64,000 bases of DNA from positions 1,442,068 through 1,506,067 of the forward strand of contig CAKZJV010000007.1 in NCBI GenBank assembly GCA_937120475.1, given 5' to 3'. The notes beneath the pieces are model-generated. The model ran no database searches. It was not told where the DNA came from and saw only the letters and a program-made list of their open reading frames with translations. Shown here piece by piece: positions 1-64,000 of the stretch; position 1 is the first letter of the stretch, and each line of letters opens with the position of its first letter. The position numbers were made by a program, and so were the translations under genes. The stretch is from an uncultured Cryomorphaceae bacterium (GTDB taxonomy: Bacteria; Bacteroidota; Bacteroidia; Flavobacteriales; Schleiferiaceae).

Positions 1-1321
1 CCGAAACCAAGGCAGAAACAGCGGCCAGCGCCAATACCAACACCTTTGGTATGATACCTACAAAACCTTTGTCTTGGTGCGGCATTTTGCGATAAACCAG
101 GGCCACCAAGCTCATCAACAACAAATTATGACTAACCCTTTCCATGGGGAAATCGGTAAAGGAAAAAGCCATAAAGGCTACCAAACCGAAGACCAGGGCC
201 AGTTCCAGAATACGCTCCTTGGGATTAAGGGCTTCCTTAAGGTTCTTCCGGATACGCAAAAGGCTTACGATGAACACCAAAAGGTAGAATATTAAACTGA
301 GTGGGCCTCCTTCCGAAAGGACCCATAAATAATCGTTGTGGGGACGTTGAATATGGGTGATGCCTTGCTTTACACTCATATCGGTACCCTGCAGCCCGTA
401 TTTGGGAAAATGAATCTTCCAGTTACCGGCCCCTACTCCCAGGGCTGGATTTTCCTTCAGCATTTCGATACTGTGGTTCCAAAAAACCATCCGTTTATCC
501 AGGTTGGACGTATCGGCCAAACTGGTTTTAATTCCTGAAGCCGAGAAAAAACCTATTAATAAAACCAGGATAATACCACCGGCCAACGCTACTTTCTGCC
601 CCGGAAATTTTAAGCTATCCCGCACTTCCCTGCCCATACTGAAATAAACGGCCAGTACACTTAATGAAGCGAGGGTAAAGGATAGCCAGGCACCACGGGT
701 GCGCAGTATGAATATTTCCGCAATGAGCAAAAATAATAGCAACAAAGACCAACGCCTCCAACTGCCCGGGAGATAGGCCCTCGCTATCCATACAAAGGGA
801 AGACTGAAAAGCAGCACCGATGACAGTAGGTTTTTATGACTAAATGTGGCACTCACCGCGTAGATATTGGTGAGGAACTCACCGCTTCCCACGGCCTGAA
901 AGATTTCAACCAAAGTAAAAATTGCGGTAATGGCAGCAAACAAAACAATGCCCTTTACCAAACTTTGCCACTGCAAAATACCGTTGCGCAAAAGGTTGGT
1001 GGTTACCAGTAAATAGACCAGTACCAAGGCGTATCGCGACAGGGTGGCATAGCTTTCAACCGGATTTATGGCATTACCGGATGCTATGGCTGTTACCACC
1101 AACATACCCGCATAGGCACTAACCGGTAACGTAAAGGCATTATTGCCGAACAACTTTTTCCAGGCGGTAAAAAGCACCAAAAGAATCATTACCGATGCAA
1201 ACAGTTGGCGGGGTTGAAGGGTATAGTCAATAATACTCTTTACATAAATAAGGGGTATTATTGCCCAGAAGATCAGGTAAAGCCAGTCTATAAATTGAGG
1301 CTGCTTTTTGATTGTATTCAT
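1..1321 (-). CDS. O-antigen ligase/polymerase family membrane protein (partial)
   Basis: The frame opens with ATG at 1321 and stays open to the left edge, so about 440 codons are visible and the C-terminus is missing. The protein is a chain of hydrophobic helices with a short polar N-terminus. Near residues 326-339 it carries RPHNDYLWVLSEGG, the histidine-containing periplasmic-loop signature of the Wzy_C (O-antigen ligase) family. Members join or polymerise glycan repeat units on lipid carriers at the outer face of the inner membrane. Whether this one is a ligase (WaaL), a polymerase (Wzy) or a protein glycosylation enzyme cannot be decided from sequence alone. It is divergent from the VTT-domain gene at 1401, with 79 bases between. 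Confidence 0.8.
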   Translation of the reverse strand, partial: MNTIKKQPQFIDWLYLIFWAIIPLIYVKSIIDYTLQPRQLFASVMILLVLFTAWKKLFGNNAFTLPVSAYAGMLVVTAIASGNAINPVESYATLSRYALVLVYLLVTTNLLRNGILQWQSLVKGIVLFAAITAIFTLVEIFQAVGSGEFLTNIYAVSATFSHKNLLSSVLLFSLPFVWIARAYLPGSWRRWSLLLLFLLIAEIFILRTRGAWLSFTLASLSVLAVYFSMGREVRDSLKFPGQKVALAGGIILVLLIGFFSASGIKTSLADTSNLDKRMVFWNHSIEMLKENPALGVGAGNWKIHFPKYGLQGTDMSVKQGITHIQRPHNDYLWVLSEGGPLSLIFYLLVFIVSLLRIRKNLKEALNPKERILELALVFGLVAFMAFSFTDFPMERVSHNLLLMSLVALVYRKMPHQDKGFVGIIPKVLVLALAAVSALVS

Positions 1322-1400
1322 GGCTGGTTTTTTGCTATGGGCTAAAATAAGCAAAGGTTAACCACCACAATACTTGTTACTATTTTTCGATTTACATTGA

Positions 1401-2066
1401 ATGTCAAACCCGGATATTTCATCGGAATCCAAGTTTCCTAAAAAGGCCAAGCCTAAACGTACGCGTACCTTCAGGCAAAGCACCTTTCGGTACCATAATT
1501 ATTTTAAGCGTACCGGGCGTTACCGCTTTGTAGGTAAAAATCTTTTGCGGGTACTGGGTGTTATTTTTGCCTTTGCGCTGGGGGCATGGGTGGTTACTAC
1601 TTACCTTATTGACCTGGATACCATCATGAACTTTGTTTTCAACCGTTTCCCGAAGTGGGTGGTGGTTGGTACTCTATTTTTGAGTGAAAGCGTAATCGGT
1701 ATTTTACCTCCCGACCTTTTTATTTTTTGGGCCAAAACCCTTAACCACCCTTACCTTATGGTTTTGGTTTTGAGTTTAGCGTCCTATGCGGGTGGAATAG
1801 TTTCCTACCTGGTGGGCACCCAGCTTTATAAACTGCCGCGGGTTAAACAATGGGTGCATGTAAAATTTGCCGAACAGTTTATGACCTTCAAAAAATACGG
1901 AGGTCTGCTCATTTTTATTTCCGCCATGGCACCGCTGCCCTTTTCATGGGTAAGTGTGGTATCGGGGGTGGTCAAATATCCTTTTGGCAATTACCTGCTG
2001 ATCGCCCTTAGCCGCATACTTCGCTTTTTTGCCTACGCCTTAGTGTTTTATAAGGTGGTTTCCTAA
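1401..2066 (+). CDS. VTT (DedA/SNARE-associated) domain membrane protein
   Basis: A 221-residue membrane protein with a basic cytoplasmic N-terminus (about residues 1-45, rich in Lys and Arg), one helix at about 50-70, and a VTT-like core. The core has the acidic/proline segment LSESVIGILPPDLFIFW near residues 95-110 and a second re-entrant-like segment APLPFSWVSVVSGVVKYPFG near 180-200. VTT/DedA proteins are inner-membrane proteins, some of which flip polyprenyl-phosphate or phospholipids. The substrate here is unknown. The ATG at 1401 is the only good start. A candidate promoter for the next gene starts 4 bases after its stop, so the two genes may be transcribed separately. Confidence 0.72.
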   Translation: MSNPDISSESKFPKKAKPKRTRTFRQSTFRYHNYFKRTGRYRFVGKNLLRVLGVIFAFALGAWVVTTYLIDLDTIMNFVFNRFPKWVVVGTLFLSESVIGILPPDLFIFWAKTLNHPYLMVLVLSLASYAGGIVSYLVGTQLYKLPRVKQWVHVKFAEQFMTFKKYGGLLIFISAMAPLPFSWVSVVSGVVKYPFGNYLLIALSRILRFFAYALVFYKVVS

Positions 2067-2069
2067 ACC

Positions 2070-2077
2070 TACCTTTG
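2070..2077 (+). promoter_or_regulatory. Candidate -7 box TACCTTTG
   Basis: TACCTTTG matches the Bacteroidota -7 consensus TAnnTTTG exactly and lies only 4 bases before the ATG of the aminotransferase at 2082, which predicts a leaderless or nearly leaderless message. No clear -33 TTTG is present; only a T-rich stretch occurs near 2045-2050. Confidence 0.45.
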
Positions 2078-2081
2078 CGTC

Positions 2082-3272
2082 ATGATTTCACAGCGGAACC
2101 TGTTTTTGAACCACCTGGCGCAAACCACGGACTTTCCCATGGCCCTGGAAATAGAACGGGCTGAAGGAGTTTATCTCTATACTCCGGAAGGGAAACGCTA
2201 CCTCGATCTTATTTCCGGCATTTCGGTAAGTAATGTCGGGCACCGGCATCCCGAGGTGGTGCAGTCCATTAAAAACCAACTGGATAGCTACATGCACCTC
2301 ATGGTATATGGTGAATATATACAATCGCCCCAGGTGCAATTGGCGCATAAGCTGGTAGAGCAAGCGGGAAGAGGCTTTGAATCGGTTTACTTTGTGAACT
2401 CGGGTAGCGAAGCTACCGAAGGAGCCCTAAAGCTGGCCCGCAGATATACCGGCCGCCCTGACATTATTTACATGGATAAAGCCTACCACGGCAGCACCTA
2501 CGGAGCACTGTCGGTAATAGGCCGGGAAGATTTTAAAAGAGCCTTTCGCCCTTTGGCTCCGGGTAGCCACAAAATCCGGTTTAACCACCTGGACGACCTG
2601 GGTCGAATAAACTACAATACCGCTGCCGTTATAGTAGAGCCGGTACAGGGTGAAGCCGGGTATATACCGCCCGCAAAAGGTTATTTACAAGCCCTTCGTA
2701 AAAGGTGTAATGAAACCCAAACCCTGCTAATATTTGATGAAGTTCAGACTGGCTTCGGGCGTACCGGTTCCTTTTTTGCCTTTCAAAAGCTGGGGGTGCG
2801 GCCCGATATATTGACCCTGGCTAAAGGAATGGGTGGCGGTATGCCGATTGGGGCATTTATAGCCAGCAAAAAAATTATGGACAGCCTTAAGGACAATCCC
2901 ATTCTTGGTCATATTACCACTTTTGGCGGTCACCCGGTGAGTTGTGCTTCTTCACTGGCCACACTTAATGTGATACTCGGAGAACAGCTCATTGATTCTA
3001 TTGCTGAAAAGCACCGTTTGTTTAAAAAGAGACTTCAACACCCTGCGGTAAGCGAAATACGCGGTAAGGGATTGATGATGGCTTTACAGTTGGATACTTT
3101 TGAAAACCTGCAAAAAGTAATCGAGCATTGCTTGGAGATGGGCCTGATTACCGACTGGTTCCTGTTTTGTGACAATGCAATGCGCATTAGCCCTCCTTTA
3201 ACCATCAGCCACGCTGAAATTGAAGAGGCTGCCGGTATTATCCAAAAAGCTTTGGACCGGGTTTATTCCTGA
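2082..3272 (+). CDS. Class III PLP-dependent aminotransferase
   Basis: A 396-residue fold-type I, class III aminotransferase of the usual length (acetylornithine/ornithine/4-aminobutyrate group). Visible landmarks are the phosphate-binding NSGSEATEGALKLARRYTGR near residues 106-125, FDEVQTGFGRTGSFFAF near 217-233 with the PLP-ring Asp, and the Schiff-base lysine in LAKGMGGGMPIGAF (about K248). These enzymes move an amino group from an omega- or alpha-amine to 2-oxoglutarate or pyruvate. The exact substrate is open, since no arginine-biosynthesis gene is adjacent. Its 3' end overlaps the convergent response regulator by 10 bases, with no terminator between them. Confidence 0.88.
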   Translation: MISQRNLFLNHLAQTTDFPMALEIERAEGVYLYTPEGKRYLDLISGISVSNVGHRHPEVVQSIKNQLDSYMHLMVYGEYIQSPQVQLAHKLVEQAGRGFESVYFVNSGSEATEGALKLARRYTGRPDIIYMDKAYHGSTYGALSVIGREDFKRAFRPLAPGSHKIRFNHLDDLGRINYNTAAVIVEPVQGEAGYIPPAKGYLQALRKRCNETQTLLIFDEVQTGFGRTGSFFAFQKLGVRPDILTLAKGMGGGMPIGAFIASKKIMDSLKDNPILGHITTFGGHPVSCASSLATLNVILGEQLIDSIAEKHRLFKKRLQHPAVSEIRGKGLMMALQLDTFENLQKVIEHCLEMGLITDWFLFCDNAMRISPPLTISHAEIEEAAGIIQKALDRVYS

Positions 3273-3637
3273 AACTCTTTTTCCAACTCCCTTCGATTCA
3301 GGGGCTTTTTCAAAAAAGCCTTGATGTGGGGGTTTTCACTGGATCGTTTCTGATCAAAAGGATCAATGGAAGATGATACCAAATACACCGTCATCTTTTG
3401 CAGAGCCGCAAGGTTTTGTTTTGCCAGTTCTTCGAGGAATTGAAAGCCGTCCATCAGGGGCATTTTGATATCCAGGAGTACGACATCCGGCAGGGAGTTA
3501 TCACTATCGTTGATGTAACTCAAGGCTTCCGGACCTGATCTTTTTTGGATCACCTCATTTTTGCGGTCGATGTTGATAATCACTTTTTCATTGACCATCA
3601 GGTCAATGGGATTATCATCAATCAACAGGTATTTCAT
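3263..3637 (-). CDS. Single-domain response regulator (CheY-like receiver)
   Basis: A 124-residue stand-alone receiver domain with no output domain. It starts MKYLLIDDNPIDLMV, giving the acidic pair; the phospho-acceptor Asp is in DVVLLDIKMPLMDG, the Ser/Thr switch in YLVSSSID, and the conserved Lys in FLKKPLN. The ATG at 3637 fits the beginning of a receiver fold; an upstream in-frame start would add a 15-residue tail inside the kinase gene. The gene overlaps the 3' end of the sensor kinase by 20 bases, so the two are almost certainly co-translated partners. Without an effector domain it probably works through protein-protein contact or as a phosphorelay intermediate. Confidence 0.88.
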   Translation of the reverse strand: MKYLLIDDNPIDLMVNEKVIINIDRKNEVIQKRSGPEALSYINDSDNSLPDVVLLDIKMPLMDGFQFLEELAKQNLAALQKMTVYLVSSSIDPFDQKRSSENPHIKAFLKKPLNRRELEKEFQE

Positions 3638-6377
3638 GGGAACCAATCGCTTTAGTGAGAGGCAATTTAGCGATAAATTCACTGCCCTCGCCTAACTCTG
3701 ACTGCACAGTGATATTACCTCCCAGGGCTTCTATAGTTTCCTTCAGAATATAAAGACCTATTCCTGAACCTTTTGCCCTGAGATTAGCGGTAAAAAACAT
3801 TTGGAATAAATTCGCTTGATATTCCTTCTGAATGCCCTGTCCGTTATCGGTCACTTTAATACTAACCCACTCGCCATCGCGGTTTATTTGCAGTTTTATG
3901 TATTGATCCTCTTTCTCGGTATCATGGTATTTTACTGCATTTGAAATGAGGTTGCTGAGAATAATACTTAAGCGTTGACGATCCGTTTCAATCTCTTCCA
4001 GTTGTATATCCCGTTCAATCCTCAGGGTATTGAAACCTTCCATATGGGAATGATCCATCAATATACCGTCCACCAGCTCGTTCAGATTCACCTTTTCAAA
4101 CTTCAATTCAACCCTGCTATTACGGGAGTAATCCAGTATGTTATGGATAAAACTATCCATCCTCTCCATAGACTCCCTGATCAAGCCATTGTATTGTTGA
4201 ATCTCCTCTATATTATCAGTCATGTTAATGAGGGTATTGATACCCATAACGCTGGACACCGGAGACCGCAGGTCGTGTGATACGCTGTACACGAATTTAT
4301 CCAGTTCACGATTGGCCTTTATCAGTTCCTCGTTTTTGGTTAAAATCAGGTTTTCCGACTCTTTGGCCTGAGTTATATTTTCCATAATAATGGTAACACC
4401 AAATACCTGGCGATGACGGTTTACAGCCGGAGCAAAGGTGGTACAGAACCAAAGGCGACCATAAGCTGGATGAGATATTTGTTTTTCAACTTTATTGAGC
4501 TTACCCTTCAGGGCTATTTTGAATCGCTTATTGAATTCCTCTGCAAATTGTGCAATAACGAGGGAGGAGAAATCCATACCCTGCGTGATCTCAATACCGT
4601 AAAAATTATAGATGGATTTAAAAGCCGTGCGGTTGAATGACTCCAGCTTCATCTCTGAATTGATCAACAGGTAGCTGTTGGGGGTAGAATTCAGTACCGC
4701 CTGGTTTAGTTCCTCCATTTTCCGGAGTTTTCGCTCCGCCACAATACGGGTAATTTTTTCAGCAGTTACCATGGCTACTTCTTCCAGTATTTCCAGGTGT
4801 ATCGGCTTAAAGAAATTTTTGTGGGAGCTTTCACAGTTAATCAGCCCGATAACTTCATTCTCCACGATGATGGGCACCACAATCTCAGATCCCGCAGAAA
4901 AGTGCACTTCAAAATAACGTTGGTCCGCAGAAGTATCGTTGACAATGGCCGACTTACCCGTGGCTGCAACATTACCTGTAATACCCTTACCTACCTCAAT
5001 AATCAGTGGTGAATTAATGCGCTTATCCCCTACGCGCTTGCTGCCATAAGCCGTTTTGGCCTGTAAAATATTGCCCTTTCGCATGAAGATCATAGCATCT
5101 TCGAGGTGCAAATGAGCCAATACCTCATCGGTTATAGCCCACAATAAATCATTGATAGAGGTGGTATTGAGTACCCGAGATTTAAAGTTACTCAAAGCCT
5201 CATTCAACTGGTTTTTGAGATATTTTACGGTATCGTTACGCACCAGGCAACTGATACCACTCAGTTCACCTTTGGAGGTAATGGGGTGGAGTTCTACGGT
5301 GATATGGCTAAAGCGGCCGTAAAAATTTTCGGCTAGTTCAAAAAACTGCGATTGCCCGGTTTCCAGCACCGCGTGGTAATGTTTCATCCACAACGGAAGG
5401 TTGGTTTTATTGCGCTTATGATAAAGGTCGAGAATGTGGTCTCCGGGCTCAAAATCGTAATCGAAAGATTTTTTGAAGATGTCGATGGCCGCCTTGTTGG
5501 CGATCACAAAACGCAGGTCGGTATCCAATGACCATAGATACAATGATAGGTTATCCACCAGTGACGATAAACGATCGCGCGAAACCCTGAGCTCATTTTC
5601 GAGGTTTTTTTGCGGAGAAATATCTTCCATTGAAATAATCAGGAAGTCTTCGATTTCCGAGCTCAGGCTTTTACCGGTAAGCCGCACAAAAACCTCCCGG
5701 CCTTGCTTATGCCGAAGGGAGCATTCACAATGGGAGTCCGATAGAATGAGTTTTTTATCGAGCTTTTGGGAATCACAATGGCTCACAAAATCCATAAAAC
5801 AGCGGCCATTCACCTCTTCGGACCGGTATCCGGTAAGTTGTTCAAAAGACTCATTAACCCTAACAATCTGGTCACTCTCATCCAGGATAACAATACTGCT
5901 TTCAATGGTTTTAAAAACCACATCCATCAGGTTATTCCCACTCTTAATATGTTGTTCTACAAAGAGCTGCCCGGAATAATCATTGGCTTCTACCAACAGT
6001 GCCTTAATACCACCGTCCTTATTGAAAACCGGGTTTACAACATACTTGAAGTAAATTATCTCGCCCTTGAGTCCGTCACACTTCAGAATATCGGTAACTT
6101 CCTTTCCACCCAAGGCCTTTTCAAGGATGGATTGCACTTCTTTCTCAATCTTGCTTTTCGATCCCGGCAAGAGATTCTTACCTTTTTCAAGAGCATGATG
6201 GAAGATTTTTTTGGATAGGTCATGCGCGTGGTTGTTGGCATAAAGAAGCTTGAGCTCCCTATCCAATACCATGAATACCTTTTCTACATCCTCGAAAATA
6301 TCTTCCAATCGGGTCATAATCCCTGCTTCCCTTACTAATGATCTTAATTCTTCAGAAAATACGGGGTTTTTCACCAT
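3618..6377 (-). CDS. Multi-PAS/GAF sensor histidine kinase
   Basis: A 919-residue, apparently soluble kinase with no convincing transmembrane helix or signal peptide. Rough order: PAS-like domains at about 20-130, 150-265 (FEQLTGYRSEEVNGRCFMDF) and 275-395, a GAF domain at about 405-560, a further PAS at about 570-680, then HisKA with the H-box SVSHDLRSP near residue 700. The ATPase follows, with the N-box NLISNAVKYHD near 812, G1 VTDNGQGI near 842 and G2 KGSGIGLYILKE. All catalytic motifs look intact. It probably senses a cytosolic signal and phosphorylates the overlapping receiver protein. The gene is preceded by an 84-base gap in which I see no clear promoter. Confidence 0.9.
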   Translation of the reverse strand: MVKNPVFSEELRSLVREAGIMTRLEDIFEDVEKVFMVLDRELKLLYANNHAHDLSKKIFHHALEKGKNLLPGSKSKIEKEVQSILEKALGGKEVTDILKCDGLKGEIIYFKYVVNPVFNKDGGIKALLVEANDYSGQLFVEQHIKSGNNLMDVVFKTIESSIVILDESDQIVRVNESFEQLTGYRSEEVNGRCFMDFVSHCDSQKLDKKLILSDSHCECSLRHKQGREVFVRLTGKSLSSEIEDFLIISMEDISPQKNLENELRVSRDRLSSLVDNLSLYLWSLDTDLRFVIANKAAIDIFKKSFDYDFEPGDHILDLYHKRNKTNLPLWMKHYHAVLETGQSQFFELAENFYGRFSHITVELHPITSKGELSGISCLVRNDTVKYLKNQLNEALSNFKSRVLNTTSINDLLWAITDEVLAHLHLEDAMIFMRKGNILQAKTAYGSKRVGDKRINSPLIIEVGKGITGNVAATGKSAIVNDTSADQRYFEVHFSAGSEIVVPIIVENEVIGLINCESSHKNFFKPIHLEILEEVAMVTAEKITRIVAERKLRKMEELNQAVLNSTPNSYLLINSEMKLESFNRTAFKSIYNFYGIEITQGMDFSSLVIAQFAEEFNKRFKIALKGKLNKVEKQISHPAYGRLWFCTTFAPAVNRHRQVFGVTIIMENITQAKESENLILTKNEELIKANRELDKFVYSVSHDLRSPVSSVMGINTLINMTDNIEEIQQYNGLIRESMERMDSFIHNILDYSRNSRVELKFEKVNLNELVDGILMDHSHMEGFNTLRIERDIQLEEIETDRQRLSIILSNLISNAVKYHDTEKEDQYIKLQINRDGEWVSIKVTDNGQGIQKEYQANLFQMFFTANLRAKGSGIGLYILKETIEALGGNITVQSELGEGSEFIAKLPLTKAIGSHEIPVD

Positions 6378-6461
6378 TACGTAACGATTAGTGGTGCTAA
6401 TATAGTATTTCCCTGAAAGAAATGTACTACACCCCTATCGTTTAGACACTAAACCCCGCTT

Positions 6462-7868
6462 TTAATCTGTAAATATTTTGCCGGGGTTCAGTATTCCATA
6501 GGGGTCAAAAACCTTCTTAATGGCTTTCTGTAAATTCAATTCCACCGGGGAGAAAACAATATCCATATAGTTTTTCTGCACCCAGCCAATGCCATGCTCG
6601 CCACTTATGGTACCACCCAAACTTTTTACCAGTTCAAAAATTTCCCTGATTCCCTTAGGAAGTTCTTCCTCCCAGGCCCGGTCGCTCATCCCACCTTTTA
6701 CAATGTTCACGTGCAGGTTGCCATCACCCGCATGGCCGTAGCAAACGGATTTAAAACCATAGCGATTGCCAATATCCTTAACCCCCTTCAGCAGCCTGGC
6801 TAACTCAGCCCGCGGCACCACCGTGTCTTCTTCTTTATAAATACTGTGCGACTTAACGGCTTCCCCTACTCTCCTCCTTAGTTTCCAAAGCGCTTCTTTA
6901 TCATTTTCATTGTCGGCAAACAAAACTTCACCGGCACCAAAATTCTCCACTACACTGGCAATATCTTCACAATCCTGCATCAGTACTTCTTCATTATTGC
7001 CATCCACCTCTATCAATAAATGCGCTTTTACTTCATCACCGATGGGTAATTGAACCTCATCCACGTATTTCAAGGTCCAGTCGATAGCATCCCGTTCCAT
7101 AAACTCCATGCCACTGGGAGTAATACCTTTTTGAAAAATGGCGGATACTGCTTCGCAGGCCTTTTCAGCTTCCGGGAAGGGTATCAGCATCAACATACTT
7201 TTTTTAGGATAGGGTATGAGGCGGAAAACCACCTTGGTAATAATACCCAAGGTGCCTTCACTACCCACCATAAGCTGGGTAAGGTTATAACCGGTGCTGT
7301 TCTTCAAAACATTGGCCCCGGTCCATATAACCTCTCCATTGGCCAGCACTACCTGTAAATTGAGAACGTAGGCATTGGTTACCCCATACTTTACCGCTTT
7401 GGGCCCTCCGGCATTCAAGGCCAGGTTACCTCCCAAAAAACTACTCCCCCAACTGCTGGGATCAGGTGGATAAAACAAACCTTTTTCCTTACAAGCCATG
7501 TGAAAAACCTGGTTAATTACTCCCGGCTCTACGGTAGCCTGCAAATTACGCTCGTCAATCTCGATAATGCGGTTCATTTTTTCCAGGGACAAATTGATAC
7601 CTCCGGCCACAGGCAGGGCCCCTCCGCTAAGCCCGGTGCGGGCTCCGCTCGGTGTTACCGCTATGCGGTTATCGTTGCAATATTTCAAAATATCACTTAC
7701 CTGTTCCACGGTTTGCGGTTTGAGCACGGCCTCGGGTAAAAAACTGAAATCTTCGGTTTCATCGTGGCTGTAGTCTTTCAATTGTTCTTCACTATCCAGG
7801 AAATAGGATTCACCTACAATATTCCTGAGTTTAGATTTATGTTCTTCGTTTAGCCTGGTGTAGTCCAT
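6462..7868 (-). CDS. FAD-linked oxidase (glycolate/D-lactate dehydrogenase GlcD-like)
   Basis: A 468-residue flavoprotein of the VAO/PCMH family and of normal GlcD length. The N-terminal FAD-binding half has VTPSGARTGLSGGALPVAGG near residues 75-95 and the glycine-rich PDPSSWGSSFLGGNLALNAG near 140. The C-terminal FAD-oxidase half carries CYGHAGDGNLHVNIV and GGTISGEHGIGW, the substrate and flavin-facing histidine motifs of the family. The likely reaction is oxidation of a D-2-hydroxy acid such as D-lactate or glycolate, with electrons passed to the respiratory chain or an electron-transfer flavoprotein. No iron-sulfur partner gene (GlcF) is adjacent. It is divergent from the DPP-IV gene across 54 bases. 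Confidence 0.86.
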   Translation of the reverse strand: MDYTRLNEEHKSKLRNIVGESYFLDSEEQLKDYSHDETEDFSFLPEAVLKPQTVEQVSDILKYCNDNRIAVTPSGARTGLSGGALPVAGGINLSLEKMNRIIEIDERNLQATVEPGVINQVFHMACKEKGLFYPPDPSSWGSSFLGGNLALNAGGPKAVKYGVTNAYVLNLQVVLANGEVIWTGANVLKNSTGYNLTQLMVGSEGTLGIITKVVFRLIPYPKKSMLMLIPFPEAEKACEAVSAIFQKGITPSGMEFMERDAIDWTLKYVDEVQLPIGDEVKAHLLIEVDGNNEEVLMQDCEDIASVVENFGAGEVLFADNENDKEALWKLRRRVGEAVKSHSIYKEEDTVVPRAELARLLKGVKDIGNRYGFKSVCYGHAGDGNLHVNIVKGGMSDRAWEEELPKGIREIFELVKSLGGTISGEHGIGWVQKNYMDIVFSPVELNLQKAIKKVFDPYGILNPGKIFTD

Positions 7869-7922
7869 CTCTGTTAAATGTTCTATTTTAGTCCGCCTTC
7901 TATATAATGTATTGTTAATTTC

Positions 7923-10103
7923 ATGAAGAAATCAGTTATTACCTGCGCGCTGCTGATCATTACTGCCAGCACTTTTGCACAACCCAAAAAAGTGTCGCTC
8001 GAAGATGTTTGGCTGCGCTACAACTTTTACGCCCAGAGCACGTCAGGATTAACGTCTATGAAAGACGGCCTCCATTACACCGCTCTTACCAAATCAGATG
8101 ATGGACCTACCATCGAAAAGTTCAGCTATAAAACCGGAGAGTCGGAGGGCTTTATTATCTCCGCAAAGGTAATTAAGGAACAAACAGGCAAAAGTATTGA
8201 ATTCGACCACTATGAATTCAGTCCTAAAGAGGACAAGGTACTACTTGCAACCGAAACAGAGTCCATTTATCGCCATTCCACCAAAAGCTATTACTATGTT
8301 TATGACCTTAAGAACGGCAGCCTGGATTCCATTGCCGTTAAAGGAAAGCAGCAACTGGCTACTTTTTCACCTACCCGTAACCAGGTAGCTTTTGTGCATG
8401 AAAACCGCATGTACATTCAGGATTTTGATGAAAAAGGCACCAACCTTATTTCTTTTGGGAAGGGGCAGGACGATGCTTTTATTGCCGGTGCGGTAGATTG
8501 GGTATATGAAGAGGAATTCAGTTTTGATAAAGGCTTTTCCTGGTCGCCTGACGGAAACCACATTGCCTACTATCAATTTGACGAGCGGGAGGTTCCGCTG
8601 TTTTCAATGGACATTTACGGGCAGGGATTATACCCCTCGGAGTACGAGTTTAAATATCCCAAGGCGGGTGAGCCCAATTCAGAAGTGCACATTCACCTTT
8701 TCCACCTGAAGGATCAAAGAGACATTGCCATAGAGATTCCCGGTGATTACGAGTATATACCCCGTATTAAATGGACGCGTGAAAATGACGGGCTGGTGAT
8801 TTATACCATGAACCGCCTTCAGAATCAGTTAACCCTGTGGAAGGTAAATGCACAGGATGCCCAGGCTAAATTGCTGTACCAGGAAAATGCACCTTCTTAC
8901 CTGGAAATTAATGACGATATCCGCTTTATGGAGGATGGTTCGTTTATCTGGAGTTCGGAAAGGGATGGTTTCAATCACTTGTACCATATTTCAAACAAAG
9001 GTGAAATCAAAACGCAGATTACCAAGGGCAACTGGCCGGTTACCGAGTTTTATGGCATTGATGAGGATTCCGAAACCCTTTACTATCAGTCAGCCGAAGA
9101 ATCGCCCCTTGAAAGGGCGGTTTACAGCATTGCCCTGAACGGTAAAAACAAAAAGAAACTTTCGCAAAAAACCGGGTGGAACTCGGCTGAGTTCAGCAAT
9201 GGTTTTAAGTATTATGTACATTCCTACTCCTCAAAGGATATACCCACCCTTGAAACACTACATGCCAGTGATGGCAGCCAGATTCGTGTAATACAGGATA
9301 ACGCTAACCTCAAGGCCAAACTGCGAGGGTATAACCTGGCCTCCAAGGAGTTTTTCCAGTTTACTACGGAAGATAAGGTGGAGTTGAACGGCTGGATTAT
9401 GAAGCCTTTTGATTTTGATCCTTCTAAAAAATACCCGGTACTCATGTTTGTATATGGTGGTCCCGGGGCGCAAACCGTAAAAAACCAATACGATGGTTTT
9501 AACCGCTTTTATTACGAAACCCTCGCCAACCAGGGCTACATCATCGTTTCAGTAGATAACCGGGGTACCGGTGCCCGCGGCCGTGATTTCCGCACAATCA
9601 CTTACCGCGAACTGGGTAAATATGAAACTATGGACCAAATTTCATCGGCCCAGTACCTGGCCACCTTGCCGTATGTTGATAAAAACCGGATTGGCATTTG
9701 GGGTTGGAGTTATGGCGGCTACATGAGCAGCCTGTGTATTACCAAAGGTGCCGATGTTTTTAAAATGGCTATGGCCGTAGCACCCGTTACCAACTGGCGC
9801 TTTTACGATACCATTTATACGGAAAGGTATATGGGTATTCCGCAGGACAACGCCAGTGGCTATGATGATAATTCACCCATCAACCACGTTTCCAAACTCA
9901 AGGGCCCGTACCTCCTGGTTCACGGCAGTGCTGACGACAACGTGCACTTTCAAAACACCACTCGAATGATAACGGCCCTGGTAAATGCCAATAAGCAATT
10001 CGACCTTTTTGTATATCCCGATAAGAACCATGCTATTGCTGGCGGATATACCCGTTTCCACCTCTACCAAAAAATGACCAACTTCATTAATGAAAACCTG
10101 TAG
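7923..10103 (+). CDS. S9 family dipeptidyl peptidase IV-like serine peptidase
   Basis: A 726-residue secreted or periplasmic peptidase. Residues 1-19 form a signal peptide (KKSVITCALLIITASTFAQ). About residues 40-480 are the beta-propeller, containing the DPP-IV glutamates in DWVYEEEFSFDKGFSWSPDG. The C-terminal alpha/beta hydrolase holds the nucleophile in GIWGWSYGGYMSS (S596), the acid in HGSADDNVHFQN and the catalytic histidine in DKNHAIAGGYTR (about H703). DPP-IV releases X-Pro and X-Ala dipeptides from peptide N-termini. The oligopeptide transporter gene follows after 67 bases on the same strand, a pairing that makes sense for uptake of the released peptides. Confidence 0.93.
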   Translation: MKKSVITCALLIITASTFAQPKKVSLEDVWLRYNFYAQSTSGLTSMKDGLHYTALTKSDDGPTIEKFSYKTGESEGFIISAKVIKEQTGKSIEFDHYEFSPKEDKVLLATETESIYRHSTKSYYYVYDLKNGSLDSIAVKGKQQLATFSPTRNQVAFVHENRMYIQDFDEKGTNLISFGKGQDDAFIAGAVDWVYEEEFSFDKGFSWSPDGNHIAYYQFDEREVPLFSMDIYGQGLYPSEYEFKYPKAGEPNSEVHIHLFHLKDQRDIAIEIPGDYEYIPRIKWTRENDGLVIYTMNRLQNQLTLWKVNAQDAQAKLLYQENAPSYLEINDDIRFMEDGSFIWSSERDGFNHLYHISNKGEIKTQITKGNWPVTEFYGIDEDSETLYYQSAEESPLERAVYSIALNGKNKKKLSQKTGWNSAEFSNGFKYYVHSYSSKDIPTLETLHASDGSQIRVIQDNANLKAKLRGYNLASKEFFQFTTEDKVELNGWIMKPFDFDPSKKYPVLMFVYGGPGAQTVKNQYDGFNRFYYETLANQGYIIVSVDNRGTGARGRDFRTITYRELGKYETMDQISSAQYLATLPYVDKNRIGIWGWSYGGYMSSLCITKGADVFKMAMAVAPVTNWRFYDTIYTERYMGIPQDNASGYDDNSPINHVSKLKGPYLLVHGSADDNVHFQNTTRMITALVNANKQFDLFVYPDKNHAIAGGYTRFHLYQKMTNFINENL

Positions 10104-10170
10104 TTCAGGATTTTTGGATATTTTGGCGCACTTAACGAGAAATTAACAGAACTATTAAATAAACCGATAC

Positions 10171-12078
10171 ATGGCAAACGCTGTTCAGCCCATTAAACGC
10201 AGAGAGCTTTGGGGACACCCCGTTGGACTCTACATTCTATTTTTCACGGAAATGTGGGAACGCTTTTCGTACTACGGAATGCGCGCCATACTGGTGCTTT
10301 ACATCACCAGTTCCGCCACCGGCCTGAACCCCGGGCTAGGATGGGATTCAACCGAAGCCTTAGCTCTGTATGGCTGGTACACCATGTTGGTTTATGTCAT
10401 GTCTATACCGGGAGGTATCCTTGCCGATAAATTCATTGGTCAAAAGAAGAGCGTTCTGGTGGGTGGTCTAATACTTTGCGCAGGTCACGGAATATTAGCC
10501 GTGGAGCAGATGTGGGCCTTTTACACCGGTTTATTATTGATCATACTCGGAGTGGGTGGTTTAAAGCCCAATATCTCCACTATGGTGGGAGGCTTATACC
10601 GTGAAGGCGACATTCGCAGGGACAAAGGTTTTACCATATTTTACATCGGTATTAATATTGGTGCCGCTGCGGCTTCTTTAGCCGTAGGCTACGTTGGTGA
10701 AAAAATAGGTTGGCACTATGGGTTCGGTATGGCCGGTATCGGTATGGCACTGGGGCAGATTGTATTCATGTGGGGACAAAAATTTCTAAAAGGTGTGGGT
10801 GAAGCCCCTACCAAGGCGGAAGCCGGAGCCCAGGATGACGGACTCGGTCATTTGTTCAGGAAATTATTCCGTACCACCACCCCGCTCATTGGTTTCCTGG
10901 TAGTAGAGGCTTACGCGGCTTATTTACTGACTACGGGAACTATCGGTTACGGACTACTGGCTGCATTCCTGGGAGTGGTAGTTGGCTTGATGATGGTTAT
11001 CTACACAGAGCTTACCAAAATTGAGAAAGACCGTTTTGTGGTATTACTACTCTCCTTCCTGCTGGTGATTGTTTTCTGGGGAGCCTTTGAGCAAGCGGGA
11101 GGATTAATGAATATTTACACCAAGGAAAAGGTGAACCGCATGGTTATGGGCTTTGAAATCCCCGCCTCGGTGTTTCAATCGGTAAATGCCATTTTCATTA
11201 TCATTTTTGGAGCTATTGTGGCCAACTTCTGGGCGCGTAGAAAGAAAAAGGGTAAGGAATCTTCCTCCCTGTACAAGATGGCCATCGGTACCATTGTAAT
11301 GGGAATTGGGTTTTTGTTTATGGCCAAAGCCTCTTTAGAGGTTTTAAGCACTGGTGAAGCTGCTCTGGTATGGATCATCCTGGCTTACTTACTGCACACC
11401 CTTGGTGAACTTTCTACCTCTCCGGTAGCATTATCATTCATTACTAAAATTGCACCGGCCAAGTACGTATCCATAATGATGGGGGTTTATTTTGCCGCCA
11501 CCGGTCTGGGTAATAAAGTTGCCGGAGCAATTGGTGAGGCTTCTCAAACCGAGCCCATATATTCAGAAGTAAATACCAATTACGAGGGAATTGGCGGCTT
11601 TGTGCCAGATAGCACCCTTTCTAAAGCCGGTAACTTTGACATTTCAGCCCTGGCCTTTATAGAGGACGGAGAAGTAGTAATTACTTCTTCCGATAGTGAG
11701 GGCAACGTATCCGATTTTGTAAGGATAGATGATGAGAACCGGGCCCTGTTGACCGAAGCTCTCAGGGAAGAGGAATCTACCCGGGAAAATCCTCAGCACA
11801 TCACCATCAATTATGAAAATGAAAAGGACTTCAGTGCTCTGAAAACAGATAAAAATATGCAAGTTAATTTGGCCAATTATTCGGGTGAAATTGTACTGTT
11901 TGAGGCCAGCAACAAGCGTGAGCTGATGACCTTTATTTACATAACTGCCTTTACGGCTGCTTTTGGACTGTTATTGATCCTGTTCCTCAAAAAACTGAAA
12001 AAACTTACCCACGGGGCGGAGGAAGCCGAACGTGATATGAGTGAAGATGAGCAGGAAGCGCAAATAGATGCGCATTAA
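10171..12078 (+). CDS. Proton-dependent oligopeptide transporter (POT/PTR2 family)
   Basis: A 635-residue major facilitator protein. The POT signature is clear: FTEMWERFSYYGMRAILVLY near residues 24-43 (ExxERFxYYG) and the second PTR2 region GLKPNISTMVGGLY near 130 followed by FTIFYIGINIGA. It imports di- and tripeptides with protons across the inner membrane. It is unusually long: between the penultimate helix and the final one (about residues 450-595) is an insertion of over 100 polar, acidic residues, where most bacterial POT proteins have a short loop. The last helix (FIYITAFTAAFGLLLILFL) is followed by a charged tail. It lies downstream of the DPP-IV gene and ends in a strong terminator. 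Confidence 0.92.
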   Translation: MANAVQPIKRRELWGHPVGLYILFFTEMWERFSYYGMRAILVLYITSSATGLNPGLGWDSTEALALYGWYTMLVYVMSIPGGILADKFIGQKKSVLVGGLILCAGHGILAVEQMWAFYTGLLLIILGVGGLKPNISTMVGGLYREGDIRRDKGFTIFYIGINIGAAAASLAVGYVGEKIGWHYGFGMAGIGMALGQIVFMWGQKFLKGVGEAPTKAEAGAQDDGLGHLFRKLFRTTTPLIGFLVVEAYAAYLLTTGTIGYGLLAAFLGVVVGLMMVIYTELTKIEKDRFVVLLLSFLLVIVFWGAFEQAGGLMNIYTKEKVNRMVMGFEIPASVFQSVNAIFIIIFGAIVANFWARRKKKGKESSSLYKMAIGTIVMGIGFLFMAKASLEVLSTGEAALVWIILAYLLHTLGELSTSPVALSFITKIAPAKYVSIMMGVYFAATGLGNKVAGAIGEASQTEPIYSEVNTNYEGIGGFVPDSTLSKAGNFDISALAFIEDGEVVITSSDSEGNVSDFVRIDDENRALLTEALREEESTRENPQHITINYENEKDFSALKTDKNMQVNLANYSGEIVLFEASNKRELMTFIYITAFTAAFGLLLILFLKKLKKLTHGAEEAERDMSEDEQEAQIDAH

Positions 12079-12099
12079 AAAAGAAGCCTGATCATATAA

Positions 12100-12134
12100 A
12101 AGGCCGCCTCCCGTGAGGCGGCCTTCTTGTTTTA
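12100..12134 (+). terminator. Rho-independent terminator after POT gene
   Basis: A perfect 11-bp stem (AAGGCCGCCTC / GAGGCGGCCTT) with the loop CCGT, followed by TTGTTTT. It lies 22 bases after the transporter stop codon. Confidence 0.85.
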
Positions 12135-12195
12135 AGACCGGCTTAAAGGTGGTATATTTGGAATAGCTTTTGCCCACTATTTTGAAACTCCTGTC

Positions 12196-12726
12196 ATGAA
12201 AAAATCACTTTTTGTATTCGTATTTGCACTGATTGCTTTCAACTTTTTAAAGGCCCAGGACCAACCGACCCATATCAACTGGATGAGCATTGAAGAAATG
12301 GAAGCCGCTAATACGAAAGAACCCCGTAAAATAATTATTGATGTATATACCGATTGGTGTGGATGGTGCAAGCGAATGGATAAAACCACCTTTCAGAACC
12401 CGGAGATCGTTCGCTACATCAACGAGAATTACTACGCGGTAAAACTAGATGGCGAAGCACAGGGGGTTATCACCTTTCGCGATGCTGAATATAAATTTGT
12501 GAAGCAAGGTAAAAGAGGGTACCACGAGCTGGCGGCTACCCTTTTGCAGGGCCGCATGTCATACCCCTCCATTGTTTACCTGGATGAAAACCTGGATATG
12601 ATACAACCCGTCCCCGGTTATAAGAGCCCCGAGCAAATGGAGCAGATAATCAAATACATCGGGGGTAGTCATTACCAAACCACCGAATACGAAGAGTTTT
12701 TAAAGGAGTTTGAATCGGCCTTATAG
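12196..12726 (+). CDS. Secreted thioredoxin-like protein (WCGWCK motif)
   Basis: A 176-residue protein with a signal peptide (about residues 1-20, KKSLFVFVFALIAFNFLKAQ) and a thioredoxin fold. The redox motif is DWCGWCKRMDKTTF near residues 55-68, the CxxC form seen in Thioredoxin_7/DUF255-type and DsbD C-terminal domains. A cis-proline region lies in RMSYPSIVYLD near 118-128. It should act in the periplasm as a disulfide reductase or oxidase; the partner is unknown. The end overlaps the convergent DUF1015 gene by 6 bases, so the two transcripts run into each other. Confidence 0.85.
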   Translation: MKKSLFVFVFALIAFNFLKAQDQPTHINWMSIEEMEAANTKEPRKIIIDVYTDWCGWCKRMDKTTFQNPEIVRYINENYYAVKLDGEAQGVITFRDAEYKFVKQGKRGYHELAATLLQGRMSYPSIVYLDENLDMIQPVPGYKSPEQMEQIIKYIGGSHYQTTEYEEFLKEFESAL

Positions 12727-13953
12727 TATCTTGTAAATAGTAAGTCCACTGCGAAGTTTAGGCTCAATGTAGGTGCTTTTGGGAGGCATGGTTTTACCCG
12801 TATCCGCCACTTCTTTAATCTGTTCCATACTTACCGGGAACAAAGCAAAAGCCAGGTCATACGCACCCGAATTCACTTTCTTTTTTAAGCCCTCCAAACC
12901 TTCGGTTCCGGGCAGGAAGCCTACTCTTTGATCGGTTTTAATATTCTGTATGCCCAGCAGAGGCTTAAGTATTTTTTTGGAAATGATCTGGGTGTCCAGG
13001 TGCTCTACCGGGTGGCCCGGGTCAAAACTGCCAGTGCGGGGAACCAGTTTATACCATTGCCCTTTTATATAAAGACTGATTTCATGCAGCTTTTCGGGTT
13101 TGTACACGTGCTCCCCTTTCAGGTCTATCAAAAAATCTTTTTGCAAACCCTCCAGGAATTCCTGGGGTGACAAACCATTAAAACCTTTAACCAACCGGTT
13201 AAAATCATAAACTTTCATCTGCTCTTCGCCTATCAGGAAAGCCATAAAGAAGCGATGGTTGGTGCCCTCCGGTTTGTTCTCTCTTTTATCAAGTCGCCTG
13301 GCCAGTAAAGAACTGCTGCTGCAGCGATGGTGACCATCGGCAATATACAAGGCTTCCTGCTCCTTAAAAACCTTTTGAATCTTCGTTAAGTCTTCCCGGT
13401 TGCCAATTAACCAAAGCTGGTGCAATACCCGGTCGGTGCTGGTAAACTCATACTCCGCCCGCTCGGCAATGTAGCGCGCAAAAATCTGGTCCAGTCTCAG
13501 GTCATCCTTGTACGTTAGTAATACCGGCTCTGCATTAAAACCGGTTACCTCCAGGTAATCCGTAAACATCTTTTCCCTTGGGGTAAGGGTTTTTTCGTGC
13601 TTCTTAATGCGGCCTTCAAAGTAATCTTCCACTGAAACAGCTGCTATCAAACCGATGTACTCGTTTCCTTCTTTTACCTGGCGGTACAGGTAAAAATTTT
13701 CTTCCTCATCCCTTATGAAGGTCTGGTCACGGCTAAAATCCTCAAAGCGTTTTTTCACCATTTGGTACCTGGGTTTACCAAATGAAAGGTGGCGCGCTCC
13801 CTCAGGGTTAATCACGTGTAGAAAGGTATAGGGATTGTTATTCAGCTTATCATCCAGTTCCTCTTCGGAATAGGTAAGGTACGAGCGGGTAGCTACCAGG
13901 TAAGCTTTATCGCGGGGTGGGCGGATGGCCCTGAAGGGTTTGATGCGGATCAT
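12721..13953 (-). CDS. DUF1015 family protein
   Basis: A 410-residue cytoplasmic protein recognised as DUF1015 (formerly called SpoOM-related). It begins with RIKPFRAIRPPRDKAYLVAT, contains the family hallmark YIADGHHRCSSS near residues 206-217, and ends with the family-typical PPKSTYIEPKLRSGLTIYKI. The function is not established; in many bacteria it sits near serine or PLP-enzyme genes, which is not the case here. Length and motifs look intact. The start at 13953 gives the conserved N-terminus. The upstream spacer shared with the SRPBCC gene holds a weak TATTTTCG box close to the start. Confidence 0.85.
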   Translation of the reverse strand: MIRIKPFRAIRPPRDKAYLVATRSYLTYSEEELDDKLNNNPYTFLHVINPEGARHLSFGKPRYQMVKKRFEDFSRDQTFIRDEEENFYLYRQVKEGNEYIGLIAAVSVEDYFEGRIKKHEKTLTPREKMFTDYLEVTGFNAEPVLLTYKDDLRLDQIFARYIAERAEYEFTSTDRVLHQLWLIGNREDLTKIQKVFKEQEALYIADGHHRCSSSSLLARRLDKRENKPEGTNHRFFMAFLIGEEQMKVYDFNRLVKGFNGLSPQEFLEGLQKDFLIDLKGEHVYKPEKLHEISLYIKGQWYKLVPRTGSFDPGHPVEHLDTQIISKKILKPLLGIQNIKTDQRVGFLPGTEGLEGLKKKVNSGAYDLAFALFPVSMEQIKEVADTGKTMPPKSTYIEPKLRSGLTIYKIL

Positions 13954-14041
13954 AGAGCGAAAATACTAAAGCAGATGATTTCTGTTACCCATAGGATTTT
14001 TATCAAATTGCTAACTTCGGGCACACTTGAAATACAACCTT

Positions 14042-14500
14042 ATGCAATATACTCTGAGCATTGAAATAGACCGACCTCGTGAGGAGGTGGTACGGGTTTT
14101 TGATAACCCTGACAACCTGAAGGAATGGCAACCGGGATTACTGAACTATGAACATATGGAAGGGGAGCCCGGTACCGAAGGTGCCAGGGCACGGTTGGAA
14201 TACCAAATGGGTAAGCGGAAGTTTGATATGATTGAAACGATAATTACCCGCAAGCTTCCCGATGAATTTCACGGAACCTACGAAGTAAGTGGCACGCTGA
14301 ACGTTCAGAAAAATTATTTTAAAGTGTTGGATGAAAACCGCACTTTGTGGACTTCAGAATCGGAATTTCGCTTTAAGAGCTTCGGAATGAAGCTTATGGC
14401 CTTTTTAATGCCCAAAGCTTTCAAAAAACAGTCGTATCAATTTATGGTGCTGTTCAAGCAGTTTGCCGAAAAAGTCTTGCCCGAACCACAACCTGCTTAA
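14042..14500 (+). CDS. SRPBCC (START/polyketide-cyclase-like) family protein
   Basis: A 152-residue single-domain protein beginning MQYTLSIEIDRPREEVVRVF, the usual first strand and helix of the SRPBCC lipid-binding fold (polyketide cyclase/dehydrase type). WQPGLLNYEHMEGEPG and the C-terminal long helix ending YQFMVLFKQFAEKVL fit the fold. The ATG at 14042 is preferred; an in-frame TTG at 14027 would add five residues. The ligand is unknown. The glycosyltransferase gene begins one base after the stop codon, so they are probably translated from one message. Confidence 0.75.
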   Translation: MQYTLSIEIDRPREEVVRVFDNPDNLKEWQPGLLNYEHMEGEPGTEGARARLEYQMGKRKFDMIETIITRKLPDEFHGTYEVSGTLNVQKNYFKVLDENRTLWTSESEFRFKSFGMKLMAFLMPKAFKKQSYQFMVLFKQFAEKVLPEPQPA

Positions 14501-14501
14501 C

Positions 14502-16130
14502 ATGGCCAAACGGACCTTAGTAGCTCTCATACTGCTTCTTTTAGCCCTGGCCTTATTCGGATGGCTGGGTTACATTGAATTAAGGGCCGAAGAACCCCGC
14601 AGGGCCATTGTATCGTTGGAAATGTGGCTTTCGGGCAATTGGGTAGTACCCCAAATCAACGGGTGGACGTATTACAACAAACCCCCGGTATTCAACTGGA
14701 TAATGGCGTTGTTTTTTACTATGACCGGCTCCTTTAGCGAGTGGGTAGTCCGGTTGCCCTCCCTGCTATCCTTCCTGGTATTGGGTTTACTGCATTACCG
14801 TTATGTGAAAAAATACCTCAACGGCCGGGTCGCTTTACTTTCTTCCCTGTTCTGGCTTACTTCAGCCGACCTCTTATTTTACGGCTCCGTGAATACGGGC
14901 GAGATCGATCCCTTCTACGCTTTGGTAGTTTACCTCCAGGTGGTTATTATTTTCCAGGGCTTTTACCATCAAAAATACTGGAAGCTGTTTTTGTGGTCGT
15001 ATCTGCTTACCGCGGTAGGATTTCTCACCAAAGGTTTGCCTTCACTGGCTTTCCAGGCACTTACGCTATTGGGTGGAGCCCTCTATTTCAGGAAATTTCG
15101 GATACTTTTCGGTGTAAAGCACTTGCTGGGAATCGCGTTACTGGTCATTTTATGCGGAGCTTACCTCTACCTTTACGACCAAAAGGACGATGCGGCCGCT
15201 TTTTTTGTACGTCAGTTTAAAGAAGCTTCCCAACGTACCGGCCTGGAAACGCGGCTTTCAGATACGCTTTGGCAGTTTCTTTTCTTTCCCTGGCGGCTGA
15301 TCCAATTGATGTTGCCCTGGTCATTATTACTGGTGTTCTTTTTCCATCCCACCTTTAAAAAGCAGCTTTTTGAAAATAAGTGGTTGGGCTATTCCGTCAT
15401 TTTTGTGCTCTTCAACATCGGGCTGTATTGGATTTCGGGAGACTTCAAAGCCCGTTATTACTATATGTTCCTGCCTTTTATCCTCACCTGGTTCGCCTAC
15501 TTTTTTGATCAAAACCAGGAAAAGTTGCTCCGCACCACAAGAGTGTTGTTTGGCTTGTTTTCGGTGATTGTGATTCTTTTCCCGTTCATGATGCTGGTTC
15601 CGGCCTTTATTCCGCAAACGGCCGTGCTGCCCGGAATTGCCTGGCGCGTTGCCGTTATGGTACTACTGGCCTTGATTACACTTTGGGTTTACTTCAAAGG
15701 CCCTTCGCGGATATTGGCCATAGTATTGCTAATGGTGGTTGCGCGTATTGGCTTAAACCTTTATTACCTTCCTGCCCTGCAGGCTGATAAAAACGTAATG
15801 TACTACCGCGAAACTATGGCCGAAATGCTGGAAATTACAGGTGATGAACCGATTTATCTTTACGGACGCGCCCACCATTTTCCGAGTGATGCTTCAATAG
15901 GGCCAATTACCTTTGAAGAAACCACCCTCACTACCGCACCTCTGATTGCGTACCAGATACCTTATTATATTACCCGTCATAACCACCACATACTTCAGTT
16001 TACGGAACGATTGGAGCCAGGACGGTATTACATTGCGCGGGCCGAGCTATTGGTAGGTCTGGAGTACAAGGCTCTTTTCCGCTTTGAGGATAAATGGCAA
16101 CAAAGGCAGATGGTCTTGATCAGGCCTTAA
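14502..16130 (+). CDS. Glycosyltransferase family 39-like membrane protein
   Basis: A 542-residue polytopic membrane protein. After the first helix it has ELRAEEPRRAIVSLEMWLSG, the acidic plus arginine loop of GT39/ArnT-like enzymes, then WTYYNKPPVFNWIMALFF and VRLPSLLSFLVLG, all characteristic of this fold; a catalytic-type Glu is present in NTGEIDPFYAL. Such enzymes transfer a sugar from a polyprenyl-phosphate donor to lipid A or protein at the periplasmic face. The acceptor cannot be told here. The start at 14502 is chosen because the preceding in-frame TTG lies inside the SRPBCC gene. Its end overlaps the convergent membrane gene by 11 bases. Confidence 0.82.
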   Translation: MAKRTLVALILLLLALALFGWLGYIELRAEEPRRAIVSLEMWLSGNWVVPQINGWTYYNKPPVFNWIMALFFTMTGSFSEWVVRLPSLLSFLVLGLLHYRYVKKYLNGRVALLSSLFWLTSADLLFYGSVNTGEIDPFYALVVYLQVVIIFQGFYHQKYWKLFLWSYLLTAVGFLTKGLPSLAFQALTLLGGALYFRKFRILFGVKHLLGIALLVILCGAYLYLYDQKDDAAAFFVRQFKEASQRTGLETRLSDTLWQFLFFPWRLIQLMLPWSLLLVFFFHPTFKKQLFENKWLGYSVIFVLFNIGLYWISGDFKARYYYMFLPFILTWFAYFFDQNQEKLLRTTRVLFGLFSVIVILFPFMMLVPAFIPQTAVLPGIAWRVAVMVLLALITLWVYFKGPSRILAIVLLMVVARIGLNLYYLPALQADKNVMYYRETMAEMLEITGDEPIYLYGRAHHFPSDASIGPITFEETTLTTAPLIAYQIPYYITRHNHHILQFTERLEPGRYYIARAELLVGLEYKALFRFEDKWQQRQMVLIRP

Positions 16131-16968
16131 GCTCCTTTTCAAGACTACTGGGAAAGAGTACGAAATAAGAACCCAGCAGTGAAGAAAAAGCCAGTGACAA
16201 GTAAAACAAAAGGCTGATGGCCAGGGAGAGCTCCATGTTGAGTCCCAGGTAATCGGCCCCGAAGACAAAAGCCATTTCCCGCGCTCCAATCATGGGCAGT
16301 ATAAAAGCGAAGCAACTGAGCAGGAAAACAAAAATGTAATCCAGCATTTGCCCCTCAATACCAATAGCCAGTATAATAAAAAAGGTAGTGGCTGCTTGCA
16401 ATACCTGCACCAATATAGAGTAAATACTGGTGGATATCCAGGCCGGTAAAAAAGACCGGAAAAACAAGCGTAAAACCAACCAGTATCCAAAGTAAACCAG
16501 TGGTATTAACAGAAAAACCAGGTTTTTATGGGGAATTTCAAACTGGCTGAACCAGAAAAAAATAACGCTCAATAAGCAAAGAGCTACCAAACCACTGGCC
16601 CGGTCCAGCAAGGCAGAACTTACCAACTTTTTCACTTTAATGGTAAAGTGCTTCTTTATCCAAAAAGCCTTATACCCCTCTCCTCCCACCAGCGGAATAA
16701 AAAGATTGTAGAACATACCCAGAAAGTTCAGCTTAACGTTAAGCCTTTCTGACAAGTACAATTGTTGGGTACGGTATAAGCGATTCAACCGAAAAGAGGC
16801 AATGAACTTGGAGGCGAAGAAGGAGAGAAAGGCCAGTATCAGGTAATACCATCGTGCTTGTTGCAGGTAAGTTCCGGCCTTGGAAAGATCCACCTTATTG
16901 ATAATGATGTAAAGTGCCACCAGGCTGAGGATAATCCGGATGGCATACTTCAGCACTTTCTTATTCAT
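16120..16968 (-). CDS. Lysylphosphatidylglycerol synthase TM-like (UPF0104) membrane protein
   Basis: A 282-residue protein with about seven or eight helices. NKVDLSKAGTYLQQARW and FLGMFYNLFIPLVGGEGYKAFW near residues 80-105 are typical of the flippase-like half of MprF and of the AglD/UPF0104 family. There is no lysyl-transferase domain, so it is not a full MprF. Family members are thought to move lipid-linked sugars or lipids; the substrate here is unknown. The position next to a GT39-like gene is compatible with lipid-linked sugar handling. The start at 16968 gives a short basic N-terminus before the first helix. Confidence 0.75.
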   Translation of the reverse strand: MNKKVLKYAIRIILSLVALYIIINKVDLSKAGTYLQQARWYYLILAFLSFFASKFIASFRLNRLYRTQQLYLSERLNVKLNFLGMFYNLFIPLVGGEGYKAFWIKKHFTIKVKKLVSSALLDRASGLVALCLLSVIFFWFSQFEIPHKNLVFLLIPLVYFGYWLVLRLFFRSFLPAWISTSIYSILVQVLQAATTFFIILAIGIEGQMLDYIFVFLLSCFAFILPMIGAREMAFVFGADYLGLNMELSLAISLLFYLSLAFSSLLGSYFVLFPSSLEKELKA

Positions 16969-17015
16969 ACCTCAACAAAATCACCGTAAAGAAAGGAAAA
17001 TTAAGCGACCTCTCC

Positions 17016-17066
17016 ATTATGGAATCAATCATACGATTCTGATTATTGAAATTTAAATTCCATAAT
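17016..17066. repeat. 10-bp inverted repeat in an A+T-rich gap
   Basis: ATTATGGAAT at 17016-17025 is matched exactly by its reverse complement ATTCCATAAT at 17057-17066, with 31 bases between. It lies in the 251-base gap at the left edge of the A+T-rich accessory stretch. The spacing is long for a terminator hairpin; it could be a paired operator or a remnant of an insertion. Apart from a weak TAACTTAG box at 17151-17158 I see nothing else in this gap. Confidence 0.4.
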
Positions 17067-17220
17067 CAAAAACTATATGTGCATTTTGTTTTACATTTTA
17101 AAATTACCCGTAAGCCCACAGAAATAAAGTTGCCACTAACCCTAAAATCGTAACTTAGCCCTTTCACGACTCTCATACTTGTCTGCCCCCTTTGATCTTG
17201 ACTATAATTAAAGCAACTAA

Positions 17221-17976
17221 ATGAGCCAACACTCGAACATGGCCGTCCTGATAGATGGTGATAATATACCATCTGCTAATGTGAAGGAGATGATGGCAGA
17301 AATAGCCAAATATGGCAATCCAACTATAAAGAGAATTTATGGTGACTGGACAAGGCCAGGTTTGAACAAATGGAAGAACCTGCTTTTGGAGAATGCCATA
17401 ACGCCAATTCAACAATATGGTTACACCAAAGGTAAAAATGCTACTGATTCCGCAATGATTATTGACGCTATGGATATTCTTTATAATAGCAAAGTGAGCG
17501 GTTTTTGCTTAGTTTCCAGCGATAGTGACTTTACAAAACTTGCCACGAGACTCAGAGAGGCCGGAATGCTAGTAATAGGAATTGGAGAAAAAAAGACTCC
17601 CAATCCGTTTATAGTTGCTTGTGATAAATTTATATACCTTGAAATACTTACAGGCCAAACGGAAGATAAAGCAGAAAAGAGGGAAAAGGATAAATCAAGC
17701 ATCGAGAAAATTAGTAGTCGTGAAATTTCTTTAATCACCTCATCTATCCGTGATTTATCAGATGAAGACGGATGGGCGTTTCTAGGAGATGTTGGTGGCC
17801 TTATCCAAAAGAAGCAGCCTAATTTTGACTCAAGAAATTATGGGTTTGAAAAATTAACGCCTTTAATTCAGTCGATTGGAAAATTTGAAATTGAACAAAG
17901 AGAAGCCCCTAAAAGTAGACACAAATTAATTTTTGTGAAGAATAAAGAAATGCAGAAAAATCTGTCTAAAGCATAA
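17221..17976 (+). CDS. NYN-domain RNase-like protein with C-terminal OST-HTH/LOTUS domain
   Basis: A 251-residue protein with two domains. Residues about 7-145 are a NYN (PIN-like) nuclease domain: AVLIDGDNIPSANV gives the first acidic pair, GKNATDSAMIIDAMDIL the second, and GFCLVSSDSDFTKLATRLRE the third, so the metal-binding carboxylates look intact. A charged linker (about 145-165) leads to a LOTUS/OST-HTH-like domain (about 172-245, SLITSSIRDLSDEDGWAFLG through NYGFEKLTPLIQSIGKFEIE). LOTUS domains bind RNA in eukaryotic germ-line proteins; bacterial NYN-LOTUS proteins are poorly characterised and may process RNA. Codon use is more A+T-rich than in the flanking core genes, and the neighbour is a bestrophin. 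Confidence 0.85.
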   Translation: MSQHSNMAVLIDGDNIPSANVKEMMAEIAKYGNPTIKRIYGDWTRPGLNKWKNLLLENAITPIQQYGYTKGKNATDSAMIIDAMDILYNSKVSGFCLVSSDSDFTKLATRLREAGMLVIGIGEKKTPNPFIVACDKFIYLEILTGQTEDKAEKREKDKSSIEKISSREISLITSSIRDLSDEDGWAFLGDVGGLIQKKQPNFDSRNYGFEKLTPLIQSIGKFEIEQREAPKSRHKLIFVKNKEMQKNLSKA

Positions 17977-18070
17977 TGTAAAGGTTTACCTCTCAATGCT
18001 AATTTTCACCAAAACTGCACTCAGGTAGATAGGCTTTCAAAGACTAAAGGTTTTGGGTTTACCATCTCAA

Positions 18071-18111
18071 ATTTGATTTAAGCAACTTTCCTGAGCTTGC
18101 TTAAATCAAAT
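18071..18111. repeat. Perfect 15-bp inverted repeat (stem-loop) between NYN and bestrophin genes
   Basis: ATTTGATTTAAGCAA at 18071-18085 and its exact reverse complement at 18097-18111 enclose an 11-base loop. It lies 95 bases after the NYN gene and 119 before the bestrophin gene. No T-tract follows on either strand, so it is not a standard terminator. The rest of this 252-base gap shows no ORF. Confidence 0.6.
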
Positions 18112-18229
18112 ATCTTAATTGATAAAAACAACACCCAACTGAAAGGGTTAGAGTAATAGTTCCCTCCTTTTATTTTTTCGAGACCTATATATTACCAATT
18201 AAATAAGACAAATTTTATAACTGCAACAC

Positions 18230-19144
18230 ATGCTAGTATCAAAAAAAATAAGCCTTAAAAGGATTCTAAGGGGTACTTGGCAGCATTTATTATCTGACTT
18301 CCTAACCTGCCTGCTTACATATTACTTATACGTCTATATTATAAAAAGTCAGTTTCAACTCCCGGCTCTTGTACCTGCTATCCTTGGAACTGCGTTATCA
18401 TTTTTTATTGGTTTTAGTAATAACCAAGCCTATGACAGATGGTGGGAGGCCCGAAAGATATGGGGCTCATTAGTTAACGATAGTCGAAGTTGGGCGCGTC
18501 AGGTTATGTTTTATACTAAACTCATCTCCAATCATAATACTGGTAAATATGAAAATTTAAGACACAACCTGATCTATCGTCATATTGCTTTCATATATGC
18601 TCTTAAGCAGAAGCTTCGAAAATCGGGAGTTAATGAATATCAAAATTATTTGGAAGCAGGAGAATTGGAAAAAATCAAGGATAAAAAGAATAAAGCCAAT
18701 GCAATCCTGGATCTTCAAGCGAGAGACTTGAATGAAATGCTAGACCACCGAGCTATTGACGGATTCCGCTTTTTGGAGCTCAACGGACTTAATGTGAAAT
18801 TTTGTGATGAAATGGGTCAGTCGGAACGCATTTTCAATACGGTTTTCCCTTTGACTTACGCCTTTTATACACGCATCTTTATTTGGATTTTCATAATCAG
18901 CATTACTATGGTGGCTGCGGATCATGTTGACAAATGGGCTATTGTAGTTGGAACATTGGTCGGTTACATCTTTCTAACCACTCATAAGATAGGAGGCACA
19001 TTATTGAACCCATTTGATGCAATCGATTCCGGCATAGCCCTTGATCAAATTAGCAGAACTATTGAAATAGATATGCTGGAAACCTACGGAAAACAAAATT
19101 TACCTGAAGCTATTACCAATGAGGGCAAGGAATATGTAATGTAG
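18230..19144 (+). CDS. Bestrophin family anion channel
   Basis: A 304-residue membrane protein of normal bacterial bestrophin (UPF0187) length. The family hallmark FIGFSNNQAYDRWWEARKIW lies near residues 62-81, followed by GSLVNDSRSWARQ. Further features are the helix pair near residues 215-255 and the C-terminal GGTLLNPFDAIDSGIALDQI. Bacterial bestrophins are pentameric ion channels of the inner membrane; some conduct cations, others anions. The gene shows the same A+T-rich codon use as the NYN gene and stands alone in front of a weak hairpin at about 19170-19195. Confidence 0.88.
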   Translation: MLVSKKISLKRILRGTWQHLLSDFLTCLLTYYLYVYIIKSQFQLPALVPAILGTALSFFIGFSNNQAYDRWWEARKIWGSLVNDSRSWARQVMFYTKLISNHNTGKYENLRHNLIYRHIAFIYALKQKLRKSGVNEYQNYLEAGELEKIKDKKNKANAILDLQARDLNEMLDHRAIDGFRFLELNGLNVKFCDEMGQSERIFNTVFPLTYAFYTRIFIWIFIISITMVAADHVDKWAIVVGTLVGYIFLTTHKIGGTLLNPFDAIDSGIALDQISRTIEIDMLETYGKQNLPEAITNEGKEYVM

Positions 19145-19321
19145 GGCACTTACCAGTTCTATAACAGGATTATAGTTTTAGAGATTTAAACTCTCTTTTG
19201 CCTAACACCTCCTTAGTATTTTCCCTACGTAAATTTTTTATGGTGGCCGCCAAATAGATTCTTCTATTCAAAGAAGCAGAATGCTATACCCAATAACCTT
19301 AAGGAACAAGCTGCGGGCATC

Positions 19322-19969
19322 TCAGGAACCTGGTTTAGTATTTTTTTGAAGGTTAAGCCATTTCTCCGCGTCAAATGGGTTAGTGAAACTCCAGAATGAC
19401 TCACTATTACCAATATTGGTTACCTCAACACTGGTATTCTTGTAACCGTATATGCGCATTGCCAGGTACCTTTTTTTATCAAGAGTAGATTCGGAAAGAG
19501 TATTGTGAATTTCGTTTCCCGGAATAGGTTTTGCGGAAGAAGCTATACTCGCGTCTTTGGAGGCAAAGATCCGCAATATGTTTGCACTTATTCTCCCTGC
19601 ACGCCAAAGGGCAATCATGGCCTCCCCAATTTCTTTATGCCTTTTACTCTTGCTTCTTGGACTGGGTATTATAACAATATCGATATGTTGCTCTGGCCAT
19701 AAGTTTAAAATGGCTTTCATAATATGATCCTGTGGAATAGGTTTTTGATCTGGGCGGTTATCAGGGCTCCCTATGGTTCCTTCAGCCGTAAGGAATGTTA
19801 AGGCCTCATTAAACTTTGTTACAATTTCGGCATCACCGGCCCGGCTCAGGCATATCACAAAAACTTTCCATGCCGGATTATTTAAAATAGTGCCCCCTAC
19901 CCACAATGTCTCATCATAAGGGGTTGATGTTACTACTATTACCTTTCTCGAGGCTTCCATATATCCCAT
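19322..19969 (-). CDS. PIG-L deacetylase-like protein with degraded metal site
   Basis: A 215-residue protein. VIVVTSTPYDETLWVGGTIL near residues 10-29 aligns with the PIG-L/LmbE signature (A/P)HPDDE-TLGCGGT, and VFVICLSRAGDAE and RHKEIGEAMIALW fit the next two family regions. In PIG-L enzymes such as MshB the His of HPDDE is a zinc ligand, the first Asp the catalytic base and the second Asp another ligand. Here these read Thr, Tyr and Asp, so only one of the three is kept, although the later His is present. The protein is therefore likely inactive as a deacetylase or has changed chemistry. ATG at 19969 or 19960 are both possible starts. Confidence 0.6.
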   Translation of the reverse strand: MGYMEASRKVIVVTSTPYDETLWVGGTILNNPAWKVFVICLSRAGDAEIVTKFNEALTFLTAEGTIGSPDNRPDQKPIPQDHIMKAILNLWPEQHIDIVIIPSPRSKSKRHKEIGEAMIALWRAGRISANILRIFASKDASIASSAKPIPGNEIHNTLSESTLDKKRYLAMRIYGYKNTSVEVTNIGNSESFWSFTNPFDAEKWLNLQKNTKPGS

Positions 19970-20095
19970 TTTTTAAAAATGGGTATTTCGCCAAACAAAA
20001 CCATTACATGTTAGTCCCGGGATCTTATACAAATCACATATTTAAACGCCTTCCCAACTTTATCGTATGTAATTGGCCGTGTTTAGAAATATCGG

Positions 20096-20131
20096 AAAAG
20101 CCTGGCCCGGACAGAGTAACCCAGACCAGGC
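20096..20131 (-). terminator. Terminator after small-ORF pair
   Basis: On the minus strand GCCTGG (20131-20126) pairs with CCAGGC (20105-20100) and is followed by TTTT. It lies 30 bases after the stop of the 65-residue ORF at 20161. The loop is long (about 20 bases), so the call is moderate. The rest of the gap 19970-20160 shows nothing else. Confidence 0.5.
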
Positions 20132-20160
20132 ATTATGGTAAGGTGGCCTAGTGCTTAATG

Positions 20161-20358
20161 TTAAGAATTTGCGGTCTGATCTTCATCCACGGGTCTTATT
20201 TCCCGTTCAAAATAGACCAGTTCCTTGTGTTCGGGCTTACTGGGTATCCTGCAATAATAGATCCTGTCAATATAACGCCTGATAACGAGTTTTAAGTCCG
20301 GCTCAACCAGTGCATAAACTACGGTACCTGCTGCATACTTTCCAACCAGGTCTTTCAT
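20161..20358 (-). CDS. Small conserved-looking hypothetical protein (65 aa)
   Basis: A compact soluble protein without signal peptide or cysteine pairs beyond one Cys: it opens MKDLVGKYAAGTVVYALVEP, continues with LKLVIRRYIDRIYYCR, then KELVYFEREIRPVDED. The regular alternation suggests a small beta-barrel or SH3-like fold. It resembles short uncharacterised proteins I associate with Bacteroidota accessory regions, but no function is known to me. Its ATG overlaps the TGA of the preceding 54-residue ORF in an ATGA arrangement, which supports both being translated. Confidence 0.6.
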   Translation of the reverse strand: MKDLVGKYAAGTVVYALVEPDLKLVIRRYIDRIYYCRIPSKPEHKELVYFEREIRPVDEDQTANS

Positions 20359-20519
20359 TGTATTGATTCTCCTTTAATCCTGCACTGGCGCATTGCGATA
20401 AAATCAGAGAGGTTAAAAAATGTCCTGACCTTTAGTTCCAAATCCTCAAGGGAGTTTAGGATATTGTCGATAAGTGTTGCTTTGTATAGCCCTAACTTCT
20501 TTGATATAGCTCTTTTCAT
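20355..20519 (-). CDS. Very small ORF (54 aa) coupled to the next gene
   Basis: Starts ATG at 20519 with MKRAISKKLGLYKATLIDNI and ends at a TGA that overlaps the ATG of the 65-residue ORF (ATGA). It is basic at the N-terminus and helical in character, with a single Cys near the end; no domain is recognised. The 4-base overlap and the same strand as its partner argue that it is real. It could be a small DNA- or protein-binding partner, but nothing in the sequence proves that. Confidence 0.5.
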   Translation of the reverse strand: MKRAISKKLGLYKATLIDNILNSLEDLELKVRTFFNLSDFIAMRQCRIKGESIQ

Positions 20520-20546
20520 AAGTGTTATTTAGCTTTTTATAAAATC

Positions 20547-20578
20547 AAAGGGCGGACCGTATGAATAGGACCGCCCCT
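20547..20578 (-). terminator. Terminator after CsbD-like gene
   Basis: On the minus strand GGGCGG (20576-20571) pairs with CCGCCC (20555-20550), with AAG/CTT extending the stem and TTTGATTTT following. It lies about 50 bases downstream of the CsbD-like stop, so it closes the araC-csbD unit and separates it from the small ORF pair. Confidence 0.65.
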
Positions 20579-20625
20579 TGACAAGAGCGAGTACCCAAAT
20601 GATAGCATCAGGTAGTCCGTAATAT

Positions 20626-20847
20626 TTAACTTTTTACATGTCCATTTTTAAGTATGGAAATAACTTCCAACTTTCCTTTATCCAATTTTGAAGATAACCT
20701 GTTTACCAACTGATCCTCCTGGCCAGTTTCCCATTTCAGATCTTCATTTGAAAGCTGAGGGAACTTTTGTTTCAGGTTAGTAGATTGTTGTTTCCAGTTA
20801 CCGGATATCCTGAAGCCCTGAGTGCCTTCTTTTTTCTTGCTTTCCAT
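20626..20847 (-). CDS. CsbD-like stress protein
   Basis: A 73-residue hydrophilic protein. GNWKQQSTNLKQKFPQLSNE and DLKWETGQEDQLVNRLSSKL match the CsbD family pattern (helix with W and K, then D-D-L and G-K-x-x-x-L), though the second acidic turn and C-terminus are diverged. CsbD proteins are small, helical and often induced by general stress; their biochemical role is unknown. The ATG at 20847 is chosen because the family begins just before this point; an in-frame GTG at 20928 overlaps the araC stop and would add 27 unrelated residues. The adjacent AraC-type gene is the natural candidate regulator. Confidence 0.7.
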   Translation of the reverse strand: MESKKKEGTQGFRISGNWKQQSTNLKQKFPQLSNEDLKWETGQEDQLVNRLSSKLDKGKLEVISILKNGHVKS

Positions 20848-20924
20848 TATTTTATATTGTATATCAAAGGTGGGTAATCTTACCCGGCCCTGTATTATAC
20901 CTCTTAAGGAAAGAATTGTATCTA

Positions 20925-21485
20925 TCACAGATCTTCCAGGTTGGTCCGCCTCTTTTCCTTTAGCTTTTTGTAAAAAGTTGGTGTGAGTCCGGTAATATTT
21001 TTAAACTGTTTGGATAGGTGTCCTACACTGCTGTAATGTAGCTTATAGGAAATCTCAGTCAGGCTTAACTCATCGTAAAGCAACAGTTCCTTTACTCTTT
21101 CAATTTTATGAATTATGATAAACTGTTGAATGGTAGTTCCCTTCACTTCTGAAAAAAGGTTGGATAGGTAGGTATAGTCGTAACCCAGCTTTTTGCTTAT
21201 ATATTCAGAGTAATTTACCTCCGGAGGTTCATCGGAGTAATGAATCATTTCAATAATCACATTTTTTACTTTATCGATGATGATGCTCTTTCTGTCATCA
21301 AGCAGCTCCAAACCAGATTTGAGGAGCCGGGCTTGAAGAAGCGCACGTTGCTCTTTACTAACTTCTTCCACAGTCTCCACAACACCAAGGTCAATTCCCA
21401 ACGTATGAAGGCCAACTTTAGCCAACTCTTCCTTCACAAGCAATTTGCAGCGAAGGCTTACCATATATTTAATATATAACATCAT
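20925..21485 (-). CDS. AraC family transcriptional regulator with HMA-like N-terminal domain
   Basis: A 186-residue regulator. Residues about 85-183 form the AraC DNA-binding domain with two helix-turn-helices (LSNLFSEVKGTTIQQFI and LSLTEISYKLHYSSVGHLSK, then QFKNITGLTPTFYKK). The N-terminal 70 residues resemble the ferredoxin-like/heavy-metal-associated fold found in a Bacteroidota subgroup of AraC proteins, in which the start reads MVCxxC. Here the same place reads MVSLRCK, so one of the two cysteines is lost and metal binding by that pair is unlikely. Two Met codons open the gene (21485, 21482). It is followed by the CsbD-like gene. Confidence 0.88.
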   Translation of the reverse strand: MMLYIKYMVSLRCKLLVKEELAKVGLHTLGIDLGVVETVEEVSKEQRALLQARLLKSGLELLDDRKSIIIDKVKNVIIEMIHYSDEPPEVNYSEYISKKLGYDYTYLSNLFSEVKGTTIQQFIIIHKIERVKELLLYDELSLTEISYKLHYSSVGHLSKQFKNITGLTPTFYKKLKEKRRTNLEDL

Positions 21486-21608
21486 AATTTTTACAGCCGA
21501 GGTTTAGGAAATTAGAAGTTTTAATCCTGGCTAACTATTATGGGATCTACTGTAAGGCAACCAGCTATAGTTAATTTCCGATAAAAGAGAATACAGGTTC
21601 TTTATTTC

Positions 21609-21628
21609 ATTATCCTGAATTATCCTGA
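21609..21628. repeat. Tandem 10-bp direct repeat upstream of araC gene
   Basis: ATTATCCTGA occurs twice with no spacer (21609-21618 and 21619-21628). The repeat phase is close to one helical turn and it lies 124-143 bases upstream of the AraC-type start, which would suit binding of a dimeric or two-HTH regulator on one face of DNA. Otherwise the 277-base gap 21486-21763 shows nothing recognisable. Confidence 0.4.
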
Positions 21629-21763
21629 ACTAAGGGTAATGACGACTGCCCATAAAAACCATTAAAGCACAGAGAAGTTTACTTAATATACTAAATGGCC
21701 CTGAATGATTCTTACTGCAGTTGGAAGAAATTTTAGGTTTTATTCTGATAACAGAAGAACCCG

Positions 21764-21973
21764 TTGAACTCCGATAAGCATCAATATCAAAATTCCTTAG
21801 ACCACCTTCGCAGACTATATGACGAATTGAAAGTTATGCATCCCACGCACGAAAGTTGCAACGATAAGATTGGTGGGTACACCATCACGGTAAAGTATCT
21901 TGCCGTTGACCCAAACCCTTTACGCGAAAGCCTAAAAAGTGCTTTGCAGGTTGTGAACAAGTATAAAAAGTAA
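21764..21973 (+). CDS. Hypothetical small protein (69 aa, TTG start)
   Basis: A 69-codon frame starting with TTG at 21764 (MNSDKHQYQNSLDHLRRLYD) and ending in a lysine-rich helix (LKSALQVVNKYKK). It contains one Cys and a short extended segment (GGYTITVKYLAVDP). No domain is recognised. There is no good ATG near the beginning, and it lies beside a decayed helix-turn-helix gene, so it may be a remnant or spurious. Confidence 0.35.
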   Translation: MNSDKHQYQNSLDHLRRLYDELKVMHPTHESCNDKIGGYTITVKYLAVDPNPLRESLKSALQVVNKYKK

Positions 21974-21979
21974 GGTCAT

Positions 21980-22333
21980 CTAAATGATTTGATGCCCTGC
22001 AAGCTTTTTTCTTGTTCCGGCAATCATGGGGCACTGTCCTATTTCAATGGCTCGGATAGTTGTTTTATCAAGCCCGGTTAAGAGGGTAAGTTGCTCCTAC
22101 GTACAGTCATGCCTCATACGGTAAGCAAAAACGTGGCTTTCCAGTTGAGGATAATCCTGCAAGCATTTGGGGGTATAGCCAAGAAAATGAATAAGCGGTA
22201 TCAAAAATTTGGACTTGGCTTTTGCCCTTCCACTTTCCCAATTGCCAATAGTCTTCGGATTTTCGGGATAATATTCCGGTTTTGGCTTTTCCGCTTCAAG
22301 TCGAATAGTTGTAAAAATCACGCGAAAGCCCAT
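21980..22333 (-). pseudogene. Decayed helix-turn-helix (XRE-like) regulator
   Basis: The frame from ATG 22333 reads KPKPEYYPENPKTIG and then jumps directly to NWESGRAKAK and IPLIHFLGYTP. In a common Bacteroidota XRE-like family about 27 residues carrying the first helices lie between PKTIG and NWE, so there is an in-frame internal deletion near 22238-22252. A short ATTGG repeat flanks the joint. The frame then hits an amber codon (22097-22099) and continues in the same frame with EQLTLLTGLDKTTIRAIEIG and KKLAGHQII to a TAA/TAG end at 21980. Both lesions together indicate a pseudogene of a DNA-binding regulator. It is divergent from dps. Confidence 0.7.
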
Positions 22334-22343
22334 CCTTAGCGTA

Positions 22344-22351
22344 TAACTTTG
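22344..22351 (+). promoter_or_regulatory. Candidate -7 box TAACTTTG for dps
   Basis: TAACTTTG matches TAnnTTTG exactly and is 24 bases before the dps ATG, giving a short leader. No convincing -33 element is seen. The 8-bp palindrome AAGTACTT lies between the box and the start codon. Confidence 0.5.
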
Positions 22352-22375
22352 TATTGAAATTAAAGTACTTAGAAT

Positions 22376-22843
22376 ATGAAAAGCCAGATAGGCCTTGAAA
22401 AAGATAAATCTCAAAAACTAGCCCAGCGGCTTAATGATCTCCTTTCCAACTACCAACTTTTTTATATCAACACCCGCGGTTTTCACTGGAATATTACCGG
22501 TGATAAGTTTTTCGAGCTGCATGGAAAGTTTGAAGAGCTTTACACCAATTCACAGGAAAAGATTGATGAAATAGCCGAGCGTATCCTTACCCTGGGTTTT
22601 ACTCCACTGCACACCTTTACGGCTTATCTTAAAGGCTCTTCAATTAAAGAAGCTGTCAATATATCCAATGGCAAAGAAGCCGTACAACTAGTGGTGGAAG
22701 CCTTTGGCGTGTTGTTGGAAATTGAGCGTGACATCCTTGAACTATCAGGTGATGCCGGTGATGAAGGTACCAACGCACTAATGAGTGACTATATCCGGGA
22801 GCAGGAAAAACTGGTTTGGATGTACTCCGCCTTTTTAAAATAG
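22376..22843 (+). CDS. dps: Dps/ferritin-like DNA-protection protein
   Basis: A 155-residue protein with the Dps four-helix bundle. The intersubunit ferroxidase ligands are visible in FHWNITGDKFFELHGKFEELY near residues 37-57 (His, Asp, Glu) and the family-typical KIDEIAERILTLGF follows. Dps stores iron as a dodecameric cage, oxidising Fe(II) with hydrogen peroxide, and in some species binds DNA. Its N-terminal tail is short with a few lysines, so DNA binding is uncertain. The thioesterase gene starts 5 bases downstream, probably in the same operon, and a strong terminator follows that gene. Confidence 0.9.
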   Translation: MKSQIGLEKDKSQKLAQRLNDLLSNYQLFYINTRGFHWNITGDKFFELHGKFEELYTNSQEKIDEIAERILTLGFTPLHTFTAYLKGSSIKEAVNISNGKEAVQLVVEAFGVLLEIERDILELSGDAGDEGTNALMSDYIREQEKLVWMYSAFLK

Positions 22844-22848
22844 ATATT

Positions 22849-23250
22849 ATGACGAACGAACCCGAATTGAAATTTCATACCCGTAAGTGGGTAAAGCCCG
22901 AAGACCTTAATCCGAACAATACCCTCTTTGGAGGAAGCCTCTTAAAATGGATTGATGAAGAAGCCGTGATTTATGCCATTATTCAATTGCAAAATCCAAA
23001 GGTAGTAACCAAGCTTATTTCCGAAATCAATTTTATAAGCGCGCCTGTGCAAGGGGATATCATTGAACTGGGATTGACCGCCACCAAATTTGGTAAAACT
23101 TCTCTAACTTTACGTTGTGAAGTTCGTAACAAATTAACCCGGGAAGCCATACTGAGCATTGATCGTATGGTTTTTGTGAATTTAGGGGCTAACGATAAAC
23201 CTGCCCCCCACGGTAAAACAGAAATAACCTACGTTAAAAACCGTTTGTAA
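22849..23250 (+). CDS. Hotdog-fold acyl-CoA thioesterase (YciA-like)
   Basis: A 133-residue single hotdog domain. KWVKPEDLNPNNTLFGGSLL near residues 11-30 and the following KWIDEEAVIYA form the N-terminal catalytic segment of the YciA/BACH-type acyl-CoA thioesterases, with Asn and Asp in the expected places. Further on come PVQGDIIELGLTATKFGKTS and the RMVFVNL end strand. It should hydrolyse acyl-CoA to free acid and CoA in the cytoplasm. ATG 22849 is used because the alternative upstream start lies inside dps. It ends 21 bases before a terminator. Confidence 0.85.
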   Translation: MTNEPELKFHTRKWVKPEDLNPNNTLFGGSLLKWIDEEAVIYAIIQLQNPKVVTKLISEINFISAPVQGDIIELGLTATKFGKTSLTLRCEVRNKLTREAILSIDRMVFVNLGANDKPAPHGKTEITYVKNRL

Positions 23251-23271
23251 AAACAAAACGGGGGAAAACAT

Positions 23272-23303
23272 AAAGGCCGCAAGTATTTACTTGCGGCCTT
23301 TTG
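23272..23303 (+). terminator. Terminator after dps-thioesterase operon
   Basis: A perfect 14-bp self-complementary stem (AAAGGCCGCAAGTA / TACTTGCGGCCTTT) with a very short loop and a TTTTG tail. It is symmetrical, but only the plus strand has a gene ending here. Confidence 0.8.
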
Positions 23304-23454
23304 CTTTGGTAAGCTCATGGTTGAAAGAGTTCACTGATAATCAACTCCCCATATCACTGGCCATCAAAGCTTTCAGAAATGTTAAAATCAGTTAATTTAT
23401 TGCTAATCTGATTTTTTTCGCGGAATTTAGAATTCGAAACTAAAATTTATTAAA

Positions 23455-25443
23455 ATGAAAAAAGTAGCTACAGCTCTAGCTTTGGCCATGGGATTCTCTA
23501 TGCTCGGCCAAAAGCTTGAAACAAATCCTAATGCGCTGAACAAAAGCGCAGTACCCGCTAAGGCCGATCCTTATCTGGATGAAGATTACCCGGGAGCACA
23601 AAAAAGTACTCCTACACCCAAAGGCAAAAGTTCCGCAGCGGTATTGTGGAGTGAAGACTTTGGTTCTGGTTTTAGCAGCCCCAACGGTAATTGGGTGGCC
23701 AGTGGAATGAACTCCAACCTGGTAATGTATGATAGTAATGGCCCGGACAGTCTTTTACAATTCAACTGGGGACCACTGCCATCACCTACCGCCAGTAATG
23801 GTTTTGCCATTTTTGACTTTTATGCCCGCATCCCGGATGTAAATGGTTTTGCCACCTCTCCTGCGGAAGGATTATTGACCTCTCCGACTATCAATTTGAA
23901 TAGTCCTGATGTTTTCCTCTCGCTCCACCAGCAGATATTTCACTGCTGTAACCTCAATTTGGAAGTTTTTATAGAGGTAAGTACCGATGGCGGGGCTACC
24001 TGGCCAGCAGCCAATCGTTTCAAAACCAATATTGTAGATAGAAATGCTCGCCACTGGGACCTGGGCCTGGGTTATTACTTTGAGTATGACCTTTCCGGTA
24101 TTCTTTCCGGCAACCCCACCAATAACGTGAAAATCCGTTTTAATTGGACTTCAACCTCACCGGATGCCAACGGGCAATATTCAAACAACTATTTCTGGAT
24201 GATCGATGATATCGAGATTAGTGACCTGCCCCGCCATAAGGTGAAGTTTACCGATTTTGGTGGTGCTCCCGCTCATGACTTTATCGTTGATGGTGATGGG
24301 GCGAACACCAAAACCGGGGTAATTTGCCTGGATGAGGCTTTACCTATTTCCTTTGATTCCAACGTTTTTAATTTCGGAACTGACGATCAAACGGGCGTGG
24401 ACCTGCAAGTGCAGATCTATGATGCCAGTGGAAACCTTGCCGGTACTGTGCAGTCCAGCAGTAATTCAACCCTGTTGAAAGGAGATACCCTGGATTTTAA
24501 CTCCCTAACCACCAGTGCATGGACTCCTACTGCAACCGGCAACTATACCTTTGTGTATAGTGTTATTTCCGATTCTATACCCGTAAGCCTTAATGCAGAA
24601 GTAGTACGCGATTCCTTTCCCCTGGTGGTGACAGACAGTGTGACTTCTATTGATTTCAGCACTTTTGGCAACTCAGTAGGAACCTCTGAATTAGGTAATG
24701 ACGGCAGTGCGCTGGCGGTTCGTTATCACTTAGCTGTTCCCAGTTTTGGAAACACTATGGTAGAAATCCCTGACCTGATTATTGACTATTCCACAGCTAC
24801 TGTAGCCGGAGGCGATATTCAGATAGAGGTTTACGATACAACGGGCTTCGATTTCCAGAATGGATTTGGAGGACCAGCCCTGGTTTCTAAAGCTTTTACC
24901 CTGGGAACACCAGAAGACAATGGAGCGGTAGTGAGCTACGACCTCTCAATCAATGGTACACCGTTAATGGTTAACCCCGGTTCTTATTACTTTGTGGTGT
25001 ATATGTTCTCCAACCAGGGCAATAACCGGGTTGCAATAGCCAATGACCAAACTTTCCCGAGTACGGGTACCAGTGCCGTTATGTTTGATATTGGCGATGC
25101 CCGCTGGTACGTTGGTTACAATGACTCCAAAACGTTCAATGCTCCCTTTATTAAGGTAAAGAAGAATCCTAATACTATTGGACTTGAAGAGGTAGTACGC
25201 ACGGATTATATGAACATTTATCCCAACCCAAGCGATGGGCACCTGGCCATAGAAATGGAGCAGGGAGGAACCTTTAAGTTGGATCTGGTAAATACGGCCG
25301 GTCAGGTAGTGGACTCTCGCCCTGCAACAGCCAACGGAGGTGAAAAAATAGATTTGAACTACACTAACGTAGCTCCCGGAACCTATTTCCTGAAAGTGGA
25401 AGGCAAAAATTATCACAGAACCGCAAGGATTGTGATCCAATAA
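23455..25443 (+). CDS. Secreted multi-domain protein with T9SS type A sorting domain
   Basis: A 662-residue exported protein. It has a signal peptide (KKVATALALAMGFSMLGQ), then a jelly-roll-like region at about residues 60-260 (LWSEDFGSGFSSPNGNWVAS; LHQQIFHCCNLNLEVFIEVS) resembling MAM/concanavalin-type modules. Two beta-sandwich segments of unknown family follow (about 265-580). The last 80 residues are a T9SS type A sorting domain (MNIYPNPSDGHLAIEME ... APGTYFLKVEG). The last domain marks it for passage through the outer membrane by T9SS and attachment or release at the surface. No catalytic motif is recognised; a structural or adhesive role is possible but not shown. Confidence 0.85.
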   Translation: MKKVATALALAMGFSMLGQKLETNPNALNKSAVPAKADPYLDEDYPGAQKSTPTPKGKSSAAVLWSEDFGSGFSSPNGNWVASGMNSNLVMYDSNGPDSLLQFNWGPLPSPTASNGFAIFDFYARIPDVNGFATSPAEGLLTSPTINLNSPDVFLSLHQQIFHCCNLNLEVFIEVSTDGGATWPAANRFKTNIVDRNARHWDLGLGYYFEYDLSGILSGNPTNNVKIRFNWTSTSPDANGQYSNNYFWMIDDIEISDLPRHKVKFTDFGGAPAHDFIVDGDGANTKTGVICLDEALPISFDSNVFNFGTDDQTGVDLQVQIYDASGNLAGTVQSSSNSTLLKGDTLDFNSLTTSAWTPTATGNYTFVYSVISDSIPVSLNAEVVRDSFPLVVTDSVTSIDFSTFGNSVGTSELGNDGSALAVRYHLAVPSFGNTMVEIPDLIIDYSTATVAGGDIQIEVYDTTGFDFQNGFGGPALVSKAFTLGTPEDNGAVVSYDLSINGTPLMVNPGSYYFVVYMFSNQGNNRVAIANDQTFPSTGTSAVMFDIGDARWYVGYNDSKTFNAPFIKVKKNPNTIGLEEVVRTDYMNIYPNPSDGHLAIEMEQGGTFKLDLVNTAGQVVDSRPATANGGEKIDLNYTNVAPGTYFLKVEGKNYHRTARIVIQ

Positions 25444-25464
25444 TATTTGGTTTTGGTTAATCGC

Positions 25465-25500
25465 AAGAGACCTCCCCATTTGAGGGAGGCCTCTTTATTT
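25465..25500. terminator. Bidirectional terminator between convergent genes
   Basis: AAGAG-CCTCCC pairs with GGGAGG-CTCTT around the loop CATTTGA; T-rich sequence follows on the plus strand (TTTATTTTTT). The stop codon of the minus-strand acetyltransferase lies in the distal arm, so the hairpin mainly serves the T9SS cargo gene. Confidence 0.7.
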
Positions 25501-26055
25501 TTTATGATGAGGGTTGATTTTGTAAAACTGCAAAAGATCGTAATACCGGCCTTCGTAAAAATGCACATCGTGAAAACGGGCTTCCAGTTCAAACCCCAAC
25601 TTTCTTACAATGGCTTGCGAGGCCAGGTTCTGTGGCAATACTTGAGCGATCAGCCTGTGCAGGTTCACCTCATCAAACATAAATTCCATTACGCAGCGGG
25701 CGGCTTCGGTGCCCAGTCCCCGTCCCCAGAATTCTTTCATAAGGGAGTACCCCAACTCGCCCCGGTGGCTGCCGTGATCAATTTCTTTCACCGTCATTAG
25801 TGCCACATAGGTTTGAGACGCCTTCAGAAAAGCCGCCCACTGAACGGCCTGCCCAAGCTCTCTGGCCTCTTCAAACCTGGCCCACCAGTTTTCCTGCTTT
25901 TCAGGTGTATCGTGCGCTGGCATGAGCATTCCGTCCCGGATTTCACGGTCCGCCATAACTTGCATTACCAGGTTGAAATGCGATCTCTCTAACGGGTACA
26001 AAACCATGCGCTCCGTTTCCAGAACCGTTGGTTGAGACAAAACCTTAAGATTCAT
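25495..26055 (-). CDS. GNAT acetyltransferase (RimJ/RimL type)
   Basis: A 186-residue GNAT protein of the RimJ/RimL group (Acetyltransf_3). RMVLYPLERSHFNLVMQVMA opens the fold; the acetyl-CoA pyrophosphate loop is seen as LMKEFWGRGLGTEAARCVME near residues 105-124, and HRLIAQVLPQNLASQAIVRK gives the typical end of motif A/B. It probably acetylates an amino group of a protein N-terminus or small molecule; the substrate is unknown. The gene lies 60 bases downstream of the acyl-CoA dehydrogenase gene on the same strand and could be read from the same message. Confidence 0.83.
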   Translation of the reverse strand: MNLKVLSQPTVLETERMVLYPLERSHFNLVMQVMADREIRDGMLMPAHDTPEKQENWWARFEEARELGQAVQWAAFLKASQTYVALMTVKEIDHGSHRGELGYSLMKEFWGRGLGTEAARCVMEFMFDEVNLHRLIAQVLPQNLASQAIVRKLGFELEARFHDVHFYEGRYYDLLQFYKINPHHKK

Positions 26056-26114
26056 GTCTTAATGATTTTAGTTTTAGGGTATCCCGAATTTTCCCGCTGG
26101 CCTTTACCCGCTTT

Positions 26115-27923
26115 TTAGGAAAAGGGATACTTATTGGCATCGATTACCCGGGCCGCAATTTTTCTACGGATTTGGGTTACGTTGATCGGGTTTTGAACTT
26201 TGGTAAAACGTTTCAGCCCCATGAGCAGCATACGCTGCTCGTCTCCTTCAGCAAAACTGTAAATGGCTTCCCTGCCAAAACGCCCCACGTTTTCGGTGGC
26301 ACGGTACAGGAACAGGCGGGCCATTTCAATTTCGGTTACCGCTGATTCCTCGCCATTTCGTTTAGCCAGTTTTTCGGCCCGTAGAATGCCACTTTCTGCA
26401 GCATATACTTCAATAATCATATTGGCCGCTGCCATCAACAATTCCTGTTGGTCTTCAATTTCCATGGCATATTTTTCCACCGCCTTACCGGCTACCATCA
26501 AAATGGACTTTTTAAGCTTGCCTAAAATTTCTTTTTCCTCGGCAAAAAGGGTGGAGTAATCCGGGGTATCAAAAGAGGGAATTTCCATCAGTTCCCCGGC
26601 AATTTTCATGGCGGGCGACATGAGGTCTAACTCTCCTTTCAACGCTTTTTTCAAAAGCATTCCTACGCTATGCATCCGGTTAATCTCATTGGTACCTTCG
26701 TAAATACGCGCTATGCGTACATCGCGATAGGCGGCTTCCATGGGAGCATCAGCACTGTAACCCATACCTCCGTAAATCTGTACACCTTCATCGGCTACGT
26801 AGCTGCCTACTTCAGAAGCAAATACTTTCATAATAGCGCATTCTATGGCGTACTCTTCTACTCCTTTGAGCTTGGATTCACTCATACTTTCCCCTTGTTC
26901 CTTCAAGCGGTTAATGTGGTTTTCGATATCCTGCCCGGCCCGGTAGGTAGCGCTCTCGGCCACCCAGGTTAGTGTAGCCATTTCAGCCAACTTTTGCTGG
27001 ATAGCACCAAAAGAGGTGAGTTTTTGCCCAAACTGCTTCCGCTCGTTCGCATATTGTACCGAATGAGTCAACACTCTGCGGGCTGCTTCCAAGGTGGCTA
27101 CCGCCAGTTTTATCCTGCCGTAGTTCAGGGCGTTCATGGCGATTTTAAAACCACCGTTGCGCTGCCCCAATAAATTTTCAACCGGCACCATACAGTCGTT
27201 GAAAAATACCTGGCGCGTAGAGGATGCACGGATACCGAGTTTATTTTCCTCTTCACCGAAGCTGATACCTTCATACGAGCGTTCCACAATAAAACCGGTG
27301 AGGTACTTATCGTCTTCAATACGCGCAAAAACAATGAAGAGATCCGCAAAACCTGCATTGGATATCCAAATCTTCTGACCGTTGATTTTGTAGTGCTTAC
27401 CATCTTCGGTAAGCTCGGCCCTGGACTTGCCGGAGTTGGCATCAGAACCAGCACCTGGTTCAGTAAGGCAATACGCACCCATCCACTCACCCGTAGCTAA
27501 TTTGGGTAAGTACTTTTTCTTTTGCTCTTCAGTACCGTATAGTGAAACAGGCAGGGTACCAATGCCGGTATGGGCACCATAGGCCGTAGAAAGAGAGCCT
27601 GAAACCCCTGAAATGCGATCACAAACCAACATGGAGGTATTGAAGTCCATGCCCAATCCGCCATACTCCTCAGCTACCGAAATGCCCAGTAAGCCCAGCT
27701 CACCGGCTTTTTTCATTAATTCGAGGGTAAAATCGTAGTCCTTTTTTTCAAAACGTTCACGGTGGGGAACCACTTCTTTTTCGATGAACTCGGTAGTGGC
27801 ATTGGCCATCATTTGTTGTTCTTCAGAAAAATCCTCGGGAACAAACATTTCATCGCTGGAGATATCACGGATCAAAAATTCGCCTCCTTTAAGATACGCC
27901 TGCTTTTCAGTGGTAGTGGACAT
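26115..27923 (-). CDS. Acyl-CoA dehydrogenase (long form)
   Basis: A 602-residue flavin enzyme, longer than the 380-residue short-chain type, with an extra C-terminal helical domain (about 440-600) as in very-long-chain dehydrogenases. Signatures are YCLTEPGAGSDANSGKSRAE near residues 152-171, KIWISNAGFADLFIVFARI, and RIYEGTNEINRMHS near 405-418, where the Glu of YEGT is the catalytic base. It makes the first oxidation of beta-oxidation, acyl-CoA to trans-2-enoyl-CoA, passing electrons to an electron-transfer flavoprotein. It stands apart from the other beta-oxidation genes at 32898-36952 but shares a near-identical palindrome in its promoter region, so it is probably in the same regulon. Confidence 0.93.
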   Translation of the reverse strand: MSTTTEKQAYLKGGEFLIRDISSDEMFVPEDFSEEQQMMANATTEFIEKEVVPHRERFEKKDYDFTLELMKKAGELGLLGISVAEEYGGLGMDFNTSMLVCDRISGVSGSLSTAYGAHTGIGTLPVSLYGTEEQKKKYLPKLATGEWMGAYCLTEPGAGSDANSGKSRAELTEDGKHYKINGQKIWISNAGFADLFIVFARIEDDKYLTGFIVERSYEGISFGEEENKLGIRASSTRQVFFNDCMVPVENLLGQRNGGFKIAMNALNYGRIKLAVATLEAARRVLTHSVQYANERKQFGQKLTSFGAIQQKLAEMATLTWVAESATYRAGQDIENHINRLKEQGESMSESKLKGVEEYAIECAIMKVFASEVGSYVADEGVQIYGGMGYSADAPMEAAYRDVRIARIYEGTNEINRMHSVGMLLKKALKGELDLMSPAMKIAGELMEIPSFDTPDYSTLFAEEKEILGKLKKSILMVAGKAVEKYAMEIEDQQELLMAAANMIIEVYAAESGILRAEKLAKRNGEESAVTEIEMARLFLYRATENVGRFGREAIYSFAEGDEQRMLLMGLKRFTKVQNPINVTQIRRKIAARVIDANKYPFS

Positions 27924-27981
27924 GAGTGCTAAGTGTTTTTACGTTTATAATTAGAAAGAGTTATCGCTAAAATGGTTCGCC

Positions 27982-27989
27982 CTAAATTA
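27982..27989 (-). promoter_or_regulatory. Candidate -7 box TAATTTAG for acyl-CoA dehydrogenase
   Basis: Read on the minus strand this is TAATTTAG, one mismatch from TAnnTTTG. Its distance to the upstream palindrome (7 bases) is identical to that in the marR promoter, which is the main support for the call. Confidence 0.4.
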
Positions 27990-27996
27990 CAAATTT

Positions 27997-28016
27997 TTAT
28001 TATGCACGCATAATAA
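27997..28016. promoter_or_regulatory. Predicted MarR operator upstream of acyl-CoA dehydrogenase
   Basis: TTATTATGCACGCATAATAA is a palindrome with nine of ten base pairs matching. The core TATGCRCGCATA is shared with the element at 36993-37012 in front of marR. It lies 74 bases upstream of the start codon and would cover the -33 region of the candidate promoter. The protein bound is inferred, not shown. Confidence 0.65.
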
Positions 28017-28052
28017 AGCCGTAAAATTTATCGCACTTTTTAAATGGTCCAA

Positions 28053-29375
28053 CTACCAATTACAGGAAAGACCAACCTGTAAAAGGGGAGTAGCTTTGGA
28101 AGACCTATTCCAGGCTGTAGGTGTTTGATCGAGTATAGTGTAGCGCAAACCCGGACGGGCTATGACCGACCATGAGGGATTAAGGCGATACAATAAGGCT
28201 GGTCTCAAGGCCAGGTCTAAACGAAGGCCATTATTCTGTTCAACACCCTGGTCACTCATACCGTTGTAGGTGAGCAAGCCGCTAATTACCCCGGCACTCA
28301 GGTCAAAACTCCAGCGACCGCTGTACCAACGGTAACCGGCCATAACCGGAATTTCAAGGTAACGTAGATTGGTGCGCTGCACTCCAGTTATTTGACGATA
28401 GGTAAGGGTAGTATCGTAATGGGTGCTGATTACCGTATCAATCTCGTAATGTCCTTGAAACGGTCCATCGATAATCCAATTAGAATCCACCCTTTGCACC
28501 GGCACTTCCGTAAAATCCATTTGCGGCACACTATCGTTGTATTCACCCAGGTGCGCGTTGATATGTACCCCGGTTTGCAGGAAAAAGTTCTGGTTTAGGA
28601 ATTCCACTTCCACGCCCAATCCAAATTCATAAGAGCCGGAGGTATTGTGAAAACCGTAGGTGGCCAGCATGGCTACGGAGTTGAGTTTAAAACCGGTGGC
28701 CGGATCAATTATAGAAGCTTCTTCTTCGGATTCCAGCAATTTCAGGCTTGGTTGCAGATCATTGGATAGGTTGTGCCAGTTCCTGTTCAATAGCTCAGTT
28801 TTAAGGCTTACCGTTTCCGTTTCTCTTTGGGCGGTATTATTGTTCAGGTAAGAGTCACCGGTTGGTTGCTGCCGTGCTGAGTTAAAAGAATTAGACAGGG
28901 AAGCGGTTAGCTGCCCGGAGGTTTCTTGCCCATTCTTTTCATTATTACTTACACTGTAAGTATTATCGTTATTGGCTATAACCGCTTCCTCGCTTTCGCT
29001 ATTTGCCACATCCTCAGCATCGGTTTCCTGCAAGTCAGCTTCATCTGAACCATTTATAGCCCGGTGGGCATCAAGGCCATTTTCATTTCCGGCCGGCTCC
29101 GGTGTATTCGGAATAATCGCCCGGCTTTCTTGTTGTACAGAAACGGGTGCTTCCGGCTCATCAGCCGGCACTAATGTCCACCAGGCCAGCCCTCCTAATA
29201 AAAGTAAACCAGCAATCAACACCATACCTTTAAAGAGGCCCCGCTTATACAGGGGCACCGGTAACAAAGACGGGTGCCTGGCGATGCGTCCCTTCATATC
29301 GTCCCAGTCTGATGGCTTCGGACGCATATCCCCACTTTCCAACCTGTCTTTAAGTTTTTTCCACTCTTCAGACAT
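28053..29375 (-). CDS. Membrane-anchored protein with C-terminal beta-barrel-like domain, partner of ECF sigma factor
   Basis: A 440-residue protein with an unusual layout. Residues 1-45 are charged and cytoplasm-like (EEWKKLKDRLESGDMRPKPS), residues about 47-67 form one transmembrane helix (KGMVLIAGLLLLGGLAWWTL), about 70-210 is an acidic, Asn/Ser-rich linker, and about 210-440 consists of alternating amphipathic strands (SYEFGLGVEVEFLNQNFFLQ; LRYLEIPVMAGYRW) ending in LLQVGLSCNW, as in small outer-membrane beta-barrels. The start ATG overlaps the sigma factor stop (TGATG), so the pair is coupled. By analogy with anti-sigma factors, the N-terminus may hold the sigma factor. The gene may span both membranes; this is inference. 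Confidence 0.7.
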   Translation of the reverse strand: MSEEWKKLKDRLESGDMRPKPSDWDDMKGRIARHPSLLPVPLYKRGLFKGMVLIAGLLLLGGLAWWTLVPADEPEAPVSVQQESRAIIPNTPEPAGNENGLDAHRAINGSDEADLQETDAEDVANSESEEAVIANNDNTYSVSNNEKNGQETSGQLTASLSNSFNSARQQPTGDSYLNNNTAQRETETVSLKTELLNRNWHNLSNDLQPSLKLLESEEEASIIDPATGFKLNSVAMLATYGFHNTSGSYEFGLGVEVEFLNQNFFLQTGVHINAHLGEYNDSVPQMDFTEVPVQRVDSNWIIDGPFQGHYEIDTVISTHYDTTLTYRQITGVQRTNLRYLEIPVMAGYRWYSGRWSFDLSAGVISGLLTYNGMSDQGVEQNNGLRLDLALRPALLYRLNPSWSVIARPGLRYTILDQTPTAWNRSSKATPLLQVGLSCNW

Positions 29376-29944
29376 CACACAACCTTTTTAATTTCCGTTT
29401 TTTTTTCAAGTCTCTCTCTTAACCTGGCCTTGGCCGATTGTAAATACCTTTTGGAGCTTCGCAGCGAGATATTCAAAAGGTCTGCTACCTCCTTATGACT
29501 ATAACCCTCCATTTCAAAGAGGTTGAACACCATCTTTTCATTTTCGGGAAGGCTATGCAGAAGATTGTCCACCTCATCCTGCTCCATCTTTTCAATAACT
29601 TCATTTTGGGAAACCGCATCACAATGACCCGAATAGGTGTACACGTCCACCTGAAGGTCTATAGTCTCCTTATAATCTTTGGATTTCCGATAATGGTCAA
29701 TTGCAGTACGTACCATAATTGTTGATATCCATGGGAAGAAGTCCCTCTTAAAATCATATTTGTGCAGGTTGAGAAGAACTTTTAAAAAGCCCTCGTTAAG
29801 CAGGGCCACTGCATCTTCACGGTTACGTTGAAATTTGACACAAGTAAGCATTAAACGTTCAAAGCACAGTTGATATAAATCATACTGCGCCCGCTGATCG
29901 TTCTTCAGACACTTTTTTAAAATTTTCTCTAGGTCTTTCTGCAT
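29375..29944 (-). CDS. ECF-type RNA polymerase sigma-70 factor
   Basis: A 189-residue ECF sigma factor with region 2 at about residues 20-90 (DLYQLCFERLMLTCVKFQRN; FPWISTIMVRTAIDHYRK) and region 4 at about 120-175 (LHSLPENEKMVFNLFEMEGY; SHKEVADLLNISLRSSKRYL), where the latter is the -35-binding helix-turn-helix. ATG 29944 is used; in-frame codons upstream add only seven residues. It is coupled to the membrane/beta-barrel gene by a one-base overlap (TGATG), the normal sigma/anti-sigma arrangement in Bacteroidota. It should direct RNA polymerase to a small envelope-related gene set. Confidence 0.92.
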   Translation of the reverse strand: MQKDLEKILKKCLKNDQRAQYDLYQLCFERLMLTCVKFQRNREDAVALLNEGFLKVLLNLHKYDFKRDFFPWISTIMVRTAIDHYRKSKDYKETIDLQVDVYTYSGHCDAVSQNEVIEKMEQDEVDNLLHSLPENEKMVFNLFEMEGYSHKEVADLLNISLRSSKRYLQSAKARLRERLEKKTEIKKVV

Positions 29945-30049
29945 ACAAATATGTACGAAGACCACTTACCACAGGGCAAGTGACCTCCATACATGATTTT
30001 TAAAAAAACAGATCTTCTGGGTTCTTCATTTTTATGTTTGTTTTCATTT

Positions 30050-31780
30050 TTACTGAACTACCAGCCGGACGGTTTTCGCGGCATCCTGCATGGCAGCTTT
30101 TACTATATAAACTCCAGGAGGGATATTCTCCAACCGGATGATCTGTTCACCATCTTCTTCTCCCTTCCACTCTCTTATTAATTGCCCGTTTATTTGGTAA
30201 AGCCCTATTTTATCGAGGAAATTATCGTTTTCATCCCAGCTAAGGATTACTTCATCTGAAGCCGGGTTGGGGTAAAGGGAGTACTCAGCCCTACCGTCTT
30301 CAAATTCGTCCACACTAATTCTGGCCGGGTCCATTACCTGGAAGGTGAGATGGGCCTGTTCAAAAATTACCGTATCGCAAAAGGTATGCACACAGTTGGT
30401 AACGCCATCGTTAAAGGTTATCGTAAGGCAAATTTCGTAGGTACCGGGATTGGAATAGCTGTGTACCGGGTAGGCATTAGTGGAGATACTACCGTCACCA
30501 AAATCCCATTCGTAGGAGTACTTATTACCTAATTTAGGGTTTCGCCAGAAGATGATATTGCCATTAAAAACAATGGAATTTACCGTGTCCAGGAAAAACC
30601 TGGCCTCACAGTTGGGGTCGGCATAAAAGGTTTTGCAGGTTTTGTTATCCGGCTGGCAGCCCAAGTCTATACAATAAGTGAAGTAGCCTGGCTCCACGGG
30701 TCTTTCGAATCCGGAAACACCATTCTGCCAATCGCCATCGGAAAACGTCCATAAAGGGGTGATAATCTGGGGGGCAAAACCTACCGACTCAAACTCAAAA
30801 CGGTAGAGGGACGAGTCATTATCTACCAGGGTATGCTTCAAAACCATATCGCAGGTATCGGCCGGACAGTTCAAAACAAATTTAAAAGTGGTACTGTCTG
30901 ACTCAGGTCCAAAGCTGGCTATTTCAAAATCCAAAACCTGATTTTCATTGCAGTCATATACATAAGCATATAAACTGGGGGTAGTACCTGGTATGAGCGA
31001 ATCGTGCACCCTGCCCTGGGCATCGGTGATAAATTTTTTCAAAGGAGTGGCCGATGCTCCGTAACCCCCACCTACATATACGGCATAATTGGAAAGTGGA
31101 TTTCCACCTTGATCGGTAACCTCGGCAAAAATATCCACATAGTGATTAATAGGATTAAGGGTTAGCAGGTTACAGGGGTTAGGTGAGGATAAGGGATAGC
31201 GGGTACTATCTTTAGTGCTCATACAAACCAACTGGTGCCATGATTTTGTGTTGGTAGCGTAAGGGCTTTTCAATAAACCCTGAACACAGCCCACGCCTTC
31301 AACCCAATGACCTCCGTTAGCACCTTTAAAGTGAATACGCTTACGAAGCTTGCCGCCTATCATTACATCATCTACCAGTTCTACTTCAAGGTTAACTGTG
31401 CTGGGTAGTCCGTTGCCGTGGTGATCTTCCAGGTAAACATTGCTGATTACCTGCCCGGCCGTAAGGCTGAAATCATATAACAGCTGCTCAAAATTGCTAT
31501 TGGGTGGCACAAAATATACTTTTTGTCCGGCAGGCCTTATAGCTCCCCGGTACGATTCACCACATACCTTCAACTTTTTGTAACGCTTACCGTAAATGGT
31601 AGTGTCTTCTTTGGTAAGGCATAAATTTTCAGCCTGGGCCAGTACGTATTGGTTGGTGGAATTCTGCTCAAAAATATTGTGGACGGTATTGATCCAGGTA
31701 GCATCAGACTCCGGAAAGGAAACCTGTGCCGAGAGCCATAAGCTCATTGCAAGTAAAAAGAGTGTGTAGAATATTTTCAT
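30050..31780 (-). CDS. Secreted PKD-domain protein with T9SS sorting domain
   Basis: A 576-residue exported protein. A signal peptide (KIFYTLFLLAMSLWLSAQ) is followed by a beta-rich, Cys-containing region (about 20-400), a PKD domain at about residues 405-475 (YSYEWDFGDGSISTNAYPVH; YSNPGTYEICLTI), and a C-terminal T9SS type A sorting domain (YSLYPNPASDEVILSWDEND ... PPGVYIVKAAM). PKD domains are extracellular beta-sandwich modules in surface proteins. The true function is unknown. The gene stands alone, upstream of the sigma factor gene on the same strand with 105 bases between. Confidence 0.85.
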   Translation of the reverse strand: MKIFYTLFLLAMSLWLSAQVSFPESDATWINTVHNIFEQNSTNQYVLAQAENLCLTKEDTTIYGKRYKKLKVCGESYRGAIRPAGQKVYFVPPNSNFEQLLYDFSLTAGQVISNVYLEDHHGNGLPSTVNLEVELVDDVMIGGKLRKRIHFKGANGGHWVEGVGCVQGLLKSPYATNTKSWHQLVCMSTKDSTRYPLSSPNPCNLLTLNPINHYVDIFAEVTDQGGNPLSNYAVYVGGGYGASATPLKKFITDAQGRVHDSLIPGTTPSLYAYVYDCNENQVLDFEIASFGPESDSTTFKFVLNCPADTCDMVLKHTLVDNDSSLYRFEFESVGFAPQIITPLWTFSDGDWQNGVSGFERPVEPGYFTYCIDLGCQPDNKTCKTFYADPNCEARFFLDTVNSIVFNGNIIFWRNPKLGNKYSYEWDFGDGSISTNAYPVHSYSNPGTYEICLTITFNDGVTNCVHTFCDTVIFEQAHLTFQVMDPARISVDEFEDGRAEYSLYPNPASDEVILSWDENDNFLDKIGLYQINGQLIREWKGEEDGEQIIRLENIPPGVYIVKAAMQDAAKTVRLVVQ

Positions 31781-31849
31781 ATATACCTGAGGTTTACCCC
31801 TTTCATCTTCTATTACGGGAATGTTGAGAACAAAGGGCCAATATTTCAG

Positions 31850-31884
31850 GAATAAAAATAAAAAAACAGCCCGAAGGCTGTTTT
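31850..31884 (-). terminator. Terminator after 38-codon ORF
   Basis: On the minus strand AAAACAGCC and GGCTGTTTT form a 9-bp stem with a stable TTCG tetraloop, followed by TTTATTTT. It lies 16 bases beyond the small ORF stop codon. Confidence 0.85.
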
Positions 31885-31899
31885 AAAGAGTTTTAGAGG

Positions 31900-32016
31900 T
31901 TAATACATTTCATTGTACAATTCCAGTATAAGTAACTGCAGGCTGTACTGGCCGTACCATTGAGCGTGAACCGAAACTTGCGGTTCATCATTATGGGAGT
32001 GATGCGCGAATTTCAT
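31900..32016 (-). CDS. Putative 38-residue protein downstream of CDP-alcohol transferase
   Basis: ATG at 32016 opens MKFAHHSHNDEPQVSVHAQW and the frame ends 38 codons later with EMY. It starts 3 bases after the stop of the CDP-alcohol phosphotransferase gene and is followed directly by a clear terminator, so the transcript of that gene contains it. It is His-rich at the N-terminus and has a short amphipathic stretch (YSLQLLILELY) that could lie on a membrane. No family is recognised. Translational coupling makes it credible, but a short ORF by chance cannot be excluded. Confidence 0.5.
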   Translation of the reverse strand: MKFAHHSHNDEPQVSVHAQWYGQYSLQLLILELYNEMY

Positions 32017-32019
32017 AGA

Positions 32020-32625
32020 TCAACCATTTAAGAGTTTGAATTTTTTGAAGGATTTACCCTTGCGAATGAGCCAGGCGTGGTAAGCGCTGGGTATGTCGTG
32101 ATTCCATTCGGGAAGAAGCAGCGTAATGGCAATCCGGTCGAGGTGAGAAATAAGCCCCGCCCATAGGCACAGGTTAAAAAAGAAATAATCGGACCCGGAC
32201 CCCAACATGGCGATGAAAGCCATTAACAAGGTAATTCCCCAGAATTTAGATAGCCAGGCATGGGTGCAGGTTTCCTTTCCAAACTTTAAGAGGCTTACTC
32301 CATAACAGGATGCTTCCATTAAAAAAAGAAACAGGATGCCCACCTTATTTTGGCGCACCAGCTCCGGGTGAATGTGCCATAAGGCAAATCCGGCACTAAG
32401 CCAGAATAACATATCCACCTGGCTGTCCATCCTGCGCAATCGGGCACTGGACTGCCCTTGGTGGCGAGCTACTATTCCGTCCAAAACATCAGATGCAAAA
32501 CCCAGGATTATCAGCGTGATTACCAACCAGGTGGCTCCGTTACCAAAGTACCAGGCTGTACCCCACATTACAGGAGCCATTAACAGCCTTGCGAAAATCA
32601 ATAATTGAGGGATGTTCCTTTTCAT
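32020..32625 (-). CDS. CDP-alcohol phosphatidyltransferase family membrane protein
   Basis: A 201-residue integral membrane protein with the CDP-alcohol phosphotransferase motif near residues 45-70: DVLDGIVARHQGQSSARLRR followed by MDSQVD. The four Asp residues of D-x2-DG-x2-AR-x8-G-x3-D-x3-D are kept but the second Gly is Leu here, a deviation from the classical consensus. These enzymes swap the CMP of CDP-diacylglycerol or CDP-alcohol for an acceptor alcohol at the inner membrane. The substrate is unknown; a separate pssA is at 49655. It is followed by the 38-codon ORF. A 7-bp inverted repeat lies just upstream (32632-32658). Confidence 0.83.
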   Translation of the reverse strand: MKRNIPQLLIFARLLMAPVMWGTAWYFGNGATWLVITLIILGFASDVLDGIVARHQGQSSARLRRMDSQVDMLFWLSAGFALWHIHPELVRQNKVGILFLFLMEASCYGVSLLKFGKETCTHAWLSKFWGITLLMAFIAMLGSGSDYFFFNLCLWAGLISHLDRIAITLLLPEWNHDIPSAYHAWLIRKGKSFKKFKLLNG

Positions 32626-32834
32626 GGTTTTCTAGTTTTTGTTACGCGGCTAAACTAGATGGATCACCACCTGCCGGAAAATCGATTTTTACCACAACTT
32701 ACCCGACTTTGACAATTTTTAAAACCTTATTGCTGATTTCGCCAATTCTATTCACCGTGGTATTACTTTTTCATTCAAATGGATGCCAAAACGCGTAAAT
32801 CATCGATTTCTAAAAAATAAAATCAGCGGGTAAG

Positions 32835-32871
32835 CTTAAAATAAGAAAGGCGGCCAATGGCCGCCTTTCTT
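32835..32871 (-). terminator. Terminator of beta-oxidation operon
   Basis: AAGAAAGGCGGCC and GGCCGCCTTTCTT form a 13-bp stem with a 3-base loop, followed on the minus strand by TTATTTTAAG. It is 27 bases beyond the thiolase stop and closes the marR-HADH/ECH-thiolase operon. The rest of the 271-base gap 32626-32897 holds only the 7-bp inverted repeat near 32632. Confidence 0.85.
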
Positions 32872-32897
32872 AATGATTATGTGAAATAATTATCCGT

Positions 32898-34076
32898 TTA
32901 CAACATTTCATAAATACCGGCTGCTCCCTGCCCGGTACCAACACACATGGTAACCATGCCGTATTGCTGTTCCCTTCGTTTCAGCTCATGTAAGGCCTGT
33001 ACCGTAAGCTTGGCCCCGGTACACCCCAGGGGGTGCCCCATAGAAATGGCCCCACCGTTTACGTTCAAAATATCAGGGTTAATACCTAATTCACGAACTA
33101 CGGCAAGGGATTGAGAAGCGAAGGCTTCATTGAGCTCAATGATCTGGATATCGTCCAGTTTCATTCCTGCTTGTTGCAGTGCCATGGGTATGGCCTTAAC
33201 CGGGCCAATACCCATAATGCGGGGCTCTACACCGGCCGCTGCATAAGATACTAAACGGGCAATGGGTTTCAGGTTTAACTCCTTTACCATTTTTTCACTC
33301 ATAATAATAGTGAATGCCGCACCATCCGAAGTTTGGGAGGAGTTACCGGCCGTTACACTACCACCCTCTGCAAACACGGGCCGCAAACGGGCCAGTGCCT
33401 CTTCCGAAGTATCCTTACGGGGGCCTTCATCTATATCCACCGTATAGGTACGGGTCTGGCGTTTTTCCTTCTCATCCAGGTAGGTTTCTTCCACCTCGAT
33501 GGGAACGATTTCTTCCTTAAACTTTCCTTCATCAATAGCTTTTAAGGCCTTGCGGTGGGAGTTGAGAGCAAACTCATCCTGATCTTCACGGCTTACCTGG
33601 TACTTTTCAGCAACGGCTTCAGCCGTAAGGCCCATACCGTTGTACCAATCGGCATGCTCGCGGGCAATGGAATAGTTGGGGGTGACCTTAAAACCTCCCA
33701 TAGGGATGTAGCTCATACTTTCCGTGCCACCGGCTATAATACAGTCGGCCATTCCCGCTCTTATCTTGGCGGTAGCTATAGCGATAGTTTCAATACCGGA
33801 TGCACAATAACGGTTTACCGTTACACCAGGCACATCCACCACGTTGAGGCCCAACAATGAAATCAGGCGACCTACGTTCAGGCCCTGTTCGGCCTCGGGC
33901 ATAGCGTTACCCACAATTACATCGTCAATCCTTTTTTTATCCAGTTCCGGAACCTGCTCCAGCAATCTTTGGATTACCCTGGCGGCCAGGTCATCGGGAC
34001 GGGTAAAGCGGAACACGCCTCTGGGAGCCTTACCCACAGCGGTTCGTTTGGCTGCTATTATATATGCGTCTTGCAT
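32898..34076 (-). CDS. fadA: Acetyl-CoA C-acyltransferase (thiolase)
   Basis: A 392-residue thiolase of normal length. The acylated cysteine is in [19 protein letters not shown] near residue 90, the second active-site set in [18 protein letters not shown] (His near 350), and the last cysteine in [14 protein letters not shown]. It cleaves 3-ketoacyl-CoA to acetyl-CoA and a shortened acyl-CoA, the last step of beta-oxidation. The gene is third in the operon behind the MarR regulator and HADH/ECH, 28 bases after the latter. The final part of the operon is a strong terminator. Confidence 0.94.
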
Positions 34077-34104
34077 GCTTGCTCTTTTTAAGTTGTTTAT
34101 GGTA

Positions 34105-36510
34105 TTAGTTTCGAAGCGGTTTACCGGTTTTCAGCATATGCTGAATGCGTTCCAGGGTTTTACGCTCGCTGCATAAACTCAGGAAAGCCTCTCGTTCCAG
34201 ATCCAGTAAATACTGTTCAGAAACATATTGTGCTTCGCTTAATGCACCACCGGCCATCACGTAACCCAGTTTCTGTACCATTTTCTTCTCGTATTCGGAT
34301 ATGTAGTTACCTTCCAGCATTTGGTGAGCACCTACAATAAAAGCTCCCAGGGCTTGTTTACCCAACACCTTAATATCCTTCTCCTTAACCGGCATTTGAT
34401 AACCGCCTTCAGCCAGGGCCAGGGCGCGGGCTTTGGCATCGGCTATTTGCCTGCGTTTATTAATACTCACCCCGTCACGTCCGCGAACCAGGTAACCCAG
34501 GTTAAAGGCTTCCTCGGCTGACGTAGCCACCTTGGCCTGGGCAATCTTAATCAGGTTTTCGCGGTAGGCATTGGTTTCGATATCATCTTTTACATATCGA
34601 AGGGACGCTTGCCGGGTCAACTCTTTGGTTCCACCACCACCGGGAATCACGCCTACTCCAAACTCTACCAAACCGATATAGGTTTCGGCAGCAGCCTGTA
34701 CAGCATCAGCGTGGAGGGTCATTTCACAACCTCCGCCCAGGGTGCGGCCATGTGGGGCCACCACCACCGGAACGCTGGAATAGCGCACACGCATTACCGT
34801 ATCCTGGAAATATTTTATAGCGTAGTTGAGTTCGTCATACTCCTGCTCAGCGGCCATCATAAAAATCATTCCGATGTTGGCCCCAACGGAGAAGTTTTGC
34901 CCCTGGTTGGCAATAACCACAGCCCGGTAATCTTTTTCAGCCATCTCAATCCCTTTGTTGATACCGGCCAACACACCACTACCCAGGCTATTCATTTTGG
35001 AGCGGAACTCAATGTTCAAGACTCCGTCACCCAGGTCTTCAATGGCACACTCGTCATTGCTCCAAATGGTTTTGGTAGGACGAATGTGATCCAGTATAAT
35101 GAAATCCCGTATGCCGGGAACTTCCACGTATTTCTTTTCAGGAATGGAATAGTAATGCAGTACTTCCTCCTTAATGTCATAGAAGGATTTCACACCGGCT
35201 TCCTTCATTTCCATAACCCATACCGCTACCTGGTGGCCTTCCGCTTCAATCAGTTCCAGGCCCCTTTCCAGGCCCACCGCATCCCATATTTCAAAGGGAC
35301 CGTGTTGCCAACCGAAACCAGCCCGTAAGGCTTCGTCTATACGGTAAAGCTCATCGGATATTTCAGGAATACGGTTGGAAACATAGGCGAACAAGCCGGC
35401 AAACGACTTGCGATAAAACTCCCCGGCCTTGTCTTTTGCATTCACCAAAACCTTGAAGCGATCCTTCACCTCATCAATAGTTTTGGTTTGTTCCAGTACG
35501 GGAAACTTGGACTTGTTTTGAGGGGTGTACTCCAGGGTATCGAGGTCCAGTGAAAGTATCTCACTTTCACCGTCATCATTCTTCACTTTTTTATAGAAGC
35601 CCTGGCCCGATTTAGAACCCAGCCAGTCGTTTTCCTGCATTTTTTGCAGGAAATCCGGTAGTTTAAAAACCTCTCTGCGTTCATCATCTTTAGCGGCCTC
35701 ATAAAGACCGTTAGCCACGTGAATCAGCGTATCCAAACCCACTACATCGGCCGTGCGGAAGGTGGCTGACTTAGGCCGTCCTATCAATGGCCCGGTCAAC
35801 TTATCCAAATCTTCAACGGACATCCCTAAATCCTGAACGCCATTGAACAGGTCCATAATTCCGAAAATACCCACCCGATTAGCGATAAAGGCGGGGGTAT
35901 CTTTACAGAGTACCGTGGTTTTACCCAAATACACATCCCCATAATGCATCAGGAAGTCTATTACCCCCTGATCGGTATCGGGGGTGGGTATAATTTCCAG
36001 CAGCTCCAGGTAGCGCGGTGGATTAAAAAAGTGCGTGCCGCAGAAATATTTCTTAAAATCATCACTACGCCCTTCCGTCATTAAATGAATGGGAATACCG
36101 GAGGTGTTGGATGAAACAAAAGTCCCTTCCTTTCTCAGGTTATCCACCTTTTCAAACATCTGTTTTTTAATGTCCAGCCTTTCTACGATAACCTCAATCA
36201 CCCAGTCGTAATCTCCGATCTTCTCTAGGTCATCCTCAAAATTTCCGGTGGTGATACGGCTGGCAAAATCCTTATCGTAAATGGGAGAAGGATTGCTCTT
36301 CAGGGTGCTCTGCAGAGCTTCGTTCACAATGCGGTTACGCACCTGCTTATCGTCCATCGAAAGGCCTTTGGCCTTTTCTTTATCGTTCAGTTCGCGGGGT
36401 ACGATATCCAGCAGCAATACTTTTACACCAATGTTGGCAAAGTGGCAGGCAATACGGGAGCCCATAATGCCGGAACCTAATACAGCTACTTTTTTAATAG
36501 TTCTTTTCAT
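34105..36510 (-). CDS. Bifunctional 3-hydroxyacyl-CoA dehydrogenase / enoyl-CoA hydratase
   Basis: An 801-residue enzyme whose domain order is reversed relative to E. coli FadB. The NAD-binding dehydrogenase comes first (VLGSGIMGSRIACHFANIG near residues 10-28), then two C-terminal dehydrogenase halves (about 195-300 and 365-450), then an enoyl-CoA hydratase domain (about 485-690). The hydratase keeps both glutamates, in GRTLGGGCEMTLHADAV and YIGLVEFGVGVIPGGGGTKE. It hydrates trans-2-enoyl-CoA and oxidises the 3-hydroxyacyl-CoA. It follows marR by 4 bases and the thiolase lies 28 bases downstream. Confidence 0.94.
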   Translation of the reverse strand: MKRTIKKVAVLGSGIMGSRIACHFANIGVKVLLLDIVPRELNDKEKAKGLSMDDKQVRNRIVNEALQSTLKSNPSPIYDKDFASRITTGNFEDDLEKIGDYDWVIEVIVERLDIKKQMFEKVDNLRKEGTFVSSNTSGIPIHLMTEGRSDDFKKYFCGTHFFNPPRYLELLEIIPTPDTDQGVIDFLMHYGDVYLGKTTVLCKDTPAFIANRVGIFGIMDLFNGVQDLGMSVEDLDKLTGPLIGRPKSATFRTADVVGLDTLIHVANGLYEAAKDDERREVFKLPDFLQKMQENDWLGSKSGQGFYKKVKNDDGESEILSLDLDTLEYTPQNKSKFPVLEQTKTIDEVKDRFKVLVNAKDKAGEFYRKSFAGLFAYVSNRIPEISDELYRIDEALRAGFGWQHGPFEIWDAVGLERGLELIEAEGHQVAVWVMEMKEAGVKSFYDIKEEVLHYYSIPEKKYVEVPGIRDFIILDHIRPTKTIWSNDECAIEDLGDGVLNIEFRSKMNSLGSGVLAGINKGIEMAEKDYRAVVIANQGQNFSVGANIGMIFMMAAEQEYDELNYAIKYFQDTVMRVRYSSVPVVVAPHGRTLGGGCEMTLHADAVQAAAETYIGLVEFGVGVIPGGGGTKELTRQASLRYVKDDIETNAYRENLIKIAQAKVATSAEEAFNLGYLVRGRDGVSINKRRQIADAKARALALAEGGYQMPVKEKDIKVLGKQALGAFIVGAHQMLEGNYISEYEKKMVQKLGYVMAGGALSEAQYVSEQYLLDLEREAFLSLCSERKTLERIQHMLKTGKPLRN

Positions 36511-36514
36511 TTGC

Positions 36515-36952
36515 TCAGGAATATATTTTTCGGTTGGAAATGAGTTCGTTCACCTTCTGTATTACTTCAAAAAAAATAGCCAGCTTTTGTTCAGGGATTT
36601 GCGAAAAAACTGCCTCATTAAAGTCAATAACGGCTTTTTTGGCATCCTCTCGCTTTTCTTTGCCAAAGTCCGTAAGAAACACCAGCACACTGCGCCCATC
36701 GGCCGGATTTTTTTTCCGGCAAATCAGATCTTTTGCTTCCATGTTCTTGAGAATACGTGAAAGGCTGGTGGCTTCCATCCCCATTTTGGGTCCCAGTGCC
36801 GTGGAAGGGGTTCCGTTCTCAATGTCGATATTGAGTAATACGTAACCCATAGCCATGGTACTGCCGTAACCGGAGGCCAGGTCGTTGTACATACGGGCGA
36901 TGTTCTGCCAGGTGTACTTGATGTGAAAATCAATGGTTTCCTCTGGTTTCAA
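36515..36952 (-). CDS. MarR family transcriptional regulator of beta-oxidation genes
   Basis: A 145-residue winged-helix protein. It begins MKPEETIDFHIKYTWQNIAR and continues with the recognition helix region TALGPKMGMEATSLSRILKN near residues 60-80 and the wing RKKNPADGRSVLVFLTDFGK. The start codon is TTG at 36952; this gives the conserved family N-terminus, while the first ATG would cut off about 20 residues. It is the first gene of the operon with the HADH/ECH and thiolase genes. A palindrome upstream (36993-37012) covers its promoter, as expected for autorepression, and the same palindrome occurs at the acyl-CoA dehydrogenase. Acyl-CoA is a plausible inducer, by inference. Confidence 0.9.
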   Translation of the reverse strand: MKPEETIDFHIKYTWQNIARMYNDLASGYGSTMAMGYVLLNIDIENGTPSTALGPKMGMEATSLSRILKNMEAKDLICRKKNPADGRSVLVFLTDFGKEKREDAKKAVIDFNEAVFSQIPEQKLAIFFEVIQKVNELISNRKIYS

Positions 36953-36977
36953 TAGATGGAAATCGTTTGGGGTTAGT

Positions 36978-36985
36978 CAAATGTA
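36978..36985 (-). promoter_or_regulatory. -7 box TACATTTG of marR promoter
   Basis: Read on the minus strand TACATTTG matches TAnnTTTG exactly, 26 bases before the TTG start codon. The -33 position falls within the palindrome at 36993-37012, so a protein bound there would block polymerase. Confidence 0.6.
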
Positions 36986-36992
36986 GTGAAAA

Positions 36993-37012
36993 ATACTATG
37001 CGCGCATAATAT
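36993..37012. promoter_or_regulatory. Predicted MarR operator upstream of marR operon
   Basis: ATACTATGCGCGCATAATAT is a palindrome with nine of ten matching pairs, sharing TATGCRCGCATA with 27997-28016. It overlaps the stop codon of the coiled-coil gene by one base and lies 7 bases upstream of the -7 box, the same distance as in the acyl-CoA dehydrogenase promoter. Confidence 0.7.
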
Positions 37013-37773
37013 TAACGGCAACGGCTAAAACCGAACTCTTTAATACTGCCATGATGGGTTTTGACCATAGCCAGGTCCGCTTCGGAGGCGGTAATTTCAT
37101 TGTACAACTCCCGGTCTTCCTGGTACCGGATGAGTATATCCACGGAGCGACCGTCAAGCTTAATCACCTGAAGGTATTTAAAGTCACCCTCTGCCCGATA
37201 GGTGCCCGCTATGCGCTGAAAGGTATATTCATCCTTTCCCATGTCAGGAGTATAGCGATGGCGAATAAAGCCTGCAAAATCGTGGGTTACCGGATTTACT
37301 TCAAACTCAATGATGGCATCTTCCGAGAAAAGCCTTTGAATATTATTCATGCGCAGGCAATTGCTGAGGTAATGCTCAAAATAAGCTACTTCCAACTGTT
37401 TGCGTAAGCTGTTATTGGCCACTTTAAAATTGCTCCTTTTAAAAGAGTCCGGTAAAATCCGTTCAGCACGGCTAAGTCTTGCCCGGTATAATTCTTCTTC
37501 CAGTTGCCGTATTTGTTGTTTTTGCTCTTCAATGGTGTCCCACAGTTTTTCGCAGCGCTCATATTGAACGCGCACGGGCTTCCCTCCGGTACGGCTTCCC
37601 TCATCCTGTTCTTTGAGCTCTTTATTTTCGCTGCTCAACTTTACTACCGCACGTTTCAATTGATCTACCTGGTTTTCAAGGTAGGCCAAACGTTCTTTCA
37701 ACTCCTTTTTGGATTGCGCCTGAAGCCCGATACTGAAAAACACCAGGCAGAGGGCTAAACCCCATGATTTCAT
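37012..37773 (-). CDS. Exported coiled-coil protein of unknown function
   Basis: A 253-residue protein with a signal peptide (KSWGLALCLVFFSIGLQAQ), then a long coiled coil at about residues 21-105 (KKELKERLAYLENQVDQLKR; TIEEQKQQIRQLEEELYRAR). The C-terminal domain (about 115-250) is mixed, with regular strands (DAIIEFEVNPVTHDFAGF; FKYLQVIKLDGRSVDILIRY). No known family is recognised. It lies 6 bases downstream of the acyl-CoA synthetase gene and its stop codon overlaps the marR operator, so it is probably co-transcribed with the synthetase. A periplasmic location is predicted. Confidence 0.75.
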   Translation of the reverse strand: MKSWGLALCLVFFSIGLQAQSKKELKERLAYLENQVDQLKRAVVKLSSENKELKEQDEGSRTGGKPVRVQYERCEKLWDTIEEQKQQIRQLEEELYRARLSRAERILPDSFKRSNFKVANNSLRKQLEVAYFEHYLSNCLRMNNIQRLFSEDAIIEFEVNPVTHDFAGFIRHRYTPDMGKDEYTFQRIAGTYRAEGDFKYLQVIKLDGRSVDILIRYQEDRELYNEITASEADLAMVKTHHGSIKEFGFSRCR

Positions 37774-37779
37774 AAGTGA

Positions 37780-39561
37780 TTACTCTTTAGTGTGTCCGTA
37801 GATGTTCTTGTAGAGTTCAGGATACATGGCAATAATGTTCCTGCGTTTCAGACTGAGTTTAGGAGTTAGATGGCCAGCATCTACCGACCATTGCTCGGGT
37901 GTGAGCTCAATGGTTTTCACCTGCTCCCATTTACCGAATTGTTTATTGATTTGCTCCACGTCCTGCATAATCCGCTCCTTCACTTTTTCGTTCTTCACCA
38001 TCTCTTCATTGGAGCCTACCGAAATGCCTTTGCGCTGGCACCAGGATCTGACGAACTCAAAATCCGGCTGCACCAGGGCGGCCGTCATTTTTTCGCCTTC
38101 GCCCACTACCATTACCTGTTCAATAAAGCGCGATTCCTTCATTTTATTTTCAAGGAGTTGGGGTGCCACATATTTACCACCGGAGGTTTTAAACATTTCC
38201 TTTTTACGGTCGGTGATTTTAAGGAACTTATTATCTACCCACTCCCCTATATCTCCGGTATGGAAATAGCCGTCTTTATCAATTACCTCATCCGTCTTTT
38301 CCTGCTGTTTGTAGTAGCCCATCATCACGTTGGGGCCTTTACAGCATATTTCACCATCATCGGCAATTTTAACTTCAACATTATTAATGGGCAAGCCTAC
38401 GGTTCCGATATGTTTACGATCCGCATCCGGACCATTCACCGCAATTACCGGTGATGTTTCAGTAAGGCCATAACCCTCCTGTATATTAAAACCGGCCGCT
38501 GAAAAAACCCGGTTTAACCGCGGGTTCAGGGCAGCGCCTCCGGAAACCATTACTTCAACGTTACCGCCAAGGGCCTCCTGCCATTTACTGAAAATGAGTT
38601 TACGGGCAATGGAAAGTTTAAAGTTATACCACCAGCTGTTGCCCTTTAAGTCATATTTCTCACCCAGCTCCACGGCCCAGAAAAAGAGCTTCTTTTTAAT
38701 ACCGGTTAACTCATTACCCTTGGCAACAATACGGTCATAAACCTTTTCCAGCAGACGCGGCACCAAGGCAAAAATCTCCGGTTTAACCTCGCGTATGTTA
38801 TCTCCTATCTTGTCGATAGATTCAGCGAAATAAATAGGTATATTATTGGAAATATAGAGGTAAGTAAGCATACGCTCGAACACGTGACAAACGGGTAAAA
38901 AGCTCAGGGCCCGGGAGTTGTTAAAAGTGGGAATACGGTCATTACTATCCAGCACATTACTCACCAGGTTATTGTGAGAAAGCATTACCCCCTTTGGTTT
39001 TCCGGTGGTACCGGAGGTGTAAATAAGGGTGGCGAGATCTTCATTTTTCACCGCTTTCATGCGCTGCTCCAGTTCTTCCTGGTTAGAGGTATCTTCTCCG
39101 GACTTTAAAATCTCTTTCCAATTGGTAATGCCCTCTTCCTCATCAAATATATATACCTCTTTAAGGGTAGGCACTTTATCCTTGATCTTCTTTACTTTAT
39201 CGTATAACTCCCGATCCGAAAGGAAACAATAGGTAACCTCGGCATCGTTAAAAATATACTCGTAGTCTTCACTTGAAATAGTGGGATATACGGGAACATC
39301 CACCGCCCCGATTTGTAAAATCCCGATATCCATAATATTCCACTCATGACGGTTGGTAGTGGAAATAAGCGCGATTTTTTCCTGCTCTTGCACGCCCATT
39401 TTCAAAAGGGCCCTTGAAATTTGCTGTGATTTATCAACAAACTCCTGGGTAGAAACGGGGGTCCACTTTCCATTGATCTTATTTACCAGTGCATCTGGCA
39501 GCGGATGACTATTCAGTTGATCGTACAGAAAATCGAAGATACGGGGAGATGCTTTGCTCAT
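37780..39561 (-). CDS. Long-chain acyl-CoA synthetase (AMP-forming)
   Basis: A 593-residue ANL-superfamily enzyme of the long-chain fatty acid-CoA ligase type. The P-loop-like ATP motif is TLIYTSGTTGKPKGVMLSHN near residues 176-195; GYGLTETSPVIAVNG near 365 and YFHTGDIGEWVDNKFLKITD with the following RKKEMFKTSGGKYV near 430-460 complete the A-motifs. It activates long-chain fatty acids to acyl-CoA, feeding beta-oxidation. It is encoded just upstream of the marR operon but has its own promoter region (39562-39640), without a copy of the TATGCRCGCATA palindrome. Confidence 0.92.
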   Translation of the reverse strand: MSKASPRIFDFLYDQLNSHPLPDALVNKINGKWTPVSTQEFVDKSQQISRALLKMGVQEQEKIALISTTNRHEWNIMDIGILQIGAVDVPVYPTISSEDYEYIFNDAEVTYCFLSDRELYDKVKKIKDKVPTLKEVYIFDEEEGITNWKEILKSGEDTSNQEELEQRMKAVKNEDLATLIYTSGTTGKPKGVMLSHNNLVSNVLDSNDRIPTFNNSRALSFLPVCHVFERMLTYLYISNNIPIYFAESIDKIGDNIREVKPEIFALVPRLLEKVYDRIVAKGNELTGIKKKLFFWAVELGEKYDLKGNSWWYNFKLSIARKLIFSKWQEALGGNVEVMVSGGAALNPRLNRVFSAAGFNIQEGYGLTETSPVIAVNGPDADRKHIGTVGLPINNVEVKIADDGEICCKGPNVMMGYYKQQEKTDEVIDKDGYFHTGDIGEWVDNKFLKITDRKKEMFKTSGGKYVAPQLLENKMKESRFIEQVMVVGEGEKMTAALVQPDFEFVRSWCQRKGISVGSNEEMVKNEKVKERIMQDVEQINKQFGKWEQVKTIELTPEQWSVDAGHLTPKLSLKRRNIIAMYPELYKNIYGHTKE

Positions 39562-39635
39562 GGATACGGTTGTAACTTATAGGATGACTAATATACAAAG
39601 GACGTTGTGATTCCTGAACATAACCTTCGAATGTA

Positions 39636-39643
39636 TATTTTTG
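39636..39643 (+). promoter_or_regulatory. Candidate -7 box TATTTTTG
   Basis: TATTTTTG matches TAnnTTTG and lies 6 bases before the ATG of the sulfotransferase at 39650, again suggesting a leaderless message. No convincing -33 element is visible. Confidence 0.4.
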
Positions 39644-39649
39644 GTTCAG

Positions 39650-40396
39650 ATGGCTACGGTTTTTATTCATATTCCCAAAACTGCGGGCACCACCCTTACC
39701 GAGCTGTTGCTAAAGAACTACCAGCGGAAAAAACTGCTGCACCTTCCCCAGGCCGGTCAGTTACAAGCTTCTGAACTAAGCCGGAAAGCTTTTGAAAACG
39801 ATTGTATTCACGGTCATTTCCGATACCATGATGAGTTACGGATACCTGAAAATTTCCTTTTTACCTTCTTTAGAAACCCCCTGGAAAGGTGCCTTTCCAA
39901 TTTTTTTCATTTCCGAAGGGAGGGAGAGTGGGGCAATGCTTCTTTGCTGGAAAGTGCGGAGCACTTTTTAAGTGACGAGGGTTTGAAGAAAAATGGCAAC
40001 TGGAACCTTCAAACCTATTTTTTGGCATGGACCCGTGGAAAGCCTTTCTTCCGTAATGAAGAGGACTATCATCTCCGCCTGGCCCAGGAGCGACTGCGGC
40101 AATTAGACTTGGTGGGCATAACCGAACATTTTGAAGAAAGTGTATATCAGTTAGCCCAAAGCCTGGCCTGGAAAAAATGGTATTATATACCTCACAATGA
40201 AGGTTCCTACTCCATTGAAAAGCAGCAGGTTTTAAATCACTTCCGCAAAGAGTTGGTAGCCGCCAATGAGCTGGACTTGGAGCTTTACGAAAGTGCTTTG
40301 GAAATTTACGGCCAACAAAAAAAAGAAATCCGGGTACCTGCGGGTAAAATATGGAAGGCCCGCTTATTGGGTAAGCTCAAAAAATCACTCCGCTGA
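39650..40396 (+). CDS. Sulfotransferase family protein
   Basis: A 248-residue protein with PAPS-binding signatures of the Sulfotransfer_2 (carbohydrate sulfotransferase) family. The 5'-phosphosulfate loop is FIHIPKTAGTTLTELLLKNY at residues about 5-24, and the 3'-phosphate region is FLFTFFRNPLERCLSNFFHF near 70-90. No signal peptide is seen, so it works in the cytoplasm. It would transfer sulfate from PAPS to a sugar or lipid hydroxyl; the acceptor is unknown and no glycan cluster is adjacent. ATG 39650 is preferred to TTG 39641. Its end overlaps the convergent amidohydrolase gene by 12 bases. Confidence 0.75.
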   Translation: MATVFIHIPKTAGTTLTELLLKNYQRKKLLHLPQAGQLQASELSRKAFENDCIHGHFRYHDELRIPENFLFTFFRNPLERCLSNFFHFRREGEWGNASLLESAEHFLSDEGLKKNGNWNLQTYFLAWTRGKPFFRNEEDYHLRLAQERLRQLDLVGITEHFEESVYQLAQSLAWKKWYYIPHNEGSYSIEKQQVLNHFRKELVAANELDLELYESALEIYGQQKKEIRVPAGKIWKARLLGKLKKSLR

Positions 40397-42034
40397 AGGC
40401 GTTCCGGCCGAGTACACTGCTTCACCATTAATATAAGTTTGCAACACCCGGGCCTGGAGTATAGCTTCGGGCTTACAGTTTAAAAGGTCAGTGTCCATAA
40501 CTACAAAGTCTGCGTATTTACCCGCTTCTATACTACCCTTTTCCTTTTCTTCAAAATTGGAATAGGCGGCCCAAATGGTCATGCCTTTTAACGCTTCTTC
40601 ACGGCTCAGGGCGTTTTCCATCTGGAACCCACCCTTGGGCTGACCGTCCATATCTTTTCGGATGGTAGCCGCGTAAAAGGTTTTAAGGGTGGAAATATCC
40701 TCTACCGGGAAGTCGGTTCCCAAGGCTACTTTGCCGTATTTTTCACGAAGGAGCTTATAGGCATAGGAATCATGGAGACGAATGCGGCCCAGTCTTTCTT
40801 CAGCCCAAAGCATATCTGAAGTGGCGTGGGTGGGCTGTACACTCGGAAAAACTTCGTTATCCGCGAAAAGGTCAAAATCTTCATGGTTAATAACCTGGGC
40901 ATGCTCAATGCGCCAGCGCAAATCCTTACCCCTACCATATTGGCCGTAGGTTTTAAGAATAATGCGGTTGGCAGAATCGCCAATGGCATGGGTGTTCATT
41001 TGCCAGCCTTTTTCGGCCAATTGCCGGGCTGCCTTTTGAAAATGTTCCACCGAATCCAACAACAGGCCATGATGACCCGGCCTATCCGAATAGGGTTTAA
41101 TGAGGCAAGCTCCCCGGGACCCCAAGGCTCCATCGGCATAAAATTTTATGCTGCGCACGTTCAGTCTTTCGGTCTGGTAAAAACCGTTGCTCAGAAAATA
41201 GTTGCGTGATTCGGGTTCATCGGTAACCATTACGTATAGCCTCATTTTGAGGTCTCCCACCTTCTGAAGGCTATCTAAAAAAAAGATATCTTTTTTCCTT
41301 AGTCCCGCATCATCCAAAGTAGTTAAGCCATAGGCAAAGCAATTCTGCTGGGCCTCTTTTAAAACTTCGGTCAGTGCAGCGGGTGACACTTCCGGAACTT
41401 CGATCAAATCCACTGCATTATCCACCAGTATTCCGGTTAACTCGCCTTTTTCATTTTTTTCAAGAATGCCTCCCCTTACCGAGGTCTTCTTCGAAATACC
41501 GGCATAATCCAATGCCGCCTGGTTCACTAAAGCAGCATGGCCGTCCACCCGCATTAAAAAAACCGGTTTATCCGGGAAAAGCCGGTTCAGTTGTTCGTTA
41601 TCCGGGAACTCCTTGTTTTCCCAGTCGTTTTGGTCCCAGCCACGTCCTACTATAAAACGGATACTATCCCTCTCTTCGGCAAACTCCTGAACTTTCGAAA
41701 GCACCTCTTCAAAAGAACGGGTACCCCATAAATTCACTTCCCGAAGGCCTCTTGCGTAACCTAAAAAATGGCAGTGGGCATCTATAAGGCCTGGATATAC
41801 CCATCGCCCCATTAAGTCTACGCTTTTTGGAGCACGATATACGGAACGGATGTTATGGGTAGTACCTACTTCCAATATTTTGCCATTTTTTACCGCAAAG
41901 GCTTCATACCTACCAAAAGCAGAATCAACGGCATAAACCCGGGCGTTATAGAATAGGATATCGGCCGGTTTATTTTCGCGACAAGCACCGAGGGTAAGTA
42001 CGGCCAGGCTGAGGATGAATATTCTTTGGATCAT
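40385..42034 (-). CDS. Lipoprotein amidohydrolase (YtcJ-like)
   Basis: A 549-residue metal-dependent hydrolase of the amidohydrolase_3 group. It begins with a lipoprotein signal (RIFILSLAVLTLGAC; Cys at residue 18), so it is anchored at the membrane after cleavage. The metal site starts with IDAHCHFLGYARGLREVNLW (HxH-type variant DAHCH), and further conserved pieces are MNTHAIGDSANRIILKTYG, WRIEHAQVI and ALGTDFPVEDISTL. YtcJ-type enzymes hydrolyse amide or ester bonds in diverse substrates; the natural one is unknown here. Confidence 0.85.
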   Translation of the reverse strand: MIQRIFILSLAVLTLGACRENKPADILFYNARVYAVDSAFGRYEAFAVKNGKILEVGTTHNIRSVYRAPKSVDLMGRWVYPGLIDAHCHFLGYARGLREVNLWGTRSFEEVLSKVQEFAEERDSIRFIVGRGWDQNDWENKEFPDNEQLNRLFPDKPVFLMRVDGHAALVNQAALDYAGISKKTSVRGGILEKNEKGELTGILVDNAVDLIEVPEVSPAALTEVLKEAQQNCFAYGLTTLDDAGLRKKDIFFLDSLQKVGDLKMRLYVMVTDEPESRNYFLSNGFYQTERLNVRSIKFYADGALGSRGACLIKPYSDRPGHHGLLLDSVEHFQKAARQLAEKGWQMNTHAIGDSANRIILKTYGQYGRGKDLRWRIEHAQVINHEDFDLFADNEVFPSVQPTHATSDMLWAEERLGRIRLHDSYAYKLLREKYGKVALGTDFPVEDISTLKTFYAATIRKDMDGQPKGGFQMENALSREEALKGMTIWAAYSNFEEKEKGSIEAGKYADFVVMDTDLLNCKPEAILQARVLQTYINGEAVYSAGTPSAE

Positions 42035-42056
42035 AATGGAGGGTTTATACGCGAAA

Positions 42057-43238
42057 CTAAAAGGAATAACCGAGACCCAATGAAGTATATTGAATCTTAA
42101 ACAGTTGGGTTTTCCCGATCAGGGAGATAACCAAGCCTGATTTATGACGGTAACGGTAACCAATGCGGTTATAAATGTAATGCTCATTGTGGTAATCCAT
42201 GTACTCGGAATAGTCCACCGGCAGGTTGGGTTCCTGCCTTATGTCCCGATGAGGATGCTTCCAGTAATAGCCTACCTGACCCACCAGCGACAGACGGTTA
42301 AAGGCCAGTTCCAGGTTCAGGTGTGTTCCAAAGGTAAGTGCTTCGAAAAAACCCAAAGATTCATAAACCTCACCTTCAACCGGCTCCAGGTATTTCTTAT
42401 GTTCATAGGCTATACCATCTTCCATTAACGTCATTCCCAACCCTAACCTTATTACCCGGTTGATCATGCGGTTGTATTCTACATCTATATCATACACCGC
42501 CAAATATGGATCTTCATAAGCCACCTGCCGGGGGCCGATGTGCCCCATGAGCAGAAATTCCTGTTCGGGCAAGGTACTTTCCTTTGGCTCAAGTGGAGGC
42601 TTATCTGCCCTGAACTGGTAGCCCAGGCCCAGCATAAGCTCATACTGGTTAATACCAAAATTGGGTTTTCTCACCCCTACGTTGGAGGAATGCAGTAAAG
42701 ACCCTCCAAGCCGTAGCCGCCAGTTTTCGGCAAACCGTATGCCCAGCCCGGTCCGTAAATTGGTGGAAGCATTGACCCTGGTACTTACCGTTTCGTTGGA
42801 ATAATTGGTTTCCTGGTTAAAGGTGTTACCGGTGTAAGTTAGTCCGTAACCCACGTGATAATACCAGAATACGGGGGAATTGAATAGCGCATATTCCTTG
42901 GAAATAAAAACCAATAATCCCAAAACGTAATCAATGGAAGGATCTGAAAAACGGCTTCCCAAAAAGGTAAGGCCGGTTTTAGGGTTATCAAAAGCATCGG
43001 CCCATGTAAAGACTGAAGATGCTTCCAGGCCTGCGTCTAAAGTAAAAGACTGGTACGATATGGTTCCTAAATCCGTGTAGTTGTTCTGGTTGTCAGAGTG
43101 CTTCAAAACCTCACCCCTACCCACGGAAAAGTTACCGAAGGTAGGTTGTAGCTGCGCCCTTAAGCTAAGACCGGTACCACATAAAATCACCAGGCTTAAC
43201 CATAGCCAGCGGCCAACACCCCGGAACTTACCCGTCAT
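42057..43238 (-). CDS. Outer-membrane beta-barrel protein, PagL/acyloxyacyl hydrolase-like
   Basis: A 393-residue protein with a signal peptide (about residues 1-29, ending GLSLRAQ) and a barrel-like region. [32 protein letters not shown] and the end [20 protein letters not shown] follow the pattern of the PF09411 lipid A 3-O-deacylase group (final strand KTHxA...GLGY). In that group a His follows the KT of the last strand; here it is Gln, so the enzyme may be inactive or the alignment may be off. Its ATG overlaps the fumarase stop (ATGA), so it is co-transcribed with fumC. Confidence 0.6.
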
Positions 43239-44629
43239 AGTTTTCCAACCATATCCTCCGGGCGTACCCATTGGTCAAACTCTTCCTCGGTCAGGTATCC
43301 TAAGTTCACCGCCTCTTCTTTCAACGTAGTTCCGTTTTCATGAGCGGTTTTGGCAATTTTAGCCGCCTTTTCGTACCCGATTTTAGTATTCAATGCCGTT
43401 ACCAGCATCAGTGAATTGTCCAAATGGCGCTGAATCACCTCTTCATTGGGCTCTATACCCACGGCACAGTGATCGTTAAAGCTTACGCAGGCATCCCCGA
43501 TCAGGCGCGCTGATTGTAGCAGGTTAGCCGCAATTACCGGCTTGAATACATTGAGTTCATAATGCCCGGTGGAGCCACCTACACTAATCACCACGTCATT
43601 GCCCATCACCTGGCTACATACCATAGTCATAGCTTCGCATTGCGTGGGGTTCACTTTACCCGGCATAATGGAAGATCCCGGCTCATTGGCAGGAATAATA
43701 ATTTCACCGATACCACTGCGGGGGCCGGAGGCCAGCAAACGGATATCATTGGCAATTTTCATAAGAGAAACGGCCAGTTGCTTTAAGGCCCCGTGGGTTT
43801 CCACCATCGCATCGTGGGCGGCCAGGGCTTCAAATTTGTTTTCAGCAGTACGGAAAGGTAAACCACTAAAACTGGCAATTTTACCCGCTACATTCTCCGC
43901 ATAACCATCGGGGGTATTGATACCCGTACCTACGGCTGTTCCACCCAAAGCCAGTTCAGCCAGGTGATCCAGGGTGTTTTTGAGGGCTTTGAGGCCGTGG
44001 TTCAATTGCGAAACATAACCGCTGAATTCCTGGCCCAAGGTAAGGGGTGTAGCATCCATAAGGTGGGTACGGCCAATTTTTACCACCTGCCAGTATTTTT
44101 CCGACTTTTCCTTTAAAGTGTCCCGCAGTTTCTCTACCCCGGGAATAGTAGTTTCCACAATCATTTTATACGAGGCAATGTGCATGGCTGTGGGATAGGT
44201 ATCGTTGGATGACTGGCTTTTATTTACGTCATCATTCGGGTGAATCAACCGCTCACCCTCGCCCAGTTTATTTCCCTTTAGAACATGGGCACGGTTGGCA
44301 ATTACCTCGTTGGTATTCATATTACTCTGTGTACCGGAACCGGTTTGCCAGATCACCAGGGGAAACTGATCATCGTGTTTTCCCGCCAGTATTTCATCGC
44401 ATACTTTGGAGATGAGGTCTTTTTTTTCACCTTCTAAAACACCCAGTTCATGATTGGTATGGGCGGCTGCTTTTTTAAGGTAGGCAAAACCGTAAATTAC
44501 TTCGAGGGGCATACTGGCCTCCGGGCCTATCTTGAAGTTATTGCGGCTGCGCTCGGTTTGCGCACCCCAGTATTTATCGGCAGGTACTTTTACCTCGCCC
44601 ATCGTATCTTTTTCTATTCTGTAGTCCAT
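43235..44629 (-). CDS. fumC: Class II fumarate hydratase
   Basis: A 464-residue homotetrameric fumarase. The superfamily signature is [20 protein letters not shown] near residues 316-335 with the active-site serine in its mobile loop; [18 protein letters not shown] near 97-114 and the [20 protein letters not shown] site near 128-147 also fit. It interconverts fumarate and L-malate in the citric acid cycle. The alternatives argininosuccinate lyase and aspartase are excluded by these signatures. It is followed by the PagL-like gene with a 4-base overlap. Confidence 0.96.
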
Positions 44630-44650
44630 ATACTGGTTTTATTCAGTTCA

Positions 44651-44950
44651 TCAATAATAGGTAACCACCCAGGTGGCCATTAACAGGCTCACCATAATCA
44701 ACAGGGCAAAAATACCGGCATAAAGCCTTCGGCTCAACTTTTTACCCAATAAATACAATACCGTACTGCCGATAAGCACGGTCACCGCCAAAACTCTCAA
44801 GCCAATGCCGCTGGCCTTTACGATAATGGTTGATTCGCCACGGTAGCCAACAACCAACCACCCCGGTATGCCGTAGTAGCTAAACAAGCCTAATAACAAG
44901 GCAAGTATTAGGCTGCTAAGCCAAATAAAGAGAGCGAATCTAAATTTCAT
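44651..44950 (-). CDS. Small hypothetical membrane protein (99 aa)
   Basis: A 99-residue protein with three predicted helices: FALFIWLSSLILALLLGLFS, GLRVLAVTVLIGSTVLYLLG and YAGIFALLIMVSLLMATWVV. Between the first two is a short extracytoplasmic loop (VGYRGESTIIVKAS). No family recognised. It lies 21 bases upstream of fumC and could be the first gene of its operon. Confidence 0.65.
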   Translation of the reverse strand: MKFRFALFIWLSSLILALLLGLFSYYGIPGWLVVGYRGESTIIVKASGIGLRVLAVTVLIGSTVLYLLGKKLSRRLYAGIFALLIMVSLLMATWVVTYY

Positions 44951-45013
44951 ATAGCTATGTTTTTGGCGATGGAAATGCTTTTTGCCTTAACTTAGCGGCC
45001 AAAATTAGAAACA

Positions 45014-45193
45014 ATGTTTACCAAAGTATTAGGCTTCTTTATTTTCCTTTTCATTTTCCTGATGGGTTTTAGCATGTTACTCTTCCTGGGATTGTTCGTA
45101 GGTTACTGGCTAACCTTGATCGGTCTAGAGTCTATCAATCCTAAACTGGCGCATAAAATGATCGGTTACAAAGAAGGAAAGGAAATACGCTAA
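45014..45193 (+). CDS. Small membrane protein (59 aa)
   Basis: ATG at 45014 opens a 59-residue protein: a long hydrophobic stretch (VLGFFIFLFIFLMGFSMLLF, continuing LGLFVGYWLTLIGL) and a polar C-terminus (HKMIGYKEGKEIR). Upstream is a near-match -7 box (TAACTTAG at 44988-44995), and a clear terminator follows 27 bases after the stop. Own promoter, terminator and a coherent membrane segment make it a credible small gene. No family recognised. Confidence 0.6.
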   Translation: MFTKVLGFFIFLFIFLMGFSMLLFLGLFVGYWLTLIGLESINPKLAHKMIGYKEGKEIR

Positions 45194-45219
45194 ACTTTTT
45201 CGGTGATTTTAAAATATGT

Positions 45220-45246
45220 AAGCCGCTCCATGAGCGGCTTTTTTAA
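45220..45246 (+). terminator. Terminator after 59-residue membrane protein gene
   Basis: AAGCCGCTC and GAGCGGCTT form a 9-bp stem with loop CAT, followed by TTTTT. Confidence 0.85.
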
Positions 45247-45255
45247 TGCGTCTTA

Positions 45256-46788
45256 CTAATCTTTTCCCTTCCATTTTAATTCATAAAGGTCTTTCCTGCG
45301 ATCCTTCAGGGTTCTTACACTGCCAAAATTGTGCAGTTCCTTGAGCAGGTCCATATCCACATCGGCTACTACCGTCATTTCGGTATTGGGGGTAGCTTCG
45401 GCCTTTATGCAGTTGGTAGGAAAGGCGAAATCACTGGGTGTAAATACAGCCGATTGAGCATATTGGATATCCATATTATTCACCTTGGGCAAATTACCTA
45501 CTGATCCGGCAATGGCTACGTAACATTCGTTTTCGATGGCGCGCGCCATGGCACAGCTTCTTACGCGCATATAGCCGTTTTGGGTGTCGGTAAGGAAAGG
45601 CACAAACAATATCTGCATGCCCTGATCGGCATACCTGCGTGATATTTCCGGGAACTCCACATCGTAGCATACCATAATACCGATTTTTCCGGCATCGGTA
45701 TCGAATATTTTTACCTTATCGCCACCGCGCATACCCCAGGAATCCTGCTCAGCGGGGGTAATATGGATTTTCTCGTAGTAGTCCCAGCTTCCGTCCCTGC
45801 GGCACAGGTAGGTAATGTTGTAAAGAGAGCCATCCCTTAAAAGCGGCATGCTTCCCGTAATAATGTTGATGTTATAACTTACGGCCTTTTCAATAAAAAC
45901 ATCACGGATACGCTCGGTAAAACTGGCCAATTGACGAATGGCCTGGCTTTCGCCAAGGTGGTTGTACTCCTGCATGAGCGGGGCGTTGAACAGCTCGGGG
46001 AATAGCGCAAAATCCGATTGATAGGCACTCACCGCATCCACAAAGTAATCGATATAATTCACCAGAGAGTTGAAGGAATTCAGTTCACGCATTTGCCATT
46101 GTACCAAACCTATGCGCACCACCGATTTGGTTTGGTTGATGTGCTTTTCCTGCTCTTCGTAGTAAATATTATTCCACTCCATTAAGGCCGCAAAATCCTG
46201 GCTGCTTACATCGTTCTTCAGGTAATTGCGAATTACCTTTTTAACGTGAAAATCATTGGAAAGCTGAAAGTTGAGCACCTTATCGTAAATCTCATTATTT
46301 CTCACCTTCTCAATGTATTCCTTAGGTGAAAGGTTTTCGGCATGTTCACCGTAACGGATCATACGTCCTCCAAAAATGATGCTGCGCAGATTCAGACTTT
46401 CGCAAAGTTCCTTGCGGGCATCATATAATCTGCGGGCCAGCCTCATACCGCGATAGTCCGGGTGTACAAACACCTCTATACCATAAAGCACATCTCCATC
46501 AGGGTCGTGGGTATTGAAGCTGTAATCATCTACAATTTGCTCATAGCTGTGATTGTCGCCAAACTTTTTGTAATCCACTATAATAGACAAAGCACAGCCC
46601 ACCACCTTATCATTGGCACAAACGCATATCTGGCCTTCAGGGAATTTTTTGAGCAGCATTTTTATGTCTTTGAGCCGCCAGGGTTCATCCTCGTAACCAT
46701 CGTACGACTCTACCATTACCTTTTTGAGGTCTTTATAATCCTTAGACTGCAAATTGCGCAGCTCAATTTTCAATTCCTGAGTATCCAT
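45256..46788 (-). CDS. GNAT acetyltransferase - carbon-nitrogen hydrolase fusion
   Basis: A 510-residue two-domain protein. Residues about 5-160 are a GNAT domain (VFVHPDYRGMRLARRLYDAR is the acetyl-CoA loop), and about 220-500 form a nitrilase/C-N hydrolase domain. The hydrolase triad is visible: Glu in FALFPELFNAPL, Lys in YYEKIHITPAEQD and Cys in IMVCYDVEFPE. The pair occurs as a known fused family whose substrate is unestablished; hydrolysis of an amide or acylation by thioester is possible. ATG 46788 is preferred to a longer start at 46839 because it begins at the GNAT fold. A terminator for the opposite strand is just past its end. Confidence 0.85.
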   Translation of the reverse strand: MDTQELKIELRNLQSKDYKDLKKVMVESYDGYEDEPWRLKDIKMLLKKFPEGQICVCANDKVVGCALSIIVDYKKFGDNHSYEQIVDDYSFNTHDPDGDVLYGIEVFVHPDYRGMRLARRLYDARKELCESLNLRSIIFGGRMIRYGEHAENLSPKEYIEKVRNNEIYDKVLNFQLSNDFHVKKVIRNYLKNDVSSQDFAALMEWNNIYYEEQEKHINQTKSVVRIGLVQWQMRELNSFNSLVNYIDYFVDAVSAYQSDFALFPELFNAPLMQEYNHLGESQAIRQLASFTERIRDVFIEKAVSYNINIITGSMPLLRDGSLYNITYLCRRDGSWDYYEKIHITPAEQDSWGMRGGDKVKIFDTDAGKIGIMVCYDVEFPEISRRYADQGMQILFVPFLTDTQNGYMRVRSCAMARAIENECYVAIAGSVGNLPKVNNMDIQYAQSAVFTPSDFAFPTNCIKAEATPNTEMTVVADVDMDLLKELHNFGSVRTLKDRRKDLYELKWKGKD

Positions 46789-46845
46789 AAATAATGTTGA
46801 ATTCAAATAACTAACCGCCAAAGGGTGTGAGCGGTTCATCCCCTT

Positions 46846-47436
46846 TTACCACGGTAATTTTAAAATTTCCTGTTTTACGTAATCCTGCAATAGCGGAAAG
46901 TAGTTTCGAAAGTCTTCTTCAAAATGGCGGTAATCGTCAAAAACATCGCCCGTAGCCTCGTCCATTTTATTGTGGAATGAAGCCCTGCGGCTCATACCGG
47001 AAAGTGATTTTTGCAAGCCTTCACGATGTTGGTAATTCACCAGCCAGTTACCCGCTTCCATGTGGGGTAACATATACCGGATGCCCGGGGGTAATTCGTT
47101 CCAGCGCCTGTGCAGGAGGTCATAACAGCTTTCTACAAAAGGTTCCAGCCGCTGCATAGAATAATCATTGAAATTAGCCGCCAAAAAATGATCATATACG
47201 ATGTCCACAATAACTGGGGCGTACTTTCCGTGCTTCTTACGTAAGCGTTTTTTACTTTTTTCCACTATGGGGTGGTTATCGGTAAAAAAGTCGATCTTAT
47301 GATGAAGCTCTATGCCATGGGTCACTTCTTTTTTGAATTGATCCCACTCCACACTTCGCACCGAATCAGCAATAAAGTTGCCGATGCGTAAATCATCATC
47401 GTTTCCGGAAAGCAACAAATGGGCTAAAAAATTCAT
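46846..47436 (-). CDS. acpH: Acyl carrier protein phosphodiesterase (AcpH family)
   Basis: A 196-residue protein of the AcpH (DUF479) family, of normal length. The N-terminus NFLAHLLLSGNDDDLRIGNF and the following IADSVRS are the family start, with metal-binding His and Asp residues; KIDFFTDNHPIVEKSKKRLR and VDIVYDHFLAANFNDY continue the metal site. The enzyme removes 4'-phosphopantetheine from acyl carrier protein. It is an all-helical HD-like metal enzyme. It is encoded 57 bases upstream of the GNAT-nitrilase fusion on the same strand. Confidence 0.85.
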   Translation of the reverse strand: MNFLAHLLLSGNDDDLRIGNFIADSVRSVEWDQFKKEVTHGIELHHKIDFFTDNHPIVEKSKKRLRKKHGKYAPVIVDIVYDHFLAANFNDYSMQRLEPFVESCYDLLHRRWNELPPGIRYMLPHMEAGNWLVNYQHREGLQKSLSGMSRRASFHNKMDEATGDVFDDYRHFEEDFRNYFPLLQDYVKQEILKLPW

Positions 47437-47472
47437 TTACTCAATGATACGTGCTTTTCAGCGTTGAATGAT

Positions 47473-47480
47473 TAATTTTG
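47473..47480 (+). promoter_or_regulatory. Candidate -7 box TAATTTTG
   Basis: TAATTTTG matches TAnnTTTG. It lies 5 bases before ATG 47486, favouring that start over ATG 47468, which is upstream of the box. Confidence 0.45.
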
Positions 47481-47485
47481 TACAA

Positions 47486-47872
47486 ATGTTGTTCCGCGAA
47501 TTTCGAACACCCCTGGCTTTTACCCTTGCCCTGCTTTACACCCTGGCAGTAATGAAGCCATTGGTTCCGGTTTTGGATTATACCGTTCACTACGGGACTT
47601 ATTCCAATGTACTTTGCGAAAATAAAGACAAGCCGGAATTAAGTTGCAAAGGAACCTGCCAGTTAGCGGAAAAACTTAACCTGATGGAAAGTTCGGATAC
47701 TAAACCGGTACTACCCGAATTCGAGAGCCTTTACTGGTACATAGCCGTGGAAATTAAAGATGATGCCACCCTGGCCGGTTTTTGGGCCCTGCAAAAAGAT
47801 TTCAACTTTTTTTCTAAAGAAGCCCTTCAATCCATTTACCTGGATTTACCTACCCCTCCCCCCATAGTTTAA
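47486..47872 (+). CDS. Small Cys-motif membrane protein, first gene of metal-related cluster
   Basis: A 128-residue protein with one N-terminal membrane helix (PLAFTLALLYTLAVMKPLVP) and an extracytoplasmic part containing NVLCENKDKPELSCKGTCQL near residues 44-63. The three cysteines follow a pattern (CxNKDKPELxCxGxC) that I recognise from a Bacteroidota family of unknown function often near copper or heavy-metal genes. The downstream genes encode a CDVCGC outer-membrane protein and a His/Met-rich lipoprotein. Start 47486 is chosen for its fit with a -7 box; 47468 would add six residues. Confidence 0.65.
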   Translation: MLFREFRTPLAFTLALLYTLAVMKPLVPVLDYTVHYGTYSNVLCENKDKPELSCKGTCQLAEKLNLMESSDTKPVLPEFESLYWYIAVEIKDDATLAGFWALQKDFNFFSKEALQSIYLDLPTPPPIV

Positions 47873-47906
47873 GGTTAAATTCTGTTTTAACCTTTAATTC
47901 ATCCCG

Positions 47907-48788
47907 ATGAAAACATTCTGGGCCACACTTTTAAGTGTAGCCGTAATTCCAATGGCATGGTGCTGCGATGTATGCGGCTGTGCCGGTATGATGACGGGTT
48001 TCGGAGACCTTTCATTATACCCTCAAAATACAATAGGTCTATCCTACCTGTCCCGCTCGTTTGAGTCGAGCCTGGGCAACCGTGACCACTTTACCCAGCT
48101 CGATATATCGGGAAGGTACGTGATTAGCCCCCGCTGGTCGGTACAGGCTACCCTTCCTTATTTATGGGGAGTACGTACCCGTAATGAAGAAGACCCCACC
48201 CTGATATCGGGTTTAGGTGATGCTTCCATAGGAACGCGTTTTACCGCCTTGTACAGCGGCTCAGAAGAGTCAAGCCGCAGGCTAACCCTGGGCGCTGGGG
48301 TATTTTTACCCACCGGCCGTTTTGAAGATCGCTTTGGCAGCCTGATTCCTCAGAATTTCCAGTTGGGTTCCGGTAGTTGGGACTACCTGCTGGAAGGCCG
48401 TTACCTCCATAGTGAGGGCGATTGGGTAGGAATGCTGGAAGGGCGTTACGTAATCAATACGCTGAACCGTGAGGCCTATAAATTTGGAAACCAGTTGGGT
48501 GTGCAGTTAACACTGGCCCATAAGCTAGGCTTTAAAAAATGGGCTTTGGTACCCTTGCTATCCGTGGCGTGGGAGCATTTTAAGCGCGACATCAATTCAC
48601 GGGGCTACTATCAATACGGAACCGGTGGTGAGGCCTTTACCGCCAGCACCGGGCTACAGATAAAAACTGCGAGTTGGCTTTGCAGCCTTCGTGGAGGCAC
48701 AAACCTTACCAATGGCAGCGGTAACTACCGCCCGGGCCCACAGCTCAACTTCTCCGTTAATTACTTATTTAATTCAACAAAAAAATAA
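47907..48788 (+). CDS. Outer-membrane protein with N-terminal CDVCGC motif
   Basis: A 293-residue protein with a signal peptide (KTFWATLLSVAVIPMAWC) whose mature N-terminus carries CCDVCGCAGMMTGFGDLSLY at about residues 19-38. The remainder is a run of amphipathic strands of a beta-barrel (NTIGLSYLSRSFESSLGNRD; FTQLDISGRYVISPRWSVQA) ending FSVNYLFN. The CDxCGC start with nearby Met residues is typical of a Bacteroidota outer-membrane family associated with metal genes. A metal-export or sensing channel is plausible; not proven. The gene lies 34 bases after the Cys-motif membrane gene and 19 before the lipoprotein gene. Confidence 0.68.
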   Translation: MKTFWATLLSVAVIPMAWCCDVCGCAGMMTGFGDLSLYPQNTIGLSYLSRSFESSLGNRDHFTQLDISGRYVISPRWSVQATLPYLWGVRTRNEEDPTLISGLGDASIGTRFTALYSGSEESSRRLTLGAGVFLPTGRFEDRFGSLIPQNFQLGSGSWDYLLEGRYLHSEGDWVGMLEGRYVINTLNREAYKFGNQLGVQLTLAHKLGFKKWALVPLLSVAWEHFKRDINSRGYYQYGTGGEAFTASTGLQIKTASWLCSLRGGTNLTNGSGNYRPGPQLNFSVNYLFNSTKK

Positions 48789-48807
48789 ACTCTTAATCCC
48801 TTATATA

Positions 48808-49221
48808 ATGAAAACCAGAATTTTAATTTTTAGTACCCTGGCCGCCCTTTTTATGGCCGCTTGTGAAAAAGATGATAACAACAATCAAGCTCCGCTTGAG
48901 GACACCGAAGCTCCGGTAATTACCATTATTGAACCAGACACTTCCACACACGTAATGGGTGGTATGGCTATGCCCATAAAAGTGCAGGTTACGGATAACG
49001 ATGAAGTGCATGAAATTCACCTGAACGTGGTGAACACTACCAATGGTAATGACTCAATAATGATGCATGTCCATCAACATAGTCATGGTAAAACCGCTAT
49101 GATGGACACTTCATTTGTAGTTCCTATGAAGCACCACCAGGATTACGAGATTCGGGTGCGGGCATCCGACCATAGTATGAATGAATCCAATAAGACGGTA
49201 CACCGCCACGTTCATATGTAA
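48808..49221 (+). CDS. DUF4625 lipoprotein, His/Met-rich
   Basis: A 137-residue lipoprotein: lipobox LFMAAC with Cys at residue 18, then a charged Asp/Asn spacer, then one beta-sandwich of the DUF4625 type (EDTEAPVITIIEPDTSTHVM; MPIKVQVTDNDEVHEIHLNV). The loops hold an unusual number of His and Met residues (IMMHVHQHSHGKTAMM near residues 80-95; VHRHVHM at the very end), which suggests metal (Cu or Zn) binding. ATG 48808 gives a proper lipoprotein signal; a longer in-frame start lies inside the barrel gene. It closes the metal-related cluster and is followed by a terminator. Confidence 0.72.
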   Translation: MKTRILIFSTLAALFMAACEKDDNNNQAPLEDTEAPVITIIEPDTSTHVMGGMAMPIKVQVTDNDEVHEIHLNVVNTTNGNDSIMMHVHQHSHGKTAMMDTSFVVPMKHHQDYEIRVRASDHSMNESNKTVHRHVHM

Positions 49222-49254
49222 CAAATCTTTGTTCATAGTAGTGTTCAGTGAAGA

Positions 49255-49283
49255 AGTCTCCGCCCATTGCGGGGGCTTTTTTT
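49255..49283 (+). terminator. Terminator after metal-related cluster
   Basis: AGTCTCCGC pairs with GCGGGGGCT (9 bp including two G-T pairs) around loop CCATT, followed by TTTTTTT. Confidence 0.75.
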
Positions 49284-49304
49284 ATGGTTTGAAAGGGGCA
49301 GAAT

Positions 49305-49340
49305 TAAAAAACCCCCATCCTTTGCATAAAGAACGGGGGT
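49305..49340 (-). terminator. Terminator after pssA-purS
   Basis: On the minus strand ACCCCC pairs with GGGGGT across a longer internal loop and is followed by TTTTTT. It is 64 bases beyond the purS stop and faces the plus-strand terminator at 49255. Nothing else is seen in the gap. Confidence 0.6.
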
Positions 49341-49403
49341 ACAGTTCCGATTAAAAAACCTTAATCCTCAAGAGCAGTAAATATAATAAACTTTAAAACA
49401 AAA

Positions 49404-49658
49404 TCAGACGGTTTCCAAAATTTCAAACTGAAAATTTTCGGTGATTTGGTTCACCAATAATTTGCGGCAGGCTTCGTTCACTTTCTCTTCCGCCTCTTCC
49501 CTGCTAGTGGCTTCCACCTCGAGGGTTACATGCTTGCCGATGCGCACTCCGGATATTTCGGGTAAGCCTATATTTTTCATACTGTTGCTTACGGCCTTTC
49601 CCTGTGGGTCTAAGAGGGCTTTGTGCGGCATAATATCGATCTCAGCGGTAAATTTCAT
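49404..49658 (-). CDS. purS: Phosphoribosylformylglycinamidine synthase subunit PurS
   Basis: An 84-residue protein with the PurS fold: MKFTAEIDIMPHKALLDPQG then KAVSNSMKNIGLPEISGVRI and GKHVTLEVEATSREEAEEKV. PurS forms a complex with PurQ and PurL that converts FGAR to FGAM in purine synthesis. It is normally small (about 80 residues), so the length is right. purQ and purL are not in the window, so the subunit gene is detached from its partners. Its start codon overlaps the pssA stop (ATGA), a translational coupling with an unrelated pathway. Confidence 0.9.
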   Translation of the reverse strand: MKFTAEIDIMPHKALLDPQGKAVSNSMKNIGLPEISGVRIGKHVTLEVEATSREEAEEKVNEACRKLLVNQITENFQFEILETV

Positions 49659-50359
49659 TTGCGATGTGGTTTAAATATCAGCGATAAAACAAGGTACAAA
49701 GGTATGATATACAGCAGTGCCCTGAAACGGAAAACCAAAAGAAGCAAAGCAATCAATACCAGCAGTACTATCCTCCCGCGATTATCACTCAAGGAGGTGT
49801 TCTTCACTTTGAGTGACATAAGGGGTAACTCAGCCACCAACAAAAAAGAAGTGGACACCGTAGTTATGGTAAGGAAAAAGGGGTGCAACAATATGGCCTC
49901 CATGGTTGAGCTGCTTCCATAAAGGGCAATAAGGGCCACCGAAAAAATAAAAATAGCATTGGCCGGTGTAGGCAACCCGATAAAATATTCAGCCTGCCGG
50001 GTATCAATGTTGAACTTGGCCAACCTTAAGGCCGAAAAAATGGGTATGAGCAAGGCTATATAAGGCAGAAATTCAGGAATAGGCTCACCGCCTTGCATGG
50101 CAATCCGGAATAGCTTAAACATTAAAAAACCGGGGGTAACCCCAAAGGTAACCAGGTCGGCCAGCGAATCAAGCTGCTTGCCCAGTTCGGAGTGAACACC
50201 CAGTAAACGTGCGGTAAAACCATCCAGGAAATCCAGTACCAGGGCAGCCCCTACCAGCCAGGCGGCCATTATAAAGCTGCCCGAAAACAAAGCCGTGATA
50301 GCCAGGAGACCGCATGCTAAATTAGCCAGGGTTAATCCGTTGGGAATTGCACTTTTCAA
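49655..50359 (-). CDS. pssA: CDP-diacylglycerol-serine O-phosphatidyltransferase
   Basis: A 234-residue membrane enzyme with the complete CDP-alcohol motif DFLDGFTARLLGVHSELGKQ followed by LDSLADLVTFG, and about seven helices. Phosphatidylserine synthases of the PssA type begin with IPNGLTLANLACGLLAI as here. It condenses CDP-diacylglycerol with serine at the inner membrane, the first step to phosphatidylethanolamine. The only start that covers the conserved N-terminus is TTG at 50359. It overlaps purS by 4 bases and is the upstream gene of the pair. Confidence 0.9.
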   Translation of the reverse strand: MKSAIPNGLTLANLACGLLAITALFSGSFIMAAWLVGAALVLDFLDGFTARLLGVHSELGKQLDSLADLVTFGVTPGFLMFKLFRIAMQGGEPIPEFLPYIALLIPIFSALRLAKFNIDTRQAEYFIGLPTPANAIFIFSVALIALYGSSSTMEAILLHPFFLTITTVSTSFLLVAELPLMSLKVKNTSLSDNRGRIVLLVLIALLLLVFRFRALLYIIPLYLVLSLIFKPHRK

Positions 50360-50450
50360 TAGTAAATAAGGGTTTAGGGCAATATTAGTGTAAATATCAA
50401 GTTTTTAATGCCGGAAATTTGAATTTTATTTGCTTCCTAAATCCCGCATA

Positions 50451-51542
50451 TTGAAAAAACTTGCAGCCGCCCTATTGTTTTTACCCTTGCTCACCTTTGG
50501 CCAGGGCCGAAAATACAGTAACGAATTCCTGAATATCGGTGTGGATGCACGCGCTATGGCTATGAGCAATTCAGTAATTGGATCGGTAAACGATGTAACG
50601 GCCGGTTACTGGAACCCAGCCGGGCTGGCGGCTATTAAGGACGATTGGCAGGCAGCAGCCATGCACGCGGAATATTTTGCCAGTATCGCCCAGTACGACT
50701 ACCTCTCCTATGCTATGCCGGTAGATGCCGTAAGTACGGCCGGAATTACCCTTATCCGTTTTGGGGTGGATGATATTCTTGACACTACCGAGCTCATTGA
50801 TGAAGAGGGAAACGTAGATTATAACCGTATTACTAAATTTTCAGCGGCCGACTACGCCCTGATTGGTTCCTACGCCCGTGAATCGGAAAAAATTGCCAAC
50901 CTGCGCTATGGCGCCAACGTGAAAATCATTTACCGCCAGATCGGGGATTTTGCCAATGCCATCGGTTTTGGTTTTGACGTGGGAGCGCAATACTCCATTA
51001 GCCGTTGGCAGTTTGGAGCAAACCTGCGCGATGTTACTTCTACCTTCAACTCGTGGAGCTTTAATGAAGATAAACTGAAGCAGGCTTTTGACAATACCAA
51101 CAACCAAACTTCAGGCGGACAGAATGAACTGCCGGAAGAAAACCTTGAACTTACCATTCCCAGGCTACTGTTAGGCATAGGCCGCAATTTCCGCCTCAAC
51201 GAAAAATACACCTTACACACCGAACTTAATTTTGATGTCACTTTTGATGGTCAACGCAATACCCTGGTGTCTTCCGGCTTTGGCAATATTGATCCCGGTT
51301 TTGGTTTTGAGCTGGGTTACCGCGATTTTATTTTCTTACGCGGTGGAGCGGGCAACGTTCAAAAAGTAAGGGACTTTAACGGCACCAGTAGCTATACCCT
51401 GCAACCCAACCTGGGCATTGGCTTCAAATACCGGGGTATCCATATCGATTATGCCCTTACCGATATCGGCAACGTTTCCGATGCTTTGTATTCCAATATT
51501 TTCTCGGTGAAGTTTAACTTTGCGGCCTTCAAACGGTCCTGA
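50451..51542 (+). CDS. PorV/PorQ-like outer-membrane protein
   Basis: A 363-residue beta-barrel protein. After the signal peptide (KKLAAALLFLPLLTFGQG), NEFLNIGVDARAMAMSNSVI and VNDVTAGYWNPAGLAAI are the classic start of the PorV/UPF0164 family, where the first part forms the plug/inner surface. PorV is an outer-membrane component of T9SS that carries or releases cargo; the window also encodes three sorting-domain proteins. Whether this is PorV itself or a paralogue is open. No ATG exists near the front; TTG at 50451 starts the signal peptide directly, with TTG 50430 as alternative. The lnt gene overlaps its stop by one base. Confidence 0.85.
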   Translation: MKKLAAALLFLPLLTFGQGRKYSNEFLNIGVDARAMAMSNSVIGSVNDVTAGYWNPAGLAAIKDDWQAAAMHAEYFASIAQYDYLSYAMPVDAVSTAGITLIRFGVDDILDTTELIDEEGNVDYNRITKFSAADYALIGSYARESEKIANLRYGANVKIIYRQIGDFANAIGFGFDVGAQYSISRWQFGANLRDVTSTFNSWSFNEDKLKQAFDNTNNQTSGGQNELPEENLELTIPRLLLGIGRNFRLNEKYTLHTELNFDVTFDGQRNTLVSSGFGNIDPGFGFELGYRDFIFLRGGAGNVQKVRDFNGTSSYTLQPNLGIGFKYRGIHIDYALTDIGNVSDALYSNIFSVKFNFAAFKRS

Positions 51543-53134
51543 TGTTTCAAAGACTGGGCTTAGCCCTCAGCACCCCCTTACTATTATGGATAGCCTGGCC
51601 GGAGGCCGGTATCACTCCCCTGCTCTTTATCGCCTTTGTGCCACTGCTTTTCCTGGAGGAAAGCCTTAAAAAAGCCCGGCATTGGTTCTGGCTTTGCTGG
51701 TTGAGTTTTGCACTTTGGAATGTACTGGGTGCATGGTGGCTGGGCGAAGCCGATTGGATGGGTGTGGCGGCTACGGTGCTCTTCAATGCCCTCCCTATGG
51801 CCGTAGCCATGATGATCTTCCGCTTTGTAAAAACCCGCCTCGGCCGGCAACGGGGATACATTTCCCTTCCCTTTCTTTGGATCTGCATTGAAGGCTTACA
51901 CAAATACTGGGATTTCAGTTTCCCGTGGTTTACCCTCGGTTATGGTTTTGCCGATCGGGTGAGTTGGGTACAGTGGTACGAGTACGTGGGTGCCTACGGA
52001 GGCACCTTTTGGATATGGACGGTAAACATCCTGCTATTTTTAAGCCTGTCGGCCTTTACGCGACACCGGGAATGGAAACCGCTCACCGGGCAGCTCATCC
52101 TGATCCTGGTTTTAACCATTGGTATTCCCCTGCTCTATTCCCACCGTTTGTACGATCAATATCCAACCAAAGGTGAAGCGGCCCGTGTGGTGGTTATTCA
52201 ACCCAACATTGATACCTACACGGAAAAGAACCAGTTATCCGAAGCCGAGCAATTGCAAAAATTCCTGCGCCTGGCTGAACCGGTTTTAAACGATTCGGTG
52301 GACTTTCTGATCGGCCCCGAAACTTTTTTTACGGATGGTATTTGGGAAGACCGCCTGAAACACAGTGCTTCCCTTAACCAGTTGCAGGAGCTTTGCCAGC
52401 GTTACCCCCGACTGCAAATCGTAATCGGTGCTTCCACCTTCCGGCACTACAAATACGAGAACAGCAGTTATACCGCCCGCCCCATGAAGGATGAGCAGGG
52501 TTATTACGATGAATTCAATACCGCCTTGTTTATTACCCGCCAGGATAGTATTTATACTTACCACAAATCCAAGCTGGTGGCCGGGGCGGAAATGATGCCC
52601 TTACACCGCTTTCTGGCCCCGCTTTTGGGAGACTACATACAATTCAGGGGTGGTACGGCCAGTACCCTGGGTACTCAGGCGGAAAGAGGTGTTTTCAGCT
52701 CAGCCGGAAGTAATTTTAAAGCAGGACCGATTATTTGCTGGGAATCAGATTTTGGAGAATACGTGAGCGGTTACGTGCGTGAGGGCGCCAACCTGCTGTT
52801 CATAATTACCAATGATGATTGGTGGGGCGATACCCAGGGCCATGTTCAGCATATGCACTACGCCCGCCTGCGGGCCATTGAGAACCGGAGGAGTATTGCC
52901 CGCTCAGCCAACACCGGTATCAGTTGTTTTATCAACCAACGGGGCGATGTTTTCCAAAGGCAACCCTACAAAACCGAAGCTGCGGTAAGTGCAGAAATCC
53001 ACGCCAATAATGAGCTTACCTACTACGCCAAAACCGGTGACTTGCTTTTACGCATGAGCTGGTTTATGAGTGGTTTTTTCATATTGTACAGCCTGGTGTA
53101 CGGCCATCTTCGCAAAAAGAAAAGCCTGGTATAA
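51542..53134 (+). CDS. lnt: Apolipoprotein N-acyltransferase
   Basis: A 530-residue enzyme with an N-terminal block of about six helices and a periplasmic nitrilase-like domain at about residues 215-490. The catalytic triad is seen as Glu260 (FLIGPETFF), Lys near 342 ([14 protein letters not shown]) and Cys399 (IICWESDF), all intact. A final helix near residues 500-520 anchors the end. It adds the third acyl chain to the N-terminal Cys of lipoproteins. The ATG overlaps the PorV-like stop (TGATG), so translation is coupled. Confidence 0.92.
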
Positions 53135-53191
53135 GCGTACCGGGCCTTTGCTGCAACATGCTTACATTTAGAAAAATTTAACTCCGGTATT

Positions 53192-54208
53192 TTGATCGAC
53201 TTACTTAGCGATACGGTAACCCGCCCTACCCCTGAAATGCTAAACGCTATGTTTAGTGCCCGTGTGGGTGATGATGTTTTTAGTGAAGACCCCACCGTTA
53301 ATGAACTGCAGGAAAAGGCAGCCGACCTTTTCGGGATGGAAGCCGCTCTTTTTTGCCCCAGCGGAACCATGACCAACCAAATTGCTGTAAACGTTCATAC
53401 CCGACCGGGAGATGAGATTATTGCCCATCAATACTCCCATATTTACAATTATGAAGGCGGAGGGGCGGCATTTAACTCGGGCTGCCAAATGCGCCTGTTG
53501 GAGGGCGACCGGGGTTTACTGAAAGCCGATAGCGTGGAAAATGCCATAAACAACCGCTTTGATATTCATGCCGCCCGAACTTCCTTAGTTGCTATGGAAA
53601 ACACCTGCAACAAGGGTGGTGGCAGTTGCTACGAATGGGATACCCTGGTGGAGATCGGGGAGGTGGCCCGGCTCAATGACCTGGCCTATCATCTGGATGG
53701 TGCGCGCCTTTTCAATGCGCTGGTGGCCAAAAATCAACCGGCTAAAGATTATGGTGAGCTTTTCGATTCCATATCCATCTGCCTTTCCAAAGGTTTAGGC
53801 TGCCCGGTAGGTTCGCTTTTATTGGGCACGGAACCCTTTATCAAGGAAGCCTTGCGGGTGCGTAAAAAGTTTGGCGGAGGTATGCGACAAGCCGGTTATC
53901 TGGCGGCTGCCGGTATTTATGCGCTGGACCATCATGTGGAACGTTTGGCGGAAGACCATGAAAAAGCCCGGCTGCTGGAGGCCGCATTAAAAAACTGCTC
54001 GTGGGTAAAATCCGTTGAACCGGTAGAAACCAATATTGTTATTTTTTATCTACATGATAATCGGGACCCGAAAATTTTCACGCGCGACCTGGCCGAAAAA
54101 GGCATTCGCATCATCAGTATGGGGCAAGGTAAATTGCGGATGGTAACCCACCTGGATGTTTCAAAGGAAAACATTCAAAAGGCAGCTTCCCTTTTAGAAG
54201 AATTTTAA
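53192..54208 (+). CDS. Low-specificity L-threonine aldolase (beta-eliminating lyase family)
   Basis: A 338-residue PLP enzyme of fold-type I and of normal length. [20 protein letters not shown] near residues 3-22 and the phosphate/ring-binding [20 protein letters not shown] near 55-74 identify the family, and the Schiff-base Lys is K200 in [16 protein letters not shown]. It splits L-threonine/allo-threonine into glycine and acetaldehyde. The start is TTG at 53192, supported by the conserved N-terminus MIDLLSDT; no ATG precedes it in frame. The gene stands 57 bases after lnt and 12 before the secreted amidase. Confidence 0.9.
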
Positions 54209-54220
54209 GGTTATATCAGC

Positions 54221-55540
54221 ATGAAGAGAATGAAGTTTTTAATGATGTGGTGCCTGATGGGGGCCGGTGTGTGGTCATCCACGCTTTGGGCGCAAAGCAG
54301 CCAGGAATTCGAGGTTCAGTTTCAAAAATTACCGCATGAGGCCGAAGGACATTTAAGTGCTGTTTTTGAAATTGAGGAGTTTCAACAAACGCCTTTCGTC
54401 AGTTTATCGGCCTACGTTATGCAAGCAGGACTCGAGCTTGAGTTAAAGTTCCGCCTGAAATCCGGAAACAATTGGAGTGAATGGCAAAGCCTGGAGCTTA
54501 ACCACGAGGGCGAAACTCCCGATCGCACTACTTTTTTTGCCCCTTACATTGAAGAAAACTTTGAAGCGATTCAATTTGCTTCGGAAAGCTTTACGGCTGA
54601 AGAAGTGGTGTTCCGCCTGTACTTTCCCCTGGAAAGCAGTGCAGCAGAACCTAAAATGAAGGCGGCCAACGACACGCTTTGCAGTTGCCGGAAACCGGCT
54701 TACTGCGGTCGTGATTGCTGGTGTCCCAGCGGCAATTGTCCCAAAAACCCGACACCCTCTTACACCACCCCCACCCATATAATCATTCACCATTCAGCCG
54801 GAAGTAGCGTTAGTAATAACTGGCCAGCCGTGGTCAAAGCTATATGGGATTTTCACGTGAATACCAATGGCTGGAGTGATGTAGGTTACAACTGGCTGAT
54901 CGATCCCAATGGCGTGATTTACGAAGGCCGTGGTGATAGTGTGCTTGGGGCACATTTCAGTTGTATGAACAGCGGCACCCTCGGTATTTGCATGTTGGGA
55001 AACTTTGAAAATGCCCAGCCCAGCTTTAGTATGATCAGCAGCCTTTCCTACCTCATTGCCTGGGAGGCCTGCCTTGAAAACATTCCTCCATTGGGAGGCA
55101 GCTTGCATGCTTCTTCCCAATTGGTACTTCCGTACATATCCAGCCACCGGGACGGCAATACCTCAACGGCCCCCAACGGCTGCCCGAAAGGAACGCTTTG
55201 CCCGGGAGCCAACCTGTACGTACTGCTTCCCGGCATTCGCCAGGCCGTGGCCAATAACCCGTGTACCGGGAGCCTGAGTACGGAGGAGGTCATATCAGCT
55301 GGTTTCAAGTTGTATCCGAATCCCGTGCAGAGCCTATTATCAATTGAATATACCTCCGCTAAAAGTAACATGAAGGCCTGGGAAATACGGCACATTAACG
55401 GACAAATTGTTAAAAGATCACGAGGAACCAATCTTACCAGCCAGGAAATTAACGTGAGCGACCTGAGCGAAGGAATTTATCTGTTTCATTTGGAGCTTGA
55501 AGACGGAGCGTTCCATCAACAGCTTTTTGTAAAAAATTAA
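54221..55540 (+). CDS. Secreted N-acetylmuramoyl-L-alanine amidase/PGRP with T9SS sorting domain
   Basis: A 439-residue exported protein: signal peptide (about 1-23), a beta-rich region to residue 145, a Cys-rich stretch with six Cys near 153-172, and an amidase_2/PGRP domain at about 180-345. The zinc ligands are present: His in THIIIHHSAGSS, His in ISSHRDGNTS and Cys in LCPGANLY. A Tyr in DVGYNWLID completes the site. The C-terminal 85 residues are a T9SS type A sorting domain (FKLYPNPVQSLLSIEYT ... SEGIYLFHLEL). It should cut peptidoglycan stem peptides outside the cell. Convergent with recX, overlapping by 4 bases. Confidence 0.9.
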   Translation: MKRMKFLMMWCLMGAGVWSSTLWAQSSQEFEVQFQKLPHEAEGHLSAVFEIEEFQQTPFVSLSAYVMQAGLELELKFRLKSGNNWSEWQSLELNHEGETPDRTTFFAPYIEENFEAIQFASESFTAEEVVFRLYFPLESSAAEPKMKAANDTLCSCRKPAYCGRDCWCPSGNCPKNPTPSYTTPTHIIIHHSAGSSVSNNWPAVVKAIWDFHVNTNGWSDVGYNWLIDPNGVIYEGRGDSVLGAHFSCMNSGTLGICMLGNFENAQPSFSMISSLSYLIAWEACLENIPPLGGSLHASSQLVLPYISSHRDGNTSTAPNGCPKGTLCPGANLYVLLPGIRQAVANNPCTGSLSTEEVISAGFKLYPNPVQSLLSIEYTSAKSNMKAWEIRHINGQIVKRSRGTNLTSQEINVSDLSEGIYLFHLELEDGAFHQQLFVKN

Positions 55541-56028
55541 AGCTCGAAATCCCTGAGTTTATCCCACACCAAATCCGATTCATAACCGCGGCTGATCAGC
55601 CAGCGGGCTACTTTGCCTTTACGGGTAAAAATATTCCGGTCTTTAGTTTCACGGTATTTTTTTTGAAGCAATTCATCCAGGGTATGATCGTACTCCTGTT
55701 CATCAATTTCGGCAAAGGCCTTTTTTAAAACGTAATCGGATAAATTATGGCGATACAAGGCTTCACCAATTTTACGCCTGCCCCATTTTTTTGCGCGGAA
55801 CTTGCCACGCACAAAGGCTTTGGCAAAGCGTTCCTCGTTCAAAAAATTTGCCTGTATGAGCTCTACCAGTAACTCGTCCACCACTTCCGGTATGAGCCCG
55901 TAACTATAGAGTTTTTCCCGCACTTCTACCTGGCTGCGCTCCTGGTAGGCACAGTAGGCTCTTATTTTTTCCCGGGCTTCGTCAAGATTGTATATCCTGC
56001 GGTTTTCAGCTTTCGGTCCCATGCTCAT
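55537..56028 (-). CDS. recX: RecX family regulatory protein
   Basis: A 163-residue protein of three-helix RecX repeats: AREKIRAYCAYQERSQVEVR, then LLVELIQANFLNEERFAKAF and WGRRKIGEALYRHNLSDYVL. RecX binds RecA filaments and limits their activity. Length and motifs are normal. The start at 56028 (or Met codon at 56022) overlaps the DUF4286 gene by about 20 bases, so they share a message. No recA is near. Confidence 0.9.
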   Translation of the reverse strand: MSMGPKAENRRIYNLDEAREKIRAYCAYQERSQVEVREKLYSYGLIPEVVDELLVELIQANFLNEERFAKAFVRGKFRAKKWGRRKIGEALYRHNLSDYVLKKAFAEIDEQEYDHTLDELLQKKYRETKDRNIFTRKGKVARWLISRGYESDLVWDKLRDFEL

Positions 56029-56326
56029 GGGTCAACTTCAAAATAGTACGGAAAGCCACAAAGCGGTCCTTGAATTTTTCAATATGTTCCTGCTGAAGCT
56101 TAGGGGCGTACATTTCCTGGTACAGGCGGAGGGTTTCCATATCCTTAACTTCGTATTGTATGGAATAGGTAGTACCGCTCTCCTCTTCCACCATAACCTG
56201 CAAAATGCGGTTGGTCAAAAACATCCCGGTGCTCATCACATCGGGTATATGAACTTCTTTCATCCATTGCAGCCACTCATCATGGGCTGACTCATCGATA
56301 TTCACGGTAACATTGTAGATGTACAT
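56006..56326 (-). CDS. DUF4286 family protein
   Basis: A 106-residue protein: MYIYNVTVNIDESAHDEWLQ, WMKEVHIPDVMSTGMF and ILQVMVEEESGTTYSIQYEV make a small ferredoxin-like fold of the DUF4286 family common in Bacteroidota. Function unknown. Its end overlaps the recX start by 23 bases, and the GNAT gene lies 8 bases upstream, which places it in a TPR-GNAT-DUF4286-recX transcription unit. Confidence 0.8.
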   Translation of the reverse strand: MYIYNVTVNIDESAHDEWLQWMKEVHIPDVMSTGMFLTNRILQVMVEEESGTTYSIQYEVKDMETLRLYQEMYAPKLQQEHIEKFKDRFVAFRTILKLTHEHGTES

Positions 56327-56334
56327 ACTTGCGC

Positions 56335-56745
56335 TTAAGTAGTTTTAACCAGGCCCATCAACCATTCGGGCCGGGGTATTTCTGAAAAGCCAAATTTACG
56401 ATATAAGGAGTGGGCATCACGGGTTCCCAGCATCCAGCGCTGTACGGCTGCCAATTCGGGATCATTCAGTATGGTGGTCATCAGCGTAGAGCCGAAACCC
56501 TGGCCACGCTCCTCCTCCACTACAAACACATCCATCAGGTAGGCAAAAGCCACAAAGTCACTAAGCACCCGGGCAAAACCAATTTGTTTTTCGCCCCGGT
56601 ATAAACCATAGCAAAGCGAATTTTGAATAGTGGTTTTCACTTGTTCGAGGCTGCGGCCTTTCGCCCAATAACTGCGCGTTAAAAACGATTGGATAAAAAC
56701 CGGGTCCAGCTTATCCTTATCCTTGGAAACCTGTACTTTTTCCAT
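56335..56745 (-). CDS. GNAT family N-acetyltransferase
   Basis: A 136-residue single GNAT domain: SYWAKGRSLEQVKTTIQNSL, IGFARVLSDFVAFAYLMDVF and the acetyl-CoA loop VVEEERGQGFGSTLMTTIL near residues 78-96. It ends with LYRKFGFSEIPRPEWLMG, the usual final strand. The acceptor is unknown. ATG 56745 starts 2 bases after the stop of the TPR gene (56748); an earlier TTG overlaps it. Confidence 0.83.
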   Translation of the reverse strand: MEKVQVSKDKDKLDPVFIQSFLTRSYWAKGRSLEQVKTTIQNSLCYGLYRGEKQIGFARVLSDFVAFAYLMDVFVVEEERGQGFGSTLMTTILNDPELAAVQRWMLGTRDAHSLYRKFGFSEIPRPEWLMGLVKTT

Positions 56746-56747
56746 GA

Positions 56748-58574
56748 TCAATTCAAAAAATCACCGCGTAACTCCCGGAAACGTTTCCGGGCCTCGGCCG
56801 TAAAAAAGCTATCGGGATGTTCGGTAAAAAGATCGCGGTACAACTCCTTGGCTTCTTCAATGCGGTTGAGTTTGGTTTGGTACAATTCGGCCAGGCGAAA
56901 CTGGGCGTCATCGGCCAGTATTCCATCGGAATAAGCATCAATAATGGCCTGAAGGTCACGGGCCGCGGCTTCATAATCCTTTTTAGCCATCTCTATTTCC
57001 GAACGTAAAAGCAATACCTCATCCTGCACACTGTGCTCCGGAAACTGCTTTTGAAGTTGATTAAGGATGATCATGGCTGAATCCCTCTTATCCTGATAAT
57101 TTAAAAGATCGGCTTTGGCAAAAAGGGCCATCGCCTCGGTACTGGTATCCAGCGCAATATTGTCATTAATCAGCAGTGAATACTGCATGGCATCGTTGGC
57201 AATTAATTTGGAAGTAGAGGCTTTCAGCGCATTGAAAATTCCCTGCGCCCACTGGAAGTCGCCCACATAATAAGCGGCTTTAGCCCGTTTGAACTTGGCT
57301 TCCTGCCCGATGGGTGATTTTTCGAAGGCCTTCTCAGCCTGTCCGTAATACAAAATAGCTTCCCACCGCTCACCGGTGTACAACAATATATCTCCCAACT
57401 CAATTTTAGCACGGGCTTTATCTTCCGCTGAAATGTAGGAAGTATTGATCGTGCGCTCCAGCAGGGCTACGGCCGAGTCGGGTTCATCCAGGCGGAAAGC
57501 CGTGAAGTGCGCCAGATCGATCCGTAATTGCCCCATTTCAGGCAGCCCTTTCAGTTCCTTTTCCGCTTTATAGTATTCCTTTTGCAGCTTGCGCCAATCG
57601 TCCGCCACCACATCGTCACGGCTTTCCAAAAGCCTGCGCTGGGTAAGCAGTATATTTACACGGCTTTCTTCGTAAAAAGGGTTGTCTTTGCCGGCTTCCA
57701 GTACATAATCAAAAATTTTAAGGGCCAGTTCGTATTCCTGGTTGTTGAGGGCTACCCTTCCCAGGTTAAAAATTTCTGCACGGTTCCCCTCATTCCTGCG
57801 GTCCAGGGCTTTCAATTGAGTAAAGGCTCCTCTGAAATTCTTTTCCTGGATATACACAAAAACCAAAAGGTCATTCATGGTGCGGGGTGCACCTTCCTGT
57901 ATTTTGGTAATAATGCGTTCTTTTAAAAACTGGATGTTTTCATTGGTTTCACCGTTGTTTATACCCTGGGCAATGAGGTTTTTCACCGAAGGCAGATAGG
58001 AGGGTGAGCGAAGTACCATCTCCACGTACATATTGTACATATTCTGCAGGTCGCCCAGTTCTCCGTACAGTAAGGCCTTCTGGTAATCGAAATTCATACC
58101 GGGGTTTTGCGTTTCGGCCAATTCATACACCTGCAGGGCCAGGGTGGGATAGCCTTTTTGCTGCAAGGCGTTACCGGCTGAGTAGGCCATGCTCGGGTTG
58201 GCTTGTACGCGCTTCCGAATTTCATCCATTGCCTTCTCGGCATCGCGTTCATCGCCCTTGAGGTTGTGGATGTACACCAGGTCGGTATAGAGCTCCACCC
58301 CGTTCAATCCTTTTTTACGAATCAAAGTTTCGGTGAAATCCTCGGCCTTATCGTATTCTTCCAGTGCCAGGTAGCTGTTGAGCACCGCCTCATAAACTTT
58401 GTTGTTGAAGGAGCGCAATACCGAAGGAGCCAGGTAATCGATGGCCTTTTGATATTCCCCATCCTGGTAATACTGCATCCCCAACTGGAAATCATTTTGG
58501 GCCAGCACCGGAGCGGGGGCGAAACTCGCCACAATGAATAAGTACAGTATGTTCAGCCGGAATATGCGCTTCAT
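56748..58574 (-). CDS. Tetratricopeptide repeat protein, exported
   Basis: A 608-residue protein with a signal peptide (about residues 1-25, ending PAPVLAQ) and TPR-type helical pairs over its whole length, for example YDKAEDFTETLIRKKGLNGV near 75, KAEKAFEKSPIGQEAKFKRA near 410 and AEKAFEKSPIG/EYEAAARDLQAIIDAYSDG near 560. The C-terminal repeats resemble YbgF/BamD-like units (AQFRLAELYQTKLNRIEEAK). It probably scaffolds envelope proteins in the periplasm; partner unknown. A candidate -7 box lies just upstream of the start. Confidence 0.82.
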   Translation of the reverse strand: MKRIFRLNILYLFIVASFAPAPVLAQNDFQLGMQYYQDGEYQKAIDYLAPSVLRSFNNKVYEAVLNSYLALEEYDKAEDFTETLIRKKGLNGVELYTDLVYIHNLKGDERDAEKAMDEIRKRVQANPSMAYSAGNALQQKGYPTLALQVYELAETQNPGMNFDYQKALLYGELGDLQNMYNMYVEMVLRSPSYLPSVKNLIAQGINNGETNENIQFLKERIITKIQEGAPRTMNDLLVFVYIQEKNFRGAFTQLKALDRRNEGNRAEIFNLGRVALNNQEYELALKIFDYVLEAGKDNPFYEESRVNILLTQRRLLESRDDVVADDWRKLQKEYYKAEKELKGLPEMGQLRIDLAHFTAFRLDEPDSAVALLERTINTSYISAEDKARAKIELGDILLYTGERWEAILYYGQAEKAFEKSPIGQEAKFKRAKAAYYVGDFQWAQGIFNALKASTSKLIANDAMQYSLLINDNIALDTSTEAMALFAKADLLNYQDKRDSAMIILNQLQKQFPEHSVQDEVLLLRSEIEMAKKDYEAAARDLQAIIDAYSDGILADDAQFRLAELYQTKLNRIEEAKELYRDLFTEHPDSFFTAEARKRFRELRGDFLN

Positions 58575-58578
58575 TGTT

Positions 58579-58586
58579 TAAAGATA
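58579..58586 (-). promoter_or_regulatory. Candidate -7 box TATCTTTA for TPR gene
   Basis: Read on the minus strand TATCTTTA differs from TAnnTTTG by one base and ends 4 bases before the ATG at 58574. Confidence 0.35.
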
Positions 58587-58616
58587 TACAAGATAAACGG
58601 CCTTGCTCCCTAAAAG

Positions 58617-59159
58617 TTATGGTAAGGCCCGCAAAGAATCAGCCAACGATTGCATTTGGGGATGCAGCGTATCCCAGGCACTGATCGCATACCGGGCCGG
58701 GCCGTGTAACTTGTTTACGAAAAACTCTATTTCCACCACGGCCTGTTTTTCATCGCGCAAGTACTCCTGTACTTTTTCAGACTCCAGCTTTTCGTCTTTA
58801 AGGCTGTTTTCAAGATCGGCCAACTGCTTACCGGTATAGTCCATTTCACCTTTCAGCTGTTCATAATTGGCGAGGTAACGCTCCGTACCTTTTTTCACGA
58901 TCACCATCTGGTTCAGGGTATTGATCCAGAATCTACGATCCAGTGAATCGGGGTAGTTTTCGGTAAGGTAATCGTACAACTCGTTTATCTCGGGTTGCAT
59001 TTCGCGAAGGCGTTCCTGATCCACCGAATCCAAACGGGCATGGTACAAACTCAATTGGTTTTGAAGAGAATCCACCTTTTGAATCTCTACTTTATATTTT
59101 CCATTGTTGCCACAGGCTGCCAGTGCCAATGCCAAAAGGGCGATACTTATTTTCTTCAT
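58617..59159 (-). CDS. Coiled-coil lipoprotein of unknown function
   Basis: A 180-residue lipoprotein (lipobox LALAAC, Cys at residue 16) with a predominantly helical, charged mature part: KYKVEIQKVDSLQNQLSLYH, RLREMQPEINELYDYLTENY and LKGEMDYTGKQLADLENSLK. A coiled coil is likely at about residues 20-150. No known family. Its ATG overlaps the serS stop by 4 bases, so it is translationally coupled to the tRNA synthetase gene. Confidence 0.8.
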   Translation of the reverse strand: MKKISIALLALALAACGNNGKYKVEIQKVDSLQNQLSLYHARLDSVDQERLREMQPEINELYDYLTENYPDSLDRRFWINTLNQMVIVKKGTERYLANYEQLKGEMDYTGKQLADLENSLKDEKLESEKVQEYLRDEKQAVVEIEFFVNKLHGPARYAISAWDTLHPQMQSLADSLRALP

Positions 59160-60427
59160 GAGATTTTATCGAAGCCGGTATAGGGCACCAATACTTCCGG
59201 TATTTGAATGCCTTCGGCACTTTGATTATTTTCCAGTAATGCGGCCAGTACACGGGGCAGGGCCAATGCACTGCCGTTAAGGGTATGGCACAACTGTGTT
59301 TTCTTATCTTCTGCCCGGTAGCGCAACTTAAGACGGTTACTCTGGTAGGTTTCAAAGTTGGATACGGAACTTACTTCCAGCCAACGTCCCTGGGCAGCAC
59401 TCCACACTTCAAAATCATAAGTCATGGCCGAGGTAAAACCCATATCGCCACCGCAAAGGCGCAAAATACGATAGTGTAAACCCAGTTTCTCCAAAAGTCC
59501 GCCCACGTGGGCTACCATCTCGTCCAGTATGCCGTAGGAGTCTTCCGGTTTGCAAATATTCACCACCTCCACCTTATCGAATTGGTGCAGGCGGTTGAGG
59601 CCACGCACATCCTTACCGTAACTGCCCGCCTCGCGCCTGAAGCAGGGCGTATAAGCCGTACAGCGCACCGGCAGATCTTCAGACTTTACAATGGTATCCC
59701 GAAAAATATTGGTAAGGGGTACCTCAGCGGTGGGTATGGCGTAGAGGTCGTCCTTTTCCATGTGGTACATCTGCCCCTCCTTATCGGGCAATTGTCCCGT
59801 TCCAAAGCCGGAAGCTTCGTTCACAAAATGCGGAGGTTGGTACTCCACGTAACCTGCTTCCAGGTTTTGTTCCAAAAAAAAGTTGATCAAAGCCCTCTGC
59901 AAACGGGCTCCTTTGCCGGTATAAACCGGGAAGCCCGCCCCGCTGATCTTTACACCCAGTTCAAAGTCGATCAGTTTATAGCGATCGGCTAACTCCCAAT
60001 GCGGTTGGGCATCGCTGCTTAGTAGTGGTTTTTCACCTACCACCTTTATCTCTTCGTTATCCTCGGCACTGGCACCTTCCTTCACATTAGCATGCGGGGT
60101 GTTGGGGAGGGTTACCAAAAGATTTTCCAGTGCATGTTTAATTTGATCCTGCTCTACCTGCAGTTCTTTACTTTTTTCCTTCAGATCGGCCGTTTTCGCC
60201 TTCATGGCATTGGCTTCGTCTTTTTTACCTTCCTTAAAAAGCTGACCGATTTCCTTACTCAACTGGTTGCTCTCCGCTAAAACGGCATCCAGCTCCGACT
60301 GGTTACTCCTGCGTTGTTCATCCAGTCTCAGGATATCGTTAATGGTGATATCGGCCTGTAACTTTCGTTTGGCCAGCCGTTGAACGGCTTCATTTCTATG
60401 CTCACGTAAATAGGATACTTCCAGCAT
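59156..60427 (-). CDS. serS: Seryl-tRNA synthetase
   Basis: A 423-residue class II synthetase. It starts MLEVSYLREHRNEAVQRLAK and has a long N-terminal coiled coil (about 30-105) that holds the tRNA-Ser long arm, then motif 2 in CFRREAGSYGKDVRGLNRLH and motif 3 in LNGSALALPRVLAALLENNQ. It charges tRNA-Ser with serine. ATG 60427 gives the canonical N-terminus; an in-frame start at 60463 would add 12 residues. The coiled-coil lipoprotein gene follows. Confidence 0.96.
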   Translation of the reverse strand: MLEVSYLREHRNEAVQRLAKRKLQADITINDILRLDEQRRSNQSELDAVLAESNQLSKEIGQLFKEGKKDEANAMKAKTADLKEKSKELQVEQDQIKHALENLLVTLPNTPHANVKEGASAEDNEEIKVVGEKPLLSSDAQPHWELADRYKLIDFELGVKISGAGFPVYTGKGARLQRALINFFLEQNLEAGYVEYQPPHFVNEASGFGTGQLPDKEGQMYHMEKDDLYAIPTAEVPLTNIFRDTIVKSEDLPVRCTAYTPCFRREAGSYGKDVRGLNRLHQFDKVEVVNICKPEDSYGILDEMVAHVGGLLEKLGLHYRILRLCGGDMGFTSAMTYDFEVWSAAQGRWLEVSSVSNFETYQSNRLKLRYRAEDKKTQLCHTLNGSALALPRVLAALLENNQSAEGIQIPEVLVPYTGFDKIS

Positions 60428-60463
60428 GGGAATTGCAAATTTTGGGGCTAATTTATAAAACAA

Positions 60464-60500
60464 AAAAAGCCCTTTCGCATACTACGAAAAGGCTTTTCAA
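60464..60500 (-). terminator. Terminator after ribosomal-protein operon
   Basis: On the minus strand AAAAGCC and GGCTTTT flank TTCG/CGAA pairs around a short loop, and T-rich sequence follows. It is 22 bases beyond the rpmA stop and closes the rplU-rpmA operon before serS. Confidence 0.75.
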
Positions 60501-60521
60501 TACTTTAAGAGTTTACGTAAA

Positions 60522-60782
60522 TCAGGCTTCGTTTGGAATAACCGAAACGTAGGATTTATTGTCTCTTTTCTTACGGAAAGCAACGGTACCATCGGTCAAT
60601 GCAAACAAGGTGTGGTCTTTACCCATACCTACGTTATCACCGGCATTGTGACGGGTTCCGCGCTGGCGTACAATAATGTTTCCGGCCACAGCTTGCTGAC
60701 CACCGAAGATCTTTACACCGAGGCGTTTACTTTCTGATTCTCTACCGTTCTTGGAGCTACCAACTCCCTTCTTGTGTGCCAT
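60522..60782 (-). CDS. rpmA: 50S ribosomal protein L27
   Basis: An 86-residue protein starting [20 protein letters not shown], the universal L27 N-terminus, with [20 protein letters not shown] and [16 protein letters not shown]27 binds near the peptidyl transferase centre. It is 18 bases downstream of rplU, the standard arrangement. Confidence 0.97.
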
Positions 60783-60800
60783 AGCTGATCAGTTTTTTAT

Positions 60801-61313
60801 TTAGCTTAAAGCTTCAATTAATTCATCCTTTTTCATGGAAGAGTAACCGGTAATTCCTTTCTCCTTTGCCATCTCTTTCAATTCGGCAACGGTTTTTGAA
60901 CTCAGGTCTTTACTTTCAGCCTTTGGGGCTTCTTCCTTTTTAGCTTCTGTTTTGGCAGGAGCTTCTTCTTTTTTGGCGGCAGCCTTTTTAGAAGAACCAT
61001 TCGCTTTACCAATACCCGTGATCTCAATCAGGGAAATGGCCTGGCGGTGTCCGTTCTTTACGCGGTAACCTTTTCTTCTTTTCTTTTTGAAGACAATTAC
61101 CTTGTCTGCCTTCAGGTGTGATACCACTTTAGCATCTACCTGGATACCTTCTATAACCGGGGCGCCAACTTCTACGGTACCGTTGTCATCGGTCAAAAGA
61201 ACTTTATCGAAGCTAACATTGCTTCCTTCTTCGTCCTGCAAACGGTTTACGTAAACCTGTTGATCTTTTTGTACTTTGTACTGATGCCCTGCTATCTCTA
61301 CGATTGCGTACAT
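60801..61313 (-). CDS. rplU: 50S ribosomal protein L21 with C-terminal extension
   Basis: Residues 1-103 are a normal L21 (MYAIVEIAGHQYKVQKDQQV; IVFKKKRRKGYRVKNGHRQA). The protein continues to 170 residues with an Ala/Lys/Glu-rich linker (about 105-137) and a C-terminal helical module (KTVAELKEMAKEKGITGYSS then MKKDELIEAL) resembling the Rho-N/SAP/HeH-type nucleic-acid-binding fold. L21 binds 23S rRNA; the extra module may contact RNA. Standard L21 is about 103 residues, so this is a clear extension, seen in other Bacteroidota. Confidence 0.95.
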   Translation of the reverse strand: MYAIVEIAGHQYKVQKDQQVYVNRLQDEEGSNVSFDKVLLTDDNGTVEVGAPVIEGIQVDAKVVSHLKADKVIVFKKKRRKGYRVKNGHRQAISLIEITGIGKANGSSKKAAAKKEEAPAKTEAKKEEAPKAESKDLSSKTVAELKEMAKEKGITGYSSMKKDELIEALS

Positions 61314-61332
61314 ACATTAATTTTTGGGGCTG

Positions 61333-61340
61333 CAAATTTA
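61333..61340 (-). promoter_or_regulatory. -7 box TAAATTTG for rplU-rpmA
   Basis: Read on the minus strand TAAATTTG matches TAnnTTTG exactly, 19 bases before the rplU ATG. The -33 region is weak. Confidence 0.5.
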
Positions 61341-61468
61341 GCAAAGTATCTGTATATCACAACACACTAAAGCGTAAAAAAGTAATTCCCCGGGTCGAAA
61401 ACCCTTCGAACTTCTTTTCATTAGTGTTCGAAAACGTACAAATATTTAGCGTGGCCCATAAGTTTTAC

Positions 61469-61476
61469 TACATTTG
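61469..61476 (+). promoter_or_regulatory. -7 box TACATTTG for M16 peptidase gene
   Basis: TACATTTG matches TAnnTTTG exactly and lies 39 bases before ATG 61516. A TTTA at 61445-61448, 20 bases upstream, could serve as a degenerate -33 element. Confidence 0.55.
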
Positions 61477-61515
61477 AGGCCATTGCAAAAAAACTTAATC
61501 ATTTTGATGTTCCCA

Positions 61516-62829
61516 ATGAAAAAAACAATTCTATCCATCCTGGCACTGGGCACAGCTCAAATAGCTACAGCTCAGTCCAATATAGAGTTTGAGGAGTACG
61601 ACCTGGATAACGGTTTACACGTTATTCTTCATGAAGATCACAGTACTCCTATTGTAGCCGTTTCGGTATTGTATCACGTAGGCTCCAAAAACGAAAAGAC
61701 CGGCCGCACCGGATTCGCCCACTTTTTTGAGCATTTGATGTTTGAAGGATCACCCAATATTGAAAGGGGTGAATACATGAACATTGTGCAAAGTAACGGG
61801 GGTGCCCTTAACGCCAACACCTCTTTTGACCGTACCTTTTATTACGAGATACTGCCCTCCAACCAACTGGAGTTGGGATTATGGCTGGAAAGCGAGCGTA
61901 TGCTACAAGCTACGGTTGATAACCAAGGCGTTGAAACACAACGCGAGGTGGTAAAAGAGGAAAAGCGTTTGAGGATTGACAACCAACCTTACATGTCTTT
62001 CCAGGAAAAAATGTTCTCCACGGCTTTTGCCGACCATCCCTACGGGCATACTCCTATTGGCAGTATGGAGGATTTAAATGCGGCAGAGATTGGTGACTTT
62101 GCTGATTTTTACGAAACATTTTACGTTCCCAATAACGCTACGCTTTCCATAGCCGGTGATATTGATCCCGATGAGGCCAAGGAGATGATTGAAAAATACT
62201 TCGGCCCCATTCCTAAGGGAACCAAGGAAATACCCCGTCCCGACCCGGCTTTTGAAAACCTGCAGACCGAGGTGGTAGATACCGTATATGACAACATTCA
62301 ACTGCCCGGCCTTTTTATTGGATACCGCATTCCGGCCCAGGGCACCAAAGATTCCTATGCGCTGGAAATGCTGACCACCCTTTTATCAGACGGGCAAAGC
62401 TCCCGCATGTATAAAAAGCTGGTGGATGGTGAGCAACTGGCCGTGGCCGTTCAGGCTTTTCCCTTTGCCATGGAAAACGGGGGGCTTTTCATTACCCTGG
62501 GTATTACCAACATGGGTGTAGCCCTGGAAGACCTCAAGCAAGGCGTGGATGCCGAAATAGACCGGGTTCGTGATGAACTGGTAACGGAAAAAGAATACCA
62601 GAAGGTATTGAATCAACTGGAGAACGACTTTGTTTCCAGCAACTCCACCATGGCGGGTATTGCCGAAAGCCTGGCCAATTACCACGTTTATTTTGGTGAT
62701 GCAGACCTCATCAATACCGAAATAGAGAAGTACCGCAACATTACCCGCGAAGACATTAAGGCCGTAGCCAATAAGTACCTGTTGGACTCGAACCGCGTGG
62801 TGCTTTATTATTTGCCTAAACAACAATAA
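61516..62829 (+). CDS. M16 family zinc metallopeptidase (active subunit)
   Basis: A 437-residue M16 (insulinase/pitrilysin-like) peptidase with a signal peptide (KKTILSILALGTAQIATAQ). The inverted zinc site HFFEHLMF lies near residues 75-82, with a downstream glutamate in VVKEEKRLRIDN; so the catalytic half is intact. The fold continues with YVPNNATLSIAGDI and SRMYKKLVDGEQLAVAV. It cuts peptides in the periplasm or outside. ATG 61516 starts at the signal peptide; 61507 is possible too. The second, non-catalytic M16 gene begins 24 bases after its stop. Confidence 0.92.
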   Translation: MKKTILSILALGTAQIATAQSNIEFEEYDLDNGLHVILHEDHSTPIVAVSVLYHVGSKNEKTGRTGFAHFFEHLMFEGSPNIERGEYMNIVQSNGGALNANTSFDRTFYYEILPSNQLELGLWLESERMLQATVDNQGVETQREVVKEEKRLRIDNQPYMSFQEKMFSTAFADHPYGHTPIGSMEDLNAAEIGDFADFYETFYVPNNATLSIAGDIDPDEAKEMIEKYFGPIPKGTKEIPRPDPAFENLQTEVVDTVYDNIQLPGLFIGYRIPAQGTKDSYALEMLTTLLSDGQSSRMYKKLVDGEQLAVAVQAFPFAMENGGLFITLGITNMGVALEDLKQGVDAEIDRVRDELVTEKEYQKVLNQLENDFVSSNSTMAGIAESLANYHVYFGDADLINTEIEKYRNITREDIKAVANKYLLDSNRVVLYYLPKQQ

Positions 62830-62853
62830 TCCAACCTCAAGATTTACAACGAG

Positions 62854-64000
62854 ATGAAAAAGATATTGACTTTCATTTTTGCCCTGGCCCTTACCAATAT
62901 GGCCCTGGCACAACTGGATCGAAGTGTACAACCGGAGGCTGGACCGGCCCCTGAACTGGACTTCGGGAAATACAAATTATATGAATTGAAGAATGGCCTC
63001 AAAATTATCGTGGTGGAAGACCATAAGCTTCCCCGGCTTACCATGAATATGGTGGTAGATCGTGACCCGATATTTGAAGGTAAAAAAGCTGGCTACGTGC
63101 AAATTGCCGGTGATATGCTTCGCCAGGGAACTACCAACCGCCCCAAAGCGCAGTTGGACGAGGAGATCGACTTTATGGGTGCCAGTGTTTTCACTTCATC
63201 CTCTAACGTTTATGCCAGCGGCCTGAGTAAATACAAGGATAAGCTGGTGGAAATTATGGCCGATATTGTGTTGAACCCGGCTTTCCCACAGGAGGAATTC
63301 GAAAAGCTCAAGAAACAGACTATTTCGGGCATTGAATCGGCCAAGGATGATCCCCAACAAGTAGGTAGTATTGTATTCAATTCACGCCTGTACGGTAAAG
63401 ATCACCCCTATGGTGAAAGTCCCACCGTGGCTACGGTTGAATCTATTGAACTGGAAGACTGCCGCACTTATTACAACAATTACTGGGTGCCTAATTCTAC
63501 TTACCTCGCCATTGTAGGTGATATTAAGGCCAAGGATGCCAAAAAACTGGTAGAAAAGTATTTCGGAAAATGGGCCAGTGGCAACCGTCCGGCCAACGTT
63601 TTTGAAGCTCCGGCCAAACCCGAGGGTCTGGCGGTTTCATTGACGAATAAAGAGTCGGCCGTACAGTCCGTGTTGAATATGGGTAATACCATTCAGTTGA
63701 AGCCCGGTGACCCCGATGAAGTAAAAATGAAACTCACCAACCAGATTTTGGGTGTCGGTTCTTTGGGCCGTTTATTCCTGAATATCCGTGAGGATAAAGG
63801 TTACACTTACGGGGCTTACTCCAGTTATGATGATGACCGCCTGATCGGTGAGTTTGCCGCCAACGCCAGTGTGCGTAACGAGGTTACCGATAGTGCCGTG
63901 GTAGAGTTCATGAACGAGTTCAACCGTATTCGTACCGAACCGGTGAGCGATCAGGAATTAGAAGGTTCTAAAAATGCGATTATCGGTAGTTTTGGTCGCG
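62854..64000 (+). CDS. M16 family peptidase-like protein, non-catalytic partner (partial)
   Basis: Runs off the right edge after about 382 codons. It has a signal peptide (KKILTFIFALALTNMALAQ), then the M16 fold: YKLYELKNGLKIIVVEDHKL, YYNNYWVPNSTYLAIVGDI and LFLNIREDKGYTYGAY. At the place of the zinc site (after KAGYVQIAGDMLRQGTTNRP) the HxxEH motif is missing, so it lacks zinc-dependent activity. Such an inactive copy usually pairs with an active M16 subunit, here the gene just upstream. Confidence 0.9.
   Translation, partial: MKKILTFIFALALTNMALAQLDRSVQPEAGPAPELDFGKYKLYELKNGLKIIVVEDHKLPRLTMNMVVDRDPIFEGKKAGYVQIAGDMLRQGTTNRPKAQLDEEIDFMGASVFTSSSNVYASGLSKYKDKLVEIMADIVLNPAFPQEEFEKLKKQTISGIESAKDDPQQVGSIVFNSRLYGKDHPYGESPTVATVESIELEDCRTYYNNYWVPNSTYLAIVGDIKAKDAKKLVEKYFGKWASGNRPANVFEAPAKPEGLAVSLTNKESAVQSVLNMGNTIQLKPGDPDEVKMKLTNQILGVGSLGRLFLNIREDKGYTYGAYSSYDDDRLIGEFAANASVRNEVTDSAVVEFMNEFNRIRTEPVSDQELEGSKNAIIGSFGR

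Follow-up and report, generated by a model that had tools for sequence, protein, structure and literature searches.

A putative Dma-type anti-sigma factor with a predicted outer-membrane barrel, encoded together with type IX cargo in a conserved operon

Introduction

How an event at the outer surface of the cell reaches a sigma factor in the cytoplasm is a basic question in envelope biology, and the shortest route between the two is a device made of one polypeptide. In FecR/FecI cell-surface signalling, an outer-membrane event reaches an ECF sigma factor, and the receptor and the anti-sigma factor are separate proteins. The locus described here, from an uncultured Cryomorphaceae bacterium, raises the question of whether one protein could span the whole route. 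It lies in a stretch of 64,000 nucleotides, referred to as the window. An original prediction, made from the letters of the DNA, had proposed that the partner gene overlapping an ECF sigma gene encodes a protein that joins a single inner-membrane helix to a barrel-like domain and, if both ends are inserted, connects the outer membrane to the sigma factor.

A family of this layout has been published; it and the other systems cited below are described from portions of the respective papers. Proteins of the Dma family of Bacteroides thetaiotaomicron consist of an anti-sigma domain, a helix, a disordered tether and a barrel, and deletion of Dma1 or Dma2 acts through the adjoining sigma gene, as expected genetically of anti-sigma factors (PMC13088901). 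Since the Dma1/Dma2 family has the same layout, the one-polypeptide device is not a new idea. What the locus adds is the conserved link of the Dma-type layout to type IX cargo.

Results

Gene layout and identity of the sigma factor and its partner

Three genes follow one another on the minus strand of the window, encoding a 576-residue protein, the ECF sigma factor and its partner (Table 1). The sigma gene starts with the ATG at 29944 and ends with the TGA at 29377-29375; the partner gene starts with the ATG at 29375, sharing one base with that TGA, and its stop codon ends at 28053. The originally proposed one-base TGATG overlap and the coordinates of both genes are correct by ORF coordinates and sequence. 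The sigma factor matched Sigma70_ECF at 56.6 bits (cut-off 21.1) and Sigma70_r4_2 at 50.7 bits (cut-off 25.7) in Pfam, and TIGR02937 at 78.3 bits (cut-off 42.9) in NCBIfam. The partner matched PF13568 (OMP_b-brl_2) at 30.3 bits, above the gathering cut-off of 27. The NCBIfam search gave no model for it, and a search by sequence for a solved relative returned three matches at E 0.3 to 2.3, none of them accepted as a relative. Nor did a FecR domain match it in Pfam at E up to 10, and a FecR system was dropped as an explanation for the partner. The locus would resemble FecR/FecI signalling in its route from the outer membrane to an ECF sigma factor and differ from it in the lack of a FecR domain match.

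Table 1. Position of the operon's features in the window
Feature	Position	Strand	Basis
ECF-like promoter (candidate) TGGCCC-N17-CGTAATA, 60 bases before cargo gene	31811..31840	-	pattern in related loci
576-aa predicted surface protein (cargo): PKD domain, C-terminal type IX sorting domain (type A)	30050..31780	-	domain models; signal peptide-like start by eye
RNA hairpin between cargo and sigma genes (possibly attenuator- or processing-like)	29947..29999	-	MFE, shuffle z
ECF sigma factor, 189 aa	29375..29944	-	Sigma70_ECF + Sigma70_r4_2 + TIGR02937 matches
Dma-type anti-sigma/outer-membrane barrel protein (putative), 440 aa	28053..29375	-	layout, PF13568, predicted fold, conservation
Presumed cytoplasmic sigma-binding segment, residues 1-44	29244..29375	-	predicted helices 2-13, 21-32; conserved W24
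Inner-membrane helix (predicted), residues 45-68	29172..29243	-	hydropathy + AlphaFold2
Disordered acidic tether, presumed periplasmic, residues 69-228	28692..29171	-	AlphaFold2 pLDDT, composition
Eight-stranded outer-membrane barrel (predicted), residues 229-440	28056..28691	-	Pfam, AlphaFold2, PDB fold matches
Very long hairpin of strands 3/4, residues 264-352	28320..28586	-	AlphaFold2, alignment; outward side presumed from barrel topology

Predicted fold of the partner

The structure of the partner was predicted with AlphaFold2 from an alignment with 25 relatives, taken mostly but not entirely by profile rank from the 75 partners of the wider-phylum set described below. The model has helices at residues 2-13, 21-32 and 45-68, disorder at 74-226 and eight strands within 230-439; its mean pLDDT is 65.5 and its pTM 0.48, so that it does not fix the relative placement of the parts. 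Each of the three parts originally proposed was borne out. The single helix, placed at about residues 47-67, corresponds to the hydropathy maximum at residues 46-64, which is the sole hydrophobic helix, and to the third predicted helix. The acidic linker, put at about 140 residues, spans the 160 residues between 68 and 229, with 30 D/E against 8 K/R, and has pLDDT below 50 over residues 74-226. The beta-barrel-like domain of about 230 residues is predicted as an eight-stranded barrel, with pLDDT of 78 to 98 in 15 of the 21 ten-residue blocks from residue 231 on.

Fold searches (Foldseek, VIA-align) agree with this assignment, as the best PDB matches of the partner are outer-membrane barrels. 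VIA-align superimposed its barrel on NspA (Z 17.6, rmsd 2.7, 152 residues aligned), OprF (Z 17.6, rmsd 1.9, 130 aligned), OmpA (Z 17.1, rmsd 2.5, 132 aligned) and OmpW (Z 16.2, rmsd 3.0, 162 aligned). Strands 3 and 4 are predicted to be 41 and 46 residues long and to meet in a turn at 304-307, forming a hairpin that far exceeds what the barrel wall needs; the pLDDT of its outer part, residues 281-330, is 62 to 84. Around the turn, W300, I302 and G308 vary little or not at all across 15 aligned rows. Both barrel ends lie in the periplasm in OmpA-like proteins, and by the same topology the long hairpin of the partner would point outward.

The N-terminus, the tether and the barrel are encoded in one frame in all 14 aligned relatives of the partner, and a frameshift or fusion artefact was dropped as an explanation on this ground.

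Conservation of a three-gene unit

A match to the partner at E 1e-5 or better was found in 21 of 88 genomes of the window's family, own genome included. We compared 21 related loci from 19 genomes, namely 19 places in 18 genomes (L032-L050), the locus in the window and, on contig C5, its paralogue L106; genomes G019 and G026, which have matches among the 21, are outside the compared set. A gene with a type IX tail, recognized with a profile made from seven proteins passing TIGR04183, lies directly upstream of the sigma gene on the same strand at every one of the 21 loci, and a PKD-like four-letter motif is found in this cargo gene at 19 of them. By a gap rule the partner is directly downstream of the sigma gene at 19 loci, and its helix exceeds the hydropathy threshold in 17 of these 19 (L032 and L039 fall short); at the other two loci, L047 and L050, the partner is also present according to the locus reading and a family search match. 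Cargo, sigma and partner genes form a conserved three-gene unit. At L032-L036 the unit is flanked, as in the window, by thiolase-like or acyl-CoA dehydrogenase-like genes, named by eye.

The cargo gene is one of three features that go beyond the original prediction, the others being a promoter and an RNA hairpin. The cargo protein carries a type IX sorting domain, as TIGR04183 matched at 37.0 bits (cut-off 23), and it matched PF18962 at 39.7 bits and PKD_4 at 52.8 bits in Pfam (cut-off 27 for both). Its own structure prediction reached a mean pLDDT of just 43.8 and was left out. Type IX tails are common in the own genome, with at least 149 matches (150 of 169 candidates scored). Two more of them lie in the window, at 23455..25443 (+) (C7:1467283) and at about 55310..55534 (+) (C7:1497377).

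A candidate promoter and an RNA hairpin

The promoter pattern was first spotted by eye in 17 cargo upstream regions, one of them short, from loci that were later counted. TGKC-N18-20-CGTA precedes the cargo gene at 17 of 20 related loci, against 0.28 expected from dinucleotide shuffles, and in 15 of the 17 its position relative to the assumed start is between -57 and -79. At L106 it reads TGTCAT-N17-CGTATTA, 61 bases before the cargo gene. The three misses are L037, which has a site ahead of an earlier copy of the gene, L041, which has a TGAC variant, and L049, where the locus starts 98 bases before the gene. This loose pattern occurs seven times on both strands of the 64-kb window, the promoter itself included. 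The pattern provides good evidence for the cargo-sigma-partner operon.

A strict form, TGKCMC-N17-CGTADTA, occurs 13 times in eight whole genomes, with none in G003, and the reversed-pattern control occurs 7 times. Eight of the 13 sites are at the cargo-sigma-partner unit; these include one in G013, before an earlier cargo copy, and one in G016 that is counted twice because the G016 contig seems to repeat its end. Four of the five sites elsewhere lie 62 to 193 bases before genes that pass Por_Secre_tail, three of them in the own genome (products of 424, 428 and 1183 residues, the first two adjacent and alike) and one before the gene of a PKD protein in G030; the fifth (C7:793271, own genome) has no same-strand ORF behind it. 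With 7 control sites against 13 real ones, the off-unit sites are not in numerical excess, and their positions alone favour them. The pair of adjacent, similar type IX proteins is encoded on C9 of the own genome (L206:804-3636, minus strand), with the strict pattern about 108 bases before each start. A shorter pattern has six exact sites in the own genome, two of which are out of promoter position, one within a kinase-like ORF and one facing the end of a cargo gene. When one mismatch was allowed, 18 sites were found in the own genome against 15 in the control, which does not support a large regulon. These patterns are suggestive of a small regulon of type IX cargo genes under the same promoter.

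The stretch 29945..30049, between the cargo and sigma genes of the window, folds with an MFE of -30.4 (z -3.94 against shuffles). Similarly, the median z of this intergenic region over 19 loci is -4.6, and 15 of the 19 fold below all 100 shuffles. The conserved hairpin may keep the output of sigma factor and partner below that of the cargo protein.

Other pairs in the own genome

The original prediction called for a search for the same architecture beside ECF sigma genes, and it was found in the relatives and at four further places of the own genome. Eighteen sigma70-ECF matches are over the cut-off in that genome, and neighbour reading covered 15 of them (L076, L087 and L089 lie outside). A fused partner comes directly after the sigma gene in five cases, namely the window, L098, L100, L101 and L106. 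OMP_b-brl_2 is over the cut-off at L098 (55.2 bits) and L106 (34.5 bits), as in the window, and below it at L100 (26.3 bits) and L101 (19.1 bits). The layout recurs at the four further loci, with the reservation that the helix of L100 is below the hydropathy threshold. Among the five fused pairs, only the window and L106 have a cargo gene directly in front.

Two other sigma neighbourhoods of this genome have different arrangements. L099 (C7:2207500-2212500) has a split form, in which the sigma gene is accompanied by genes for a 242-residue single-helix protein, a 164-residue protein and a 442-residue barrel protein; the last matched OMP_b-brl_2 at 27.0 bits and has a secreted-protein-like start by eye. 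L081:1995-3458 (+) encodes a sigma partner of 488 residues that has a helix at 46-64 and matches nothing in Pfam at E 0.01.

Sigma/partner pairs in the wider phylum

A scan of the contigs of genomes with the partner protein alone gave 39 stretches that fitted the pattern, none of which was confirmed. For a wide scan, the 15 aligned rows of the partner varied too much, and an alignment of the sigma factor served as the query. This search gave 586 confirmed loci, of which the best 80 form the wider-phylum set; their titles are from Bacteroidota except for one Chlorobiota, one Balneolales and three named just 'bacterium'. L109 is from Phaeocystidibacter luteus (Flavobacteriales). We read 75 partners from the 80 loci, as L110, L117, L129 and L184 have no downstream ORF and L132 has no sigma stop; the reading of L118 includes a manual correction.

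In this best 80 of 586, the partner gene overlaps the sigma gene in 56 of the 75 cases, and a hydrophobic helix begins within the first 120 residues in 68 of the 75 partners. With the window included (76 partners), the W24 column is W in 70; at E 0.01, sub-cut-off matches counted, OMP_b-brl_2 is found in 45 and CHU_C, a type IX signal domain, in 9. The partners of L147, L173 and L176 (Bacteroidales/Marinilabiliales) are weak matches to the profile of the window's family. Type IX genes also stand upstream in this set, where Por_Secre_tail was found by Pfam in 20 of 42 upstream proteins, window included. At 79 loci the sigma gene could be read. Here a type IX tail occurs in 18 of the 29 upstream ORFs that lie on the same strand and have at least 200 residues, compared with 12 of 300 other ORFs; 24 ORFs overlapping the sigma gene (2 tailed) and 68 partner ORFs (1 tailed) were left aside. 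The Fisher p of 1e-14 for this comparison overstates independence, because the loci are related by descent.

Some partners of the wider set vary the layout. In L137, L140 and L169, the helix seems to be preceded by two or three tandem copies of a 30-residue N-terminal motif, of which the later ones have weak scores; the motif could be a discrete sigma-binding unit. Directly behind ECF sigma genes, L131:5524-6468, L140:5534-6604, L161:5543-6649 and L179:5525-6394 (all +) encode products in which the N-terminal segment is similar, with profile E values of 1e-7 to 0.005. These products also have a helix, which is weak in the case of L179, and in place of the barrel they have a C-terminal CHU_C type IX sorting domain. 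The sigma partner encoded by L154:5523-7202 (+) combines a helix at 46-64 with a PKD domain and a sorting tail of type A, but the N-terminal profile gives no real match to it (E 7.7). These loci suggest that some anti-sigma factors themselves bear export signals. In the collection of papers searched by text, none pairs 'gliding motility-associated C-terminal' with 'anti-sigma'.

Discussion

We are fairly confident that the partner is a dual membrane-spanning anti-sigma factor, assigned to the Dma type by its architecture, and that the sigma factor reads the cargo promoter and its own operon. Residues 1-44 of the partner would keep the ECF sigma factor bound at the inner membrane, which the single helix would cross; the disordered tether would then cross the periplasm, and the C-terminal eight-stranded barrel would sit in the outer membrane. 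A ligand, failed assembly or damage at the barrel could end the hold, probably by cleavage of the tether or by pull on it, and free the sigma factor. The freed sigma factor would read the promoter of the type IX PKD protein, with transcription continuing beyond the hairpin into the genes of the sigma factor and of the anti-sigma factor. Since the sigma factor would read the cargo-sigma-partner operon, the output would be a cell-surface protein plus the switch itself, and the pair would control the display of type IX cargo along with its own operon. The originally proposed device of one polypeptide is supported by structure prediction, by conservation and by the published family of the same layout with its genetic anti-sigma evidence.

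Like the window partner, Dma1 and Dma2 have an adjacent ECF sigma gene and an N-terminal sigma-binding segment (presumed in the window), and Dma proteins can be likened to it by layout, with one helix, a long disordered tether and a C-terminal barrel. They differ in being tied to vesicle formation and glycan-use genes (PMC13088901), whereas in the window operon a type IX cargo gene comes first, behind a conserved promoter. In Phocaeicola vulgatus, M0N98_03761/03760 behaves as a sigma/anti-sigma pair and has a link to envelope stress; its anti-sigma factor, likewise encoded downstream of the sigma gene, is predicted to have an outer-membrane barrel and to span the periplasm. There, activation of the pair lengthens the O-antigen and protects from toxins, and, unlike in the window, no type IX cargo gene is mentioned in the portion of the paper drawn on here (PMC9308784). 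A type IX C-terminal-domain protein feeds an ECF sigma factor in the PorA-PorXY-SigP system of Porphyromonas gingivalis, by way of a two-component system and without a barrel anti-sigma factor in what that source describes (PMC7712824). The SM6 promoters of Flavobacterium psychrophilum are also ECF-type with CGT in the -10 box, and their targets include type IX genes and one sigma/anti-sigma pair, but the portion cited names secretion machinery among the targets and not a cargo gene at the head of the sigma operon (PMC9723704). In a literature search that covered few subscription papers, we found no report of an operon of type IX cargo, sigma factor and barrel anti-sigma factor; the one paper found that mentions both dual membrane-spanning anti-sigma factors and type IX secretion names the former in its reference list alone.

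Besides the sensing of some other ligand, the signal that would release the sigma factor can be read in two ways, both compatible with the Dma-type reading. The first, which we hold tentatively as a real possibility, is that assembly of the barrel is sensed, with the tethered barrel as a gauge of the outer-membrane assembly machinery: when insertion fails, periplasmic proteases would cut the tether and free the sigma factor. A ligand would then be unnecessary, and the adjoining cargo gene would be one target among others. In line with this, an envelope-active toxin elicited a response of the P. vulgatus pair, and the wider response to that toxin overlapped that to a BamA inhibitor (PMC9308784). 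Moreover, the window protein finds only one of the four other fused proteins of its genome, and that one weakly, so the barrels vary while the layout stays. However, the very long hairpin with its conserved turn residues exceeds the needs of an assembly reporter, and the upstream cargo gene is kept at all 21 related loci.

These two observations speak for the second reading, in which the long hairpin binds the exported PKD protein at the surface. Sigma activity would then depend on whether the cargo has arrived or is absent, in a feedback loop on type IX export. The enrichment of sorting-signal genes at the upstream positions of the 79 loci points the same way, and the PorA protein of P. gingivalis gives a precedent for a type IX C-terminal-domain protein acting upstream of an ECF sigma factor (PMC7712824). 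We nevertheless consider this reading doubtful, since three other fused pairs of the own genome lack such a gene directly in front, and co-expression explains the common operon equally well. A tip motif was considered as evidence of binding and rejected: in the wider set it is present in just 3 of the 15 partners with an upstream sorting-signal gene and in 0 of 60 without (p 0.007), and because the positives, L108, L109 and L113, belong to the window's own family, the correlation reflects ancestry and not binding.

It is improbable that the helix is instead an internal signal peptide cut in all cells, leaving a porin-like barrel and a separate short anti-sigma factor. A V-x-A triplet does follow the helix at residues 69-71, and L099 has both functions in separate genes, but the triplet is not a conserved column, and the three parts share one frame in every aligned relative. 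It is most improbable that the partner acts positively on the sigma factor or serves as a scaffold instead of inhibiting it, for although its function here is read from position and architecture, Dma1 and Dma2 inhibit genetically (PMC13088901).

A broader and rather unlikely idea is that membrane-tethered anti-sigma factors of Bacteroidota gauge type IX export. The barrel form would read the co-encoded PKD protein, and in the other form (L131, L140, L161, L179 and perhaps L154) a sorting domain would replace the barrel. If this were true, the anti-sigma factors with a sorting domain would themselves be offered to the export machinery with their inner-membrane anchor still in place.

The locus takes the Dma layout beyond the gut bacteria in which it has been studied and ties it to type IX export by a conserved operon and promoter. 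It offers a testable output, in the candidate promoter and the PKD cargo gene, and a testable sensor site, in the tip of the hairpin. The conserved operon with an exported surface protein suggests that the switch controls what the cell displays outside.
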